In this document: piece after piece, positions 1 through 64,000 of the stretch
How positions within the stretch are numbered: the first letter of the stretch is position 1
Layout: each line of letters begins with the position of its first letter
Source of the DNA: Salipiger pallidus
GTDB lineage: Bacteria > Pseudomonadota > Alphaproteobacteria > Rhodobacterales > Rhodobacteraceae
Length of the DNA: 64,000 nt
NCBI RefSeq assembly: GCF_014643635.1
Contig: NZ_BMJV01000001.1
Span: 744,001-808,000, forward strand
Direction of reading: 5' to 3'
Notes under the pieces: model-generated
What the model was told of the DNA's origin: nothing
The model's database searches: none
What the model saw: only the letters and a program-made list of their open reading frames with translations
Made by a program: the position numbers and the translations under genes

Positions 1-605
1 TGGCCGCGGGCTGCGAATGGCTGCACCTCGTCGACCTCAACGGCGCCTTCGCGGGCGAGCCGGTGAACGGAGACGCGGTCGAAACCATCCTCAAGACCAC
101 CAACACCCCGGCGCAGCTTGGGGGGGGAATCCGCGACATGGCCACCATCGAGCGCTGGATCGAACGCGGCCTTGCCCGTGTCATCCTTGGCACCGTGGCG
201 GTGGAGAACCCGGCGCTGGTGCGCGAGGCGGCCAAGGCATTCCCCGGCAAGATCGCCGTGGGCATCGACGCCCGTGACGGCATGGTCGCCACCAAGGGCT
301 GGGCCGAGGTGACGGACGTGGACGCGGTCGAGTTGGCGAAAAGCTTCGAGGACGATGGCGTCGCGGCGATCATCTACACGGACATCAACCGCGACGGCGC
401 CATGCAGGGGCCGAACATCGAATACACCGCCGCCATGGCGCGCGCCGTGACCATCCCGGTGATCGCTTCGGGCGGCGTGTCGTCCCTGCGCGACCTCAAG
501 GCGCTGCGCGATTGCGGCGCGTCGCTCAACGGTGCGATCTCGGGGCGGGCGCTTTACGATGGGGCCATTGACCTCGCCGAGGCGCTCAAGCTGCTCAAGG
601 GGTGA
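1..605 (+). CDS. hisA: HisA, phosphoribosylformimino-AICAR-phosphate isomerase (5'-truncated by window edge)
   Basis: Histidine biosynthesis isomerase that opens the ribose of ProFAR to give PRFAR in the cytoplasm. Reading from base 3 gives about 200 codons; the family is near 240, so roughly 40 N-terminal residues lie outside the window. The visible part has the TIM-barrel signatures of His[12 protein letters not shown] at the start, QLGGGIRDM for the first phosphate-binding loop, [12 protein letters not shown] in the middle and [12 protein letters not shown] plus [12 protein letters not shown] near the end. The last 11 bases overlap the 3' end of the convergent EEP gene. The hisA/hisF distinction rests on GGGIRDM and VDLNGAF, which fit HisA. 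Confidence 0.95.
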
Positions 606-1590
606 TTGCAAGGTCCAGCGTGACCGGGAAATGGTCTGACGCTGTCAAAAGGGCGTCCCGCAAGCGGGGCGCCTCTTTTATGTCGGGGTCCCGCAGCGGG
701 TGCCAGATCAGCCAATGCGGGCCGAGCGCGGCAAGGTCCGGCGACACCATGATGTAGTCGAGCATCGCCTCGAGCACGCCGCCATCCTCATGCACGAAAC
801 GCGCTGAGCTGGGGCCGCCGGCCCCTTCGGCATCCTGCGCATGGGGATCGAACAGCGCCCGGTCCCCCTCCCCCGCGATGATCTCGACCGAGCTGCGCCC
901 GAAGAGGTTCTCGTACTCGTCGAGGCCCGGCCCGTCGTTGAGATCACCCAGCACGATGACGCTGTGCCCGTCATCCAGAAGGGCATCCACCCGGCGACGC
1001 AGCCATATCGCCTGAGCCAGCTGCTTGCGCCGGTTGGCGATGGACAGGCGCATCACCTCGTCGCGGGTGCGTGCGCCGTGGGGAGCCTTGGATTTCAGAT
1101 GCGCGCCGATGAGGTGCAGCACCTTGCCGTGGACGGACAGCGACACCTCGAGCGGTGGTTTCGAAAAGCTCACCCGATCCATGGTGGCATCCACATCGAG
1201 GTCGATGTCGAACGTGCCATCGAAGCGCGGCGCGGCATCGCTGCCCATGGGCGCATGGCGGGCATGGATCACCGCCGGGTCGTACATCAGCGCGATTTCC
1301 TGCTGGGTGTCGTTGACGAAGCCCGTGAGCACGCCGGTGGTCCTGAGACCGAACGCGGCGGCGAATTGCGACAGCGCCCGCGCTGTGGACCGGCGCGAGC
1401 CGGTGTCGGGGGCCTCAACCACCATGATGGCATCGGCATCCATGGCCGCAAAGACCGTGCCCAGCGCCTCGGCCTGCATGGCGCGGGTGATGCCATAGCG
1501 GCCGGACCGTCCACCGTCATGGCGCAGCAGGTGACCGGAATCATCGAACAGCGCATCGAACCATTCGATATTCCAAGTGGCAATGCGCAA
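595..1590 (-). CDS. Endonuclease/exonuclease/phosphatase (EEP) family protein
   Basis: A 331-residue Mg-dependent phosphohydrolase of the EEP fold (relatives cleave DNA, phosphoinositides or other phosphodiesters; the substrate here is unknown). The start [11 protein letters not shown] is the usual first EEP strand with the metal-binding Asn and Glu region; [16 protein letters not shown] and the C-terminal [10 protein letters not shown] supply the other active-site blocks. No signal peptide is visible, so it is probably cytoplasmic. The start codon is TTG at 1590-1588, placed directly against the TGA of the upstream TerB/J gene (TGATTG), which implies translational coupling. The domain begins exactly at this start, so it is probably correct despite the rare codon. 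Confidence 0.85.
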
Positions 1591-2274
1591 TCAGGCAGCC
1601 CGCTGCGCCGAGATCTCTTCCCAGGCGCGGTTGATATCGATGAGGCGGGTCTCGGACAGTTTCACCGCCTCTTCAGGCACGCCGCGGGCGATCATCACGT
1701 CCGGGTGGCTGTCGCGAACCAGCTTGCGCCACCGGCGGCGGATCTCGTCCATGGGGGCATCGGGCGATACGCCAAGCACCGAGTAGGGATCGGGCTCGGC
1801 CCCTTCGACGAAACGGCAGCGCAGCTGCTGGAATTCACGCTCGGTAAAGCCGAAGATCTCGGACACCCGTTCAAGAAAGCGGTCCTCGTCCTCGTGGTAA
1901 TGCCCGTCGGCCACGGCGATGTGGAACAGCCCCTCCATGAGATCCTGCAGCGGCTCGGGTGTCTCGAGGAACATGCGCCGGATGCGCCGGGCGTATTCCT
2001 CGAACCCCGCAACGTCCTGCCTCGCGAGGTTGAACACCCGCGCGGCGGCGGCTTCGTCCTCGGGGGCGATCTGGAACACCTCGCGGAAGGCGGTCACCTC
2101 GTTGCGGGTCACGACGCCATCGGCCTTGGCCATCTTGGCCGACAAGGCGATCACCGCGATGGTGAAAGCGACGGTGCGCTCTGGCGACTGGCGCAGGCGG
2201 TCGAACACCGCACCGATGCCCTCGCCATTGGCAAGAGCTGAGAGGGCTTCGGTGATGCGGGTCCAGATCGACAT
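1591..2274 (-). CDS. TerB/DjlA-type protein with C-terminal J domain
   Basis: 227 residues. The N-terminal two thirds is an acidic helical TerB-like (tellurite-resistance B / DjlA middle) domain around residues 40-150, with ALSAKMAKADGVVTRNE and the later IAVADGHYHEDE repeat typical of that metal-binding fold. The last 65 residues are a J domain: YSVLGVSPDAP, then the diagnostic HPD inside RDSHPDVMI, ending with INRAWEEI. J domains stimulate DnaK ATPase, so this is a DnaK co-chaperone of DjlA architecture, but without the DjlA N-terminal membrane anchor. It is 14 bases from the GNAT gene upstream and touches the EEP gene downstream. Its ribosome-binding site is weak. Confidence 0.85.
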   Translation of the reverse strand: MSIWTRITEALSALANGEGIGAVFDRLRQSPERTVAFTIAVIALSAKMAKADGVVTRNEVTAFREVFQIAPEDEAAAARVFNLARQDVAGFEEYARRIRRMFLETPEPLQDLMEGLFHIAVADGHYHEDEDRFLERVSEIFGFTEREFQQLRCRFVEGAEPDPYSVLGVSPDAPMDEIRRRWRKLVRDSHPDVMIARGVPEEAVKLSETRLIDINRAWEEISAQRAA

Positions 2275-2288
2275 GGAGGCATGATAGT

Positions 2289-2831
2289 TCAGTGGCCGGG
2301 AACTGTCAGCGGCGCATCGATAAATTTCTGCATGAGCACAAGGTCTATCCAGCGTCCGAACTTGCGCCCCACCTCAGGCAGACGTGCGACCTCGGCAAAA
2401 CCGATTGCGCCGTGAAAGGCGATGCCCTCGGGGTTCTCGGACGACACGCCCGCAATGAGCGAATGCACGCCGCCTGCCCGCGCCACGTTCTCGAGCGCGG
2501 CCATCAGCGCCCGGCCTGCGCCCTTGCCGCGGGCCTCGGGCGCGAGGATCACCGTATGCTCGCGGGTGTGGGCATAGCCCGGCCCGCTGCGGAAGGCGAA
2601 AAAGCTGGCGAAACCGATGATCTGCCCCGCTGCCTCGGCCACGAGGAAGGCCTCGCCCCGCGCGGCGATGTCGGCGGCGACGCCCTCGGGGGTGCGCAGA
2701 TCGGTCGAGAAGGTAATCGACGTGGTTTCGATCCACGGGTTCCAGAAGGCACAGATCGCGGCGGCATCACCGACCCCTGCGGGCCGGATGATCATGCCCC
2801 CTGCCGGGCCGCCCGTCACATCAGGCCCCAA
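2289..2831 (-). CDS. GNAT-family N-acetyltransferase (phosphinothricin acetyltransferase-like)
   Basis: About 168-180 residues. The GNAT fold is clear: IIRPAGVGDAAAI at the first strand, the acetyl-CoA pyrophosphate loop in APEARGKGAGRALM, and a C-terminal GFAEVARLPEVGRKFGRW typical of the PAT/Bar-like branch that acetylates small amines or amino-acid analogues. The longest frame opens with TTG at 2831, touching the stop of the VOC gene. The ATG at 2795 (MIIRPAG) fits the family start better, although the purine-rich stretch before it is very close. The substrate is not predictable from sequence. Confidence 0.85.
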   Translation of the reverse strand: MGPDVTGGPAGGMIIRPAGVGDAAAICAFWNPWIETTSITFSTDLRTPEGVAADIAARGEAFLVAEAAGQIIGFASFFAFRSGPGYAHTREHTVILAPEARGKGAGRALMAALENVARAGGVHSLIAGVSSENPEGIAFHGAIGFAEVARLPEVGRKFGRWIDLVLMQKFIDAPLTVPGH

Positions 2832-3452
2832 TCACGTCAGGATCCGGTCATGTCCCTGCGCCGTGTGAACCGAACCGCGCAGGCCCGGCACATCGCCGGT
2901 GACGAACCGCACCAGCGGTGCGTCGAGATGCGGGGCCAGCAGCGCCTCGAGCGCGGCCGCCTCGGGATGCGTCACCTCAAGCCGTGTCAGCCGCGTGCCG
3001 GAGGCGGACAGCATCGCCCCTGCGGGCACCGGGCTGAGCCACTGGATCAGCGCCGGGAACAAGCCATCATAGGGCAGCAGCCCGTCCTCGGGGACCGTCA
3101 TCAGCCACTGCAGCCGCCCACGCGACAGCTCGACCACCTGGCCCGCCATGGGCAGGGCCTGCAGTGCCGCCTCCATGTCCGGCACCCGGCACACCCATTT
3201 ATCGAGCCGGGCCGGCCCCTTGAAGGCATCGAGCCCGAACCAGCGCGGCTTGCCCGGAGGCTCGGCACCCGGGTCGATGGCGATCGCCTCGAGATAAAGC
3301 CCTCCGCCCAGCCCCAGAAGCTGGTTGTGCGTGCCATAGATGGGGTGGCTTCCCCCCGGTTCCATGGGCATGCCCACGGCGGCCTCGGCGTGGGCGGCCG
3401 CTTCTTCCAGCGTCTCGCCAAGCACCGCAATGTGATCGAGCGTAAGGGTCAT
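2832..3452 (-). CDS. VOC-superfamily glyoxalase-like protein
   Basis: 206 residues from the ATG at 3452 (MTLTLDHIAVLGE); the open frame extends further upstream but the domain begins here. LDHIAVLG followed by YGTHNQLLGLGGGLYLEAIAI is the first beta-alpha-beta-beta-beta module of a glyoxalase-like (PF13468-type) protein, with paired modules expected. It lies next to methylmalonyl-CoA mutase, and methylmalonyl-CoA epimerase is also a VOC protein. However, epimerases are near 135 residues and have different metal-ligand spacing, so I do not call it an epimerase. It ends where the acetyltransferase gene may begin. Function unknown. Confidence 0.75.
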   Translation of the reverse strand: MTLTLDHIAVLGETLEEAAAHAEAAVGMPMEPGGSHPIYGTHNQLLGLGGGLYLEAIAIDPGAEPPGKPRWFGLDAFKGPARLDKWVCRVPDMEAALQALPMAGQVVELSRGRLQWLMTVPEDGLLPYDGLFPALIQWLSPVPAGAMLSASGTRLTRLEVTHPEAAALEALLAPHLDAPLVRFVTGDVPGLRGSVHTAQGHDRILT

Positions 3453-3593
3453 CCGATGCCCATTGTTCTGAATATCCGAGAAAAGATAGGGCAGCGCGCA
3501 AGCCAAGAAAACGCAAAAAACGCAATGCGGGCCGAAGGCTGTGCCCCCGGCCCGCAGAACCGTTGCCAAAATGTTGCCTTCGAGGAAGCTGAC

Positions 3594-5723
3594 CTAGCCC
3601 TTCGCCTCCCCGATCAGGCCAAGGATGTCCTTGGCCGCATCCGGGATATTGGTGCCCGGCCCAAAGATCGCCTTCACCCCGGCATCATAGAGAAACTTGT
3701 AATCCTGGTGGGGAATCACCCCGCCGCAGATCACGATGATGTCCTCTGCGCCCTGATCCTTGAGGGCCTGCACCAGCTGCGGCGCGAGGGTCTTGTGCCC
3801 CGCCGCCTGGCTCGAGATGCCGATGATGTGCACGTCGTTGTCGATGGCATCCTGCGCCGCCTCTTCTGGGGTCTGGAACAGCGGGCCCACGTCCACGTCG
3901 AAGCCGATGTCGGCAAAGGCGGTGGCGATCACCTTGGCGCCGCGATCATGGCCGTCCTGGCCCATCTTGACCACGAGCATGCGCGGGCGGCGCCCCTCGG
4001 CCTCAGCGAAATCCTCAACCGCCTTCTGGATGGCGGCAAAGCCCTCGTCGCCCTCGTAAGCGGCGCCATAGACCCCGGCCAGCGTCTTGACCTCGGCCCG
4101 GTGACGACCGAACACCTTCTCCATTGCCATGCTGATCTCTCCGACCGTGGCCCGGGTGCGGGCGGCCTCGACCGCTGCCTCGAGCAGGTTGCCGCCGTCC
4201 TTCGCACGCCGCTCCAGTTCCGCGAGCGCCGCATCGCAGGCCGCCTCGTCGCGGGTCCTGCGGATCTTCTCCAGCGAGGCGACCTGCCCCTCACGGACCT
4301 TGGCGTTGTCGATGTCGAGGATGTCGAGCTCGTCCTCCTTCTCGAGCCGGTACTTGTTGACCCCGACGATCACGTCGGTGCCCCGGTCGATGTCCGCCTG
4401 CCTGCGGGCGGCGGTTTCCTCGATGCGCAGCTTGGGCATGCCCGAGGCGACGGCCTTGGTCATGCCGCCCATCTCGTCCACTTCCTCGATCAGCTTCCAC
4501 GCGGCCTCGGCCAGATCGGCGGTCAGCTTTTCGACGTAGTAGGAACCGGCCATGGGATCGACCACCTTGGTGACGCCGGTTTCCTCCTGCAGCACCAGCT
4601 GCGTGTTGCGCGCGATGCGCGCCGAGAATTCCGTCGGCAGGGCAATGGCTTCGTCCAGCGCGTTGGTGTGCAGCGACTGGGTGCCGCCCAGCACGGCGCT
4701 CATTGCCTCGTAGGCGGTGCGGATGACGTTATTGTAGGGGTCCTGCTCGGCCAGCGAGACGCCCGAGGTCTGGCAATGGGTCCGCAGCATCTTGGAGCGG
4801 GGCGATTGCGCTCCTAGCTCGGTCATGATGCGCGACCAGAGCATCCGGGCGGCGCGCAGCTTCGCGATCTCCATGAAAAAGTTCTTGCCGATGGCAAAGA
4901 AGAACGACAGCCGGCCAGCGAACTTGTCGATGTCCATGCCCGCATCCATTGCCGTCTTCACGTATTCCTTGCCGTCCGCGAGGGTGAAGGCCAGCTCCTG
5001 TACGAGGTTCGCCCCCGCCTCCTGCATGTGGTAGCCGGAGATCGAGATGGAGTTGAACTTGGGCATCTCGGCGCTGGTGTATTCGATGATGTCCGAGATG
5101 ATCCGCATCGATGGCTCGGGCGGATAGATGTAGGTGTTGCGGACCATGAACTCCTTGAGGATGTCATTCTGGATGGTCCCCGAAAGCAGCGCCTTGTCGT
5201 GGCCCTGTTCCTCGCCGGTGACGATGAAGTTGGCCAGCACCGGGATCACCGCGCCGTTCATGGTCATCGACACGGACACCTTGTCGAGCGGGATGCCCCC
5301 GAAGAGCACCTTCATGTCCTCCACGCTGTCGATGGCGACACCGGCCTTGCCCACGTCGCCGACCACGCGGGGGTGGTCGCTGTCATAGCCGCGGTGCGTG
5401 GCCAGGTCGAAGGCCACCGACACGCCCTGCTGCCCGGCGGCAAGCGCCTTGCGGTAGAAGGCGTTGGATTCCTCCGCCGTGGAGAAACCCGCGTATTGCC
5501 GAATGGTCCACGGGCGGCCGGCGTACATCGTCGCCTTCACGCCGCGGGTGAAGGGCTCCATCCCCGGCAACTCTCCCATCTGGGGCAGCCCATCGAGATC
5601 GGCAGCGGTATAGACCGGCTTGACCTCGATCCCCTCGAGCGTGTCCCAGTTGAGAGCCTCCAGCGGGCGCCCCCGCAGTTCCTTTTCAGCCAGAGTGCGC
5701 CAATCGTCCAGTTTGGCTGTCAT
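3594..5723 (-). CDS. scpA: Methylmalonyl-CoA mutase, single-chain, adenosylcobalamin-dependent
   Basis: 709 residues, the usual length of single-chain ScpA/McmA enzymes. It interconverts (R)-methylmalonyl-CoA and succinyl-CoA, the last step of propionyl-CoA assimilation; the carboxylase genes for the first step are downstream in this window. The N-terminal substrate barrel carries [20 protein letters not shown] and the C-terminal cobalamin domain has [13 protein letters not shown], where His592 is the expected lower axial cobalt ligand (DxHxxG). QAAGHKTL and [10 protein letters not shown] complete the B12 pocket. The ATG at 5723 is preceded by a good AGAGAGG site that lies inside the 3' end of the sulfotransferase-like gene; the overlap is 38 bases. 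Confidence 0.96.
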
Positions 5724-6606
5724 CGTCCTGTCCTCTCTCTGTAGGAGCCGGCGGCCAGCGTGGCCTCTCCGTGCCGGACTCCGGGTCCTCTGTCAGTCGA
5801 GCCAGCCCGCCCGCCCCTGAATGGAGCCAGAACAGGTCGTCGGCATAGCGCTCGCGCAGGGGCGCGAGCTGGTGCGGGGCGAAGGGCATGAACCGCCCCT
5901 CCCCCTGTGGCAGCGCGGCGGGGTTGCCCCCCCGCTCGCGCAGAAGATCGGCCAGCGCGGCAAGGTCCGGGCTGCGATGCGCCCAGATCCCGCCCATGGG
6001 CAGCGGCGGCGCCCGTCGCAGCCCGGTGGCCACCCGCAGCAGCTGGTCGGGCCGCGAGGTAAAGCGTTCGAAGGGCGTCACCACGATGTCCGCGCCGGGC
6101 CAGGCAGCGGCGATCTCGGGGATCACCTGACGCCACGAGCGCTGATGGGCACAGATCTCGTCGAGCAGCGCCGGCTCCGGAAGCGGCAGGCCGCGCGGCA
6201 TGAGATAGGCCAGCAGCGAGGCCCACCACATCTCGGGTGAGCGAATCTGCAGCACGATGCGCGTCACCTGCGGGAAGGCCAGCGCCACCCGTGCCAGCCG
6301 GTCTCCGGCCCCGGGGTAGAGCGCCCGTGCCCGGAGGCAGGCACGCGGCGTGCCAAGCATGTTCACGTCCGTGACCAGAAGCTGCGACAGCCCCCGCCGC
6401 CGCGACGCCTCGACCGCGAGGCGCACACGGCCCGGTGCCCGGTTCGGCTGCGCATCGTAAAGGCCGTGGAACAGCCCCTGCCGGGTGCGCTGCGGCCCCC
6501 AGAAGCCGATCCCAAGCCCCGCAAGTTCTGCGTCCACGCTGCGCAGGTAGCAGTGGAAACTGGCGGCCCCGGTGCGATGGGCCCCGAGATGCAAGATGAT
6601 GTCCAT
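5686..6606 (-). CDS. Sulfotransferase-like hypothetical protein
   Basis: 306 residues. The start [21 protein letters not shown] resembles the 5'-phosphosulfate-binding loop of bacterial sulfotransferase-like proteins, with Arg-Thr-Gly in place of the usual Lys-Thr-Gly. [15 protein letters not shown] matches the 3'-phosphate-binding Arg/Ser block. No signal peptide. The C-terminal 40 residues (from about LTEDPESG) are polar, low in structure and overlap the start of the mutase in another frame, so the C-terminus may be poorly constrained. Donor and acceptor are unknown. The assignment rests on two motifs, so a P-loop protein of another kind is possible. Confidence 0.6.
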
Positions 6607-6742
6607 GGCTGGCTCTCATGCTGGGAAGGTCAGGCTGCATCATGCCCCCTGCTCCGTGAGAAACCGGTTAAGACAAGGAAAATTCATCTCACTCCGTCGC
6701 ATAGCCTGTGCAGGCGCCACCGTGATGCTTATATCTGGAAGC

Positions 6743-7237
6743 ATGACCAGATCCGTGATCCCCGCCCTGCTTGCCGCCCTCGCCCTTCTGCCCGCAGCGG
6801 GTGTGGCCGTCCTGCCATCGGGCGGCATGGCCCAGACCGAAGCCGCGGATGATCCGGTGAGCATCATCCAGCCGGTCACCGACCAGACGCTGGAGGATTT
6901 TCTGTGGATCGCGCGGCCTCTCGTCGTGTTTGCGGACAACCCGGCGGATCCGCGATACGTGCAGCAGATGCAGCTGATCACCCAGCGGCTCGATGCGCTG
7001 GCGGATCGCGACGTGGTGGTGCTCACCGATACGGACCCGAGCGCGCGCAGCGCCATCCGGCGCGAGTTGCGCCCGCGCGGATTTGCCCTGAACCTCATCG
7101 CGAAAGACGGCACCGTCCTGCTGCGCAAGCCTGCGCCCTGGGACGTGCGGGAAATCTCGCGGTCGATCGACAAGCAGCCTCTGCGCCAGCAGGAGGTGCG
7201 CGACCGGCGTGATGCGAATGCCCCGGTGACCCAGTAA
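6743..7237 (+). CDS. DUF4174 domain-containing exported protein
   Basis: 164 residues from the ATG at 6743 (MTRSVIPALLAALALLP), chosen because it gives a clean Sec signal peptide ending near GGMAQTEA; the open frame continues upstream without a domain. The mature part carries the DUF4174 pattern: LEDFLWIARPLVVFADN, a central Asp/Arg stretch (DRDVVVLTDTD) and RGFALNLIAKDGTVLLRKP, which looks like a thioredoxin-fold variant without a CxxC pair. It would act in the periplasm. It is transcribed away from the sulfotransferase-like gene and converges on the lipoprotein at 7506. Biochemical role unknown. Confidence 0.75.
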   Translation: MTRSVIPALLAALALLPAAGVAVLPSGGMAQTEAADDPVSIIQPVTDQTLEDFLWIARPLVVFADNPADPRYVQQMQLITQRLDALADRDVVVLTDTDPSARSAIRRELRPRGFALNLIAKDGTVLLRKPAPWDVREISRSIDKQPLRQQEVRDRRDANAPVTQ

Positions 7238-7505
7238 GGCAAGGGTTCGCCGCGCGCTCCGCTGTCGCGCTGGCGTTGGCATTGCAGCCTACCGCCCGGC
7301 AGGCGCTGGCAAGCCGATCGCTTGTCCTGCGGCTCTGCAATAAGCCGTCCGGGGTCATGCAGCACTGCCACAAACCGCCGGCCCTGCAGCCCATCAAGGC
7401 AGAAGTGCTGCCACAGGGCCAACGGGCTGCTCAACGCGGCATTCCAGACCCCGGCACCATGCACCGACCGCAGTTGCAGGCACCGACGTCGCGCCTCAGC
7501 GGGCC

Positions 7506-8033
7506 CTAGTCGTAGCCGCGCAGCACCCAGGCGCGTTTCTCGCCCCAGTCCACCAGCGACAGGGTCCGTGCCTCGGGGTCGTAGACCGTCACCACCTCGG
7601 GGTCGGTCATGGCTTGGTAGAGCGGCGTCTGAAGGTCCTTCGTCAGGCAATGCAGCGCGCCGGTCACTCCGGCGGAGTTGATCCCGAAGGAAACCGGATG
7701 CTCCAGCGCGCGAATCTCTTTGGAAAGCTCGTTGGGACTGAGGCCCACGTCGAAGGCCACCGTGCGCCCCCGGTCGATCAGGTAGAGCGCCCCTGTCAGG
7801 TCCCCTGCACGCATTACCCGCGGCTTGGTGTAGCGCGAATAGAGCGTGAACAACGCAGCCGTGCAGCCGAGGTGATCCTCGTAATAGACCGTATCGCGCA
7901 GGAACAGCGTTCCCTCCAGCTGCTTGCGCAGCTTGGCCTCGGTCTCGAAGACGCAGGCCGCCAGCAGCAGCGGCACCAGCAGCACCGCCACGCGCCAGCG
8001 CAGCCCGGCCCAGAGCCGTTTCACAAATCCCAT
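7506..8033 (-). CDS. Hypothetical lipoprotein downstream of pccA
   Basis: 175 residues. A basic N-terminus and hydrophobic stretch end in a lipobox (LLAAC, Cys27), so it is predicted to be lipidated and held in the periplasm. The mature part contains VYYEDHLGCTAALFTLYS and a C-terminal tail rich in Trp/Asp (SLVDWGEKRAWVLRGYD), with several Cys that could pair. I recognise no domain. It follows pccA on the same strand after 156 bases, a position that suggests co-transcription but not a role in carboxylation. Confidence 0.65.
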   Translation of the reverse strand: MGFVKRLWAGLRWRVAVLLVPLLLAACVFETEAKLRKQLEGTLFLRDTVYYEDHLGCTAALFTLYSRYTKPRVMRAGDLTGALYLIDRGRTVAFDVGLSPNELSKEIRALEHPVSFGINSAGVTGALHCLTKDLQTPLYQAMTDPEVVTVYDPEARTLSLVDWGEKRAWVLRGYD

Positions 8034-8189
8034 GACGCCCGCCTGTGACAGGACGCCCCCACGGGAGCAGACTGGCCCCGTAATATTTACCGCAGCTTAG
8101 GAAATGGGGGCGATGCCGTGACATGCCCCGCGAATGCAGGGCATTGCCCGGCATCTGCGCTATGTCACGACCTCCCCCCATGGCGTGCC

Positions 8190-10190
<2,001 letters not shown>

Positions 10191-10254
10191 GGCTGTCCCT
10201 TTCCTATCTTCTCACGATCGGCCGAAGCGCTCTGGCCCGGCCGCCCCCTCTGGT

Positions 10255-10296
10255 CACGAAAAAAGCCACCGTGGCCCGGCAGGGCCACGGTGGCTT
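10255..10296 (-). terminator. Rho-independent terminator of the 10344 lipoprotein gene
   Basis: A perfect 15-bp stem (10263-10277 with 10282-10296) around a 4-base loop, followed on the minus strand by six T (10264-10259). It is 48 bases past the stop codon of the glycine-rich lipoprotein gene and ahead of pccA, so pccA transcription coming through here would be reduced unless there is read-through. Confidence 0.9.
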
Positions 10297-10343
10297 CGAT
10301 GTCACGAACCGCCCGCGCCTCAGACGCGGGGCGGGCCGGAATA

Positions 10344-10553
10344 TCAGTTGCAGTACTGCGGGGTGACGTCGTCGCAGACGATGCCTGCGGTTGCGCCCAC
10401 TGCTGCGCCGACGGTGCCGTCACCACCGGTTGCACGGTCCACGAGGTAGCCCGCGCCTGCGCCCATGCCGGCACGCGGCAGGTCCGACGTTTCGCAAGCT
10501 GCGACGGTGAACAGGCCGAGGACGGCGACGGTGCGGATGATGGTCTTACCCAT
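10344..10553 (-). CDS. Small glycine-rich lipoprotein
   Basis: 69 residues from the ATG at 10553 (MGKTIIRT), which has an AGGGAG ribosome-binding site 8 bases ahead; the upstream open frame has no site. The signal peptide ends in the lipobox TVAAC (Cys20). The mature peptide is short and alternates Gly/Ala (GMGAGAGYL, TVGAAVGATAGI), a glycine-zipper pattern that tends to insert in or pack against membranes, and ends with two Cys (IVCDDVTPQYCN) that could form a disulfide. Function unknown. A strong terminator follows it, so it is probably a single-gene unit. Confidence 0.75.
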   Translation of the reverse strand: MGKTIIRTVAVLGLFTVAACETSDLPRAGMGAGAGYLVDRATGGDGTVGAAVGATAGIVCDDVTPQYCN

Positions 10554-10905
10554 GATGGAAACTCCCTGTGTTCCGTAAAAGCAATCGTGCTTACAACGAC
10601 ACCATTGGCGCGGAAGTTCCAAGGCAATTTAATAAACTTGGAATATGAGCCGGCAAGATACCGCCCGTGCCGCGCCGCAGCGGCAAGGCCTTGCCTGCCG
10701 GGGCGCACTATAACGCGGTGGAATGCGGGCAGGCCGACCGGGGACGCGGCAGCCCACCCGCAAGGGAGCGATCGGCCGGTAGCCGCGATACGGCCCACGG
10801 ACGATACACAAAGCCTGCCCCGCCCCCGACGCCGGACCAAGCGCGGCAATGCCGCGAGGCCTGCATCGGCGCGCTCTCGCGCAGGAATGGCGGGGACAGG
10901 CCGGA
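10554..10905. other. 352-base intergenic stretch upstream of the small lipoprotein
   Basis: I see no gene here on either strand. The part next to the lipoprotein start is AT-rich compared with its surroundings and holds an interrupted inverted repeat, TTCCAAG (10617-10623) and CTTGGAA (10637-10643) around an AATTTAATAAA core, which is probably the promoter/operator of the lipoprotein. The remainder, up to the end of the 10906 gene, is GC-rich and shows nothing else I can support. Confidence 0.5.
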
Positions 10906-11268
10906 TCACGCCCAGTCCTCGTTCTCTTCGAAGGCTTCGGGGAAGCTGGCGCGGGCCACGTCCTCGTTGATGATCAGCAGCGCCTCGTAGCTTTCGGGAT
11001 CGAACGGATCGTCGTAGGGCAGCACCTCTCGACCAAAGAGCCACGACAGGCGGCCCGAATCGAGGTTGCCCCGTTCGAACGGCTCCGTGCCGAAATGCGC
11101 CCAGAGCGAGGCCATGAAGGCCGTGTCGGCACGCTTATCCGGTGCCCGACGGTCGCGATAACGCTCGCGCTTGATCAGCGGCGTGGCGCCCTTGGGATTG
11201 GCCCGGCGGATGGTGAACTGGTAGTCGGAGCCTGGAAGACGGCCCGGGAAGCCTCGGTGCTTCAGCAT
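10906..11268 (-). CDS. Conserved hypothetical protein of the pcc locus
   Basis: 120 residues starting at the ATG at 11268 (MLKHRGFPGRLPGS), which has a consensus AGGAGG site; the longer frame to 11370 has none. The protein is soluble and charged, with a Lys/Arg-rich first half (LIKRERYRDRRAPDKRADT) and an acidic C-terminus (FDPESYEALLIINEDVARA, ending EENEDWA). I do not recognise a domain. It sits between two lipoprotein genes in the pccB-pccA interval. Confidence 0.7.
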   Translation of the reverse strand: MLKHRGFPGRLPGSDYQFTIRRANPKGATPLIKRERYRDRRAPDKRADTAFMASLWAHFGTEPFERGNLDSGRLSWLFGREVLPYDDPFDPESYEALLIINEDVARASFPEAFEENEDWA

Positions 11269-11401
11269 ACCGCGCCCTCCTGGTTGAAAAGCTGCGTGAT
11301 GATGAAGGCCGATTCGAGGCCGGAGGGCTGAACGGGGCCGGTGGCCCGCGCGCTCAGCGCCATGCCGCACGCCGCGACATGAGCGCGGCGGCGGGTAACG
11401 T

Positions 11402-11423
11402 GGGCGGACCTTGCGGTCCGCCC
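11402..11423 (-). terminator. Hairpin after the 46-residue lipoprotein gene
   Basis: A perfect 9-bp GC-rich stem (11402-11410 with 11415-11423) with a 4-base loop, starting 8 bases beyond the stop codon at 11431. There is no T-tract on the minus strand, so it may act as an mRNA 3' end stabiliser or a weak terminator. Confidence 0.5.
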
Positions 11424-11430
11424 GCCGTCA

Positions 11431-11571
11431 TTACTTGTACTTGCCGGTGTAGGTCGGCTCGACGCTGATCGGCTCGGGGTCGACAACGACGAATTCTTCT
11501 TCCTGCTGGCCACCGCAAGCGGCGAGGCCGAAGAGGCCGAGCATTGCAAGCACTTTGATGCTCTTGGACAT
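11431..11571 (-). CDS. 46-residue lipoprotein in the pcc locus
   Basis: A short gene that is easily missed. The ATG at 11571 has an AGGAG site 7 bases ahead and the frame runs 46 codons to TAA. The product begins MSKSIKVLAMLGLFGLAAC, a textbook lipoprotein signal with the lipidated Cys at position 19. It continues with an acidic, Val/Pro-rich tail (QQEEEFVVVDPEPISVEP) ending YTGKYK. The mature peptide has only 28 residues, so it probably serves as an envelope-anchored structural or signalling peptide; no function can be assigned. A hairpin follows the stop. Confidence 0.75.
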   Translation of the reverse strand: MSKSIKVLAMLGLFGLAACGGQQEEEFVVVDPEPISVEPTYTGKYK

Positions 11572-11785
11572 CTGTATCTCCTGTCAGGTTCCACGTAACC
11601 GACAAAGCCATGTGGCAGTGCCGGTCCTCGTTCCGAGGTAACGATTGCTTGGGCGCAATCAGCCCTCAACATAGCCCAAGTTTTCGGCGGGCAATATCTA
11701 TCCCGCATCGCTTTTTGGCGGTGTGGCGGCAAAGCCTCAGTCGACCTCGCGGTTGAACTGTTTCTCGCAAAATATTGTGGATTCA

Positions 11786-12211
11786 TCAGAAAGCTTCCCA
11801 GATGCAGCGGCCGTCCTCGAGGCTGTAAGCCTCGAAGTACTGCCGGATTCCGGGCGTTGTTTCGCCGAAAGCCACCGGTTGTTCCATCATCGAAATGACG
11901 ATGCGCAGATCTTTTGCGTTCCCTGCCCCTGCGTCATGCACAATGGCCCGCGACTCGAGTCTCGGAGCGGCCACTTTCCGGCACAGCAGGTCCATGTCCG
12001 CGGCGACATCTTCATAGGGCAGCGGGGTGTCCCCGCCAATCTGCGGGGCGACGAAACGGAATCGCACGGTGCTGGTAGAACTGCCGTCCCTCGGCGCATC
12101 CTCGATCATGTCGTGGAAGATCACCGCGTGCCCAGAAGGCAGCGGCACGGGTGTCCCCGTCTCGGGCAGCACCCCGGCCCCGGCCAACAGAAGAGACAGC
12201 AGAAACGTCAT
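11786..12211 (-). CDS. DUF6497-type exported protein
   Basis: 141 residues from the ATG at 12211, which overlaps the stop of the gene before it as ATGA; a GTG three codons upstream is the alternative. MTFLLSLLLAGAGVLPE is a signal peptide. The mature protein matches what I recall of DUF6497 in Rhodobacteraceae pcc loci: PLPSGHAVIFHDMI, VRFRFVAPQIGG, DMDLLCRKVAAP, LRIVISMMEQPVAFGE and a C-terminal EDGRCIWEAF. Two Cys (DLLC and GRC) could form a disulfide in the periplasm. Function unknown. Confidence 0.65.
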   Translation of the reverse strand: MTFLLSLLLAGAGVLPETGTPVPLPSGHAVIFHDMIEDAPRDGSSTSTVRFRFVAPQIGGDTPLPYEDVAADMDLLCRKVAAPRLESRAIVHDAGAGNAKDLRIVISMMEQPVAFGETTPGIRQYFEAYSLEDGRCIWEAF

Positions 12212-12546
12212 GCGGACCACCTCGCCCAGCGCGCCCGGTTGGCGGGATCGTCGAGCACCTGGGCAATGCGCTCGGCATCGCGCGGCGTGGGGCGCGCGCC
12301 GTCAAGCTGACCGCCCGCACGCAAGGTGATGCCGTCCGGCCCGGAGCGCACAGCGACGCAGGGGCTGAAGCCGCGCAGATCCCGCAGCGCCCGCCACAGG
12401 TCCTGCCGGACCTGGTGGGCGAGCCGCGCGGGACGCGCCAGCGGCGGCAGGCGCGTCTGGACCGAAAGATCGAAGCGCGCAGGCCAGCGTCGGGCGAGCA
12501 CAAGCTCACCACCGCTTTCATGCATATGCCAAGGCCTGCGCCCCAT
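12208..12546 (-). CDS. Conserved hypothetical protein next to pccB
   Basis: 112 residues from the ATG at 12546 (MGRRPWHMHESGGE), preceded by AGGAGGGGGC; GTG at 12564 is the longer alternative. The protein is small, basic and soluble, with a helical Arg-rich middle (LAHQVRQDLWRALRDLRGF) and a C-terminal segment PRDAERIAQVLDDPANRARW. I do not recognise a fold. It follows pccB by 21 bases and is coupled by ATGA to the DUF6497 gene, so the three are likely one transcript. Confidence 0.65.
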   Translation of the reverse strand: MGRRPWHMHESGGELVLARRWPARFDLSVQTRLPPLARPARLAHQVRQDLWRALRDLRGFSPCVAVRSGPDGITLRAGGQLDGARPTPRDAERIAQVLDDPANRARWARWSA

Positions 12547-12567
12547 GCCCCCTCCTGTCCGCACCGA

Positions 12568-14100
12568 TCAGAGCGGGATGTTGTCGTGCTTCTTCCACGG
12601 ATTCGTCAGCTTCTTGTTGCGAAGCTGGGCGAAGGCGCGACTCACCCGCCGCCGGGTGGACCGGGGCTGGATCACCTCGTCGATGAAGCCGCGCTCCGCC
12701 GCCACGAACGGGTTGGCAAAGCGGGCCTCGTAATCCTGCGTATACTTGGCGATCTTGTCCGCATCCCCAAGGTCGGCGCGGTGAATGATCTCGGTTGCGC
12801 CCTTGGCGCCCATGACCGCGATCTCGGCGGTAGGCCAGGCGTAGTTCACGTCGCCGCGCAGGTGCTTGGAGCTCATCACGTCATAAGCACCGCCATAGGC
12901 CTTGCGGGTGATGACCGTGACCTTGGGCACCGTCGCCTCGCCATAGGCAAAGAGCAGTTTCGCGCCATGCTTGATGACGCCGCCGTATTCCTGGCTGGTG
13001 CCCGGCAGGAAGCCCGGCACGTCCACGAAGGTCAGCAGCGGGATCTCGAACGCATCGCAGAAGCGCACGAACCGCGCGGCCTTCTTCGAGCTGTCGATGT
13101 CGAGGCACCCGGCCAGAACCATCGGCTGGTTCGCCACGACGCCCACGGTCTGCCCCTCGAGACGGATGAAACCGGTGATGATGTTCTTGGCGTGCTCTTC
13201 CTGAATCTCGTAGAAATCACCCTCGTCGGCGACCTTCAGGATCAGCTCCTTCATGTCATAGGGCTGGTTGGCGTTCTCCGGGATGATCGTGTCGAGCGAG
13301 GTTTCCACCCGCGCCACATCGTCGAAGAAGGGCCGCACCGGGGGCTTCTCGCGGTTGCTCAGCGGCAGGTAATCCACCAGCCGGCGCACTTCGGCGAGCG
13401 CCTCCACGTCATTCTCGAAGGCGCCATCGGCGACCGAGGATTTCTTGGTGTGGGTGGACGCACCGCCCAGTTCCTCGGCGGTGACCACTTCGTTGGTGAC
13501 GGTCTTGACCACGTCGGGGCCGGTCACGAACATGTAGGAGGTGTCCTTCACCATGAAGATGAAGTCGGTCATCGCGGGGGAATAGACCGCGCCGCCCGCG
13601 CAAGGCCCCATAATGACGGAAATCTGCGGGATCACGCCCGAGGCCATGATGTTGCGCTGGAAGATCTCGGCATAGCCGGCAAGGCTGTCGACGCCTTCCT
13701 GGATGCGCGCGCCGCCGCTGTCGTTAAGGCCGATGACCGGCGCGCCGTTCTGCATCGCCATGTCCATGACCTTGCAAATCTTCTGCGCGTGGGTGGCGGA
13801 CACAGACCCGCCCAGCACGGTGAAATCCTGGGAGAAGACATAGACCATGCGGCCGTTGATGGTGCCCCAGCCGGTAATGACACCATCGCCATAGGGGCGG
13901 TTTTTCTCCATGCCGAAGTCGGTGCAGCGGTGGGCGACGAACATGTCGTATTCTTCGAAGCTGCCTTCATCGAGCAGCAGCTCGATGCGCTCGCGCGCGG
14001 TCAGCTTGCCCTTGGCATGCTGCGCGTCAATGCGTTTCTGACCACCGCCAAGCCGCGCGCCGCTGCGGCGCTCTTCGAGTTCGTGCAGGATATCTTTCAT
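12568..14100 (-). CDS. pccB: Propionyl-CoA carboxylase beta subunit (carboxyltransferase)
   Basis: 510 residues from the ATG at 14100 ([12 protein letters not shown]), with a GGGGGA site 6 bases ahead. It transfers carboxyl from biotin on PccA to propionyl-CoA. Both crotonase-like halves are intact: the N-half has [13 protein letters not shown] and the CoA-binding [12 protein letters not shown] with [12 protein letters not shown]; the C-half has [16 protein letters not shown] and [18 protein letters not shown] and the overall length match PccB rather than AccD or methylcrotonyl-CoA carboxylase, and the adjacent PccR-type regulator supports that. TTTGCAAA-type sites lie just upstream. Confidence 0.96.
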
Positions 14101-14163
14101 GGCCGTCCCCCTTGGATTTGACCAGACAATACAGAGGGCCACTTGCCACTCAAGTCAAATCGG

Positions 14164-14216
14164 GCAAATTTGCAAACCCTGCATATCGCCGATTTTGAAA
14201 ATTGCGAATTCGCAAA
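14164..14216. promoter_or_regulatory. ScfR/PccR-type operator sites between pccB and the MFS gene
   Basis: The 194-base divergent region is AT-rich and contains TTTGCAAA at 14169-14176, inside the palindrome GCAAATTTGC (14164-14173). A second perfect 14-bp palindrome, TTGCGAATTCGCAA, lies at 14202-14215. TTTGCAAA repeats are what I recall as the DNA motif of Rhodobacter sphaeroides PccR, which represses or activates pcc genes according to short-chain acyl-CoA. A PccR-type gene is 1.4 kb away. Which gene of the divergent pair each palindrome controls is inference. Confidence 0.65.
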
Positions 14217-14294
14217 TTACCTGCATTTGCGCACAACCGAACCTGCGGGTTTCCTCGATGGACAAGGCCCGCTGCGCCGCCTACTCCTCGGGGC

Positions 14295-15515
14295 ATGGAA
14301 AACCCGCCCCGCGTCCGGTTTCTTGACCGCAGCACCCCGCCACATATCGTCACACTCATCCTGCTGGCCGGAATTTCAGCACTGGCGATGAACGTGTTCC
14401 TGCCGTCCCTGCCCCGCATGACCGAGCACTTCGATACCGAATACCGGCTCATGCAGCTGTCGGTGGCAATCTACCTCGGGGTAAACGCGCTGTTGCAGGT
14501 GTTCATCGGCCCACTGTCGGACAAGCTGGGCCGCCGTCCGGTGATCCTTTGGGGCGTGGGGCTGTTCCTGGTGGCGACGCTGGGCTGCATCTTTGCGCCC
14601 GACATCACCCTATTCCTGGCCTTCCGCATGTGCCAGGCGGTGATCGTGTCGGCCATGGTGCTGAGCCGCGCGGTGGTGCGCGACATCGTCCCGCAGGATC
14701 AGGCGGCGTCGATGATCGGCTATGTCACCATGGGGGTCGCCGTGGTGCCCATGGTCGGCCCGGTGATCGGCGGCGTGCTGGACGAGGCGTTTGGCTGGCA
14801 ATCCACCTTCTGGTTGCTCTTCGTGCTGGGCGCTGCGGTGTTCTGGCTCAGCTGGCGTGACCTTGGCGAGACATCAACCAGTTCCGGCCTCAGCATCGGC
14901 GCGCAGTTCCGCCAGTATCCCGAGCTGCTGCGCAGCCCCCGGTTCTGGGGCTACGCCCTGACCTGCGCCTTCACCTCGGGGGCGTTCTTCGCCTACCTCG
15001 GGGGCGCGCCCTTCGTTGGTTCCGAGGTCTTCGGCCTCGGGCCGGCGGTGCTGGGCTTTTTCTTCGGCGCGCCGGCGGTGGGCTACATGGTCGGCAACGG
15101 ACTGTCGGGAAAGTTCTCGGTGCGGGTGGGGATCAACCAAATGATCCTCACGGGCTGCTGCATCAACGCCGGAGGGCTGACCCTTGCGCTGGTGCTGTTT
15201 TACATGGGCTTCCAGTCGGAATGGATCTTCTTCGGATCAATGACCTTCGTGGGTCTCGGCAACGGCATGACCATCCCCAACTCCACTGCGGGATCGCTGT
15301 CGGTGCGCCCTCACCTTGCGGGAACTGCCTCGGGGCTGTCGGGGGCCATCATGATCGGCGGTGGCGCGGCCCTGTCGGCACTGGCGGGCGCGCTGCTGAA
15401 ACCCGGTACCGGCGCGTGGCCGCTACTGTGGCTGATGCTGATCACAGGGATCGCAGGGATGATCTCGATCCTTCTGGTGATCCGCCGCGAACGGCGCCTG
15501 TCCGGCCTCGGCTGA
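14295..15515 (+). CDS. MFS transporter, Bcr/CflA drug-exporter family
   Basis: 406 residues from the ATG at 14295 (MENPPRVRFLDRS). About 12 hydrophobic segments run through the protein, and LSDKLGRRPVILWG after the second is the MFS motif A of Bcr/CflA proton-driven exporters; SRAVVRDIVPQDQAASMIGY is the motif around TM4-5 of that family. It would sit in the inner membrane and export drugs or metabolites. It lies between pccB and the PccR-type gene, so co-regulation with propionate metabolism is possible; the natural substrate is not predictable. Its ribosome-binding site is weak. Confidence 0.88.
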   Translation: MENPPRVRFLDRSTPPHIVTLILLAGISALAMNVFLPSLPRMTEHFDTEYRLMQLSVAIYLGVNALLQVFIGPLSDKLGRRPVILWGVGLFLVATLGCIFAPDITLFLAFRMCQAVIVSAMVLSRAVVRDIVPQDQAASMIGYVTMGVAVVPMVGPVIGGVLDEAFGWQSTFWLLFVLGAAVFWLSWRDLGETSTSSGLSIGAQFRQYPELLRSPRFWGYALTCAFTSGAFFAYLGGAPFVGSEVFGLGPAVLGFFFGAPAVGYMVGNGLSGKFSVRVGINQMILTGCCINAGGLTLALVLFYMGFQSEWIFFGSMTFVGLGNGMTIPNSTAGSLSVRPHLAGTASGLSGAIMIGGGAALSALAGALLKPGTGAWPLLWLMLITGIAGMISILLVIRRERRLSGLG

Positions 15516-15554
15516 GTCCCCCGAACGACACAGGGCTGGACGGCGCGCGGAAAA

Positions 15555-15592
15555 TTTGCAAATCACCCCTACCCGCCGCGCTAACCTGCAAA
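15555..15592. promoter_or_regulatory. TTTGCAAA half-sites upstream of the PccR-type regulator gene
   Basis: The 114-base gap ahead of the regulator gene has TTTGCAAA at 15555-15562 and CCTGCAAA at 15585-15592. They match the half-site seen before pccB, so the regulator probably controls its own gene. The two copies are 22 bases apart, which is wider than the 4-base spacing I recall for the R. sphaeroides motif. Confidence 0.5.
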
Positions 15593-15629
15593 CACGGGTG
15601 CTGACCGCTTTTCGGGGGAGACGGCAACC

Positions 15630-17021
15630 ATGCCCACGCGCAAACTCTATGCCGGTGCCAAGCTGCGCGACCTTCGTGGCCGCCTTGGCATCACGCAAAA
15701 GGAATTCTCGGGCAAGCTGGGGATTTCGCTGCCCTACCTGAACCAGATGGAGAACAACAACCGCCCGGTCTCGACCACGGTGGTGCTGGCGCTGGCGCAG
15801 GAATTCGGCTTTGACGTGACCGAGCTGGGACAGGGCGATAGCGAACGGCTGGTGACGGACATGCGCGAGGCGCTGGCCGACCCGATCTTTGCAGAGGCCC
15901 CGCCGCTGGCGGACCTGCGGCTTACCGCCTCCAACGCCCCCGCCCTCGCCCGCGCCTTCCTCGAGCTGCACCGCGCCTACCGCCAAACCCACGAACGGCT
16001 CGCCTCGCTCGACGAGGCGCTGGGGCGCGAGGGCACCCAGATGCAGGCGTCGCCATGGGAGGAGGTGCGCGATTTCTTCCACTACTGCGACAACTACATC
16101 GACGCAGTGGACCGCGCCGCCGAACATTTCTCCACCGGTCTCGGCCCGGACCTGAGGGCGGGGCTGGTGTCGCGTCTGTCGGGTATGGGAATCTCGGTCA
16201 CCTACGACAACGGCTCCACCCTGCGCGCCTGGGACAAGGAGGCGCGGCAGATCACCCTGTCGGCACTGGCGGCGCCCGAAACGCAGGTCTTCCAGCTGCT
16301 GGTGCAGGTGGCGCTGCTGCGACAGGACGAGCTTCTCGAGGCAACGCTGGATCTTGCGCGCTTCCAGTCGGACGCGGCGCGCAGCATCGCCAAGCTGGGG
16401 CTGGCCAACTACTTTGCCGGGGCAGCGATGATGCCCTACACGCGCTTTCTTGCCTCGGCGCAGGAAGTGCGCCACGATCTTGAGCTGCTGGCGACACGCT
16501 TCGGCGCTTCGATCGAACAGGTGGCGCACCGGCTGTCGACCCTGCAACGGCCCGGCGCCAAGGGTATCCCCTTCTTCTTTGCCCGGGTCGACCAGGCCGG
16601 TACGATCACCAAGCGCCACTCGGCCACGCGGCTGCAATTCGCCCGCTTCGGCGGCGCCTGCCCCCTGTGGAACGTGCACCGCGCCTTCGAGACCCCCGGC
16701 CATTTCCTGCGCCAGCTGGCCGAGACACCGGACGGCGTGCGCTACGTGCTGCTCGCTCGTGATGTCACCAAGCGCGGGGGGCATTTCGGGGCCCCGGTGC
16801 GGCGCTACGCCATGGCGGTGGGCTGCGAGGTACGACACGCGGGGGCGCTGGTCTACGCCGATGGGCTCGACCTCGGGCGCGACGGGGCGTTCGAGCCCAT
16901 CGGCATCTCCTGCCGCATCTGCGAGCGCACGAATTGCCACCAGCGCTCTGTCCCGCCGCTGGAAAAGCGTCTCACCATCCCTGCTGACCGCCGTGACATC
17001 GTGCCCTACAGCCTCGACTGA
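15630..17021 (+). CDS. pccR: Short-chain fatty acyl-CoA regulator (ScfR/PccR family)
   Basis: 463 residues. Residues 1-65 are an Xre-type helix-turn-helix (KLRDLRGRLGITQKEFSGKL, then ISLPYLNQMENNNRP). The long remainder is the ligand-sensing ScfR part, ending in the conserved cysteine block GISCRICERTNCHQRS near residues 430-445. Family members (PccR, RamB, MccR) bind short-chain acyl-CoAs and control their assimilation genes. Its location near pccB and the TTTGCAAA sites in both control regions point to PccR. The ATG at 15630 starts directly at the HTH. A repeat-derived hairpin follows the stop. Confidence 0.9.
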   Translation: MPTRKLYAGAKLRDLRGRLGITQKEFSGKLGISLPYLNQMENNNRPVSTTVVLALAQEFGFDVTELGQGDSERLVTDMREALADPIFAEAPPLADLRLTASNAPALARAFLELHRAYRQTHERLASLDEALGREGTQMQASPWEEVRDFFHYCDNYIDAVDRAAEHFSTGLGPDLRAGLVSRLSGMGISVTYDNGSTLRAWDKEARQITLSALAAPETQVFQLLVQVALLRQDELLEATLDLARFQSDAARSIAKLGLANYFAGAAMMPYTRFLASAQEVRHDLELLATRFGASIEQVAHRLSTLQRPGAKGIPFFFARVDQAGTITKRHSATRLQFARFGGACPLWNVHRAFETPGHFLRQLAETPDGVRYVLLARDVTKRGGHFGAPVRRYAMAVGCEVRHAGALVYADGLDLGRDGAFEPIGISCRICERTNCHQRSVPPLEKRLTIPADRRDIVPYSLD

Positions 17022-17032
17022 TCCCAAGACAG

Positions 17033-17150
17033 CGACGGAGGGGGCGCTGCCCCCGCCCGCCTGCGGCGACCTCCCCCGGGATATTTGAGGTCAAAGGAAA
17101 CATGGGCCTTTGGATTTCCTTTGACCTCAAATATCCCCGCCGGAGGCAGG
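17033..17150. repeat. Paired intergenic repeat forming a 23-bp perfect inverted repeat
   Basis: Copy A of a family found three times in this window. A GC-rich head (GGAGGGGGCGCTGCCCCC at 17038-17055) is followed by GGGATATTT, eight variable bases and AGGAAA (17078-17100). After a 14-base loop the same element returns inverted at 17115-17137, pairing perfectly over 23 bp. It sits between the stop of pccR and gatC, both plus strand, and probably acts as a transcription or mRNA-end signal. Confidence 0.8.
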
Positions 17151-17241
17151 CGCGCCGGTTCTGCCCGCGCGGCGCTTGCGGCTTTCCGGTCGCGGGGGTA
17201 AAGCGGACCGGACGCATTCACGGACAACGGAGACCCAACCG

Positions 17242-17529
17242 ATGTCGATCGACACCCAGACCGCCGCCAAGGTGGCCAAGCTCGCGCGGATCCGCGTGGA
17301 GCCCGAGCGCCTGCCCGAGCTGGCGCAGGAATTTTCCAACATCCTCGATTTCATCGAACAGCTCGGCGAGGTCGACGTTGACGGCGTGGAGCCCATGGTC
17401 TCCGTGACGCCCATGCGCCTCAAGCGCCGGGTCGACGGCGTGACCGACGGCAACCAGCAGGACAAGGTCCTCGCCAATGCCCCCGATGCCCGCGAAGGGT
17501 TCTTTGCCGTGCCGAAGGTGGTGGAATGA
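17242..17529 (+). CDS. gatC: Asp/Glu-tRNA amidotransferase subunit C
   Basis: 95 residues from the ATG at 17242 ([17 protein letters not shown]). GatC is the small wrap-around subunit that stabilises GatA on GatB in the GatCAB amidotransferase, which makes Gln-tRNA and/or Asn-tRNA from misacylated precursors. [20 protein letters not shown] and the linker [14 protein letters not shown] are the family signatures, and FFAVPKVVE is the conserved tail. Its stop overlaps the start of gatA by four bases (ATGA). gatB is not in this window. Confidence 0.95.
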
Positions 17530-19013
17530 GCGATCTGAGCAAGATGAAAGTGGCCGAGGCGCGCGATGCGCTGCGCGCCGGAGATGTCACCAGCCTCGAG
17601 CTGACCGAGGCCTGCCTTTCGGCCATCGAGGGTGCGGGCGCACTTGGGGCCTTCGTACACAAGACGCCCGAGATCGCGCGCGCCCAGGCGGCTGCTGCCG
17701 ATGCCCGGATCAAGGCCGGTGACGCGCCGTCGCTCTGCGGTATCCCGATGGGCATCAAGGACCTGTTCTGCACCAAGGGCGTGCCGAGCCAGTCCGCCAG
17801 CCGCATTCTCGAGGGCTTCAAGCCCGAGTACGAATCCACCGTCACCTCGCAGCTGTTCGACGCGGGCGCGGTGATGCTGGGCAAGCTCAACATGGACGAA
17901 TTCGCCATGGGCTCGTCGAACGAGACCAGCACCTATGGCAACGCGGTCAACCCGTGGCGCCGCGATGGCGACGACACCGCGCTGACGCCCGGCGGCTCGT
18001 CTGGCGGCTCGGCCTCTGCCGTGGCGGCGGACCTGTGCCTTGCAGCAACCGGCACCGACACCGGCGGCTCGATCCGCCAGCCGGCGGCCTTCACCGGCAT
18101 CACCGGCATCAAGCCGACCTACGGGCGCTGCTCGCGCTGGGGCATCGTGGCCTTCGCCAGCTCGCTCGACCAGGCCGGCCCGATGACCAAGGACGTGCGC
18201 GACGCCGCCATCCTGCTGCAGGCCATGTGCGGCCACGACCCCAAGGACAGCACCTCGGCAGACCTGCCGGTGCCGGACTTCGAGGCCATGCTGACCGGCG
18301 ACATCCGCGGCAAGACGATCGGCATTCCCCGCGAATACCGCATGGACGGCATGTCCGCCGAGATCGACGCGCTGTGGACGCAAGGCGTCGACATGCTGCG
18401 CGACGCGGGCGCGAAGATCGTCGACATCTCGCTGCCACACACCAAATACGCGCTGCCCACCTATTACGTCATCGCCCCGGCCGAGGCGTCGTCGAACCTC
18501 GCCCGCTACGACGGGGTGCGCTATGGCCACCGCGCCACGCTCGCCTCTGGCGAGGGCATCAACGACATGTATGAAAAGACCCGCGCCGAGGGCTTCGGCC
18601 CCGAGGTGCAGCGCCGCGTCATGGTCGGCACCTACGTGCTGTCCGCCGGCTTCTACGACGCCTACTACAACAAGGCCCGCAAGGTCCGCACGCTCATCAA
18701 GAAGGACTTCGAGGATGCCTTCGCCGCAGGGGTCGACGCGATCCTGACGCCGGCGACCCCCTCGCCCGCCTTCGGTCTGGGCGAAATGAAAGACGCAGAC
18801 CCGGTGCAGATGTATCTTAACGATGTGTTTACCGTCACGGTGAACCTTGCCGGGCTTCCGGGTGTTACGGTACCGACGGGGCTGGATTCGAAAGGCCTTC
18901 CGCTTGGGCTGCAGCTGATCGGCCGCCCGTGGGAAGAAGGCGATCTGCTGAACACCGCCTACGCACTGGAACAGGCGGCGGGCTTCGCGGCCAAGCCGGC
19001 GAAATGGTGGTAA
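17526..19013 (+). CDS. gatA: Asp/Glu-tRNA amidotransferase subunit A
   Basis: 495 residues. Amidase-signature enzyme that releases ammonia from glutamine for transamidation of Glu-tRNA(Gln)/Asp-tRNA(Asn). The catalytic triad is visible: Lys78 in [10 protein letters not shown], cis-Ser158 in [12 protein letters not shown] and nucleophile Ser182 in [26 protein letters not shown] and [10 protein letters not shown] are further family blocks. Start ATG at 17526 overlaps gatC by ATGA, so the two are translationally coupled. Confidence 0.96.
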
Positions 19014-19048
19014 ATCCACCGGTCTGACAAGGAAGACGGACGATCATC

Positions 19049-19744
19049 ATGAAGAAGCTCCTCCTTTGCGGCGCTGCCACTCTGACCATCGCAGCTTGCA
19101 CCCATTCCGTGCCCGACAGCGGTGCAGGCGTGGGCTTTGGCGACTACGACAGCTACAACGCGCAGCAGGCCCAGCAAGCCCAGGGACAAGGCACGATGAC
19201 CGTTCAGGCGCCGAGTGCCGTCACCAGCTCGACCCTCGACGGCACTCCCATCGAGGACGAGGCGGCGGCACGGGCCAGCGCCGCGAATTCCGGTCAGGCA
19301 CCGGTGAACGCGTCGCCGTCGAACCCTGCCCCGCAGGTGGTCAGCAACTCTGCCGGCATCTCGAACGAGAACAGCTTCGAGGCGGTCAGCGCCGAGCGTG
19401 ACATCCAGGCAGACGCGGCGCTCATTGCGCAGAACCGCAGCCAGTACCAGATCGTCACCCCGACCCAGCTGCCGCCCCGTCCGGGCAGCAGCCGGCCCAA
19501 TATCGTGGCCTACGCCCTGCAGACCACGAACCCCGTGGGCGTGTCGCTCTACGAGCGCCGCGGTCGCTACGCGGGCCAGCGCCTGACCCCGGCATGCAAC
19601 GAGTACAACTCGGCCGACCTTGCGCAGGAAGCTTTCCTCGAGAAGGGCGGACCCGAGCGGGACCGTGACAACCTAGACGCGGACGGCGACGGCTTTGCCT
19701 GCACCTGGAACCCCGCGCCCTTCCGTGCGGCCAGGGGCGGCTGA
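19049..19744 (+). CDS. Lipoprotein with C-terminal Excalibur calcium-binding domain
   Basis: 231 residues. The N-terminal signal ends in the lipobox TIAAC (Cys17). A long Gln/Ala/Ser-rich low-complexity region (residues 30-125) follows and probably acts as a flexible spacer. The last 50 residues contain ACNEYNSADLAQEAFLEKGG and the acidic loop NLDADGDGFACTW, a DxDxDG-type Excalibur motif with its paired Cys, as found in surface and nuclease-associated proteins. It lies 35 bases after gatA and its stop runs into the amidase gene, suggesting an envelope-linked pair. Confidence 0.75.
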   Translation: MKKLLLCGAATLTIAACTHSVPDSGAGVGFGDYDSYNAQQAQQAQGQGTMTVQAPSAVTSSTLDGTPIEDEAAARASAANSGQAPVNASPSNPAPQVVSNSAGISNENSFEAVSAERDIQADAALIAQNRSQYQIVTPTQLPPRPGSSRPNIVAYALQTTNPVGVSLYERRGRYAGQRLTPACNEYNSADLAQEAFLEKGGPERDRDNLDADGDGFACTWNPAPFRAARGG

Positions 19745-19794
19745 CGCTGCTCTGGCACCCGTCAGACAACTTCGGCCCGCGCCGCCTCGGCGCG

Positions 19795-20442
19795 GTGCCA
19801 GATATGGTCGTGCTGCACTACACCGCGATGCCGGACGCGCGCGGGGTGCTCGATTGGCTATGTGATCCCGCGTCCAACGTTTCAGCCCACTACGTGATCG
19901 ACCGTGACGGTACCTGCTGGCAGCTGGTGCGCGAGGACATGCGCGCCTGGCATGCCGGACTTGGCGCCTGGGGCCACGTGCCCGAGGTCAATTCCCGTTC
20001 CATCGGAATCGAGATCGTCAACACCGGCGCCGAGCCCTTCCCAGAACCGCAGATGGCGGCGCTTGAGCGTCTCATGCCCGGTATCATGGCGCGCTGGGAC
20101 ATCAGCCCCGCGCGGGTGATCGGTCATTCGGACCTGGCGGTGGGACGCAAGATCGACCCGGGTCGTAGGTTTGACTGGGCGCGGCTGGCCCGACGTGGGC
20201 TGGCAATCGCCGCACCGACACCGGCCCGGGACACCGACGCTGTTCCGGACCGCGCGGTCTTTCACGATGCGGCGCGACGCTTCGGCTATCATTTTGATGA
20301 GCAACAGCACGAGGCTCTGCTTCAAGCGGTGCGCGACCGTTTTCGCCCGGAAGGTCACGGACCGCTTGCTGCGCAAGACGTGGCAATCATGACGGCTCTG
20401 GCCAGCGTCTATCCCGCAGACACCGCCGCGGTGCCCGTCTGA
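19795..20442 (+). CDS. N-acetylmuramoyl-L-alanine amidase (Amidase_2/AmpD-like)
   Basis: 215 residues from GTG at 19795. It cleaves the bond between muramic acid and the stem peptide of peptidoglycan or its fragments. Zinc-binding positions are VVLHYTAM (His near the start), the AmpD-type IGIEIVNTG and GHSDLAVGRKIDPG at the end of the catalytic domain. A C-terminal 60-residue helical region resembles a small peptidoglycan-binding domain. Family members normally begin some 16 residues earlier with WHPSxNFGPRR; that sequence is present here in frame (19753 onward) but no ATG, GTG or TTG precedes it. The true start may be CTG at 19747 or 19741, just past the lipoprotein stop. Confidence 0.85.
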   Translation: MPDMVVLHYTAMPDARGVLDWLCDPASNVSAHYVIDRDGTCWQLVREDMRAWHAGLGAWGHVPEVNSRSIGIEIVNTGAEPFPEPQMAALERLMPGIMARWDISPARVIGHSDLAVGRKIDPGRRFDWARLARRGLAIAAPTPARDTDAVPDRAVFHDAARRFGYHFDEQQHEALLQAVRDRFRPEGHGPLAAQDVAIMTALASVYPADTAAVPV

Positions 20443-20469
20443 CTGGCCGCCACCGCAACGGAGCTCAGG

Positions 20470-20757
20470 TCAGGTAAGGGCTGGATCTTTGACGTCACGC
20501 ATCCGCTCTTCCAGCAGGTACAGACCTCGTGGCTTGCGGACGCGATAACGCGTGATACGCTTGAGCTCGGGGTAATGATCCCAGTTCCACGATGAATAGC
20601 CGCCCCCGGTGACCCTGGCGACCTGTCGCGCGGTGTACCCGAAACCGTCTTCGCTCACCACTTCGGCGATGGTACCGGGAGGCAGGGGACAGCCCTTGCC
20701 GTCATGCAGCCTCCAGACGCTCCAGTCTTCGCTGATGTCGTGTCGCATTGCCCTCAT
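20470..20757 (-). CDS. Small hypothetical protein, phage-accessory-like
   Basis: 95 residues from the ATG at 20757 (MRAMRHDISEDWSVW); a second ATG at 20748 is possible. The core WRLHDGKGCPLPPGTIAEVV followed by SSWNWDHYPELKRITRYR resembles short proteins often found in prophages (pattern W..Y.G..CP.P.GT.VEV), but I cannot name a family. It lies 138 bases downstream of the last GTPase gene on the same strand and converges with the amidase gene. It may belong to the GTPase transcript or be a separate acquisition. Confidence 0.5.
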   Translation of the reverse strand: MRAMRHDISEDWSVWRLHDGKGCPLPPGTIAEVVSEDGFGYTARQVARVTGGGYSSWNWDHYPELKRITRYRVRKPRGLYLLEERMRDVKDPALT

Positions 20758-20895
20758 CGAACCCCATGCCGAGAGGCGCGACTCTGCGGCTCTCTGACCA
20801 TGGAGATTTAAGCAAAGCGAAAGAGCAATCAACCTATGCGGTTTCGAAACTGATCCAGGTAAACAGAAACAATCTGTTTCCAGGCTATCTGCAGT

Positions 20896-22326
20896 TTAGG
20901 CAGGCGCATTGTTGGCTAGGCTGGCCATCCGTGTCAGCACAGCCGACGCCGTCCCCGCGCTCATCCGGCCGGAATCGCCCAGGAGGAAAACAAGCCCGAA
21001 GCCCGGCACCAGCTCGCAGGCGATGCGTGTGCCCGAACTTGCAATCGACAGCGCTTCGACCGTGTCTTCCTGCCCTTGGCGTTCCAGCAGGTCATCGAGG
21101 TTGACCATCATGGAGCTCAGCACCTCTCCCAGCGCAGAAACGCGCGCCGGGCAGCCGCAAATGACCGAACAGATGTCATCCTGGATCACCCCCGAGCATG
21201 CACCCGCCGGGAGGATCTCCGTGGCACCGGCAAGATTTGCGAGGATCTCTGGCGTAACGACCGTACGGGAGGCGTTTTCTGCCCCCTGCCCTGCATCCTT
21301 GCGCTTGGCAGGCTGCGTGTCATTGGCGACGGTAGGTGAGGCGGAGGGCTTCGGTTTCAACCTTGTGACAGGCGCCTCGTTCCGTGCCTTCGCCTCGTGG
21401 TTCTCGGGCCGGGACTCGGAGGCCGCGGACGGCTCGGCGGGCTTGGAGAGTTCGGGGGCCGCATCGGCGGGAGCTCCGAGGTCGGCAGCGCGCGCGCTTG
21501 TGTCGGGCTCGGCGGGAGGCTCGCGCCGCGAGGTGGTATCGGCGCTCTTGCGGAAGGTGGCGAGATCCACCAGCTTCCGCCCCTCCTCCTCGGAAAGGGA
21601 ACGCGGCTCAGGCTCGGTCAGCGGCACCCCGGCAAGGGTGCACAGCGATTTGCGGATGGCTTCGGCGCCGGATTCGGCCCAAGCCTCGTTGGACTGTGCA
21701 GCAGCGTCGATGACCGACTTGGCCCCCATCAGGAACCGGCAGTCACCGAAGATTCCGTCGGTTTCACGGCGCACCCGGCCCATCAGCTTGTCGCGATCCT
21801 CGATCGACCGCAGCTTGTCCCCGCGCGAGATCACGATCATCGTCTGCTTGGGCAGCGCATCTCCGAAGCGCTCCAGCATGGTCTTTTCGGTCAGGCGCCA
21901 GGCCTGTGAGGCGATGGTGACCCAGATCAGCATATCGATGTTGCGCATGCGCTCGATGTGCGAAGAATCGATCTCTTCGGCGGTGCTCAGCGGCACCTCG
22001 ATGAACTCGAACCGGCGCAGCTCGGGGGCGTCCAACCACAACCTGATCTGCGATGCACCGCGCAGCGTCTCGGGATCGGCCCCGATATCAAGCTGCACCA
22101 GCGAACCGTCGGGGTATTCAGCCTCGATCCCCGGGCAGTCGCGTACGCCTGCCACGATGCGCGGACGCGTGGTCTGCCCCATGTTGTCAGGCAAATGCCG
22201 ACCTCGGAACAAAGCGTTGAGTAGCGTCGATTTCCCACTGCTGACTTCACCGCAGATCGCGACCTGCAATGGGCGCGGCGCGGTCTTGGTCGCGGTGATG
22301 TTGCCATTCAGCGATTGACGCTGCAT
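20896..22326 (-). CDS. P-loop GTPase with degenerate G3 and C-terminal Roadblock-like domain
   Basis: 476 residues, last gene of the Roadblock/GTPase operon. Residues 20-235 are a TRAFAC-like GTPase: G1 is CGEVSSGKSTLLNAL (residues 25-39) and a G4-like SRGDKL lies at 167-172. The G3 position that should read DTPG is EVPL (residues 110-113), so the catalytic/switch-II Asp and Gly are missing and GTP hydrolysis may be impaired. Residues 240-355 are Ala/Pro/Glu-rich and disordered. Residues 358-474 have a predicted alpha-beta-beta-alpha-beta-beta-beta-alpha order (ACSGVIQDD, EALSIASSG, GLVFLLGDSGRMSAGTAS) that matches a Roadblock/LC7 fold. GAGGAG precedes the start; the gap to the upstream gene is 13 bases. 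The Roadblock call is inferred by eye. Confidence 0.75.
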   Translation of the reverse strand: MQRQSLNGNITATKTAPRPLQVAICGEVSSGKSTLLNALFRGRHLPDNMGQTTRPRIVAGVRDCPGIEAEYPDGSLVQLDIGADPETLRGASQIRLWLDAPELRRFEFIEVPLSTAEEIDSSHIERMRNIDMLIWVTIASQAWRLTEKTMLERFGDALPKQTMIVISRGDKLRSIEDRDKLMGRVRRETDGIFGDCRFLMGAKSVIDAAAQSNEAWAESGAEAIRKSLCTLAGVPLTEPEPRSLSEEEGRKLVDLATFRKSADTTSRREPPAEPDTSARAADLGAPADAAPELSKPAEPSAASESRPENHEAKARNEAPVTRLKPKPSASPTVANDTQPAKRKDAGQGAENASRTVVTPEILANLAGATEILPAGACSGVIQDDICSVICGCPARVSALGEVLSSMMVNLDDLLERQGQEDTVEALSIASSGTRIACELVPGFGLVFLLGDSGRMSAGTASAVLTRMASLANNAPA

Positions 22327-22339
22327 TCAAGGGTTCTCC

Positions 22340-24460
22340 TCAGGCGGCCTCGGCAAGATCAGCCCGCCGAAGCGCGCCGTCTATCGACCCATAATTCAAA
22401 AGCCTGCGTTCGAGAATATCCATCTGGCCTTGCAGCCTCTGCGCAATACTGCGTTGCAAATCAACATCATTTGCGACGCGCTCCATTTCGGCCTTGCTTT
22501 TCTTGAGGCGGTGTCGGCGTTCGGACAGACCCGCGTCGACCATCCGCAGCAACACTTGGAGCCGCGAGAGCCCGGCAGAGGCACGCTCCACCTGTGCCTC
22601 ATTGAAGGCGGCGAGGATCTTTTCCACCGCCGGGCGCATTTCTGCGGCGGCGATGGTGCGCAATGCGGTGAGCGAAGCATCGATGTCGATGCTGGGGCGT
22701 TTCCAGAACGACCAGCCCCGGTCCGAGATCATGTCCACCCGCAGCGTGCGCCGCGACAGGGTCAGGGTCGAGGCGAAGCTGTCGTAGGGCAGCTGGTCCA
22801 GCGTCACGTTCTCGGCGATGTCGTCGAACATGTCCTCCAGAGTCTGGCGGCAGGCATGCAGGCAGTTGGTCAGTGCCACATCGGTTCCGGCACGGGACTT
22901 GTCGAAGGCCCGGCGAACATGGCCCTCGACCGTGGACTGAAGTTCGGAGACATCGAATTCGATCACTTTGTCCGACCCGTTGCGCATGCTGTCACGGAAC
23001 ATGCGCTCTTCGAGCAAAGGCTTCTGGTCGGTCACGAAGGTTTCGATGCCGGTCACCAGCTGGCCCTCGAGCTTGGACCAGGACTTGCTGATGACCTTGT
23101 CGATCTGCACCTCGGCCGCTTCGATATGTGACTGAAGCCTGTTGTGCAGCGCATCGATTCCATCGATTTCGGCCTGCAGTTCGTTGACAGCATCATGGGC
23201 GACATCGAAGCGCACGCTTTCGATCTGCAGCTGCAGCGAGTCGCGTTCACGCTTGGCAGCGAACTGGGCGCCGCTGATCTCGGCACGGATGTCCTCGCGC
23301 AGGCGGCGCAGGTAGCGCCCGCCATTACCGCCGTCGATCACCTCCGACAGGGTCGCTCGCAGCCGGTCCATGCCTGATGCCAGCGCCAGCCGGTCGTCAC
23401 GGTGCGACGGCACGGTGCCGATGGTGGCGCGCAGGTAAGCGGCCAGTTCCTCGGTGTCGAGCCGGGCGCGCGCCGCCTCGGCACGCTCGTCCTCACGCAA
23501 TACGAGGTCGGCCATGTAGGCGCTGCCAGCAGTGATGCGGAACTCGATGTCCGGGATCGCCTGCCGCAGGCGGGTGGACACGTCGGCCATGACCCGCGGC
23601 ACCTCGGAGGCGTAATCGTCAAGCTCGTCGATGCGGTTGACGAAGATCACCACTTCCTTGCCGTCCTGTTCCGCGAGGATGCGGATCAGGGCAATGTCCA
23701 CGTCGGTCAGCGGCTGGTGCGCCGACAGGACCATGACGAAAACGTCCGACTTGTCGAGGCTGCGGCAGGTGAACTCGTCCCGCACCAGGAACGGATCGTT
23801 TACGCCGGGGGTGTCGGTGATGATCGTCGGCACCTCGAAGCCCGGCACCTTCATGTAGACATTCGCCACCTTGGTCAGTGACGCGTAGCGGCCGAGCGCA
23901 TCACGGCCAAGCCCGTCGTCCGAACCGGGACCGGCACAGACATAGCGCTTGAGCATGTCGGGCGTGAGGTAGTCGTAATCATGATGGCTGCCAAGCAGCG
24001 TGTGATAGTGCTTTCCCAGGCGGCGCTGCGCCCGGTCACGCATCTCGTCGCTCTGTCGGCGCAGCAGGTCGGTGTCGAAGCCCGGCAGCAGCTTTTCGGT
24101 AAGCTCGCGGATCTTCGAACCGCCGTTGACGATCTCGTCCCAGTCCTGTTCCTCGAAGAACTCGAATCGGGCGCCGGACAGCGGATCACCGGGCACGTTG
24201 ATGCGGATGTTCGTCACCACCGAGGTCCACGGATTGACATCCGACGGCAGGAAATCATGCTGGTGCAACAAGGCGTTGACGAAAGTCGACTTGCCGGCCT
24301 TCACCTGCCCGATCACGGCCACCCGTGCCGCCCAGGCATCGACCTTGGTCTTGAGATCGCGGAACGTGTCTCGGGTCTCACGACCGCCGACCTTTACAAG
24401 CGTGTCGAGAGTTTCTGCGAGGAAGTCCAGTTCCTTGCGCTGGTTCGGAGCGATCTTCAT
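22340..24460 (-). CDS. Dynamin-like GTPase (second large paralogue of the operon)
   Basis: 706 residues. Helical N-terminus, then a dynamin-family GTPase domain: G1 GQVKAGKSTFVNAL (residues 51-64), G2 region LPSDVNPWTSVVT (71-83), G3 DTPGVND (216-222) and G4 NRIDEL (275-280). The stretch between G2 and G3 is much longer than in Ras-type proteins, as in bacterial dynamin-like proteins. After residue 370 it is mainly long helices with coiled-coil character (RDSLQLQIESVRF, HRLKKSKAEMERVAND), with an aromatic patch GWSFWKRP that could be a membrane-touching tip. Starts with ATGA overlap to the preceding GTPase and a GGGAG site. Proposed role: membrane remodelling or tethering; unknown in detail. 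Confidence 0.85.
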   Translation of the reverse strand: MKIAPNQRKELDFLAETLDTLVKVGGRETRDTFRDLKTKVDAWAARVAVIGQVKAGKSTFVNALLHQHDFLPSDVNPWTSVVTNIRINVPGDPLSGARFEFFEEQDWDEIVNGGSKIRELTEKLLPGFDTDLLRRQSDEMRDRAQRRLGKHYHTLLGSHHDYDYLTPDMLKRYVCAGPGSDDGLGRDALGRYASLTKVANVYMKVPGFEVPTIITDTPGVNDPFLVRDEFTCRSLDKSDVFVMVLSAHQPLTDVDIALIRILAEQDGKEVVIFVNRIDELDDYASEVPRVMADVSTRLRQAIPDIEFRITAGSAYMADLVLREDERAEAARARLDTEELAAYLRATIGTVPSHRDDRLALASGMDRLRATLSEVIDGGNGGRYLRRLREDIRAEISGAQFAAKRERDSLQLQIESVRFDVAHDAVNELQAEIDGIDALHNRLQSHIEAAEVQIDKVISKSWSKLEGQLVTGIETFVTDQKPLLEERMFRDSMRNGSDKVIEFDVSELQSTVEGHVRRAFDKSRAGTDVALTNCLHACRQTLEDMFDDIAENVTLDQLPYDSFASTLTLSRRTLRVDMISDRGWSFWKRPSIDIDASLTALRTIAAAEMRPAVEKILAAFNEAQVERASAGLSRLQVLLRMVDAGLSERRHRLKKSKAEMERVANDVDLQRSIAQRLQGQMDILERRLLNYGSIDGALRRADLAEAA

Positions 24461-25704
24461 TTTTGTCTCCCGATGGAGGCTTGGCCCGTGGCCTGCAACA
24501 GCCTGGCAATTTCATCCCGGTCCGTCTCGGATCTCGCGGGCAGCGTATCGTCTCGTGCGGCAGCGGAAGCGGAGGCGGCAGCCTCAACGGCCAGCTGATG
24601 GTCGAGCAGGTCGATGAAGCGCTCGATACGATTGAGGATCTGACCCGTGTTCACGAGGCCCGCGCTGCCTCCCAGTTCGCGCCAGAGCGCCCGGGCGCGC
24701 CCCATACCCGGCGCAAGCGGCGGCGGTGCGACCGGCGCGCTCATGGCGCAGGCCGGGGCCGCCGGGGTGGCAGCGGGTGCCGTCCGGGGCGCAGCCTTCG
24801 GTGCGGGCGTGGGTGCGGCCGAAGCCTTGGTCGCGGGCTTGGAGTCCGCCACAGGCTTGGCATCGGCAGAGGCGCCAGACGCCGCGGCGTGCCGCTGCAG
24901 GCGCATCAGGTCGCGCGCCGCCGGAACGGACACCCGGCGTGGCGCGGGCTTCGATGTCCCGTCCGCCTGCGCCGCAGCCTGACGGCGCGCCGCGATGGCG
25001 ACGGCCCGCCGGACCTGCGGCGCGTCGACGCCTGGCAGTGTGGGCAGCGTGGGCACCAGATCACGCAGATGCGACAGCACCCGAGCAACGTCACGATCAC
25101 TGAGGGTCGAGCCCAGCAGGATGCTGGAAAAGAACGGCTTTGCCTCGCGGGTGACACGCCGCATCACGCGTTCGACCGAACGCTGGTCCTGAAGGCGGTC
25201 GGCATGGGTGACCAGCAGGGTGGCATTGTCGCGCAGCACCTGCGGCATGTCCTGCCACACGGCTTTCTCGCTCTGCCGCCAGGCCTGGGTGGCGTTGGTG
25301 CACCACACGACGGCGTCGGCGTAATCCACCATGCGCTGCCATGTTTCGGGTGGGATGTTGGGGTCGGAATTTCCGGGCGTGTCGATGATCTCGAAACTGT
25401 CGAGGATCGGCGCACCATGGGCCACCACACCGAAGGCGGTGGTCGCGAGATCGAAGGCCTCGATGCCGTCCACCTCGCGTTCGGTGCCGTCATGGGCGAT
25501 GGCCACGCGCAGCCCCGAGCCGGACACCAGCCAGATCGGCGGCAGTGCCGTGGAGACCACGTTCGACGGCAGCACCGCCTCGCCCAGCAGGCCCGAGATC
25601 AGTTGCGTCTTGCCCGAGCTGAATTCACCCGCCACGAGGATGCGTGGCAGGCGCGCAGGGCGCGGTGCGGCAGGGCGGCGGGCGGCGCGGTTGGCGTCTG
25701 TCAT
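24457..25704 (-). CDS. Small dynamin-related GTPase with disordered tail
   Basis: 415 residues. The GTPase core has G1 AGEFSSGKTQLISGLL (residues 25-40), G2-like VVSTALPPIWL, an intact G3 DTPGNSDP (108-115) and a G4-like THADRL (166-171). It shares CTNATQAWRQSEK with the VTIASQAWRLTEK of the 20896 GTPase, so the two are paralogues, but this copy keeps DTPG. Residues 240-335 are Ala/Pro/Lys-rich and disordered, with a short helical C-terminus (GQILNRIERFIDLLDHQL). Both junctions are ATGA overlaps (25701-25704 and 24457-24460) and GGAGG precedes the start, so translation is coupled to the flanking dynamin-like genes. Confidence 0.8.
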   Translation of the reverse strand: MTDANRAARRPAAPRPARLPRILVAGEFSSGKTQLISGLLGEAVLPSNVVSTALPPIWLVSGSGLRVAIAHDGTEREVDGIEAFDLATTAFGVVAHGAPILDSFEIIDTPGNSDPNIPPETWQRMVDYADAVVWCTNATQAWRQSEKAVWQDMPQVLRDNATLLVTHADRLQDQRSVERVMRRVTREAKPFFSSILLGSTLSDRDVARVLSHLRDLVPTLPTLPGVDAPQVRRAVAIAARRQAAAQADGTSKPAPRRVSVPAARDLMRLQRHAAASGASADAKPVADSKPATKASAAPTPAPKAAPRTAPAATPAAPACAMSAPVAPPPLAPGMGRARALWRELGGSAGLVNTGQILNRIERFIDLLDHQLAVEAAASASAAARDDTLPARSETDRDEIARLLQATGQASIGRQK

Positions 25705-27668
25705 GCGATCAGCCTCCGGGGTTCGTCGGAGCCGTCACGGTCTCCGGTCATATCATGGGCGCAGTCGAGCACCGCGCGGGCAAAGGCGCCCTGATCCATG
25801 GCAAAAGTTTCGATGACCTCGCGGGTGGCCTGCACCGCCGGGTCGAAAACCTGGGTCAGAAGGTCGTCGATCAGCGGTGCGATCTCGGCCTCGATGAGCG
25901 CGCGATAGCGCTTTGCGGCGGCCTTGCGGTGTCCGAATTTCCAGAAGCGGCGCCACCACGGCCCCTCGAGATCGAGGCTGAGCGTGCGCGCCAGCACCGT
26001 CGGCGCCTTGTGCTGCGGCTGTTCGGGGAAATCGACGCTGCCGCTGTCACGGGTGACGCCCAGATCATCGTGAAAGATATCATCCATACCGTCCATCACC
26101 ATGTCCAGCCCCGCTTCTCCCTCACGGCGCAGGCGCACCGTGGCCGAGGTGAAGGCCGCCTTCATCGCCATGCGCAGCGAGCTGGGGTCATGCTTCCACG
26201 AGCTGAATTCACCGTAGAGGTTGATATGGGCCTGCAACGCCTCGATTGCGGATTCCACAAAGGTTTCCTGCCCGCGCTCCAGCCGTTCCCGCAACTGACC
26301 GCGAACCACGGCGGCGCGTTCGTCAAAGGCCTCGAGCGCGGCCTCGCGCACCTCGGCCACGCTCAGCGAGAGCTCACGAGAGCCAAAGCCTTCCCGGATG
26401 TTGGTGGTGCCATCCTGCGCCGCGATGTTTTCGACCGTCTCGCTCATCTCGATGATGGCGTCGATGTCCGAACGCACGTCGGCCAGCAGCGCACGGCACG
26501 GCCCGTCGACGACGCGCGCGGCGATGGCACGGTGCAGCGCCGGCACCCCCGATGCGTCCATGGCCGCAAGGCGCATGCCCTCTTCGGTGTCGAGATGCTT
26601 GCCCTTGGCCATCCGCCCCAGGGCAGCAGCGCTGGCGGGGCCGAGAGTGAACTCACCGGGGCTGAGCGCCGCATTGGCCCAGGCTCCGCTGCCGAACAGG
26701 ATCTCCACGTCCTGCGCAAGGCCCATGCGCCCGAGAGTGCGGCGGATCGAGACCTCGATGCGCTCGGCCTCGCCCAGCGGATCGGCCAGCTCGTCCATCC
26801 GGTTCACGAAAATCAGCACCTCGCGCGCCTCGACGCTGCAGATGATGCGCAGCAAGGCCAGGTCCATGGTCGACAACGCCTGGTGCGCGGACAGCACGAC
26901 AACGCAGACCCGGCTGTCGGAAATGGCGTTGAGCGTGATCTGCTCGCGCATCATGAAGGTGTCGTTGACCCCGGGCGTGTCGCGCAGGCAAAGCCCGCGC
27001 GGCAACCCGGGCAGGTCGATATAAAGATCCGCAGCCTTGGTGACATCGGCGAACACACCGTCGCTGGCGCCTGCGTCCAGCTCGTCAGGATCACCGTAGC
27101 AGACGTAGCGGTCGATCACGTCCTTGTCGATTTCCGGGAAGGCGTGGCTGGTGCCCAGCAGCTCATCGAAGGCGTCACCAAGGCGCTCTTCGGTGGTCTG
27201 GCGCATCTCGTTGACCTGCGCGCGCACTTCCTTGGCCTCTCCGGAAAAACCGGCGCGCGCGGCCATTTCGCCCAGCCGGCCACCGGTCGCCACGAGCCGG
27301 TCCCATTCATGCGCATCGAAAAAGCGGAACAGCGCGCGGGTGTGCGGCGGCCTCTGGCGGCTGTTCACATGGATCCCGGTGATCACCGAGGTCCAGGGAT
27401 TGACGTCAGACGGCAGCAGGTCGGTTTCACCGATCAGCGCATTCAGCAGCGTACTCTTGCCCGACTTGACCTGTCCGATGATGCTGACCTGCGGCTCGAA
27501 CGACCGGATCTTTTCGAGAACCCGGTCGACGGGCTCCTCGACAAAATCGAGCCCGACCTCCGCGTAGTCCTCGACGGAGTGTTCCATCTTGTCGAGCGTA
27601 TCCCAGAAGGCGTTCAGTTCCTCGAAGCCTTCACGGTGTTTCAGTCGGACAGGGTTGGCAGGAGCCAT
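25701..27668 (-). CDS. Dynamin-like GTPase (first large paralogue of the operon)
   Basis: 655 residues from the ATG at 27668 (MAPANPVRLK); a GTG at 27725 would add 19 residues without a domain. G1 GQVKSGKSTLLNAL is at 65-78, the G2 region LPSDVNPWTSVIT at 85-97, G3 DTPGVND at 230-236 and G4 NRMDEL at 289-294. LPSDVNPWTSV is shared exactly with the 22340 protein, so these are paralogues and may form hetero-oligomers as paired bacterial dynamins do. The C-terminal half is helical with an aromatic/basic patch (WWRRFWKFGHRK) that could bind membrane. It follows the Roadblock gene and overlaps the next gene by ATGA. Confidence 0.87.
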   Translation of the reverse strand: MAPANPVRLKHREGFEELNAFWDTLDKMEHSVEDYAEVGLDFVEEPVDRVLEKIRSFEPQVSIIGQVKSGKSTLLNALIGETDLLPSDVNPWTSVITGIHVNSRQRPPHTRALFRFFDAHEWDRLVATGGRLGEMAARAGFSGEAKEVRAQVNEMRQTTEERLGDAFDELLGTSHAFPEIDKDVIDRYVCYGDPDELDAGASDGVFADVTKAADLYIDLPGLPRGLCLRDTPGVNDTFMMREQITLNAISDSRVCVVVLSAHQALSTMDLALLRIICSVEAREVLIFVNRMDELADPLGEAERIEVSIRRTLGRMGLAQDVEILFGSGAWANAALSPGEFTLGPASAAALGRMAKGKHLDTEEGMRLAAMDASGVPALHRAIAARVVDGPCRALLADVRSDIDAIIEMSETVENIAAQDGTTNIREGFGSRELSLSVAEVREAALEAFDERAAVVRGQLRERLERGQETFVESAIEALQAHINLYGEFSSWKHDPSSLRMAMKAAFTSATVRLRREGEAGLDMVMDGMDDIFHDDLGVTRDSGSVDFPEQPQHKAPTVLARTLSLDLEGPWWRRFWKFGHRKAAAKRYRALIEAEIAPLIDDLLTQVFDPAVQATREVIETFAMDQGAFARAVLDCAHDMTGDRDGSDEPRRLIA

Positions 27669-27761
27669 GACGTCTCGCTTTGTCGCTTGCGGGTTCACTG
27701 GGTACGGTACGGCCTCCCCGCACACCGGATGACACCGGCGTGCCGGGCTGGCAAATTGGGA

Positions 27762-28118
27762 TCAGACCTTGAGCGTGCCTTCGACGCTTTTCACCTTGAG
27801 GCGCGCCATACCGAGGTTGGACGAGCCGCGATCAAGCGCGACATAGACGAACACTGCAGGGTTGTGGGCCAGCGGGCGGATTAGGTGCATCTGCTTGCCG
27901 AGGGTAATGAGGATATCCTCGATTCCGTCGTCAAGACCCAGCGCCTTCATGGCTGCCGACTTGGCCCGCACCACTTCGGTATTGTAGGCGCCGGCTGCCT
28001 CCAGGTCGAAGGGGGTGTTGCTGGTCTGGCTGGCAAGCATCAGGCCGGTGTCGGAATCGACGAGGCATGCGCCGATAAAGCCGGACAGTTCCTTGAGTTC
28101 GGAGAGGTTGGTGGACAT
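27762..28118 (-). CDS. Roadblock/LC7-domain protein heading the GTPase operon
   Basis: 118 residues, essentially one Roadblock/LC7 domain: a first helix (NLSELKELS), strand GFIGACLVDSDTGLMLAS, a long central helix (AYNTEVVRAKSAAMKAL), paired strands (IEDILITLGKQMHLIRPL) and the final strand-helix AVFVYVALDRGSSNLGMARLK. Such proteins (MglB, streptomycete CvnB) dimerise and act as regulators or GAPs of small GTPases. As the first gene of a run with four GTPases it is the likely partner or regulator of one or more of them. Gap to the next gene is short. Its ribosome-binding site is weak. Confidence 0.88.
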   Translation of the reverse strand: MSTNLSELKELSGFIGACLVDSDTGLMLASQTSNTPFDLEAAGAYNTEVVRAKSAAMKALGLDDGIEDILITLGKQMHLIRPLAHNPAVFVYVALDRGSSNLGMARLKVKSVEGTLKV

Positions 28119-28474
28119 TGGGGAAAGCCTTATTCGTGTATTTTCTGTTAAGCTCTTTTCCTAGGCTCATATGGTCAAAATGGGATGCGTTAGCGAAACA
28201 TTAGGGCCTTTTGCCTCCCAATTGCGGCGGTATCGCCACAATTCAAAGGACATCGACCCCATTGTTCTGACTGGAATTTTTCGGGGAAGACCGCTTACAT
28301 ACCAACGATATTAAGCGTTTGCGCACCTGCAGCCCCGGTTTTGCAAGTCGTTTTCGCCGCAAAGCCGCCCATCAGGTTAATGCTGCGTAAGCACCGCATC
28401 GTTCCTTTACTGGCAACAGGGCCGCATTACTGTTTCCGGTGATTCACAGAATGAAGCAAATGCGGAGATCTTCC
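28119..28474. promoter_or_regulatory. Divergent control region of the Roadblock/GTPase operon and the MBL-fold hydrolase
   Basis: A 356-base region without genes, richer in A+T than its surroundings. Near the middle is an operator-like dyad: AATTG (28220-28224), GGCG (28226-28229), CGCC (28234-28237), CAATT (28239-28243), symmetric around GTAT with one mismatched pair. It is about 100 bases ahead of the Roadblock start and 230 ahead of the hydrolase. A TTGACC on the minus strand near 28173-28178 could be a -35 element. No other clear signal is visible. Confidence 0.45.
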
Positions 28475-29167
28475 ATGAACATCATCTGGCTTGGCCACGG
28501 CTCCTTCCGGCTCGAGATCGAGGATCAGGTCTTGCTGATCGACCCCTGGCTTGAGGGTAATCCCATGATGCCCAACGATCGACAGGCCGAAGCGCTCGAG
28601 GGCGCGACGCACTTCCTGATGACCCATGGCCACTTCGACCACGTCACCGGCGTGGCCGAGCTGGCCGCGAAACACGATCTCCCGGTGTCGGGCATGTTCG
28701 AACTCATCAACCTGCTCGAGGCGCAAGGAGCGCCGGCGGGCCATGCCTTCAACAAGGGCGGCACGATTGCGCTCGGGGGTGTCGAGGTGTCGCTGGTGCC
28801 CGCTTCGCACAGCGCGGGCATGAAGGTTGGCGACCGGGCGGTTTATGCCGGGACGGAATGCGGCCTTGTCATCCGCGGCGATGGGCATTGCATCTACTTC
28901 TCGGGCGACACCACGCTGATGGCCGACATGGCGTGGATCGGGGATTACTACAAACCCGACATCGGCATGCTTTGCGCGGGCGGCTATTACACCATGGACA
29001 TGAAGATGGCGGCCTACGCGGCGAAGACATACTTCGACTTCAAGACCGTCATCCCCATGCATTACCGCACCTTCCCTGCGCTGGAGCAATCCGCCGAGGA
29101 TCTCGCCGCTGGCCTGCCCGGCGTGACGGTGATCGAGCCGCAGGTGCTTGAGCCGATCAAGATCTGA
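28475..29167 (+). CDS. Metal-dependent hydrolase, metallo-beta-lactamase fold (UPF0173/UlaG-like)
   Basis: 230 residues from the ATG at 28475 (MNIIWLGHGSFRL), with GGAG 9 bases ahead. The HxHxDH motif is THGHFDHV (His51, His53, Asp55, His56); LVPASHSAG, YFSGDTTLMADM and IPMHYRTFP add the other metal ligands. This matches the UPF0173 branch of the metallo-beta-lactamase fold, which resembles L-ascorbate-6-phosphate lactonase; the substrate is unknown. It is divergent from the Roadblock operon. Confidence 0.88.
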   Translation: MNIIWLGHGSFRLEIEDQVLLIDPWLEGNPMMPNDRQAEALEGATHFLMTHGHFDHVTGVAELAAKHDLPVSGMFELINLLEAQGAPAGHAFNKGGTIALGGVEVSLVPASHSAGMKVGDRAVYAGTECGLVIRGDGHCIYFSGDTTLMADMAWIGDYYKPDIGMLCAGGYYTMDMKMAAYAAKTYFDFKTVIPMHYRTFPALEQSAEDLAAGLPGVTVIEPQVLEPIKI

Positions 29168-29235
29168 TCCCCCCGCGCCGCCGCCTTTCGCTTGGCGGCG
29201 GCGCACCCTATAGTCCGCATCAGGGCATCGCAGCC

Positions 29236-30315
29236 ATGCCCCGCAGACCGGCAGGCAAGGCGATGATCGAAACCGCAGGCGGACAGCCGCCCTTCAACGT
29301 GATGATCGTTGGACAGTCCGGGCGGCTGCAATACGAAGCACTGATCTTTGCCATCTCCATGGCGCAGGCATGCGGAAAGGCTGGGGCCCGATCAGGCGCC
29401 TCCGTTGGCGGACAAGCAGGCAGACAGATCCCCCCGCGCCTCTTCGTGGCCGAACCTCAGCCCGGCCCCCTCTGGCCCGGCGATCCGCGCATCACCGATG
29501 GTGCGGTGCTGGAGCTTCTGGCCGAGCACGGCGCGACAATCCTGCCCTTCGAGAGCCGCCATTTTGGCGCCGCCTACCCTTATGGCAACAAGATCGAGGC
29601 GCTGGCCGCCCTGCCCGAGGGCGAGCCGTTCGTGTTCTTCGACACCGACACGCTGGTGCTGGACGACCTCGCGCGCGTGCCCTTCGACTTCGCCCGCCCC
29701 ACCGCCTCTCTGCGCCGCGAAGGGACATGGCCGCTGGTGGAGCTTTACGGCCCGACGATGACGCAGACATGGCGCGCGCTCTATGACCGCTTCGCGCTAG
29801 ACTTTGACAGCTCGCTCGATACGGCATGGCCCGACGGCTACTGGCAGCGCTATCTCTATTTCAACGCTGGATTTTTCTTCTACCGCTGCCCGCGCATCTT
29901 CGGTCAGCGGTTCCTCGACTACGCCCTGACCATCCGCGACGACGCTCCCGAAGAGCTGGTGTGCCAAAGCCTTGATCCATGGCTCGATCAGGTGGCACTG
30001 CCCCTGGTGATCCATTCGCTGGGCGGTGGGCGCAGCACCCTGCCCGAGGGCGTGCTGGATGGGCAGGTCACCTGCCATTATCGCACCCTGCCCTTGCTGT
30101 ATGCCCGCGAGGACGACCATGTCATCCGGGTTCTTGAAGAGTTGGCCGCGCCCAACCGCATCAAGACGGTGCTTAAGCAGTACGATCCCATCAAGCGCAT
30201 GGTCTACCAGGGCCGTGGCCAGAAGGCCCGCGCCCTGTTCGACCGCGAGGATCTGCCGCGCCGCGAGCAGGGCTTTCGCAACCGGTTGAAACGCGAAGGC
30301 TTATGGATGCGCTGA
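29236..30315 (+). CDS. Putative glycosyltransferase-like protein with DxD motif
   Basis: 359 residues (332 or so if the ATG at 29263, MIETAGGQ, is used). It has the outline of a GT-A fold: FNVMIVGQSGRLQYEAL at the first strand, FVFFDTDTLVLDDL with a metal-binding DxD, YFNAGFFFYRCP and SLDPWLDQVALPLV. The C-terminal 60 residues are basic and helical. No signal peptide or membrane segment is visible, so it is probably cytoplasmic. The linker ACGKAGARSGASVGGQAG looks like a low-complexity insertion. I would have expected lpxC or ftsZ-like genes beside ftsW-side dcw genes, but neither is here. Acceptor unknown. Confidence 0.6.
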   Translation: MPRRPAGKAMIETAGGQPPFNVMIVGQSGRLQYEALIFAISMAQACGKAGARSGASVGGQAGRQIPPRLFVAEPQPGPLWPGDPRITDGAVLELLAEHGATILPFESRHFGAAYPYGNKIEALAALPEGEPFVFFDTDTLVLDDLARVPFDFARPTASLRREGTWPLVELYGPTMTQTWRALYDRFALDFDSSLDTAWPDGYWQRYLYFNAGFFFYRCPRIFGQRFLDYALTIRDDAPEELVCQSLDPWLDQVALPLVIHSLGGGRSTLPEGVLDGQVTCHYRTLPLLYAREDDHVIRVLEELAAPNRIKTVLKQYDPIKRMVYQGRGQKARALFDREDLPRREQGFRNRLKREGLWMR

Positions 30316-30490
30316 CTACGGCGCCAGATGCCCACGTTTGCGTCACACGCCCGGCAAGGCGCTTCCCAAGTCGTTCCCTCTTTGCTACCATTCGCGCAAG
30401 ATCCGGACAAATCCGGACAACCTGAGGCAGTCGCCGGAGCAGTCCGGCCAAAAACGCCGGACCACCCGGCGACCAGAGAGCGGTGATCCC

Positions 30491-31657
30491 ATGACGGAAA
30501 TGGTTTACGGCACGGCCCCCGTGCGCGAGGGCGAACCCGTATTGCCCAAATGGTGGCGTACGGTCGATCGCTGGGCGTTGTCCTGCATCCTGATGCTGTT
30601 TGGCGTGGGCATCCTGCTGGGCCTCGCCGCTTCCCCCCCCTTGGCGGAACGCAACGGGCTGGCGCATTTCCACTACGTGCAGCGACAGGCGTTCTTCGGC
30701 GCGCTGGCGCTGACTGTGATGCTGTTTACCTCCACGCTCAGCCCCACGGTGGTGCGCCGCATCGCGGTCATCGCCTTTGCCGGGGCATTTCTTGCGCTGC
30801 TTGGCTTGCCGTTCCTCGGCACGGATTTCGGCAAGGGCGCGGTGCGCTGGTATTCACTCGGCTTCGCCTCGGTGCAGCCGTCGGAATTCCTCAAGCCGGT
30901 CTTCGTCGTGGTCGCTGCGTGGATGATGGCCGCCAGCCAAGAGATCGGAGGCCCCCCGGGCAAGCTCTGGTCCTTCGGCCTTACGGTGACCATCGTGCTG
31001 ATCCTCGCCCTGCAACCGGACTTCGGACAGGCCTGCCTCGTGCTCTTCGGCTGGGGTGTGATGTGGTTCGTCGCGGGCGCGCCGATGATGCTGCTGGTAG
31101 GGCTTGCGGGCCTCGTGGTGATGGGCGGCATGGTCGCCTACAACGGCTCCGAGCACTTCGCCCGCCGCATTGACGGCTTCCTCACCCCGGAGGTCGATCC
31201 CCGCACCCAGCTGGGCTATGCCACCAACGCCATCCAGGAAGGCGGCTTCTTCGGCGTGGGCGTCGGTGAAGGCCAGGTGAAATGGTCCCTGCCGGACGCG
31301 CATACTGACTTCATCATCGCCGTCGCGGCCGAGGAATACGGCCTCATCCTCGTGCTTGTGATCATCGCACTTTACACCGTGGTGGTGGTGCGGTCCTTCC
31401 TGCGCCTGATGCGCGAGCGCGATCCCTTCATCCGGCTTGCGGGCACCGGCCTTGCGGCGATGTTCGGCGTGCAGGCGATGATCAACATGGGCGTTGCCGT
31501 GCGCCTGCTGCCCGCCAAGGGCATGACCCTGCCCTTCGTGAGCTACGGCGGCTCGTCGCTGATCGCCGGCGGGCTGGCGGTGGGCATGCTGCTGGCGCTG
31601 ACCCGCAGCCGTCCGCAAGGCGAGATCGGCGAGATCCTGCGCGCCCGAGGCCGCTGA
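30491..31657 (+). CDS. ftsW: FtsW, peptidoglycan glycosyltransferase of the divisome
   Basis: 388 residues from the ATG at 30491 (MTEMVYG); the frame extends upstream but the family starts here. A SEDS-family inner-membrane protein with about 10 membrane segments that polymerises lipid II at the septum together with FtsI. SEDS blocks visible: GAVRWYSLGFASVQPSEFLK, LILALQPDFGQA, GFLTPEVDPRTQLGYA, LPDAHTDFIIAVAAEE and LPFVSYGGSSLIA. It is the first plus-strand dcw gene here. Downstream a GC-rich imperfect hairpin (about 31668-31705) separates it from murG. Confidence 0.95.
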   Translation: MTEMVYGTAPVREGEPVLPKWWRTVDRWALSCILMLFGVGILLGLAASPPLAERNGLAHFHYVQRQAFFGALALTVMLFTSTLSPTVVRRIAVIAFAGAFLALLGLPFLGTDFGKGAVRWYSLGFASVQPSEFLKPVFVVVAAWMMAASQEIGGPPGKLWSFGLTVTIVLILALQPDFGQACLVLFGWGVMWFVAGAPMMLLVGLAGLVVMGGMVAYNGSEHFARRIDGFLTPEVDPRTQLGYATNAIQEGGFFGVGVGEGQVKWSLPDAHTDFIIAVAAEEYGLILVLVIIALYTVVVVRSFLRLMRERDPFIRLAGTGLAAMFGVQAMINMGVAVRLLPAKGMTLPFVSYGGSSLIAGGLAVGMLLALTRSRPQGEIGEILRARGR

Positions 31658-31765
31658 GCCGACGCGCGGGGCGGCAGGGCTTTCGCCCCTGCCCCGCCTG
31701 CGTTAACAGGCGCCGGATCGACCACGAGACCGTGATCGACCCGGCCCAAGGGAGTTTAGGAACAC

Positions 31766-32890
31766 ATGTCAGAACGCTACCGGCGCCCCCTCCTAGTCAT
31801 CGCTGCAGGCGGCACCGGCGGACACATGTTCCCAGCCCAGGCCCTGGCCGAGATCATGCTGCGGCGTGGCTGGCGCGTGAAGCTGTCCACCGACGCGCGT
31901 GGCGCGCGCTACACCGGGGGCTTCCCCCACACCACCGAGATCGAACAGGTCAGCAGCGCTACCTTCGCGCGCGGCGGCATTTTCGCCAAGATGGCAGCCC
32001 CCTTCCGCATCCTCGGCGGCGTGATCTCGAGCATGCTCGACTTTCGCCGCGACCGGCCCGACGTGGTGGTGGGCTTTGGCGGCTACCCGTCCATCCCCGC
32101 GATCGGGGCTGCGTGGATGATGAAGCTGCCGCGCATGATCCATGAACAGAATGGTGTACCGGGGCGGGTGAACGAGAAATTCGCAAGCAAGGTAGACATC
32201 TTCGCCTGCGGCACATGGCCTACCAAGCTGCCTGAAGGGATTGAGGGCATCCACGTGGGCAACCCGGTGCGCGGCGCGGTGCATGAACGGGCGGGTGCGG
32301 GCTACATCCCGCCCGGGGATTACCCCATGTCGGTGCTTGTCATCGGCGGCAGCCAAGGCGCGCGCATCCTGTCGGACATCGTGCCCCCCGCCATCGAACG
32401 CCTGCCCATGGAGCTGCTGCGCAACCTGCGCATCAGCCACCAGGCCCGCGACGAGGATGGCGAGCGGGTAGCGAAATACTACTACGAACACGGCATTGAC
32501 GCCGACGTGCAGCCGTTCTTCCACGACATCCCGTCCCTCATGTCCGAGGCGCAACTGGTGATCTCGCGCTCAGGCGCGTCCAGCGTGGCGGACATCTCGG
32601 TCATCGGGCGGCCTTCGATCCTGATCCCCTACGCGGTGGCGGCGGGTGATCACCAGACGGTCAACGCGCAAGGGCTGGTGGATGCGGGTGCGGCGATCCG
32701 CATCCCCGAAATCAAGCTCAGCGTCGACAACATGGCCGAGGCCATCACCTCGGTCCTCACCCATCCGCAGGGCGCCGCGCAGATGTCCCGCGCCGCGCTC
32801 ACGGTGGGCCGTCCAGATGCAGCGGAGCACCTTGCAGCGCTGGTCGAAGAACTTGCGGGCATGTCGCCCCCGACCGGCGAAGAACAATAG
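31766..32890 (+). CDS. murG: MurG, lipid II synthase
   Basis: 374 residues. Adds GlcNAc from UDP-GlcNAc to lipid I on the inner face of the cytoplasmic membrane. The N-terminal glycine loop [35 protein letters not shown] and [11 protein letters not shown] are all diagnostic, and [20 protein letters not shown] with [14 protein letters not shown] forms the donor site. ATG at 31766 follows AAGGGAG. It leads directly to murC. Confidence 0.96.
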
Positions 32891-33006
32891 TCTTGCCCAA
32901 AAGGCAGGACAAAGCCGCAGATCGACATATCATCACGACCGAATACAACACCAAGAACGATGGGGACGGGCAAAGCATGAAAGATGGACTGGCAGCCGGG
33001 AAAGGC

Positions 33007-34407
33007 ATGAAGATGGCGGCAACCAAACTTCCGGGCGACGTGGGCGCCATCCATTTCGTGGGCATCGGTGGCATCGGCATGTCGGGCATCGCCGAGGTTC
33101 TTCTCAACCATGGCTACACCGTGCAGGGCTCGGACCTGAAGCGGTCCAAGATCACCGACCGGCTCGAGGGCATGGGCGCCACGATCTTCGAGGGCCAGAG
33201 CGCCGACAACCTTGCCGACGCCGAGGTGGTGGTGATCTCGTCCGCGATCAAGCCGGGCAACCCCGAGCTCGACGAGGCGCGCCGCCGCGGCATGCCCGTG
33301 GTGCGCCGGGCCGAGATGCTGGCCGAGCTCATGCGCCTCAAGTCCAATGTCGCCGTCGGCGGCACCCATGGCAAGACCACCACGACCACCATGGTCGCGA
33401 CGCTTCTGGACGCGGGCAAGCTGGACCCCACCGTCGTGAACGGCGGCATCATCCACGCATATGGCTCCAACGCGCGCGTCGGCCTTGGCGAATGGATGGT
33501 CGTCGAGGCCGACGAGAGCGACGGCACCTTCAACCGCCTGCCCGCCACCATCGCCATCGTCACCAACATCGACCCCGAGCACATGGAGCACTGGGGCAGC
33601 ATCGAGGCGCTGCGCGACGGGTTCTACCAGTTCGTGTCGAACATCCCCTTCTACGGCCTCGCGGTCTGCTGCACCGACCACCCCGAGGTGCAGGCGCTGG
33701 TGGGCCGGGTCACCGACCGCCGCGTGATGACCTATGGCTTCAACGCGCAGGCCGACGTGCGCGCGGTGAACCTGACCTACAAGAAGGGCGTGGCGCATTT
33801 CGACATCGTCCTCCAGGCCGGAGGCGAGAAGATCGAAGGCTGCACCCTGCCCATGCCCGGCGATCACAACGTGTCGAACGCTCTGGCGGCGGTGGCGGTG
33901 TCGCTGCACCTCGGCATGAGCCATGACGAGATCCGCGGCGCGCTCACGGCCTTTGGCGGGGTCAACCGGCGCTTCACCCGCGTGGGCGAGGTGAACGGCG
34001 TGACCATCATCGACGATTACGGCCACCACCCGGTCGAGATCGCCGCCGTGCTCAAGGCTGCGCGGCAGGCCTCTGAGGGCCGGGTCATCGCGGTGCATCA
34101 GCCGCACAGGTATTCGCGCCTGTCGAGCCTTTTCGAGGATTTCTGCACCTGCTTCAACGAAGCCGACGTGGTCGCCATCGCCGAGGTCTACGGTGCGGGC
34201 GAGACACCCATCGAAGGCGCGTCGCGCGATGACCTCGTGGCAGGCCTCATCCGTCACGGCCACCGCCACGCACGGGCGATCACCTGCGAGGAAGACCTCG
34301 AACGCCTCGTGCGCGAACAGGCGCAGCCCGGCGACATGGTGGTCTGCCTCGGGGCGGGCACCATCTCGGCATGGGCGAACAATCTGCCCGAGCGGCTGAA
34401 GGACTGA
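33007..34407 (+). CDS. murC: MurC, UDP-N-acetylmuramate--L-alanine ligase
   Basis: 466 residues from ATG 33007 ([11 protein letters not shown]); ATGs at 32977 and 33013 are possible and the open frame reaches 32893. It adds L-Ala to UDP-MurNAc. Family blocks: [18 protein letters not shown] for the UDP pocket, [15 protein letters not shown] as the P-loop, [28 protein letters not shown]-type [10 protein letters not shown] and LGAGTISAW. Follows murG after about 116 bases and is followed by a strong hairpin at 34415. Confidence 0.95.
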
Positions 34408-34414
34408 GCCGCAC

Positions 34415-34442
34415 GCCAAGATTTTTCAGTAAAAATCTTGGC
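34415..34442 (+). terminator. Hairpin after murC
   Basis: A perfect 12-bp stem, GCCAAGATTTTT (34415-34426) pairing with 34431-34442, around a CAGT loop, 8 bases after the murC stop. The stem itself holds A/T runs, and the pattern looks the same on both strands. It could attenuate transcription between murC and the DUF2484/murB genes. Confidence 0.7.
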
Positions 34443-34561
34443 CCCGCGTCGGCTGCAAGCGCCGCATGGCAGTTCCGGCCAGAGGGCCGGGGCTTGCGGG
34501 ACGGCCCCGCGCAGGACACACTGACGACGCCTGTGTGGGGGCCAAGCCGAGGGGCAGATAC

Positions 34562-34843
34562 ATGACAGTTTCACTCTTTCTCGCCTGCGGCTGGGCGGTG
34601 GCGGCCAATCTCATGGCCATGCTGCCGTCGAAGGACAACCAATGGACCCGGGCCTATATCCTCATCGCCATCGGCATCCCGATCCTGGGCTATGTCACCT
34701 GGCAGAACGGCCCCTGGGTGGGCCTGGTGGTGATGATTGCCGGGATCAGCGTGCTGCGCTGGCCCGTGCGCTACCTGTTGCGCTGGGTACGCGCCCGGCT
34801 CTTCCGCAACCGCCCGAGCCGCGCGAATCGAACCGGCGCCTGA
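34562..34843 (+). CDS. DUF2484-family membrane protein
   Basis: 93 residues from the ATG at 34562 ([18 protein letters not shown]). Three hydrophobic segments (residues 3-17, 28-42, 49-63) make it an inner-membrane protein; the C-terminus is Arg-rich ([14 protein letters not shown]), so probably cytoplasmic. DUF2484 is characteristically found between murC and murB in Rhodobacteraceae, exactly as here, which links it to cell-wall synthesis by position only. No enzymatic motif. Confidence 0.8.
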
Positions 34844-34886
34844 CGCCCCCTCCCGCCACTCTCGTACCACAGGGCCCCAAGACGCC

Positions 34887-35840
34887 ATGACCGACACGCT
34901 CTCTTCCGCTCTTCCCTCCGACCTGCCGCAGGTGCGCGGCCGACTCAGCGCCGCGCGTGCGCTGTCGGAGATCACCTGGCTGCGGGTGGGCGGCCCGGCC
35001 GACCTGTTCTTCCAGCCCGCCGACGTCGAAGATCTGCAGGACTTCCTGCGCGGACTGCCCGGAACCTACGATGTGTTCCCCATGGGTGTCGGGTCGAACC
35101 TCATCGTCCGGGACGGTGGCCTCAGGGCCGTGGTGATCCGCCTTGGGCGCGGCTTCAACGGAATCGAGACGGACGGCACCCGCGTCACCGCAGGGGCCGC
35201 CGCGCTTGATGCACACGTGGCACGCAAGGCGGCGCAGGCGGGGCTCGACCTGACCTTCCTGCGCACCATTCCCGGCTCCATCGGCGGGGCCGTGCGCATG
35301 AATGCGGGCTGCTACGGCACCTATACCGCCGACCATCTCGTGGAGATCCGCGCCGTCACACGCAGCGGCGATCTCGTGACCATCCCCAAGGCGGATCTTG
35401 GCATGGCCTACCGCCAGAGCGCCCTCACCGAGGGTCATGTCATCGTCGACGCCACCTTCGACGCGCCGCAGGGCGACGCAGACGCGCTGGCGCAGCGCAT
35501 GGAAGACCAGCTGCGCCGCCGGGACGAGACCCAGCCCAGCAAGGACCGCACCGCCGGATCGACGTTCCGCAACCCTGCAGGCTTCAGCTCTACCGGGCGC
35601 GACGACGACACCCACGAGCTCAAGGCGTGGAAGGTCATTGACGACGCCGGAATGCGCGGCGCCACCATCGGCGGTGCGCAGATGAGCCCCAAGCACAGCA
35701 ATTTCCTTGTGAACACCGGAAATGCAACGGCGGCGGAGCTTGAGGCGCTTGGCGAGGAAGTGCGAAAAAGGGTTTTTCAAAACAGCGGAATAGAGCTACA
35801 CTGGGAAATCATGCGGGTCGGAGAACCTGCATCTTCCTGA
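34887..35840 (+). CDS. murB: MurB, UDP-N-acetylenolpyruvoylglucosamine reductase
   Basis: 317 residues from ATG 34887 ([13 protein letters not shown]). FAD enzyme that reduces UDP-GlcNAc-enolpyruvate to UDP-MurNAc with [20 protein letters not shown] and [14 protein letters not shown] bind [20 protein letters not shown] and GSTFRNPAG (with the catalytic Ser region) followed by [12 protein letters not shown] and [11 protein letters not shown] are the reductase blocks. Type I or type II assignment was not attempted. Confidence 0.95.
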
Positions 35841-35949
35841 CGCCGTCCAGGCGCCGGGCCTTTGAGATCCGCAAGACATCGCAGGCAGCCTTGGACAGGC
35901 AGGTGGATTTTCGCGGACCTAACAGAATAAAGTGTGGCAAGACTTGATC

Positions 35950-36011
35950 TTGCACCTATAACAAGAAGCGGGGACAGGCCCCGTAATTTATAACAAGGGG
36001 CAAAAAGCCCC
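35950..36011 (+). promoter_or_regulatory. Leader of ddl with promoter-like element and two hairpins
   Basis: The 194-base murB-ddl gap has a promoter-like pair, TGTGGC (35933-35938, counting by eye) and CTATAA (35956-35961) with 17 bases between. Then come two copies of TATAACAAG (35957-35965 and 35990-35998). Each copy is followed by a short hairpin: CGGGG/CCCCG at 35969-35983 and GGGGC/GCCCC at 35997-36011. The second is followed by ATTATTT, like a terminator. Attenuation of ddl-ftsQ-ftsA is possible. Confidence 0.45.
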
Positions 36012-36034
36012 ATTATTTCGAGGCAGTTTTGGGG

Positions 36035-36949
36035 ATGTCGAGCAGGGCAAACCCGAAAGTGGTGGTATTGCTGGGCGGGCCGTCGGCGGAACGCGACGTG
36101 TCTCTCAGCTCGGGCAAAGAATGTGCCGCCGCTTTGAGGGCAGAAGGATTCACCGTAACCGAGGTCGATGCCGGCCCCGATCTGGCGCAGCAGCTTGCGC
36201 AGATCGCGCCGGATGTCGTGTTCAACGCCCTGCATGGGCGCTGGGGCGAAGACGGCTGTGTGCAGGGCCTGCTGGAATGGCTGGGCCTGCCCTACACCCA
36301 CTCGGGCATTTTGTCCTCGGCGCTGGCCATGGACAAGGAACGCACCAAGCAGGTCTACCGCGAGGCGGGACTGCCGGTGGTCGAAAGCCACCTTGCCACC
36401 AAGGCCGAGATCGAGGCCGCCCACGTCATGGCGCCGCCTTACGTGGTCAAGCCCTACAACGAGGGCTCGTCCGTCGGCGTCTACCTGGTGACCGAAGGCG
36501 CCAACACACCACCGAAGCTGTCCCCCGAGATGCCTGAAACGCTCATGGTCGAGGCCTATGTGCCCGGGCGCGAACTGACCACATCGGTGATGGACGGACG
36601 CGCGCTCACAGTCACCGACATCATCACCTCGGGCTGGTACGATTACGACGCCAAGTATTCCGACGGTGGATCGCGGCACGTGTGCCCCGCCGAGCTGCCG
36701 CAAGAGATCTTTGACGCCTGCCTCGATTACGCCCTGCGCGCCCATGAGGCGCTTGGCTGCGCCGGCGTCAGCCGCACCGATTTCCGATGGGACGAAAGCC
36801 GCGGCCTTGCGGGCCTCGTGCTGCTCGAGACCAACACCCAGCCGGGCATGACGCCCACCTCGCTGGTGCCCGAACAGGCCATGGCCTGCGGCATGACCTT
36901 TGGCGCGCTCTGCCGCTGGATGGTCGAAGACGCGCTGGAGAGAGCATGA
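36035..36949 (+). CDS. ddl: D-alanine--D-alanine ligase
   Basis: 304 residues from the ATG at 36035 ([15 protein letters not shown]); a TTG two codons earlier is the other option. ATP-grasp ligase that makes D-Ala-D-Ala for the MurNAc-pentapeptide. [18 protein letters not shown] is the N-terminal block, [16 protein letters not shown] and LPYTHSG bind D-Ala, [15 protein letters not shown] is the ATP-grasp core and [13 protein letters not shown] the C-terminal magnesium/D-Ala site. The stop overlaps the ftsQ ATG (ATGA, 36946-36949). Confidence 0.95.
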
Positions 36950-37836
36950 CCATTTCCGAGACGCCATCGCAGGTTCACCGCGCCGATCCCGCCCCGTCCC
37001 GGCTGAAATACCGCATCGAGCGGCTCATGCTCACCCCGATCTTCCGCTTTGCCCTGCGCGTCGGCCTGCCGGCGGTGATCGTGGCCGGCGGTGCAGGCTG
37101 GTATTTCTCCTATGAATCCAACCGCGCCATGGTGTTCGACACTTACGCGAACATCCGCGACGAAATTCAATCACGTCCTGAGTTCATGGTCGGCCTGATG
37201 GCTATCGATGGCGCCAGCCCAACGGTCGCGGATGACATCCGCGAGGTGGCCGGCCTCGATTTCCCGATCAGTTCCTTCGATCTCGACCTCGACCTGTTGC
37301 GCGTGCAGCTGTCGCAGCTTGATGCCGTCAAGAAGGTGGACCTGCGGGTGCGCCAGGGCGGCGTGCTGCAGGTGGATGTCACCGAACGCGTGCCCGCAGT
37401 GCTGTGGCGCCTGGGCGACGCGATCGAGATGCTGGACCCCGAAGGCGTCCCCGTGGGGCCGGTGGCGGCGCGAGCCGACCGCCCTGCCCTGCCGGTGATC
37501 GCCGGGATCGGCGCACAGAAAAAAGTGTCAGAGGCCGTGTCCCTCGTGAAAGCCGCGGCGCCTCTTGCGGGGCGGCTGCGCGGGCTGGAACGCATCGGCG
37601 AACGGCGCTGGGACGTGGTCCTGGACCGGGGTCAGCGCATCATGCTGCCCGAGGAGGGCGCGGTGCGCGCGCTGGAGCGCGCCATCGCCATGGACGAGGC
37701 GGTGGACATGCTCGATCGCGACATTGCCGCGATCGACCTGCGGCTGTCCTGGCGCCCGACCCTGAGACTGACCGAGAAGGCGAGCGAAAACTACTGGCGG
37801 ATCAAAGCGCTGGAGACCGGAGAGGCACAACGATGA
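36946..37836 (+). CDS. ftsQ: Cell division protein FtsQ
   Basis: 296 residues. Bitopic inner-membrane divisome protein that links FtsB/FtsL and the septal synthase. A 45-residue cytoplasmic part is followed by one membrane segment (residues 30-52, [19 protein letters not shown]) and a periplasmic POTRA domain. Blocks such as [36 protein letters not shown] and [13 protein letters not shown] match alphaproteobacterial FtsQ. Coupled by ATGA overlaps to both ddl and ftsA. Confidence 0.92.
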
Positions 37837-39164
37837 TCGAGCTCTATGAATCCCAGCGCACCATGCGTCACATGCGCAAGGCGGCGATGCAGCGCGGTGT
37901 GGTGGCGATCCTCGACGTGGGCAGTTCCAAGATCGCCTGCCTCGTGCTGCGTTTCGACGGCACAGAGAAGATGAGCGACGACGGCATCGGCTCATTGGCC
38001 GGGCAGTCCGGCTTCCGGGTGATCGGCGCCGCCACCACCCGCTCGCGCGGGGTACGCTTTGGCGAGATCGCGGCCATGGGCGAGACCGAGCGCGCCATCC
38101 GCACCGCCGTGCAGGCCGCCCAGAAGATGGCGGGCATCCGGGTCGACCACGTCATCGTCGGCTTCTCCGGCGCCGAGCCGCGCAGCTACGGCCTTGCCGG
38201 CAAGGTCGAGATCGAGGGCACCATGGTGTCCGAACAGGACGTGGCGCGCGTCCTCTCCGCCTGTGATGTGCCCGATTTCGGCGCGGGCCGGGAGGTGCTG
38301 CATGCGCAGCCGGTGAACTTCGCGCTCGACCACCGCTCCGGGCTGAACGACCCGCGCGGCCAGATCGGGCAGGAGCTGGCCACGGACATGCACATGCTGA
38401 CCGTCAATGCGCAGGCGATCCAGAACATCGCCCATTGCGTCAAGCGCTGCGATCTGGAACTCGCAGGCCTTGCATCGTCCTCCTACGTGAGCGGGATTTC
38501 CGCGCTGGTCGAGGACGAGCAGGAGCTGGGCGCCGCCTGCATCGACATGGGGGGCGGCACCACGGGCGTGTCGATCTTCATGAAAAAGCACATGATCTAC
38601 GCCGACACCGTGCCCATGGGCGGCAACCATGTCACCGGCGACATCTCCATGGGTCTGTCGATCCCCATGGCCATGGCCGAGCGGATCAAGACCTTCTATG
38701 GCGGGGTTCACGCCACTGGCATGGACGACCGCGAGATGATCGAGATCGCGGGCGATACCGGCGACTGGCACCATGACCGCCGCCAGGTGAGCCGAGCCGA
38801 GCTGATCGGCATCATGCGCCCCCGCGTCGAGGAGATCCTCGAGGAGGTGCGCGCCTGCCTCGATGCTGCCGGGTTCGACCACATGCCCAGCCAGCAGATC
38901 GTTCTGACCGGCGCGGCCAGCCAGATCCCCGGCCTTGACGGGCTGGCAAGCCGCATCCTCGGCTCGCAAGTGCGCCTGGGGCGGCCCATGCGGGTGCATG
39001 GCCTGCCGCAGGCAGCGACCGGCCCGGGCTTTGCCAGTGCGGTGGGCATGTGCCTTTTCGCGGCCCATCCGCAGGACGAATGGTGGGATTTCGAGATCCC
39101 GGTCGACAAGTACCCGGCCCGCTCGCTCAAGCGCGCGGTGAAATGGTTCCGCGACAACTGGTAA
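37833..39164 (+). CDS. ftsA: Cell division protein FtsA
   Basis: 443 residues from the ATG at 37833, which overlaps the ftsQ stop. Actin-fold ATPase that anchors FtsZ filaments to the membrane. VVAILDVGSSKIACLVL is phosphate loop 1, IDMGGGTTGVSIFMK loop 2, and GASQIPGL-type TGAASQIPGLDGLA the adenosine block. The C-terminal KRAVKWFRDNW is the membrane-targeting amphipathic helix. Unusually the next gene is not ftsZ but a repeat and a flavoprotein. Confidence 0.95.
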   Translation: MIELYESQRTMRHMRKAAMQRGVVAILDVGSSKIACLVLRFDGTEKMSDDGIGSLAGQSGFRVIGAATTRSRGVRFGEIAAMGETERAIRTAVQAAQKMAGIRVDHVIVGFSGAEPRSYGLAGKVEIEGTMVSEQDVARVLSACDVPDFGAGREVLHAQPVNFALDHRSGLNDPRGQIGQELATDMHMLTVNAQAIQNIAHCVKRCDLELAGLASSSYVSGISALVEDEQELGAACIDMGGGTTGVSIFMKKHMIYADTVPMGGNHVTGDISMGLSIPMAMAERIKTFYGGVHATGMDDREMIEIAGDTGDWHHDRRQVSRAELIGIMRPRVEEILEEVRACLDAAGFDHMPSQQIVLTGAASQIPGLDGLASRILGSQVRLGRPMRVHGLPQAATGPGFASAVGMCLFAAHPQDEWWDFEIPVDKYPARSLKRAVKWFRDNW

Positions 39165-39186
39165 GCGCATCGCCTGGTGATGGGCG

Positions 39187-39251
39187 TGGAGGGGGGCTCT
39201 GCCCCCCGTCCCTGCGGGCCTCCCCCCGGGATATTTGGGGCCAAAGGAAAC
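39187..39251 (+). repeat. Copy B of the GGGATATTT intergenic repeat
   Basis: Follows ftsA by 22 bases. GC-rich head GGAGGGGGGCTCTGCCCCCC forms a short hairpin, then CCCCCCGGGATATTT, eight variable bases (GGGGCCAA) and AGGAAA. The head and the GATATTT/AGGAAA frame match copy A at 17033; only the internal bases and head length differ. No inverted partner follows here. Confidence 0.75.
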
Positions 39252-39292
39252 GGGCCCTTGTTTCGGGGCGCGGTTCGTGGTCCTGAGCAGGC

Positions 39293-40483
39293 ATGTTTGT
39301 TGAGACCCTGATCCTTGGCGCCGGCGCGGCTGGCATGATGTGTGCTGCCCATGCCGGGCCCGGCACGCTGGTGGTGGATCACGCGAAGGCACCGGGTGAG
39401 AAGATCCGGATTTCCGGTGGTGGACGCTGCAATTTCACCAACATGGGCGTGGAGCCGGGCTGTTTCCTGTCGGAGAATCCGCATTTCTGCAAATCGGCGC
39501 TGGCGCGGTACACCCAGTGGGATTTCCTCGACCTCGTACAGCGGCATGGCATTGCCTGGCACGAGAAGACGCTGGGGCAACTGTTCTGCGACGGCAAGGC
39601 CACACAAATCGTCGCCATGCTGATGCGCGAGATGCAGGACGCCGGTGTGGAACTTTGGCTGCAAACCGCCGTGCTGTCGGTCGAGCATGGGCCGGATGGG
39701 TTCACTGTGCGACTGGAGCGCGAGGGGCGCGAGGTCGTCGTGCGCGCGCGGCGGCTGGTGCTGGCGACCGGTGGGCGGTCTATTCCCAAGATGGGGGCGA
39801 CGGGCCTGGCCTACGACATCTCCCGGCAATTCGGCCTCGAGCTGGTGACGCCGCGGCCCGGACTGGTGCCCTTCACCTTTCCCGAAGGCCGATTTGCCGA
39901 GCTTGCCGGCCTTGCGCTGCCGGTACGGGCGGGCAATGGGCTTGCGGGCTTTGACGAAGCGATGCTGTTCACCCATCGCGGCCTGTCAGGGCCTGCGGTG
40001 CTGCAGATCTCGAGCTACTGGCACGAGGGCGAGGCGGTTCAGGTGGATCTCGCACCCGGGCAGGATCTTGGAGCGGTGCTGCGCGCCGCCCGCAGTACGC
40101 GGGGGCGGCAGGCACCTGCCACGGCCTTGGCGCAGGTGCTGCCGCAGAAGCTGGTGGCGCACCTTGCCGGGGCCCTGAAGCTGGACGGTAACGTGGCCGA
40201 CCTGAGCGATGCGCGCATCGATGCCATAGCGGCAGCGCTGCATCGCTGGGAGCTGGTTCCTCAGGGGACCGAAGGGTACCGCACCGCCGAGGTGACGCTT
40301 GGGGGAATCTCCACCGCCGCGCTGTCTTCCAAGACCATGGAGGCGGCAGCGGTCCCCGGGCTTTATGCCATTGGCGAGGCAGTGGACGTGACCGGCTGGC
40401 TGGGTGGGTACAATTTCCAGTGGGCGTGGTCCTCGGGCGCGGCTTGCGGGCGTGCCATACGTGCGGCAGTGGACGCTGCCTGA
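39293..40483 (+). CDS. HI0933/YhiN-family NAD(P)/FAD-dependent oxidoreductase
   Basis: 396 residues. Flavoprotein of unknown substrate. LILGAGAAGMM (GAGAAG at 9-14) is the FAD dinucleotide motif; GEKIRISGGGRCNFTN (residues 35-50) is the HI0933 signature; VLATGGRSIPKMGATGLAY and GEAVDVTGWLGGYNFQWAW complete the family pattern. No membrane segment. It lies after ftsA where ftsZ is usually found, and ahead of the ParB-like gene on the same strand. Confidence 0.9.
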   Translation: MFVETLILGAGAAGMMCAAHAGPGTLVVDHAKAPGEKIRISGGGRCNFTNMGVEPGCFLSENPHFCKSALARYTQWDFLDLVQRHGIAWHEKTLGQLFCDGKATQIVAMLMREMQDAGVELWLQTAVLSVEHGPDGFTVRLEREGREVVVRARRLVLATGGRSIPKMGATGLAYDISRQFGLELVTPRPGLVPFTFPEGRFAELAGLALPVRAGNGLAGFDEAMLFTHRGLSGPAVLQISSYWHEGEAVQVDLAPGQDLGAVLRAARSTRGRQAPATALAQVLPQKLVAHLAGALKLDGNVADLSDARIDAIAAALHRWELVPQGTEGYRTAEVTLGGISTAALSSKTMEAAAVPGLYAIGEAVDVTGWLGGYNFQWAWSSGAACGRAIRAAVDAA

Positions 40484-40539
40484 CGCCGGAGTGACTTGTT
40501 TTCGAGGGCGCTCCGTTACATATTCGTCATCCAGCTGTC

Positions 40540-41259
40540 ATGGAGACGAAACACGTGGCCTTCGCAGACACCCCTTCCCTGCACCCTGCCAACTGGCTTC
40601 GGGATATCGAGGCACAGGTGCCGCGCAAGGCGGTGCGCGATTTCTGGAACCGGCTGCGCTACGGTGCCGAGGCGCCTCTTTCGGACGAGCGGATCTTCGT
40701 CGATCCCTGCGCGGTGACCGTTTCCTACGATGGCCCCGCGGCCGGCCGCCTGCTGCGGCGTCATCACAGCGGCATGGTCCTTGGCGGCGAGTGGGACAGC
40801 TACCGACAGCCCTTCGCGCAGAACATCAAGTGCCGCAGCGCGTGGATGCACTACGTCGACGGCCTCCCGTGGGCGGAAACGCCCCTGTTCGACAGGATGC
40901 TGCGCCACGTGGCCGAGGGGCGCCGCCCGGACGGATGCAACAGCTACGAGGACGTGGTCCAACGCTACGAGACCCTTGACCGGATCTTCGAGGAAACCGA
41001 CCGGCGGCGCCGCCTTCTGACCCAGGCGGAGCTTCCCGGCTTCCTGCGCCGCGAGCACGGCGGCATTCTCGTGCACATCGACCGGAACGGAGCGCCCCTG
41101 CGGGCAGGTGGCGGCATGCATCGGCTCGCCATCGCACAGATCCTCAAGCTGCAGGACATCCCCGCGCAGCTGGGCGTGGTCCACCCGGAAGCGCTCTACA
41201 AGGGGGTGTTTGCAACATTGCGCCAGCCTCTGGCGCGCGATGCGGGCCTGAACGGCTAG
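40540..41259 (+). CDS. ParB-like/Srx-fold hypothetical protein
   Basis: 239 residues. [20 protein letters not shown] then [10 protein letters not shown] (residues 175-204) resembles the G-x-HRL-x-A block of the ParB N-terminal/sulfiredoxin nuclease-like fold, found in chromosome-partition proteins and also in enzymes that bind nucleotides. There is no ParB HTH domain, so partitioning is unlikely. The first half ([40 protein letters not shown]) is helical and not recognised. Its TAG shares the four bases CTAG (41256-41259) with the convergent stop of murD. Confidence 0.6.
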
Positions 41260-42662
41260 AGGCCCAGGGTCTCGCGCACCCTCGCGGCGAAATCGTCGCC
41301 GCGCTTCTCGAAGTTGTCATACTGGTCGAAGCTCGCCGCCGCGGGGGCAAGCAGAACGACCTCGCCCTCCTGCGCTTCCTTTGCGGCGTGGGCGACGGCG
41401 GTGGCCATGTCGGTGCAGACCTCGGCCTCAACCCCCGACAGCCCTAAGGCAAAGCCTGCGGCCTCACGCCCGATGACATAGGCTTTCGTGACGTTGCCAA
41501 GCCCGGCTTGCAGGCCTCCGAGCCCGCCCTCCTTGACTAGGCCGCCGCAGATCCAACGGATGCGCGGGAAGGCCTGCAATGCCTTGAGAGCCGCGTCCAC
41601 ATTGGTAGCCTTGCTGTCGTTGACGTAGCGCACGCCGCCCGCCTCCGCGACGATCTGGCTGCGGTGCGGCAGTCCGCTGAAGCTGTGCAGCGCGCGTTCG
41701 ACCACCCGCGGCGCCACGCCAAGGGCGCGCACGGCCGCATAGGCGGCACAGGCGTTCTGGTGATTGTGCGCTCCGGGCAGGCCGCGCACGTCGCGCAGGT
41801 CGATGGAGGCCACCTGTCGTCCCTTGCGGTACTCGCTGAGAAAGCCCTTGCGGGCAAAGACGTTCCAGCCCGGCCCATCAAGCTTTCTGCCGGATGAGAT
41901 GCGGATCACCCGGTCATCGGTCGGCCCCTCGGACAACTGATTGGCAAGGTAGCGCCCCTCTGGCTCGTCCTGGCCAACGATGCAGCGGTCAGGGCCACCT
42001 TCGGCAAACAGACGCCGCTTGGCGGCAAAATAGCCGCCCATGCCACCATGCCGGTCAAGGTGATCCGGCGACAGGTTGGTGAACACACCGACATCAGGGG
42101 TCAGCGAACGGGCCAGATCGGTCTGGTAGGAGGACAGCTCCAGCACCACGACGCCGCCGTCCACGGGCGGGTCGATATCAAGCACACCGCGCCCGATGTT
42201 GCCTGCCAGCTGGCTCTCGCGGCCATCCTCCTGAAGGATGTGATGGATCAGCGCGGACGTGGTTGATTTGCCGTTGGAACCGGTCACCGCAATGACCCGC
42301 GGCGGCTGATCGAACATATCCCACCCACCCCCGGCCGACAGGGAGCGGAAGAACAGGCCAATATCATTGTCCACCGGAACGCCAGCATCCCAAGCGGCGG
42401 CAATGACGGGGTTTGGCTCGGGATAGAGGTGTGGAATGCCGGGCGAGACCACCAGCCAGTCAACGCCCTCGAAACCACTTTGGCGGGCGAAATTGCGGAT
42501 ATCGAACCCCTCCGCCTCGGCCGTCTCGCGGGCCGCGGGGTTGTCATCCCAGCACAACACCTGCGCTTCGCCCTCGCGCAGGGCGCGCGCGGCAGACAGC
42601 CCCGAGCGACCGAGCCCGAGAACCCCGACGCAACGTCCCTCGAAACCAGTCACCGGAATCAT
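41256..42662 (-). CDS. murD: MurD, UDP-N-acetylmuramoylalanine--D-glutamate ligase
   Basis: 468 residues from the ATG at 42662 ([10 protein letters not shown]), with a GGGGAG site 8 bases ahead. Adds D-Glu to UDP-MurNAc-L-Ala. [17 protein letters not shown] binds [19 protein letters not shown] is the P-loop, [11 protein letters not shown] the central Mg site, [12 protein letters not shown] and [19 protein letters not shown] the C-terminal domain. Last gene of the minus-strand half of dcw. It ends on the stop of the ParB-like gene. Confidence 0.95.
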
Positions 42663-42975
42663 CGCAATCTCCCCTGAGTTTTCCAAGCGCTAGCCCAGCG
42701 GGACGGGAATATCCATAGCAACGGCGTCTCGACTGATGCCAGGATATAAGGGAGCGCTGCCCCTCGGCCTACGGCCTTCCCCCGGGATATTCGCAGCACG
42801 AGGAAACAGAACGCCACGCAAGGCAGGCCCGGCTTCCTCTTGCCGGAAATATCTCCGCCACAGGCAGCCCTACCCGTGACGAACCAAAAACGCCCGGGCA
42901 GCGCGTCAGGCAGCCACGGGCGAGGAGCCCCGAAGGGCGATTTGACCTGTTGCGGCCCAAGGCCGCGCCGCTGGA
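42663..42975. repeat. murD-mraY gap with copy C of the GGGATATT repeat
   Basis: A 313-base gap without genes, unusual inside a dcw operon. It holds a third copy of the intergenic repeat: head AAGGGAGCGCTGCCCCT (42748-42764), CCCCCGGGATATT, variable bases GCAGCACG and AGGAAA (to about 42807). About 25 bases further is an inverted partner TTCCT, CTTGCCGG, AAATATCTCCGCC (42835-42859). The internal 8-mers of the two arms differ, so only the flanks can pair. Confidence 0.7.
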
Positions 42976-44058
42976 TCAGCGCAGCTTAAGGGTCGCGAGA
43001 CCGATGAGGGCGAGGATGAGCGAGATAATCCAGAATCGGATGACGATCTGAGGCTCGGCCCAGCCCTTCTTTTCATAATGGTGATGGATCGGTGCCATCA
43101 GGAAGACCCGCTTGCCGGTGCGCTTGAAGTAGATCACCTGAATGATGACCGACAGAGCCTCGACCACGAAAAGGCCGCCGACGATGGCCAGAACGATCTC
43201 GTGCTTGGTGGCCACGGCGATGGCTCCGAGGGCACCACCGAGAGCGAGAGAGCCGGTGTCGCCCATGAAGACAGCCGCCGGCGGCGCATTGTACCACAGG
43301 AAGCCGAGGCCGCCCCCGATGAGCGCGGCGGTGAAGATCAGGATCTCGCCGGTGCCGGGGACATAGTGGACCTCGAGGTAGTCGGTGAAGTCGACCCGCC
43401 CCACGGCGTAGGCGATCACGCCAAGCGTGCCGCCCGCGATCATCACCGGCATGATCGCCAGACCATCAAGCCCGTCCGTGAGATTCACCGCATTCGCCGC
43501 TCCCACGATGACGATCATCGAGAACGGGATGAACAGGATACCAAGGTCCAGAAGCGCATTCTTGAACACCGGGAAAGCCAGCATCCCCGTCAGCTCGGCC
43601 GGGTGCCACCATGCCGCCCATGCCCCTGCGATCGCGGCGATGAGAAAGCCCAGCAGAAGCCGCATCTTGCCCGACACGCCATCGGTGTTCTGCTTGGCCA
43701 CCTTGGCGTAATCGTCGGCAAAGCCGATGGCGGCATAGCCCATGGTCACGAAGAGCACCATCCAGATGAACGGGTTGTCCAGCCGCGCCCAGAGCAGCGT
43801 CGACGTCAGCAGCGCACCCACGATCAGCAGGCCGCCCATGGTGGGGGTGCCGGCTTTCATGAAGTGCCCTTCGGGGCCGTCATCGCGGATCGGCTGTCCC
43901 TTGCCCTGCCGCTTGCGCAGCACGTCGATCAGGGGCCGCCCGAACAGGAAGCCAAAGATCAGCGCCGTGAAGAAGGCAGCGCCCGCCCGGAAGGTGATGT
44001 AGCGAAACAGGTTGAACAGATCGCCACCGTCGCTGAAGCTGGTGAGCCAGTATAGCAT
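42976..44058 (-). CDS. mraY: MraY, phospho-MurNAc-pentapeptide translocase (lipid I synthase)
   Basis: 360 residues from the ATG at 44058 ([18 protein letters not shown]). Inner-membrane enzyme with about 10 segments that transfers phospho-MurNAc-pentapeptide to undecaprenyl phosphate. Cytoplasmic catalytic loops are intact: [23 protein letters not shown] (DD motif), [16 protein letters not shown] (with the nucleophile region) and [16 protein letters not shown]. It follows murF by 16 bases. Confidence 0.96.
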
Positions 44059-44074
44059 CGCGCCTTTTTCCCTT

Positions 44075-45508
44075 TCAGCCGTTGCCGCCGGCGGGCAATA
44101 CGCCCTTTCGCCGGATCGCGTCAACCACGCGCCCCAGCCCCATCGACAGTGACCCCTTGACCAGCACCACGTCACCCGCGTCGAGATCCTGCCTCACGCG
44201 GCCTGCCATGGCGTCGCTGTCTTCAGCCCAGTGGCCGCGCTTGTCTTCGGGCAGCGCGCGCCACAGCTCGCGCATGAGCGGGCCGATGCAATGCACCACG
44301 TCGATGCCCTCCATCGCGGGCAGATCGGCGATCGCCCGGTGCAGGGCCTTTTCGGATTTGCCCAGCTCCTTCATGTCGCCGACATAGGCAATCCGCCGCC
44401 CCTGCTGCTTGCGACCGAGGTTGTCCTGAGGCCGCGCCCCTGCCAGTACCTCGAGCGAGGCAGCCAGTGAGGCCGGATTCGCGTTGTAGGCATCGTCGAT
44501 CAGCTCGAGCGTCAGGTCGGTTTCCACGGGGTCGAGCAGGATGACCTCGCGCAGGCCCCTGCCCGCTCCGGCCTGCCACTGCCCCAGCGCGGTCACCGCC
44601 AGCGCCCGGTCGAGATCGAGCGCATGGGCCACGGCCAGCACGCCAAGCCCGTTGACCGCGAAATGCCGCCCCGGCACCGCCACCTTGAAGAGCAGCGGCG
44701 AGCGCCAGGCGCGCCCCTGCGCCACCGTGCAGGCATCGCCCACGGTGACCTCCGTCAGGCGGTGGTGATTGCCCGGTGCCTCGCCGAAATCAAGCACCCG
44801 GTCCGCATGGGCAATGGCCGCCTCGCGCAGGATCGGCGTCACCGGCAGATCGCCGTTGATGACTGCGGTGCCGCCCTCTTCCAGCCCCTCGAAAATCGAC
44901 GCCTTCTCGGCGGCGATGCCTTCGATATTCTCGAAGGCGGCAAGGTGTGCGGGCGCGACGATTGTCACCATGGCCACGTGCGGGCGGGCCATACGGGCCA
45001 GCGGCGCGATTTCGCCGGGGTGGTTCATGCCGATTTCGATCACCGCGAAATCAGCGTCCTTCGGCATCCGCGCCAGCGTCAGCGGCACACCCCAGTGGTT
45101 GTTGTAGCTCTTCTCGGCGGCATGGACCGTGCCTTGCGCGCCCAGAACGCAGCGCAGCATCTCTTTGGTTGAGGTCTTGCCTACCGATCCGGTGACCGCG
45201 ACCACGCGCCCTTCGAAGCGCGCCCGCGCGGCGCGCCCCAGCGCCTCGAGCGCCACCTGCACGTCGTCCACCAGCAGAAGGCGGTCTTCATCGACGCCCT
45301 CGGGGATGCGCGACACGAGGGCTGCGGCGGCGCCTTTCTCAAGCGCCTGCGCGACGAAATCATGGCCGTCGCGGGCCGCCTTGAGTGCCACGAAGAGATC
45401 GCCCGGCGCGATGCTACGCGTATCGATGGAAACGCCGCTGACCTGCCACTGGGCGGTCACCTGCCCGCCCGTGGCCTCGGCCGCGTCTCTTGCCGTCCAG
45501 AGCGTCAC
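44075..45508 (-). CDS. murF: MurF, UDP-MurNAc-tripeptide--D-Ala-D-Ala ligase
   Basis: 477 residues from GTG at 45508, which overlaps the murE stop as GTGA. Adds D-Ala-D-Ala to the UDP-MurNAc-tripeptide. [17 protein letters not shown] is the P-loop, [14 protein letters not shown] and [15 protein letters not shown] are central-domain blocks, and [15 protein letters not shown] with [13 protein letters not shown] marks the C-terminal domain. [17 protein letters not shown] is the family tail. Confidence 0.95.
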
Positions 45509-46986
45509 GAGCCCCTCCCGTCCAGCGCGGCAACCGCCACGCTTGCATGTTCCACGTCATCAAAGGGATAGACCGTGTCGCCCACGATCTGCCCGGTCTC
45601 GTGCCCCTTGCCGCAGATCAGCAGCGCATCCCCCGGCCCGAGCAGGTCGACGCCCCGGAGGATCGCCTCGGCGCGGTCTGCCACCTCGATGGCGTCCGGG
45701 CAGCCGGCCATGACCTGCGCACGGATGGCGGCGGGATCCTCGGAGCGGGGGTTGTCGTCGGTGACGATGACCGCGTCCGCCTTGGCCGCTGCCGCCTCCC
45801 CCATCAGGGGGCGTTTGGCGGTGTCGCGGTCGCCACCCGCGCCGATGATGGCAATGAGCCGGCCCATGACATGGGGGCGCAGCGCGTCGATGGCGGTGGA
45901 GACCGCATCGGGGGTGTGGGCGTAATCCACGTAGACCGCCGCGCCACTGTCACGAGTGGCGGCAAGCTGCATGCGCCCGCGCACGGTTTCCAGCCGGGGC
46001 AGCACGGCAAAGACCTGTTCGGCCTCGGCGCCGCAGGCGATCACGAGGCCAGCGGCCAGCAGAGCATTGCAACCTTGGAAGCCGCCGATCAGCGGCAGGC
46101 GCAGCTGCTCCACGACGCCATGCCACGAGATCCGCAATTCCTGCCCGGTGGCGTCGAAGCGGGCGCCCAGAAGGCGCAGGTCCGCGCCCTCCAGCTCACC
46201 AACCGTCAGCACCTCCTGCCCGCGCGCCTTGGCCATGGACAGCATGTCGATGCCGCGCGCGTCGTCGATGTTGATGACGGCGGTGCCGTCCTCGGGCAGG
46301 ACGCGGGCGAAAAGCCCGGCCTTGGCGGCGAAATATTCCTCGAAATCCGCGTGGTAATCGAGGTGATCCTGCGTGAAATTGGTGAACCCCGCCGCCTGCA
46401 GTTGCACGCCGTCGAGGCGCCTCTGGTCAAGCCCGTGGCTCGACGCTTCCATGGCGGCGTGGGTGATGCCGGCGGACGCAGCCTCGGCCAGCGCCTTGTG
46501 CAGGGTGATGGGATCGGGCGTGGTGTGGCGCAGCGGCGCCTGCCAGTCGCCCTCGACGCCGGTAGTGCCGACATTGATGGCGCGGTGGCCAAGCTCCTGC
46601 CAGATCATCCGCACGAAGCTGGCGACACTGGTCTTGCCGTTGGTGCCGGTGACGCCGACCATGACCTCGGGCTGGGCGCCGAAGAACAGCGCGCAGGCAT
46701 AGGCCAGCGCGGCGCGCGGATCGGCGGCGATGACCACCGCCACCACTGTCTCGGCCAGCGCATCAGCGGCGATGCGCGCCCCCTCGGCATCGGTCAGCAC
46801 CGCCGTGGCGCCCTGCGCCAGCGCGGTGTCCATAAAGGTGGCGCCGTGCACCTTTGTGCCCGGCATCGCTGCGAACAGGTGCCCCGGCATCACCGCGCGG
46901 CTGTCCACCGAGACGCCCGAAACGCGCGCCTCGCGCCCGCCCCGTGCTGTCAGCCCCAGCTCGGAAAGCGTCTTTTCCCCGCTCAT
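45505..46986 (-). CDS. murE: MurE, UDP-MurNAc-L-Ala-D-Glu--meso-DAP ligase
   Basis: 493 residues from the ATG at 46986 (MSGEKTLSELGL), with AAAGGG 6 bases ahead. VSVDSRAVMPGHLFAA is the N-terminal block, MVGVTGTNGKTSVASFV the P-loop, TPDPITLHKAL and MEASSHGLDQRR the central part. VTDDNPRSEDP contains the DNPR motif of enzymes that add meso-diaminopimelate rather than lysine. YVDYAHTPDAV is also present. Coupled by GTGA to murF. Confidence 0.95.
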   Translation of the reverse strand: MSGEKTLSELGLTARGGREARVSGVSVDSRAVMPGHLFAAMPGTKVHGATFMDTALAQGATAVLTDAEGARIAADALAETVVAVVIAADPRAALAYACALFFGAQPEVMVGVTGTNGKTSVASFVRMIWQELGHRAINVGTTGVEGDWQAPLRHTTPDPITLHKALAEAASAGITHAAMEASSHGLDQRRLDGVQLQAAGFTNFTQDHLDYHADFEEYFAAKAGLFARVLPEDGTAVINIDDARGIDMLSMAKARGQEVLTVGELEGADLRLLGARFDATGQELRISWHGVVEQLRLPLIGGFQGCNALLAAGLVIACGAEAEQVFAVLPRLETVRGRMQLAATRDSGAAVYVDYAHTPDAVSTAIDALRPHVMGRLIAIIGAGGDRDTAKRPLMGEAAAAKADAVIVTDDNPRSEDPAAIRAQVMAGCPDAIEVADRAEAILRGVDLLGPGDALLICGKGHETGQIVGDTVYPFDDVEHASVAVAALDGRGS

Positions 46987-47079
46987 GGCTGCCCTTTCAT
47001 CGTTCCAAAAAACAAACATCCGGCGCTGGCCAGAGGACACAGCGCCGGACCCGTGCCCCGTCAGAGGCAATGCCCGCGA

Positions 47080-48870
47080 TCAGTCCGAAACCAGCGTGAT
47101 CTGTGCAAGTTCTTTCACATCGTACTCCGGGCGCAAGCCCAGAAGCGGCGCGATCCTGCCGATGATCTCGGCAGCCACCGGCACGGCGGTCCAGCCGGCG
47201 GTGCGGCGCGGCCGAGAGCCCGATGTTTCCACCGGCTCGTCCAGCGTGACGATCTGAACGTAGCGCGGATTGTCGGCGGGGAACATGGAAGCAAACGTCG
47301 TGATCGTCTTGTCCTTGTAATAGCCGCCCCCGCGCTCCTTGGGCTTGTCCGCGGTGCCGGTCTTGCCGCCGATCTTGTATCCGGGCACGTCGCCGAAGCT
47401 CGCGGTGCCCTCGCTCACCACCTCGCGCAGCATCTGGCGGGCGTTGGCGGCGACCTCTTCGGACAGCACCCGTTCGCCGTAGGTGACGGCCTTGCTCTTG
47501 ATCAGGGTGGGATGGACGATGTGGCCGCCGTTGGCGATGGCCGCGTAGCCCGCCGCAAGGTGCAGCGGAGACGAGCTCAGCCCGTGGCCGTAGGAGATGG
47601 TGACCGTCGACAGGTCGGTCCAGCGCGATGGCAGCAGCGGCTGGCCGCCCGGGGCCTCGACCATCTCGACCGGGACCGGCTTGAAGAAGCCCATGCGGTC
47701 GAGGAAGTCCTTCTGCCGGTCGATGCCGATGGCCAGAGCCAGCTTGCCGGTCCCCCGGTTCGAGCTTTTCTGGATGATCTCGGACACCGTTATCTCACCG
47801 TAGTTGTGGCCTTCGAATTCGCCGATGCGGTGGCCGCCGACTTTGAAGGGCGGACGGGTGTCGATGATCGTGTCGGGCCGCACGAGGCCCAGCTCCATCG
47901 CCTGTGCCGCGGCAAAGATCTTGAAGGTGGACCCAAGCTCGTAGACGCCCTGCACCGCACGGTTGAACAGCGGGCTGTCAGAGGGCATGCCCTCGGTCGG
48001 CGGGCGGGGCCGGTCATTGGGGTCGAAGTCGGGCAGCGAAGCCATGGCGATGATCTCGCCGGTGTGCACATCCATGAGCACCGACGCTGCGCCGCGCGCG
48101 TTCATCAGTTTCATGCCCGCATCAAGCACACGCTCGGTCGCGGCCTGCACCGACAGGTCGATCGACAGCTCCAGCGGCGCACCTTCGCGGGCCGGATCCC
48201 GCAGCTCTTCGTCGAAGAACTTCTCAATGCCCGCGGTGCCGATGACTTCGGCGGAATCAACGCCTTCGCGGCCAAAGCTCGACCCGCCGAGGATGTGCGA
48301 GGCGATCGCGCCATTGGGATAAAGCCGCATCTCGCGCGGGCCGAACAGAAGGCCGGGATCGCCGATGTCATGCACGGCCTGCATCTGCTCGGGGCTGATC
48401 TTCTTCTTGACCCAGAGGAACTTGCGCTTGCCGTCGGTGAAATCCTTGACCATCCGCTCCTCATCAAGATCGGGGAAGATGGCCTTGAGCTCCTTTGCGG
48501 CGCGCAGCGGTTCGATCATCTGCTGCGGATGCGCGTAAAGCGAATGGGTTTCCATGTTGGTGGCCAGCACCCGGCCGCGCCGGTCGGTGATGTCCGCCCG
48601 GCTCGCGATGATCGACGCACCGGTGGCACGGGCGCGCGGCTCGGTCGGTTCCGACGCGGCCAGAAGGCCCATGCGTCCACCAATGGTGACGAAGGCGCAC
48701 AGGAACAGCACCCCCATGACCAAAAGACGGCTTTCAGCGCGCAGCCGCGCCTTGTCGCGCATCTGCTCGTGGCGGATGCGCAGGTTCTCGCGCTCGATGG
48801 CGTCGGGATTCTGCCCCCGGTCACGGGCGGGCAGGATGCGGGCAAGCGGGCGAAGGGGAATACGGTTCAT
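47080..48870 (-). CDS. ftsI: FtsI, septal class B penicillin-binding protein (PBP3)
   Basis: 596 residues. Transpeptidase that cross-links septal peptidoglycan. One N-terminal membrane anchor (about 49-72), a pedestal domain with TDRRGRVLATNMETHSLYA, and a transpeptidase domain with all three motifs: STFK at 314-317 (nucleophile Ser314), SSN at 369-371 and KTG at 503-505. The ATG at 48870 overlaps the ftsL stop (ATGA). Confidence 0.95.
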   Translation of the reverse strand: MNRIPLRPLARILPARDRGQNPDAIERENLRIRHEQMRDKARLRAESRLLVMGVLFLCAFVTIGGRMGLLAASEPTEPRARATGASIIASRADITDRRGRVLATNMETHSLYAHPQQMIEPLRAAKELKAIFPDLDEERMVKDFTDGKRKFLWVKKKISPEQMQAVHDIGDPGLLFGPREMRLYPNGAIASHILGGSSFGREGVDSAEVIGTAGIEKFFDEELRDPAREGAPLELSIDLSVQAATERVLDAGMKLMNARGAASVLMDVHTGEIIAMASLPDFDPNDRPRPPTEGMPSDSPLFNRAVQGVYELGSTFKIFAAAQAMELGLVRPDTIIDTRPPFKVGGHRIGEFEGHNYGEITVSEIIQKSSNRGTGKLALAIGIDRQKDFLDRMGFFKPVPVEMVEAPGGQPLLPSRWTDLSTVTISYGHGLSSSPLHLAAGYAAIANGGHIVHPTLIKSKAVTYGERVLSEEVAANARQMLREVVSEGTASFGDVPGYKIGGKTGTADKPKERGGGYYKDKTITTFASMFPADNPRYVQIVTLDEPVETSGSRPRRTAGWTAVPVAAEIIGRIAPLLGLRPEYDVKELAQITLVSD

Positions 48871-49228
48871 GGCACGAGCCCATCACTTGCGGCGGCGCCG
48901 GCGCTGCTGACGTCGATGGCATCACTCACCACCAGCGGGTCCAGTACCGGGAAGGCCACCTGGTCCACCTGGCCGAACTGCTCTGGCCGCATGGACAGCA
49001 GCTCGAGGCGGGAAAAGTTGATTTCAGCCAGCTCGCGCAGCCGGTCGGGGCGGTTGAGATAGGCCCATTCCGCCTTCAGGATCGACAGTCGCGCCCGCGC
49101 GTCAGCGATGTCGCGGTGCAGGTCCTCAACATGGTCGAGCGCCGCCTGCGTGTCGTAGTTTTCGCGGTAGGCCCAGAAAGCCAATCCGATCATGCCAAGG
49201 AAACTGGTAACGTATAGCAGTGTCCGCA

Positions 49229-49229
<1 letters not shown>
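48867..49229 (-). CDS. ftsL: Cell division protein FtsL
   Basis: 120 residues from the ATG at 49229; a GTG directly before it (49232) is equally well placed since both overlap the rsmH stop. Short bitopic protein: membrane segment at residues 3-20 (TLLYVTSFLGMIGLAFWAY), then a leucine-rich coiled coil (ALDHVEDLHRDIADARARLS, EWAYLNRPDRLRELAE) that pairs with FtsB. The C-terminal tail is an unstructured extension. Identity rests on size, topology and position. Confidence 0.88.
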
Positions 49230-50221
<992 letters not shown>

Positions 50222-50222
50222 G

Positions 50223-50735
50223 TCAGATCTCCTCGTCTTCGTCGTCTTCATCAAGCAGCATCAGCGGATCGTCCACGTCGAATTCCTCGAGGTCCGCCTC
50301 CACTGCGAGCACGTCCGCCTCGTAGGCGGCGGGCTGCCAGATCTGGAAGGTGGTGACGTTGCCGGTGAACTGCGCCTCGCCGTTCAGGCCGATCTTCTCG
50401 CGCAGCTTGGCGGGAAGCACGATGCGACCCGTCTCGTCCACGGAGGTTGTGATGGAGAGGGTCGAGAACAGCCGCTCGAGAATGCGCCGCTTGTTCGAGC
50501 CGCGCTTCATCTTGCTGATGCGCTCTTCGACGGCCTCGATTTCCTCGATGGTGTAGCATTCGAGATAGGTCTGGCGCTGGTCGCCGTAGACAATCACGAA
50601 ATTGGGGTTGAGACCATCGACCCAGTCGGGATCCCCCGCTTCGAGCACACGGCGAAAAGAGGCTGGAATGGAGACCCTGCCCTTCGTGTCGACCTTGTGC
50701 CGACTTTCGCCTCTGAACCTCAGCCTGCGGGTCAC
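50223..50735 (-). CDS. mraZ: MraZ, AbrB-fold transcriptional regulator of the dcw operon
   Basis: 170 residues from GTG at 50735, giving [21 protein letters not shown]. The open frame reaches 50789, but that start would fall inside a 14-bp hairpin and add residues with no match. Two SpoVT/AbrB-like halves are visible: [18 protein letters not shown] and, in the second half, [20 protein letters not shown]. MraZ forms a ring that binds repeated TGGG boxes before its own operon. Acidic C-terminal tail ([10 protein letters not shown]). First gene of the minus-strand half of dcw. Confidence 0.92.
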
Positions 50736-50766
50736 TGCCCTACTTTCATGCCCCCTGAAACGAAAT

Positions 50767-50804
50767 GCGGCGGGTTGATCTGCTGCCACTGATCAACCCG
50801 CCGC
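50767..50804 (-). promoter_or_regulatory. 14-bp hairpin in the mraZ leader
   Basis: A perfect 14-bp inverted repeat: 50767-50780 pairs with 50791-50804 around a 10-base loop. It is 31 bases ahead of the mraZ GTG. On the minus strand it is followed by ATTTCGTTTC, too weak a T-run for certain termination. It could be an attenuator or an mRNA stability element. Confidence 0.6.
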
Positions 50805-51525
50805 CTTGCCCGCTTAGCGGGTGGTCCGACTGCGCGCGCCACCTGGGGGGATGTCTGCTCGCTCGCGCGCCGGATTCTGTTGTTACAGTGAAGAGCGGTG
50901 CCTGTATGAACCTGCTCAAGTTATTATGTGTTCTGGATTTTTGCGGGGCCTTGGTGACCCTCTGATCCGTCCCTCACTGTGGTTAAAGGTATGTCACGGG
51001 AATTCATGGGTCGCAACGGGTTTTTACGGCAGCCACTACCAAATTTTGTCCACAGGGCATGTGGAAAACAACATGTAGAGCGTCTGGCCTGAAGTTTTCA
51101 CGGATATGTGGTAAGCGGGAACCTGCCGGCGCCTATATCTAGTAACGCTGTCGTGAGGATGTCACACCCACGATTTCCCAACTTTTTTGTTCTTGCATGG
51201 AACCTTGTTTTCAGGCGCCTCGGAATTCATCAGATTCGTTGACAGTTTTCCGGAGAATCGCCGCGAATCCGTCCTAAAGGTGCTTTCACTGATCTGCTTC
51301 AGGTTGAAACACGGATCTCCGACCATGAATTCCCATGCCGCCCATGAAATCCCATCCTATGGCGACCCATGAGCGTCTCTGTAGCCTCTGTGTAGCCTCA
51401 CGCTCAAAACTTCAGTGAATTACACTCAAAACTTCAGCAACGCAGTTTTGGCTGGGTGGGCTTAAACAGACGTTCAACACCCCCTTCAAGTGCCACCAGG
51501 ACCACGTTGTGGTCCGAGGTTATAG
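50805..51525. promoter_or_regulatory. Long gene-free region upstream of mraZ
   Basis: No convincing gene on either strand. Contents from low to high coordinate: TGTGGTTAA at 50978-50986, TTGTCCACA at 51046-51054 and TGTGGAAAA at 51060-51068, each within one base of a DnaA box; the mraZ promoter around 51136-51180; a 13-base direct repeat CTCAAAACTTCAG (51403-51415 and 51425-51437); and a GGACCAC/GTGGTCC hairpin at 51499-51515. Composition is richer in A+T than the rest of the window. The phage tail remnant begins directly beyond it. Confidence 0.55.
51136..51180 (-). promoter_or_regulatory. Probable mraZ promoter with two MraZ-box repeats
   Basis: On the minus strand TGGGA (51180-51176) and TGGGT (51170-51166) are spaced with a 10-base period, as in the TGGG direct repeats bound by MraZ. 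They are followed at once by GTGACA (51165-51160) and TAGATA (51141-51136) with an 18-base spacer, a fair -35/-10 pair. If used, the leader to the mraZ start would be close to 400 bases. Confidence 0.55.
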
Positions 51526-51546
51526 AAAAGCCCGCGCGAGGCGGGC
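51526..51546 (-). terminator. Terminator of the phage tail-gene run
   Basis: GCCCGC (51530-51535) and GCGGGC (51541-51546) form a 6-bp GC stem with a 5-base loop, followed on the minus strand by TTTTC. It begins only a few bases beyond the stop of the DUF1353 gene and closes the phage transcript ahead of the mraZ region. Confidence 0.75.
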
Positions 51547-51551
51547 GATGG

Positions 51552-51902
51552 TCAGCGGTAGCGGAACAGCGAGACCGCCAGCCACATGGCGATGCGTCGG
51601 GCTGGCGGCACCCCGTCGGCTTGTAGGGCATCGTGGAACACAGCCCCCGCGGCCACCCTGCCCCAGCCCTCGACCAACAGGTAATCGTGCAGGCAGGACG
51701 CCTTGCGATACCGGGTGTCGAGGGGATCAGCGGCCCAGCAGAGCCAGCGCGGCACCGAGCAGTCGAAGACGAAGCCGGTGGGAACGATGACCCAGAGGTC
51801 CGAACCCTTAACGCCCAGCTCCCAGCGGACGGGCGCGATGGCCTCGAAGGCAATGCCGCCGACCGGCCTGTGCCAGCCGGTCAGCTCTGTGTAGGCGCTC
51901 AT
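51552..51902 (-). CDS. DUF1353-family phage protein
   Basis: 116 residues. Small phage-associated family, often the last gene after tail fibres. Blocks: VIVPTGFVFDCSVPRWLCW, KASCLHDYLLVEG and AAGAVFHDALQADGVPPARR, where the two His-Asp pairs (HDYL, FHDAL) are the conserved residues. Function unproven; a peptidase-like or lysis role has not been shown. Starts with an ATGA overlap to the gene before it. Confidence 0.8.
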   Translation of the reverse strand: MSAYTELTGWHRPVGGIAFEAIAPVRWELGVKGSDLWVIVPTGFVFDCSVPRWLCWAADPLDTRYRKASCLHDYLLVEGWGRVAAGAVFHDALQADGVPPARRIAMWLAVSLFRYR

Positions 51903-52306
51903 GCAGGCCAGTGCGCGTCGTCGGTGTAATCGGCGGGGATGTCGCCGCTATCCACCAGCGCCCAGCTCGCAGCCATGACCGCCTCAACCCATGCCATGCC
52001 CGCGGTCGCCGCTTCGATCATCTCAGTCGGACTCAAGGAGTGGATGGTATTGACCGCATCGCGGAACGTCAGGGGCGAGGTGTCTTCAGCGGTGATCCGC
52101 ATGTTTGCGAGCTGCAAAAGCGCGGTGATGGTGGCCTGATCCTGCGGCCTGCCCTGCATTGGCAAGGGGCCGAAGGACAGGTTGAACGTGGTGCCCGCCG
52201 CAAGGCGGCGCTCACGCTCAGCGAAGAGACCGGCCTTGCGCGATGCCTGCTCGGCGGCCGCCTTGTCCTCGGCAGTGATGATCTGGCTCATATCGATGTT
52301 GCTCAT
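51899..52306 (-). CDS. Phage tail-associated DUF4376-like protein
   Basis: 135 residues, mostly helical: ITAEDKAAAEQASRKAGLFA is a charged helix at the N-terminus and TFRDAVNTIHSLSPTEMIEA a central block. Resembles DUF4376-type proteins that follow tail fibres and may act in fibre assembly. Overlaps its neighbours by ATGA on both sides (52303-52306 and 51899-51902), so the small genes of this module are translationally coupled. Confidence 0.55.
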   Translation of the reverse strand: MSNIDMSQIITAEDKAAAEQASRKAGLFAERERRLAAGTTFNLSFGPLPMQGRPQDQATITALLQLANMRITAEDTSPLTFRDAVNTIHSLSPTEMIEAATAGMAWVEAVMAASWALVDSGDIPADYTDDAHWPA

Positions 52307-52620
52307 GCCGGGAGCTCCTCGGTGTTGTAGGGCGGCAGCTCAACCGGGCCGTCAGGCACCTCGACCAGCGGCTCGGGGAAGCAGGTTTCTTCGGGGGCAT
52401 TGCTGCCGTGCGGCAGGATCACCGGCACGGTCAGCACGCCAGCCTCGTCGCGGGTCACGTCGCCTGCGATCCAGTCGCAGTTGATCGCGGCGCGGGGCAA
52501 TGTCGCACCGGCGGGGACATCGGTGAAATCGAACGCCTCGCCGTTGGTGGTCAGGGTGTCGCCGCTCTTGAACAGCTCAAGCTGCGTGTCGAGACGAACG
52601 GGGGAGTAGATGATATTCAT
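52303..52620 (-). CDS. Hypothetical phage tail-module protein
   Basis: 105 residues, mainly beta-strand with Pro/Glu-rich C-terminus (EPLVEVPDGPVELPPYNTEE). VRLDTQLELFKSGDTLTTNG and the following FDFTDVPAGATLP suggest a compact beta domain. I do not recognise a family. It is 12 bases from the fibre gene and coupled to the DUF4376-like gene, so probably an accessory of the fibre. Confidence 0.55.
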   Translation of the reverse strand: MNIIYSPVRLDTQLELFKSGDTLTTNGEAFDFTDVPAGATLPRAAINCDWIAGDVTRDEAGVLTVPVILPHGSNAPEETCFPEPLVEVPDGPVELPPYNTEELPA

Positions 52621-52632
52621 GTGGTTGCTCCT

Positions 52633-53829
52633 TTAGGCCCAACGGCCCACGGCCTGCACAAAGCAATTCGACGTGTCACCGGATTGGAAGCTTGCGCCGC
52701 CGGGCACCGTCTCAACGACGACGCTGGCGGTTGTATTCGTGATGGACCCAAAGGTCATCGCGCCGACATCCCTCGATGCTGGCGTCACGCCTGCATTCAT
52801 TGAACTGCGGTTCATGTTGCCCGTCAGAGCCGGCGTTCCGACAAAGGGCGCCGGGAACGTCCAGGCCAGCGCCAGCACTCCGTTAGAGTAGGTCAGGAAC
52901 GGCTTGGCGGTGCAGGTCTGCGTCCCGTCAATCAAGCGGGTGTAGCTCCCGTTGGCGTTGGTTCCGCTCTCGACCAAAGAGCCGGTCGGCACCCCGCTAG
53001 CCATACTGACGGGACCGACAGCGGACCCTTGATGGAACATCTCGAACCAGCGCTTGTAAGAGCCGCCAAACGCGGAGCGGAAGAACATGCGGCTTGCGTT
53101 GTCCTTGAAGGCCAGTTGGGCTGCTTGCTCAGCGGCTCCGCCGAAACGCCGAAGTTGCAGCCCAAATCCGGCACTCCCCGGCACGGGCAACGTGCCAGCC
53201 GCAGCGTTCGTGAACTGGAAGAACTCGACAGGAATATCCTGAGCGTCCAGGTCCGACACGAACGGCACGTTGTTGACTGCGCCAGGGCCGAAGTCCCCCA
53301 CCTTCGTGACCCGCCCGGGCGTGATGTCGTCGTTGCTCTGCGTGACTGCGGTGCCGATCAGCGGCGCGTCGAGCTGCAGCCCGGCGCTCGACAGGCGCGC
53401 CCTGCGGATGGCGTTCGTGACAAAGTCCAGAACGTCGCCACCGGGCAGGTTCACCCCGGTGTTGCCGTCCGACGCACCACGAACAGACGGCTGCGCATTC
53501 GTTCCCACCGGGAAGCGCCCGGCCAGCGTGCCCTCGTTGTGGCTGCGCATCTCCGAGATTGCCGAAAAGAGCGCATTGCTGGCCTCATCTAGAAGACCCT
53601 CGATCGGAAGGATCTGGTAAACCGCCCCCGTCTGGGTCGATCCCTGATAGGCCCGCGTAAGCGTGATCTGCGTGTTGCTGACCACTGCCGCGATCTCATA
53701 GAGCCGGTTATCCGGCAGGTAGACCGCCTGCCCAAGTTGAGCGTTCGCCACCCATGCGGTGCCAACGCCGGTCACTGTCGTTTGCCCATTGCTGACGGAC
53801 ACAGTGCCGTCGCTATACCATGTCGGCAT
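52633..53829 (-). CDS. Phage tail fibre-like protein
   Basis: 398 residues. The N-terminus (MPTWYSDGTVSVSNGQTTVT, then GVGTAWVANAQLGQAVYLP) is a beta-rich attachment module that I recall from Rhodobacteraceae prophage fibres, followed by a helix (LLDEASNALFSAISEMRSHN) and Gly/Asn/Thr-rich strands to the end, as in receptor-binding fibres. The C-terminal 130 residues are the likely host-contact tip. Four bases separate it from the big tail protein upstream. Confidence 0.7.
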   Translation of the reverse strand: MPTWYSDGTVSVSNGQTTVTGVGTAWVANAQLGQAVYLPDNRLYEIAAVVSNTQITLTRAYQGSTQTGAVYQILPIEGLLDEASNALFSAISEMRSHNEGTLAGRFPVGTNAQPSVRGASDGNTGVNLPGGDVLDFVTNAIRRARLSSAGLQLDAPLIGTAVTQSNDDITPGRVTKVGDFGPGAVNNVPFVSDLDAQDIPVEFFQFTNAAAGTLPVPGSAGFGLQLRRFGGAAEQAAQLAFKDNASRMFFRSAFGGSYKRWFEMFHQGSAVGPVSMASGVPTGSLVESGTNANGSYTRLIDGTQTCTAKPFLTYSNGVLALAWTFPAPFVGTPALTGNMNRSSMNAGVTPASRDVGAMTFGSITNTTASVVVETVPGGASFQSGDTSNCFVQAVGRWA

Positions 53830-53833
53830 GTTC

Positions 53834-56800
53834 TTACCTCTTGATCTGTTGTGCGAAGAAATCGACCCGGCAGATACGCATGCGCGGACTGCCCGGCTGG
53901 AGCCGCGCCCGGAGGCGATACCGCCGCTGTTCGGTGGCGCTGCGGGTGTCTGCCGTGGCGTGCGTGAATGGGCTCATCTGCCCATCAGCAGCCTTGCCGG
54001 GGATGATCCCGGTCGCCGAGAAGCGGATGCCCTCCCACGCGCTCCACGATGCCTGTTCGTTGGCACGGTATTGCATCTCGAAGGCCACCAGTCCCCATGC
54101 CTCACTGAGAGGGGCATCGATGTTGCAGCTGGCCTCAAGTCGCACGCGCGACCCCGCCTCGACATCCAGCGGGTCCAGCGTGACGATCGTCGTGTAGTCG
54201 GTGCTGGTCACGAGGACGAAATCCGCGTCGTTCGTCGAGACGTAGGGTTGAGCAAACTCGTGAGACAGCGACGACACGGCGCCGGGGATGATCTGACGAC
54301 CACCGACGAATAGCCGATCCGTAATGATCTCTTCCGCAAAGAGCTGGTCGACCACGGCGGTGTTGATCTGGGCAATGCCGGTGATCTGAACGTAATCCGG
54401 CGCAAGTCGAGCCGTGGTCACTGGACCGCTAACACCGTCTGTGACGCTCACCATTTCGAAGACGTTCTGACCGTTCAGACGGAAGACATACCCTGCGGAG
54501 ATCCCATTAACGCCAGCCTGAGCGAAAGCGGTGGCCGCTGCCATCGCCGTCAGATTGCCGTAGCTGGCCGAGATCTGCTGGTTGACTGCGGCAACGGCCC
54601 CGGCAGCGGTGACGCGCGTTGCGGCGACGTTGGAGATCCACGCGTTGTTATCCGCTACAGCCGCCGAAACGATGTCATACTGCGTCGAGAGAGCGTGTAC
54701 CTCGCCGTCGATGCGTTCGACCTGCGTACCGAGTGTGGACGTGACCTGCGCATTCCCGGCAATCTCGCCATTCGCTTCGATTATGTCGGTCTCAAGCTCG
54801 GTGGTGCGCTGCGCCAGAACCACCAAGTTGTTGCCCTGCGCCTCTGCCTGCGTTTCCAATCCGTCGATAGCTGACGCATTAGCGTTTGCCGCGTCCTGAG
54901 CGGCTTCGACGCCGTTCTGCAGGGCAACAATCGACTGCCCCTGCGAGCTAACTGCTCCCTCTACATTGCTCACACGGGTGTTTGTCTGCGTGATCGCGGT
55001 GCCGTTGGCAGACACCCCGGTCTCGGCATCGGACAGCCGCGCACCGACTTGCGACAGGTCGGCGGAAACAACCTCGAGCCCATCCTCGGTCTGCGTCATC
55101 CGGGTGGTCAGGCCGCCAATAGCTTCACCCTGCGCCTCAGTCTCGCCCTCGATGTTCTCTGTGCGGACCTCAAGGTCACTGACATCCTGCGCGACCAGCG
55201 CAAGCCCCTCCTCCGTCTGCGTCTGCTGGGCCGACAGGCCGGAGATCGCCTCAACGTTGGTGGCGATGCCCGCCTGCGCGTCTGTGTAACCAGTCTCCAG
55301 CGCGGTGGTGCGATGCGCCACAGAGGTCAAGCCGGTCTCATTCTGCGTGATCTGTCCGCTCAGTTCCTCAGTGGCTGTGGCGACGGTCTGCCCAAGGGCG
55401 GCCTCGGCCTGTGTGATCTGCTGAGACAGCGCCTCATCGGCGGCGGCGCGGGCGGACTGCTCGGCATTGATCGCCGCCTGTGCGTCACCGAGACCCGCCG
55501 ATAGCTGGCTGGCCTGCTGAGACAGCGCCTCGTCGGCCGCGGCGCGGACGGTTTGCTCAGCATTGATCGCCGCCTGCGCGTCACCGAGACCCGCCGATAG
55601 CTGGCTGGCCTGCTGCGCCAGAGCCTCATCCGCCGAGGCGCGGGCGATCTGCTCAGCATTGATCGCCGCCTGCGCATCGCCGAGATCTGCCGTCAGTTGG
55701 TCGGCCTGCTGCGCCAGAGCCTCGTCAGCCGTGGTCCGAGCAGTTCTCTCCGACACGATGCTGGCCTGGGCCTGCCCGAGAGCAGCCCCAAGCACCTCGC
55801 GCGCGATGGCTTCAGCCAGGAGGCCCTCTTCGACCCAAGTCCTCACCTCTTCCAGAGAGACGGCCACCGCATCGCGGGCGTTCTCCTCTGCGGTAAATGC
55901 GTTCCACATGTCCACGATGCTGCGCGCGGTGTCCGCGCGCTGTTCGCCCCGAAGCTCACGGACGGACGACACGATCAGCGTGCGGCTCGCGGCCTCTGCG
56001 GTGAGACCCTCCTCGTTTCGCGCAACGCGGCCCGTCAGCTCGTTAACCGCGTCTGCGGTGCCCTCGGCCTGACCCGAGACGCTGGCAAGGCCAGTGCTGA
56101 CCTGCGTGATGGACTCACCAAGCGCCTCATCCTCGGCGGCACGGACACGCCGCTCGTCGCGGATCTGCGCGTTTGAGGTGTCCACTGCAGCGCGCAGTTC
56201 GGTCACGTCCGAGGCAATGGCCCGGTCCTGCTCGTCGATATACGCGTGCTGTTCCGAGCGCGCCTGCGCCTCGGACACGCGGATAGCTTCCTCCGCCTCG
56301 TAGCGCCCCCACATATCGGCGATGGACCGCGCGGTCAGCTGGTCCACGTCCCGAGCGATGATGCGAGACGCCTCAACCGATTGCGTGATGGTGGCCGCAT
56401 CCGGCAGGGCCTCTATTACCTGCTCGGCGGCGGCGAGGCGCGCGGTGGCGTCATTGAAGTCCGTGTTGGTGACGCGGTCGGCAATCTGCCCCTGCAGGCT
56501 GTCGAGCGTGCTGGTGACGCTCGTCATGGTGACGAGGCCGCCATCGACGGTCAGGGCCGAAGCGTGCTGCTCGAGAGTGCCGTTGACCCCATCGAGGGTG
56601 ATCTCGACCTTCCGCACATCTGCGATCAGATCATCAAGGTAGTGAAGCTGCGACGGGTCCGTGATAGCCCGGAACACCTCCTGATCAACGTAGGCCTGGG
56701 TCGCCGACAGCTCGAGTTTTGCCGTGGCCGCGTCAAGGGTGACACGCACATCAGAAACCTGATCCTGCAGATACTCGAAGGCCTCGATCTTCACCGTGCC

Positions 56801-57355
56801 GTCCTCGGGATCGACATAGATCCCGGCGCCGGTCAGGCGCTGATCGATGGACCACTGCAGGTCCGCAAGCGCCATCATGCGCTGCATCAGATCGCGCCCG
56901 GTCTGCTCGACAGACCGGATGCGCGGCAGGGTGTCGGTGAGGCGCTGCTCTTCGGCCTCAATGCGCGTGGACAGCGGCACCGGCGCGGTGAGCGGGCCGA
57001 TAGAGCGCTCGATGGCCTCCGCCAAGGGCAAGCCTCCGAAGTCTCCGAAGGCCCCAAAGGTGCTCTGCACCCTGGCAATCAGCTCCGCCACGGTTCCTGT
57101 GGCATCCTCGATCGCCACGTCGTGCCGGTCGAATGCCTGGTCGGCGACCTCCCTGACCTCGTCCAGCCTCTCGGCAATCAGCTCGACATCCTCAGCTCTG
57201 CCTGCGCCGCTGAGGATCTCCGAGATCACGCCAGTCCCTGCAATCTGGGTTGCGAGATCGAGGACCCTGACCACCCCCGTGGAGCCGTCCCGGATAACGA
57301 GCAGCGTGTCCGCGGCGGCGAGATCGGGAAGCTCGGTTGTTCTGATGCCCTCCAT
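53834..57355 (-). CDS. Large phage tail protein with tandem coiled-coil repeats
   Basis: 1173 residues from the ATG at 57355 (MEGIRTTELPDLAAADTLLV), with AGGGCGG just ahead; the frame reaches 57442 without a site. About 900 residues are heptad-like and Ala/Gln/Glu-rich, including three near-identical 32-residue units (about 55440-55740) with core ADEALxQQAxQLxAxLGDAQ. The C-terminal third has ARLAPDYVQITGIAQINTAV and AEEIITDRLFVGG, a block of the DUF1983/tail-fibre J type. Probably a long trimeric side or central fibre of a siphophage. It follows the TipJ-like gene. Confidence 0.7.
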   Translation of the reverse strand: MEGIRTTELPDLAAADTLLVIRDGSTGVVRVLDLATQIAGTGVISEILSGAGRAEDVELIAERLDEVREVADQAFDRHDVAIEDATGTVAELIARVQSTFGAFGDFGGLPLAEAIERSIGPLTAPVPLSTRIEAEEQRLTDTLPRIRSVEQTGRDLMQRMMALADLQWSIDQRLTGAGIYVDPEDGTVKIEAFEYLQDQVSDVRVTLDAATAKLELSATQAYVDQEVFRAITDPSQLHYLDDLIADVRKVEITLDGVNGTLEQHASALTVDGGLVTMTSVTSTLDSLQGQIADRVTNTDFNDATARLAAAEQVIEALPDAATITQSVEASRIIARDVDQLTARSIADMWGRYEAEEAIRVSEAQARSEQHAYIDEQDRAIASDVTELRAAVDTSNAQIRDERRVRAAEDEALGESITQVSTGLASVSGQAEGTADAVNELTGRVARNEEGLTAEAASRTLIVSSVRELRGEQRADTARSIVDMWNAFTAEENARDAVAVSLEEVRTWVEEGLLAEAIAREVLGAALGQAQASIVSERTARTTADEALAQQADQLTADLGDAQAAINAEQIARASADEALAQQASQLSAGLGDAQAAINAEQTVRAAADEALSQQASQLSAGLGDAQAAINAEQSARAAADEALSQQITQAEAALGQTVATATEELSGQITQNETGLTSVAHRTTALETGYTDAQAGIATNVEAISGLSAQQTQTEEGLALVAQDVSDLEVRTENIEGETEAQGEAIGGLTTRMTQTEDGLEVVSADLSQVGARLSDAETGVSANGTAITQTNTRVSNVEGAVSSQGQSIVALQNGVEAAQDAANANASAIDGLETQAEAQGNNLVVLAQRTTELETDIIEANGEIAGNAQVTSTLGTQVERIDGEVHALSTQYDIVSAAVADNNAWISNVAATRVTAAGAVAAVNQQISASYGNLTAMAAATAFAQAGVNGISAGYVFRLNGQNVFEMVSVTDGVSGPVTTARLAPDYVQITGIAQINTAVVDQLFAEEIITDRLFVGGRQIIPGAVSSLSHEFAQPYVSTNDADFVLVTSTDYTTIVTLDPLDVEAGSRVRLEASCNIDAPLSEAWGLVAFEMQYRANEQASWSAWEGIRFSATGIIPGKAADGQMSPFTHATADTRSATEQRRYRLRARLQPGSPRMRICRVDFFAQQIKR
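55440..55740 (-). repeat. 96-bp tandem repeat inside the tail protein gene
   Basis: The DNA unit repeats with a period of 96 bases (for example the ATTGATCGCCGCCTG segment recurs near 55466, 55562 and 55658), encoding 32-residue units. Neighbouring units are almost identical at the nucleotide level, a sign of recent duplication or unequal exchange; a fourth, more diverged unit borders the array. Confidence 0.75.
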
Positions 57356-57363
57356 GATCCGCC

Positions 57364-60300
57364 CTATGCGATCTCGGTGGAGGCCGGACCGGCCACATCG
57401 GCCAGCGCTGCGTCGTTGCGCGGCTGAGCGTAATAGTCCCACTGCCCCTGAGGGGCGCAGGCTGCCGTGTGCTGGTAAAGCGTCACGTCAGACAGCTTGC
57501 CCACGAAATCCGCCGACTTCAGGAACTCGAGGGAGCTGGACCCGAAAAGCGTTGTCAGCTCCACGTAATGGCGACCGTCCGCCCCCACGCTCGGCCCCGA
57601 CACGACGCCACCTCCCGTCAGGCGGGGCGTGACCGTGCCCGACTGCCAGTCAGACATCCGATAGGCGAGACGCAGCACACGATTGGCAGAGACCGAGATA
57701 TCCTGGCTCAACGATGTCTCGGACGCCGTGGCCATGATTGCCGCAGCGTAGCCGTCCGTGATGGTCCATCCGTCCCCCAGCTCCCAAGCCGATACGCTAC
57801 TGAATTGCCCGTTCTCCAGCATGGTCTGCCGTGTCGCGTCACCGTCGGTGATCGAGATCGTGCTCCCCGCTGCCACCGGCACGGGGTCACCCGCTGCGTG
57901 GAGAGCGACATCAAGCTCGGACCCTGCCGGCACCCGAAACAGCTGGATCGCCGTCGTGGCTCCGCTCGGCACGGCAACGGTGATCGTCGCATTGCCAAGG
58001 CCACTGCTGGCGGTGATCGACTGCGCATCAAGTGCGGTCGGCAGTGTCGGATCATCTTCACCGACAGTGATGGTGGCGATGGGGGAATAGGGCCCTTCCA
58101 GGCCGTCCCTGGAAACGGCCAGCGCGCGCAGCTCAACAACCTCGCCTTGCTGATATCCTTCGATCGACCCGGCTCCCTGCGCGGCCGGGACCTCTATCGA
58201 CGCCCAGGCGTACGGTCCCGCGACCCGGTGCTCGATCCGGTAGGCGCTCAGCAAGGCGGTGGAGCCGATGCCCGGTGCCAGCCGCACCGTGATATCTCGC
58301 GCGACAAGCTGATCACCTGCGATCGGGTGCTCGAATATCTCGAGCCCTGATGTCACCGAGGCCCATCTCGGAGCGCCCGGCACGGAGCCGGCGCCACCGT
58401 CGGTGTCCCCCACCCGCCCGGTCCAGGGCGGCGCGACATATGCGTCCGTCAACTCATCGATAATCGGCGCATGGGCGACCATACGGACGACGGACGTGAA
58501 CGCCTCCCCCGCTTCAACGCCTTGGATCACGATCGGATGGCTATCCTCGGACGCCTTTCCGAAGTGGACCAGGTCTCCAACCCGCGGCATGAGGCCAGGC
58601 CCCACCAGCAACAGCGTCCGCGTCTCCGCCGCGAGCGTTTCAACCAGCCTGAGAACCGACTGCCCGACCGTGTCCTGAGGCTGTCCGCCGTCCGGCTCAG
58701 GGAAGTGCCGGAACCGGACGGCATAGCGTTCACCGTCGAGCATGGTGACCATCTCATCGAGAACGATCGCGTTCCCCTCCACCATCCGGACACGCCCGGC
58801 AGTCTGGTGCTCGTCAGCAGGTAGTTCGAGAGCATCACGAGATCGCCACGGGTCGCCGTTCTGACACTATGGTCCTGCGTCGCCTGATGGATATCGGGCC
58901 GATACAGCAACTCGTAAGCCCGCCGGGTTGCTTCGCGCGCGACCTCTGCCGGGTCGGTCTTGCCCTGCATCTCGAGCACCTCGGTGAGCGTGATCGGCCC
59001 CTCGTATCCCGGCCAACGCACCAGGCGCTCGGCCTCGTTGTAATCGTCGGTGGCATCACGGAACTTGACCCGAAACCCATGCGGCGGCTCGAAGTAGCTG
59101 CGCGTCGTGCTGAACTCATCGGCATTGCGTGGGTTGATATGGTCAACGATCAGGCTTTGCGGCCGGTCGATCACGACGCCCCATCGGCCTCCCATACGCT
59201 GCGGCATTGCCCGGCCAGCTGAAGCGATAACCGTCAGAACCTCACGCAGGGTCATGCCCTCATCTTCGAAGACGTGATCGAACTTCAGATCCTTGAGCCG
59301 GCAGAAGTCGTGCCACTCCTGCAGCTGCTCGAGATCGATCTCGTTGTCGGCTCCCGGGCGCGGGTTGGCCTCAGACTGCAGGGCAAGGCGGAAGTAGGAT
59401 GCGGGGTTGCTGGTTGCCCGCCGGACCCAGGTGCCAGACAGGTGATCCCAATCGAGACAGATGCGACGGCAGAGCGCGTTGAAGTTGTCGATCTGACCAT
59501 TGAACTGGGCGGTGGCACGCCCCCGGAAGCCAACCTTCGTGATGTTGCCATCATAGGCGATCGGGCCTTCCGGCCGGATGGTTTGCAAGGCAGCCCAGAC
59601 CAGCCGCTTGATGTAGCGCTCGTTTGGGCCGGGGCTGTCCATGAGCGTGATCTGAACCTGCCAGCGTCCCCGCACCGGAAAGTCCCATGTGTGCTGACGG
59701 AAAAACGACTCCGCTTTCTCCGCCCGGAAGGTCAGCGTCGTCACCTCTTCCCAAGGATCCGAGGAGGTCTGCCGCTGGGCAATACGGACGCTGACCCGAT
59801 ACGCTTTCGAGTCTCCCTCACGGTTGTACCGGATGAGACCCGCCGGGAACCAGAAGATCACTGACGCGGCGGCAGCGTCCTTGCCTGTTGATCGAACCAC
59901 CGGTGTCTCGATGCTCGGCCCATCGATCTTCTTGCCCACGTCATTCGTGGGCCATGGCCGTTCGAGCTCCGTTCCGACGCGCTCTTCCACGACCTGCCAA
60001 GGGTACAGGCCAAGTGACGTGTTCGCAGGCAGATCGGTCTGGATCTCGGTCTCGATCTCGTCGAACTCTTTCAGCTGAGTGTCGCCAAGCCGGATATCGC
60101 TCAGCTCGACCTCGCCGCCGCCGAAGAGGAACGCGGCCCGAACGTACTGGATATCGCCAACGATCTCGCTCCAGCTCGAACCCGCGAAGGGCGGCGCGTA
60201 GCGGATGGTCCCCATGATCTCCGGCACCGCGCCGTCGGGGCGCATCTCGTTCCGGAACCCCGAGATCTGGTAGCGGTTCTGCACCTTGTCCGCGTCCGGC

Positions 60301-60446
60301 GGCGGGAACATGGAGTTCACCATGAGGTTCCCCACCGCGGTGGTCCCCATAATGATCAGCGCGCCCCAGGCTTCCACACCGAGCCCGAACGTTCCCGCCA
60401 GCATCGGCGCAAAATAGGCGCCGATGGCCACCGCAGCAACCGCCAC
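57364..60446 (-). pseudogene. TipJ-like phage tail tip / host specificity gene, frameshifted and 5'-truncated
   Basis: Two frames encode one protein. The N-terminal frame (from GTG 60446) has the membrane-like AVAAVAIGAYFAPMLAG, SMFPPPDADKVQNRYQISGF, YDGNITKVGFRGRATAQFNG and TRGDLVMLSNYLL, the order of a TipJ tail tip protein. Near 58805-58840 it loses homology; the next block EHQTAGRVRMVEGNAIVLDE continues in the -1 frame and runs to 57364 with fibronectin-like and Gly-rich segments. One missing base explains this. The usual N-terminal part before the hydrophobic segment is also absent. The intact product would exceed 1000 residues. A sequencing error remains possible. Confidence 0.7.
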
Positions 60447-60848
60447 GACGATCTGAAGAACGGATTTCCTCGGCTCCGTGGCGCCAAGAGGATGAAGGTT
60501 GCACGTCCCCTTTCGCCTGCCGCACGTAGCCCATGGGATCGGTGAAAGGTACCCCGAGAGCGGTGTAGCCGTTCAGCACGGCGGCGCGGACTTGGAGCTC
60601 TGCTACATGGTGATCGAAGTCGGATGCCATGAGGCTATGCCCCGGTCGCTTCGCGCAGTGTAGTTTCGTCTCTTCTCAGCGCGGCTTCGGCAGTGGCCTG
60701 CGCTCCGCCGTCGCCAAATGGCGCGACCGAGGCACTCAGCTGGGCGGAGCGCCTCGATCCGGGCGACCGCGCCCACGGTCTAAGGCTTCCATAGCTTGGC
60801 GTTATTACGGGGCGGGATGACGGCAGGTGCGTCTTTTCAAACAGAACT
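60447..60848. other. Decayed phage sequence upstream of the TipJ-like gene
   Basis: A minus-strand ATG at 60630 opens MASDFDHHVAELQVRAAVLN and PFTDPMGYVRQAKG, but this frame runs into antisense of TipJ and has no natural end. In the TipJ frame the residues KGTCNLHPLGATEPRKS precede the hydrophobic segment without a start codon. A TAG at 60637-60635 ends another short minus-strand frame (QLSASVAPFGDGGAQATAEA). I read these as fragments of tail genes broken by frameshifts; no single gene can be supported. Confidence 0.4.
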
Positions 60849-61025
60849 CATCGTCAGGCGGGTCCAGATTGCGGCCTCACCCTGCTGCGGCTGACGGCCA
60901 TGCCCGCCTGCGGGCGGCGTCGCCCAGCCAATGTTCAGACTGAGCCAGATCATCAGCGAGATCCGCTGCTTCAGCGCTTCATTGTCGGACGGCCATTTCC
61001 TGGTTCTGTAGCTCGGAGGGAGAGA
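60849..61025 (-). mobile_element. Fragment of an IS5-type transposase
   Basis: About 59 codons read SLPPSYRTRKWPSDNEALKQ, ISLMIWLSLNIGWA and GRQPQQGEAAIWTRLTM. This follows the N-terminal pattern I know from IS5-type DDE transposases (YRTxNW..YNxALxxRGSLxIW, then GRxPxxSDAAIQxxLTMK). The fragment stops soon after LTM and lacks all catalytic residues. No terminal repeats were recognised. It marks the right edge of the prophage remnant. Confidence 0.65.
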
Positions 61026-61254
61026 ACGGATGCCGCTCCAGCTGCCAGGCTGGATCCGCAAGGTGAATCCTGCATCCTCCTTTGCGCAAGGAAGCCCTGC
61101 AGCGCCGTCCACCATAGGCTTCGCCCGCCCTCGGGAAATGCCGCGCTTCTGGCGAGGGCCTCGACCTGCAGGGCTTGACGCCCATTACTTCAGGAGCGCA
61201 CTGGCCGGAAGCGCGGGCGTGGCTTCGGACAGGATCCCGAAGCCACGTGCAGTC
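61026..61254. other. Gap between IS fragment and GlgC-like gene
   Basis: 229 bases with no supportable gene, continuing the degenerate stretch at the prophage border. No terminator is visible after the GlgC-like stop. Confidence 0.3.
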
Positions 61255-62460
61255 TTACTGGACGGAACGCACATCTCCGGCCACGGGCGGCACTCGGCTG
61301 GTGCCGACAGCCGCCGGCCTCGCCGTCCGCAAGGGTGTGGCCCGGCTGCGCTGGGGGGCGATCGCCGCCTTGCGGCGCGCCAGCATCTCCGCCGTCACCA
61401 GAACGGTCCCATCATCCCCCATACGGAACCAGCGTGCATCCTCGGCCGCATCGAGCCCAACCCGGAGCCCGTCCGGAAGCCGGACACCCGGTGCCACGAC
61501 AGTGTTGCGCAAGGTGCAGTTCCGGCCCGCCGAGCTGCCGGGAAGGAAGACCGTGTCATTCACCACACAATCGATGGCTTCAGTCACCGGCAGCCCCATG
61601 CCGCGCGGCAAGGTCAGCTTGGCCCGCCCTTGCGCCAGGTCCAGCAAGGTGCGCCTGTAGGCACCAAGGGTCCCGACATCACGCCAGTATGCGTCGCCGC
61701 CGGTCTCGGAACTGCTGATCCGGCAGACCGACAGGGTTTCTTCCGCCAGTGCGCGGGGCAGAATATCGTGACCGAAGTCATGGCGCGTGCCGGGCCGGAG
61801 CGCTTCGGCCCCAAGCGCCTCGCGCAGCCAGAGCCAGTCGAAGATGTAAATGCCAGTGGATGCGAGCGAGATGCCCGGATCATCGTGAAGGGTCGCAGGG
61901 GTGTCAGGCTTTTCGTGGAATGCGGTGACCTGCCCCCTGGCATCGGTGGTGAAGACCCCAAAGCCCGACGCGTCGCTGGCGGGAACGGCGGTTGCGGCCA
62001 CTGTCACCGCGCAATTCTGGGCGCGGTGGTGATCCAGCAGCCTTGTCAGATCCACGTCGGCCACGTGATCGCCCGACAGCACCATCACCTCGCGCGGAGC
62101 ATAAGCGTCCAGCGTCGTGGCATTAAGGCGGATTGCATCGGCGGTGCCGCGATACCCCGAAGGACTGATCAGCTCGCCGTCGCGGATGGAGATACCCTTG
62201 GCAAAGTGATGCGACCACTGGTCGCGCAGATGGCGGCACAGGCCATAAGGGCGATATTGCGTCGCGACGAAAAGCTGCGGGAACCCGGCACGGACCACGG
62301 CATCGAGAATGAAGTCGACGATGCGCCCGCTGCCAGATCCGAAATGCAGCGCGGGCTTGCATTCGGCATCAGTCAGTTCGTGCAGGCGGCTGCCACGTCC
62401 CCCGGCCAGCAGGAAGGGAATGCAGCGATCGACTTGCGGAGCAGAGAGAGTGCGATTCAT
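61255..62460 (-). CDS. GlgC-like nucleotidyltransferase (glucose-1-phosphate adenylyltransferase family)
   Basis: 401 residues from the ATG at 62460 (MNRTLSAPQVDR), with AAAGGCG 6 bases ahead. FLLAGGRGSRLHELTDAECK is the nucleotide-binding loop; FGSGSGRIVDFILDAVVRAG, VATQYRPYGLCRHLRDQW, YRGTADAIRLN and DAYWRDVGTLGAYRRTLLDL follow ADP-glucose pyrophosphorylase order. The C-terminal left-handed helix is short (TVFLPGSSAGRNCTLRNTVV), then a basic disordered tail. No glgA, glgB or glgX lies nearby, so glycogen synthesis is not certain. The effector-binding N-terminus differs from E. coli GlgC. Confidence 0.75.
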   Translation of the reverse strand: MNRTLSAPQVDRCIPFLLAGGRGSRLHELTDAECKPALHFGSGSGRIVDFILDAVVRAGFPQLFVATQYRPYGLCRHLRDQWSHHFAKGISIRDGELISPSGYRGTADAIRLNATTLDAYAPREVMVLSGDHVADVDLTRLLDHHRAQNCAVTVAATAVPASDASGFGVFTTDARGQVTAFHEKPDTPATLHDDPGISLASTGIYIFDWLWLREALGAEALRPGTRHDFGHDILPRALAEETLSVCRISSSETGGDAYWRDVGTLGAYRRTLLDLAQGRAKLTLPRGMGLPVTEAIDCVVNDTVFLPGSSAGRNCTLRNTVVAPGVRLPDGLRVGLDAAEDARWFRMGDDGTVLVTAEMLARRKAAIAPQRSRATPLRTARPAAVGTSRVPPVAGDVRSVQ

Positions 62461-62868
62461 GGCCGCGCCTTTCAAAAAATATGCACGCGATGGCGTCCGT
62501 GGGGCGTCTTCGCGGAAGGGAGATGTTGGTGAGGGATCGGGCCGGCCGGGTGATCTGACCAAGAACCCGGGCAACGCCCAAAAGTTCCGCGAATTCCTTC
62601 ACTCTGATGTCGAATTCATCATTCAACATATGATGCTAGCCGAATATCATACCGTTCCGGCGGCACCGCCTGCCAACCCTGCCATTCGGCACGAGTGCCG
62701 CCTTGGACGGCTTCACACGCAATGCCGCCGCGCTAGGTCTCGATGCAGCCCCGTTCGGCAGATCCAACGATCAGGGCCCACCGATCTGCCCTCCGGACCG
62801 GCGCCATCGGCCCGCGTCCACCACTACAGGCCCCAAGCCAAGGCCCAGCATTCCAGCAAGGAGACCCC
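62461..62868. promoter_or_regulatory. Divergent region between GlgC-like and transglutaminase-like genes
   Basis: 408 bases without a supportable gene. The centre (62600-62660) is AT-rich and contains an interrupted palindrome, CATCAT (62617-62622) and ATGATG (62630-62635) with a 7-base spacer, which could be an operator. Promoters for both genes are expected here, but I cannot place them firmly. Confidence 0.4.
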
Positions 62869-63645
62869 ATGCGCATCAGCATAGACGTGGCCATGAGCTA
62901 CCGGTTCCGACGCCCCAACACCGCCTTCCTCGCGCTAGAGGCAGCGCAGACCGATGGCCAAGTGGTCGAGACGTCGCAGCTCGACATTCCGGATGCCACC
63001 CTGACCCGCATAGATGGCGATGCGGATGTGGGCGAGCGCATATGGGCGCAGTTCCGATCTGCGGACATGACCTTGACCTACACAGCCACCGTCGACGTGA
63101 CCCGCCCGACACAGGACCTGGGCGCGCTCGATGCCATGCCGCTGCACCGGATCCCCGGGACGGCCGCCCCTTACCTGCGCCCCTCGCGCTATTGTCAGTC
63201 CGACAAGTTCCAGAGCTTCGTCAGCCAGCGGTTCGGACACCTTTCCGGCGGGGCCAAGGTGCAGGGACTGCGCGACTGGGTCGAAGAGAACCTGACCTAC
63301 GTGCCCGGCAGCTCGGATGCCGACACCAATGTACTGGAAACCTTCGCGGGGCGGCAGGGCGTGTGCCGTGACTACGCGCACCTCATGTGCTCGCTGGTGC
63401 GCGCGGCGGGCATTCCGGCACGCATGGTCGCGGTCTACAGCCCCCACATCACGCCACCTGATTTCCACGCGGTGGCCGAGGTCTGGCTGAGCGGACAATG
63501 GTGGCTGGTGGATGCCACGGGCATGGCCGCAGCAGACAGCATGGCGATCATCGCCGTGGGGCGCGATGCTTATGACATCGCCTTCATGGATTCGCAGGAG
63601 CCGGCGCAGATGCTGTCGCAATCGGTCAACGTATCACAGGCCTGA
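62869..63645 (+). CDS. Transglutaminase-like cysteine protease family protein
   Basis: 258 residues from the ATG at 62869 (MRISIDVAMSYRF), with AAGGAG 6 bases ahead; the upstream frame has no site. An N-terminal beta domain (to about residue 85) precedes the transglutaminase core, whose triad is visible: Cys166 in GRQGVCRDYAHL, His200 in DFHAVAEVWL and Asp215 in WWLVDATG. Bacterial members hydrolyse or ligate amide bonds; the substrate is unknown. No signal peptide, so cytoplasmic. Confidence 0.88.
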   Translation: MRISIDVAMSYRFRRPNTAFLALEAAQTDGQVVETSQLDIPDATLTRIDGDADVGERIWAQFRSADMTLTYTATVDVTRPTQDLGALDAMPLHRIPGTAAPYLRPSRYCQSDKFQSFVSQRFGHLSGGAKVQGLRDWVEENLTYVPGSSDADTNVLETFAGRQGVCRDYAHLMCSLVRAAGIPARMVAVYSPHITPPDFHAVAEVWLSGQWWLVDATGMAAADSMAIIAVGRDAYDIAFMDSQEPAQMLSQSVNVSQA

Positions 63646-63964
63646 GGCTGGCGGGCGGTGCCATGGCCGGCCGGGCCCGGGCCTGACAGCCCCTCCTGCC
63701 GCAAACGCCCGACCGGATCCTGTCCGCCCCCGGTCGCGATACATGGCATCAAGGCCCTGCGACAATATCACGATTGTCGAGGGCAAGAACCGGATGGCAC
63801 GCGACAAGGCAACCTCTGCCTCAAGGCACGACCGCGCGACAGCCCAACATAAGACCCGGACCACCCCTGCCGTGTCAAAGCTGCGTCGCACGGGCAGCCG
63901 GTGCCCGGCCCCGCCTTGACCCTTGCCACCGGTTCCTTGATACCAAGGCCCAAAGGACGATTGC
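63646..63964. other. Intergenic region before tatD
   Basis: 319 bases without a gene that I can support. Near the end is a promoter-like pair, TTGACC (63916-63921) and TGATAC (63938-63943) with a 16-base spacer, about 20 bases ahead of the next start codon; an AAAGGACG ribosome-binding site follows at 63951-63958. Confidence 0.45.
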
Positions 63965-64000
63965 ATGACCACTCCCCTCATTACCGACAGCCACTGCCAT
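63965..64000 (+). CDS. tatD: TatD-family hydrolase, first 12 codons only
   Basis: The window ends 12 codons into a gene that reads MTTPLITDSHCH. The TDSHCH start is the metal-binding opening of TatD-type metal-dependent DNases/hydrolases, where it usually continues with LDF. An AAAGGACG site precedes the ATG. The call rests on this short motif and on the good start signals; another amidohydrolase-fold protein is possible. Confidence 0.6.
   Translation, partial: MTTPLITDSHCH

Follow-up and report, generated by a model that had tools for sequence, protein, structure and literature searches.

A recurrent five-gene operon in Rhodobacteraceae joins a pair of dynamin-like proteins to two dynamin-type G proteins and a candidate Roadblock protein

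A five-gene operon of Salipiger pallidus, encoding a candidate Roadblock-type protein (Rob), two dynamin-like large GTPases (Dyn1 and Dyn2) and two small G-domain proteins (Gt1 and Gt2), belongs to a conserved locus family in which dynamins are combined with dedicated G proteins, often including a motif-dead partner, with Roadblock proteins and often with a kinase, an FHA protein and a phosphatase. The order Rob-Dyn1-Gt1-Dyn2-Gt2 is not a chance arrangement and recurs in six other genomes (L041, L042, L043, L046, L190, L191), in each of which the five genes are adjacent, as the sequence-only reading that preceded our analysis had expected of related genomes.

The stretch analysed here, referred to as the window, comprises 64,000 nucleotides, and within it the operon occupies positions 20896-28118 on the minus strand, where an ORF check found all five reading frames. 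Rob (27762..28118, 118 aa) is the best conserved product, sharing 66-80% identity with its counterparts in the other six operons of this type. It is followed on the same strand by Dyn1 (25701..27668, 655 aa), Gt1 (24457..25704, 415 aa), Dyn2 (22340..24460, 706 aa) and Gt2 (20896..22326, 476 aa). The mechanical ORF of Dyn1 begins at GTG 27725 and we took ATG 27668 as its start, the gap to Rob being 36 or 93 bases depending on this choice. The short junctions proposed for a same-strand operon were confirmed, with 4-base overlaps at Dyn1/Gt1 and Gt1/Dyn2 and a gap of 13 bases between Dyn2 and Gt2. A further minus-strand gene, d118 (20470..20832), begins 63 bases downstream of Gt2 and encodes a small protein with no fold assigned and no Pfam match over the last 111 of its 120 residues scanned; in six of the seven five-gene operons it is the next gene downstream, in the same orientation. 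In GC content (62-68%) the operon resembles its surroundings and so gives no sign of recent transfer. Scans for sigma-70 promoters (three promoter-like sites against a shuffle mean of 0.9) and terminators (three terminator-like sites against 5.3) were judged uninformative.

On their profile matches and phylogeny, Dyn1 and Dyn2 are dynamin-like proteins from separate clades that occur together as a pair, in keeping with the large dynamin pair recognised at the outset. Both match Dynamin_N over the cut-off (Dyn1 2.1e-14, Dyn2 6.8e-16), both have intact G1, G3 and G4 motifs, and these three columns are conserved in an alignment of 88 Dyn proteins, with G1 present in 87 of 88 using a general pattern. 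Dyn2 falls in a separate deep clade of the tree and occurs with Dyn1. Distances within the two are correlated over 12 loci (r=0.97; 0 of 5000 permutations), as is also expected from plain vertical descent. Dyn1 ends in a WWRRFW stretch, and Trp-rich C-terminal patterns are present in 74 of the 88 Dyn proteins and absent from 14. Bacterial dynamin-like proteins are mostly found in side-by-side pairs, and the Campylobacter pair tethers liposomes (PMC6104087, in part).

Judged likewise by profile, the two small GTPases are dynamin-type and not Ras/MglA-like, both matching Dynamin_N over the cut-off (Gt1 1.8e-7, Gt2 1.2e-8) and neither being matched by the Ras, Arf or Roc models of Pfam at E<=1. 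A small GTPase had been placed after each dynamin, and this stands for Gt1, with intact G1, G3 (DTPG) and G4 motifs and a long Pro/Ala-rich tail, but not for Gt2, which keeps the P-loop and G4 and carries EVPL in place of the G3 DxPG. Gt2 is thus predicted to be a pseudo-GTPase, and the notion of four equivalent GTPases had to be dropped. Gt1 shares the DxPG motif with 75 of the 76 other downstream Gt proteins; it is absent from all 14 members of the Gt2 clade and from all 41 upstream GtA proteins, for which the alignment of G3 is less sure because they are distant and 12 of the 41 are without a P-loop. A DxPG pattern match in the Gt2 of L064 falls outside G3. Not every locus pairs an intact with a dead G protein; in the regions read, only motif-dead Gt was seen in L008, L009, L051 and L067, and only intact Gt in L045, L049, L050, L053 and L060.

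These assignments bear on a polarity or signalling switch of the MglA/MglB or conservon type, in which the target of Rob would be a Ras-like GTPase, with the dynamins as mere effectors. A Roadblock-type gene does adjoin GTPase genes here, and a Rob relative in Agarilytica has in its vicinity a small GTPase weakly similar to Ras and ATP_bind_1. With Gt1 and Gt2 matching Dynamin_N and not Ras, Arf or Roc, however, and with neither a histidine kinase nor DUF742 matched among the operon's products, we regard such a switch as very unlikely. The analogy with MglB and CvnB drawn in the sequence-only reading is likewise not supported at the level of the GTPase family.

Profile comparisons and genomic context support the identity of Rob as a Roadblock protein, which does not pass the Pfam cut-off (Robl_LC7, 13.1 bits against a gathering cut-off of 23) and has only E=0.093 with a Robl_LC7 HMM, so that the original assignment to Roadblock/LC7 holds by profile comparison and remains sub-threshold in Pfam. 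The Pfam model matches two of six Rob family members at E<=1, with a best E of 5.2e-4. When a Rob profile was compared with 27 Robl_LC7 proteins we obtained P=6.3e-6 over 99 columns, against 0.15-0.35 for the controls R265, d118, PP2C and FHA and 0.076 for the best of 40 column shuffles. Neither Rob nor the six-member Rob alignment matched a PDB sequence. A Roadblock-like ORF is present in 78 of 88 Dyn regions, or 66 of 76 when the 12 regions chosen for a Rob hit are left aside. Five loci (L045, L050, L051, L062, L067) carry a fusion of Gt with a Rob-like domain, and in L188 a Ser/Thr kinase carries one (rob profile E=1.5e-23); E-values of this kind are not independent because the iterated profile contains the fused domains. 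A single-sequence search with Rob, which is independent of that profile, already finds the domain in L045, L050, L051, L067 and L188. Robl_LC7 gave no match in the scanned fusions L050, L062 and L067, the Gt2 of L064 or two Rob* proteins.

Gt2 itself probably ends in a cryptic Roadblock domain at about residues 350-476. Ten Gt2 tails compared with Robl_LC7 proteins gave a profile P of 1.1e-4 over 118 columns (0.004 for a six-tail set), against controls of 0.018 (R265), 0.073 (PP2C), 0.25 (STPK), 0.39 (FHA) and 0.59 (d118) and 0.18 for the best of 40 shuffles. Comparison of the tails with the fused Rob domains gave 4.6e-5 with L064 in one set only and 4e-10 with L064 in both, the latter being inflated by that overlap. 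In the four-dynamin locus of Rhodobacter sp. CZR27, a strain with the Dyn-Gt-Dyn-Gt block, the Rob profile matches residues 281-381 of Gt2 (E=1.6e-4), and the Gt2 proteins of L061, L063 and L066 are without the C-terminal domain.

Of 295 genomes of the window's family, the Rhodobacteraceae, the 77 with Dyn homologues are also the 77 with Gt homologues according to lists matched by eye, absences being less sure than presences because few candidates (three for Dyn, five for Gt) were scored per genome. Rob is found in 21 of the 295, of which 20 also have Dyn (Fisher p=4.7e-12, kinship ignored). Rob also works elsewhere, since G211 has Rob and no Dyn match, and Rob without Dyn was seen in 10 of the 11 Dyn-less regions fetched for it, besides the L188 kinase fusion. 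The co-occurrence proposed across Alphaproteobacteria holds within this family, but the Dyn profile found no match beyond it in the genome draws used. The 88 Dyn regions omit L008-L012, L190 and L191; L065 is the same locus as L008, and the Dyn ORF is split in L058, L104 and L109. Rob relatives were also found in 28 plasmid records (eight of them examined) and on a phage-like contig (L122), and on an Agarilytica plasmid a relative stands in a row with genes for a BLUF protein and a small GTPase and one annotated as Roadblock/LC7.

This patchy, accessory distribution would fit an anti-phage or other conflict system in which the dynamin pair senses or acts on membrane damaged by infection and the Rob/Gt module serves as trigger. 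The operon is absent from G088, the sole genome of the same genus in the draw, genomic sites vary, and the plasmid and phage-like settings of Rob relatives point the same way. The PADLOC LeoA profile matches Dyn2 (3.3e-16) and Dyn1 (4.2e-11), reaching beyond the G domain in Dyn2, where the best stretch is residues 214-540, and the LeoBC profile matches Dyn2 over residues 45-522 (7.4e-8). Against this, the NCBIfam LeoA/HP0731 model gave Dyn1 11.8 bits with a cut-off of 325 and has no listed match to Dyn2, a search of 50,697 phage records gave no match to Rob, Pfam revealed nothing toxin- or nuclease-like among the five products, and the loci with kinase, FHA and PP2C genes resemble signalling. 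On balance we consider a defence role unlikely, yet a serious contender.

The flanking genes of the window operon bring in envelope maintenance by an IniA-like system for repair or fission of membranes, coupled to cell-wall growth or stress and controlled by the Rob/Gt switch. An N-acetylmuramoyl-alanine amidase gene flanks one side and an amidase also lies near L064, beyond two genes on the other side are ORFs that we take to be ftsW-, murG- and murC-like, and presumed mreBCD/PBP2-like genes lie near five kinase-type loci. A precedent is IniA, a bacterial dynamin with fission activity (PMC6715688, in part). This role too seems improbable, as among the fetched loci the gatCA-amidase neighbours are shared only by L064, no ftsW, murG or murC was found at the other loci at E<=1e-8, and no stress regulator was recognised in the operon.

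The commonest form of the locus is larger and reads STPK-FHA-PP2C-GtA-Dyn-GtB-Rob*-R265, the full order being found in 39 of 88 Dyn regions and STPK, FHA and PP2C together in 47. R265, a possible further Roadblock carrier, gave a profile P of 0.22 against Robl_LC7 proteins and 0.018 against the Gt2 tails. There is no kinase, FHA or PP2C gene in the window operon, which looks like a slimmed-down, kinase-free relative of this signalling locus. The features first described did not include this larger locus, the fusions of a Roadblock-like domain to Gt or to a kinase, or d118 as a conserved sixth gene. Other inputs may be suggested by sensor genes nearby: in L050 and L047, Pfam PAS genes, presumably LOV-like on their motif, stand 27-61 bases away from the Gt+Rob fusion or Rob, in L053 such a gene follows Rob after 14 bases, and the BLUF gene of Agarilytica is beside a Rob relative. 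A light- or signal-responsive membrane control with Rob as adaptor for blue-light sensors and the dynamins as output is nevertheless extremely unlikely, given that Pfam recognised no photoreceptor in the window operon and that a PAS/LOV-like gene stands beside a Dyn locus in only three regions.

The reading that we prefer, to which we give slightly less than an even chance, is a regulated membrane-remodelling machine in which a Roadblock/pseudo-GTPase switch controls the co-inherited dynamin pair at the inner membrane. Dyn1 and Dyn2 would form a hetero-oligomer and bind the inner membrane through the Trp-rich C-terminal segment. Going by their motifs, Gt1 would cycle GTP and Gt2 would bind nucleotide without efficient hydrolysis. 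Rob would pair with the Roadblock domain of Gt2, and the resulting platform would set the nucleotide state of Gt1 and release or recruit the dynamins, the output most likely being local inner-membrane remodelling or repair upon a signal. The division or stress link suggested in the sequence-only reading is, like membrane remodelling itself, an inference. In the commonest form of the locus the switch would probably be set by phosphorylation, because a Ser/Thr kinase, an FHA protein and a PP2C phosphatase are added, and the window form would rely on Rob. A more specific proposal, which we hold only tentatively and think somewhat doubtful, is that an intact and a G3-dead G protein, the latter with its own Roadblock domain, form with the free Roadblock protein a Rag/Ragulator-like platform that toggles the dynamin pair at the inner membrane. 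Its inputs would be interchangeable, many genomes using Ser/Thr phosphorylation, some perhaps blue light and the window a signal borne by Rob, and in some loci only one of the two G proteins would operate.

To our knowledge the switching of bacterial dynamins is still an open question, and a regulated machine of this kind, if real, would offer a testable bacterial model of signal-controlled membrane remodelling and a parallel to eukaryotic Roadblock platforms and GTPase pairs at membranes. Neither the five-gene system nor the larger locus was found described in the literature searched (titles and abstract starts of the papers listed, mostly open-access), which agrees with the view first taken that no system of this composition had been reported.

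Several known systems share parts of this arrangement. The STPK-PP2C-FHA triad regulates type VI secretion and the same three protein types head the commonest locus, but here they are followed by GtA-Dyn-GtB-Rob*-R265, and inspection by eye of the conserved neighbours listed revealed no secretion genes. As in the Streptomyces conservons (CvnA-D), a Roadblock protein and a GTPase share an operon; conservons have a histidine kinase, a DUF742 protein and a CvnD-type GTPase beside the Roadblock gene, none of which was matched by Pfam among the five products (four of the flanking genes and d118 were also scanned), and conservon membership was rejected on their absence. We know of no small G protein or Roadblock protein belonging to Cj-DLP1/2, DynA/B or LeoABC, which resemble the present operon in having two adjacent dynamin-like GTPases. 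In the present operon a separate small G protein accompanies each dynamin, and a kinase, an FHA protein and a phosphatase are frequent additions in the wider family. Side-by-side dynamin-like genes in an operon are described for Campylobacter Cj-DLP1/2 and Streptomyces DynA/B (PMC6104087, in part) and for LeoABC (PMC4159319, in part); membership of the Leo system was rejected on the NCBIfam result given above. In Myxococcus MglA/MglB a Roadblock-type protein is likewise encoded with a GTP-binding partner, but MglA is Ras-like (PMC6785124, in part), whereas Gt1 and Gt2 have a G domain of the dynamin type, with dynamins as the probable outputs. This difference in G-domain family led us to reject membership. 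In Rag/Ragulator and in the Asgard GTPase-Roadblock fusions (PMC10933270, in part) a G domain is followed by a C-terminal Roadblock-type domain, as proposed for Gt2. The present system differs from both in its dynamin-type G domain, its G3-dead partner, its bacterial setting and its tie to dynamins. Rag GTPases are paired and have separate Roadblock partners in Ragulator, a possible further likeness to the operon, and the resemblance to these and the Asgard proteins is most likely convergent.

Translation of the ORFs recovered all five genes that the sequence-only reading had placed on the minus strand, namely Rob (27762-28118), Dyn1 (25701-27668 from an ATG start, with a GTG at 27725 possible), Gt1 (24457-25704), Dyn2 (22340-24460) and Gt2 (20896-22326). 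The tight packing it described was also recovered, with four-base overlaps at Dyn1/Gt1 and Gt1/Dyn2 and a spacing of 13 bases at Dyn2/Gt2. Its description of four GTPases agrees with Pfam matches to Dynamin_N above cut-off in all four larger products, but the two small ones are unlike, Gt2 having no G3 (DxPG) motif. Downstream of Gt2 lies the small gene d118 (20470-20832), which is conserved beside Dyn2-type loci and gave no match in a Pfam scan.

The order Rob-Dyn-Gt-Dyn-Gt was kept in six other loci (L041, L042, L043, L046, L190 and L191), as expected of genes proposed to be neighbours in related genomes, and d118 immediately follows the operon in 6 of these 7 loci, window included; it is also found after Rob on the opposite strand in regions L008 and L009. 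We examined 99 regions (the window, L041-L120 and L172-L189), 88 of which contain a Dyn ORF. Genes for a kinase, an FHA protein and a PP2C phosphatase are all present in 47 of these 88, with two of them in five, one in three and none in 33, and the full eight-gene order STPK-FHA-PP2C-GtA-Dyn-GtB-Rob*-R265 occurs in 39. Counting Rob, Rob* and fused forms, 78/88 regions hold a Roadblock-like ORF, or 66/76 once the 12 regions fetched for their Rob match are removed. Other arrangements include a Dyn-Gt-Dyn-Gt core with no leading Rob (L061-L064), Rob* and R265 sitting between Dyn-Gt pairs (L066) and four dynamin-family genes in succession in Rhodobacter sp. CZR27. Five kinase-type loci (L083, L088, L093, L098, L109) lie near genes that we take to be mreB-, mreC-, mreD- and PBP2-like.

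Gt is fused to a Rob-like domain in five loci (L045, L050, L051, L062, L067), and the L188 protein (6005-7426), a Ser/Thr kinase akin to the one in the eight-gene locus, has a C-terminal Rob-like domain (residues 365-469, E=1.5e-23); the window's Rob protein alone detects the domain in 5/6 fusions, the exception being L062. Like gene content, order, motifs and co-occurrence these fusions are directly observed, and the Gt-Rob and kinase-Rob fusions are the most direct sign of joint action of the parts. In the L062 protein (3247-5094), a Gt2 homologue, the G domain and the Rob-like domain are separated by a phosphatase domain of the DSP type (PF22785, 2e-21). Short PAS genes directly adjoin Rob or a Gt-Rob fusion in L047 (4897-5442), L050 (9351-9935) and L053 (10239-10838), and their NCRF motif is presumably LOV-like. 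In L008 (683-9675) Dyn-Gt-Rob is flanked on one side by a gene like that of a B12-binding regulator and on the other by a PAS-HTH gene; we take the two to resemble ppaA and ppsR.

The Robl_LC7 score of Rob is 13.1 bits against the 23 needed in Pfam, and 2/6 Rob relatives match this family (best E 5.2e-4). A reference profile was assembled from 27 proteins, drawn from 30 loci with matches above the Pfam cut-off elsewhere in the phylum. The Rob family matched this profile with P = 6.3e-6 over 99 columns, compared with 0.15-0.35 for control profiles (R265, d118, PP2C, FHA) and a best of 0.076 for 40 column-shuffled Rob alignments; an HMM of the same 27 proteins gave only E = 0.093 against the window Rob alone. 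Annotated Roadblock/LC7 genes lie close to Rob relatives in 3/8 distant plasmid regions (Acinetobacter wuhouensis, Streptomyces sp. Alt3 and Agarilytica); in Agarilytica, genes for a BLUF sensor and a small GTPase separate the two. We take Rob to be a divergent Roadblock protein. Rob* is its kin, since the Rob profile picks up 12/44 of its members with E < 1e-3 (best 1e-18), and the Rob* profile gave P = 5.6e-6 against Robl_LC7.

The plasmid regions (L194-L201, 8 of 28 records examined) carry Rob relatives annotated as hypothetical with 42-60% identity, in Acinetobacter, Methylomagnum, Comamonas, Diaphorobacter, Streptomyces, Hymenobacter, Agarilytica (L200, where the BLUF gene adjoins the Rob relative) and Deinococcus. 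Two contigs of a viral collection also hold Rob relatives, one inside a longer protein (L121, 7617-8504) and one adjoining phage-type genes (L122, 9980-10339) that we presume to be of terminase and structural type. In the actinobacterium Virgisporangium (L011, 9983-11896; L012, 8024-10362) the first of a row of Roadblock-type genes is a Rob relative (46-47% identity), and no Dyn or Gt match was found within the stretch examined.

A Roadblock domain is probably also present in the C-terminal tail of Gt2, judging from profile comparison. Ten Gt2 tails gave P = 1.1e-4 against Robl_LC7 over 118 columns (0.004 for a six-tail set), compared with a best of 0.18 in 40 shuffles; the tails gave 0.07-0.59 against unrelated profiles, 0.018 against R265, 0.0013 against Rob and 0.046 against Rob*. 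Residues 281-381 of the CZR27 Gt2 are matched by the Rob profile (E = 1.6e-4), and the Rob-like domains of L051, L062 and L067, whose Gt belong to the Gt2 clade, are C-terminal. The tail is absent from Gt2 of L061, L063 and L066.

Among 134 aligned Gt proteins G3 is retained in 75/76 downstream Gt that do not belong to the Gt2 clade, in 0/14 of that clade, in 0/41 upstream GtA and in 1/3 at other positions. All 14 Gt2-clade proteins have E in place of D and retain the P-loop and the G4 Asp; the P-loop is present in 29/41 GtA. Because G3 is kept or lost by class, many loci encode a pair of one intact and one motif-dead G protein, as does the window (Gt1 intact, Gt2 motif-dead). Within the regions examined L008, L009, L051 and L067 have a motif-dead Gt only and L045, L049, L050, L053 and L060 an intact Gt only.

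Dyn2-like (E <= 1e-20) and Gt2-like (E <= 1e-5) proteins were each found in 77/295 genomes of the window's family, and the printed lists of genomes are identical. Rob was found in 21/295, with 20/21 among these 77 (Fisher p = 4.7e-12, uncorrected for relatedness), and the sole same-genus genome in the draw (G088) had no match to Rob, Dyn2 or Gt2. The Dyn profile matched 2/337 class-draw and 8/349 phylum-draw genomes, counting the window's own, all from the same family. Co-occurrence, a search for which had been proposed across Alphaproteobacteria, holds for Dyn and Gt in the family; Dyn matches did not extend beyond the family in either draw. Named relatives in the plasmid collection (18 records) are Leisingera, Ruegeria and Rhodobacter.

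In the Dyn tree the clade of Dyn1 adjoins Dyn of the kinase loci, and that of Dyn2 is a different, deep one that joins fusion loci L051 and L067. Their distances correlate across 12 loci (r = 0.97; 0/5000 permutations as high), which fits co-inheritance but also plain vertical descent. The genomic site is variable, as gatC adjoins the metallo-hydrolase gene of the operon's flank with no operon between them in 6/6 genomes; in G137 (L064) the operon core adjoins gatC.

From these data we infer the interactions, membrane binding and output of the system. Rob and the Gt2 tail would form a Roadblock platform, with Gt2 as a fixed partner holding nucleotide while Gt1 cycles, and the Gt1/Gt2 pair would control assembly of Dyn1/Dyn2; phosphorylation would set the switch state in kinase loci. 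A Trp-rich pattern in the C-terminal part of 74/88 Dyn proteins may represent a membrane-binding tip.

The PADLOC LeoA profile matched Dyn2 (3.3e-16), and the membership test nevertheless rejected Leo. Membership of MglA/B and of the conservons was likewise rejected, so that the proposed MglB/CvnB analogy is not supported at the family level. That no such system had been described was supported by a literature search, which found no published account among the matches listed (titles and abstract starts). Fusions of Arf-like GTPases with Roadblock domains are reported from Asgard archaea (PMC10933270), and bacterial dynamins are mostly encoded as adjacent pairs, one Campylobacter pair tethering membranes (PMC6104087). 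Since the dynamin pair is already known and a control module of such composition is, as far as we found, new, we rate the system as novel in its control module; it would work like a dynamin pair joined to a Roadblock/G-protein switch.
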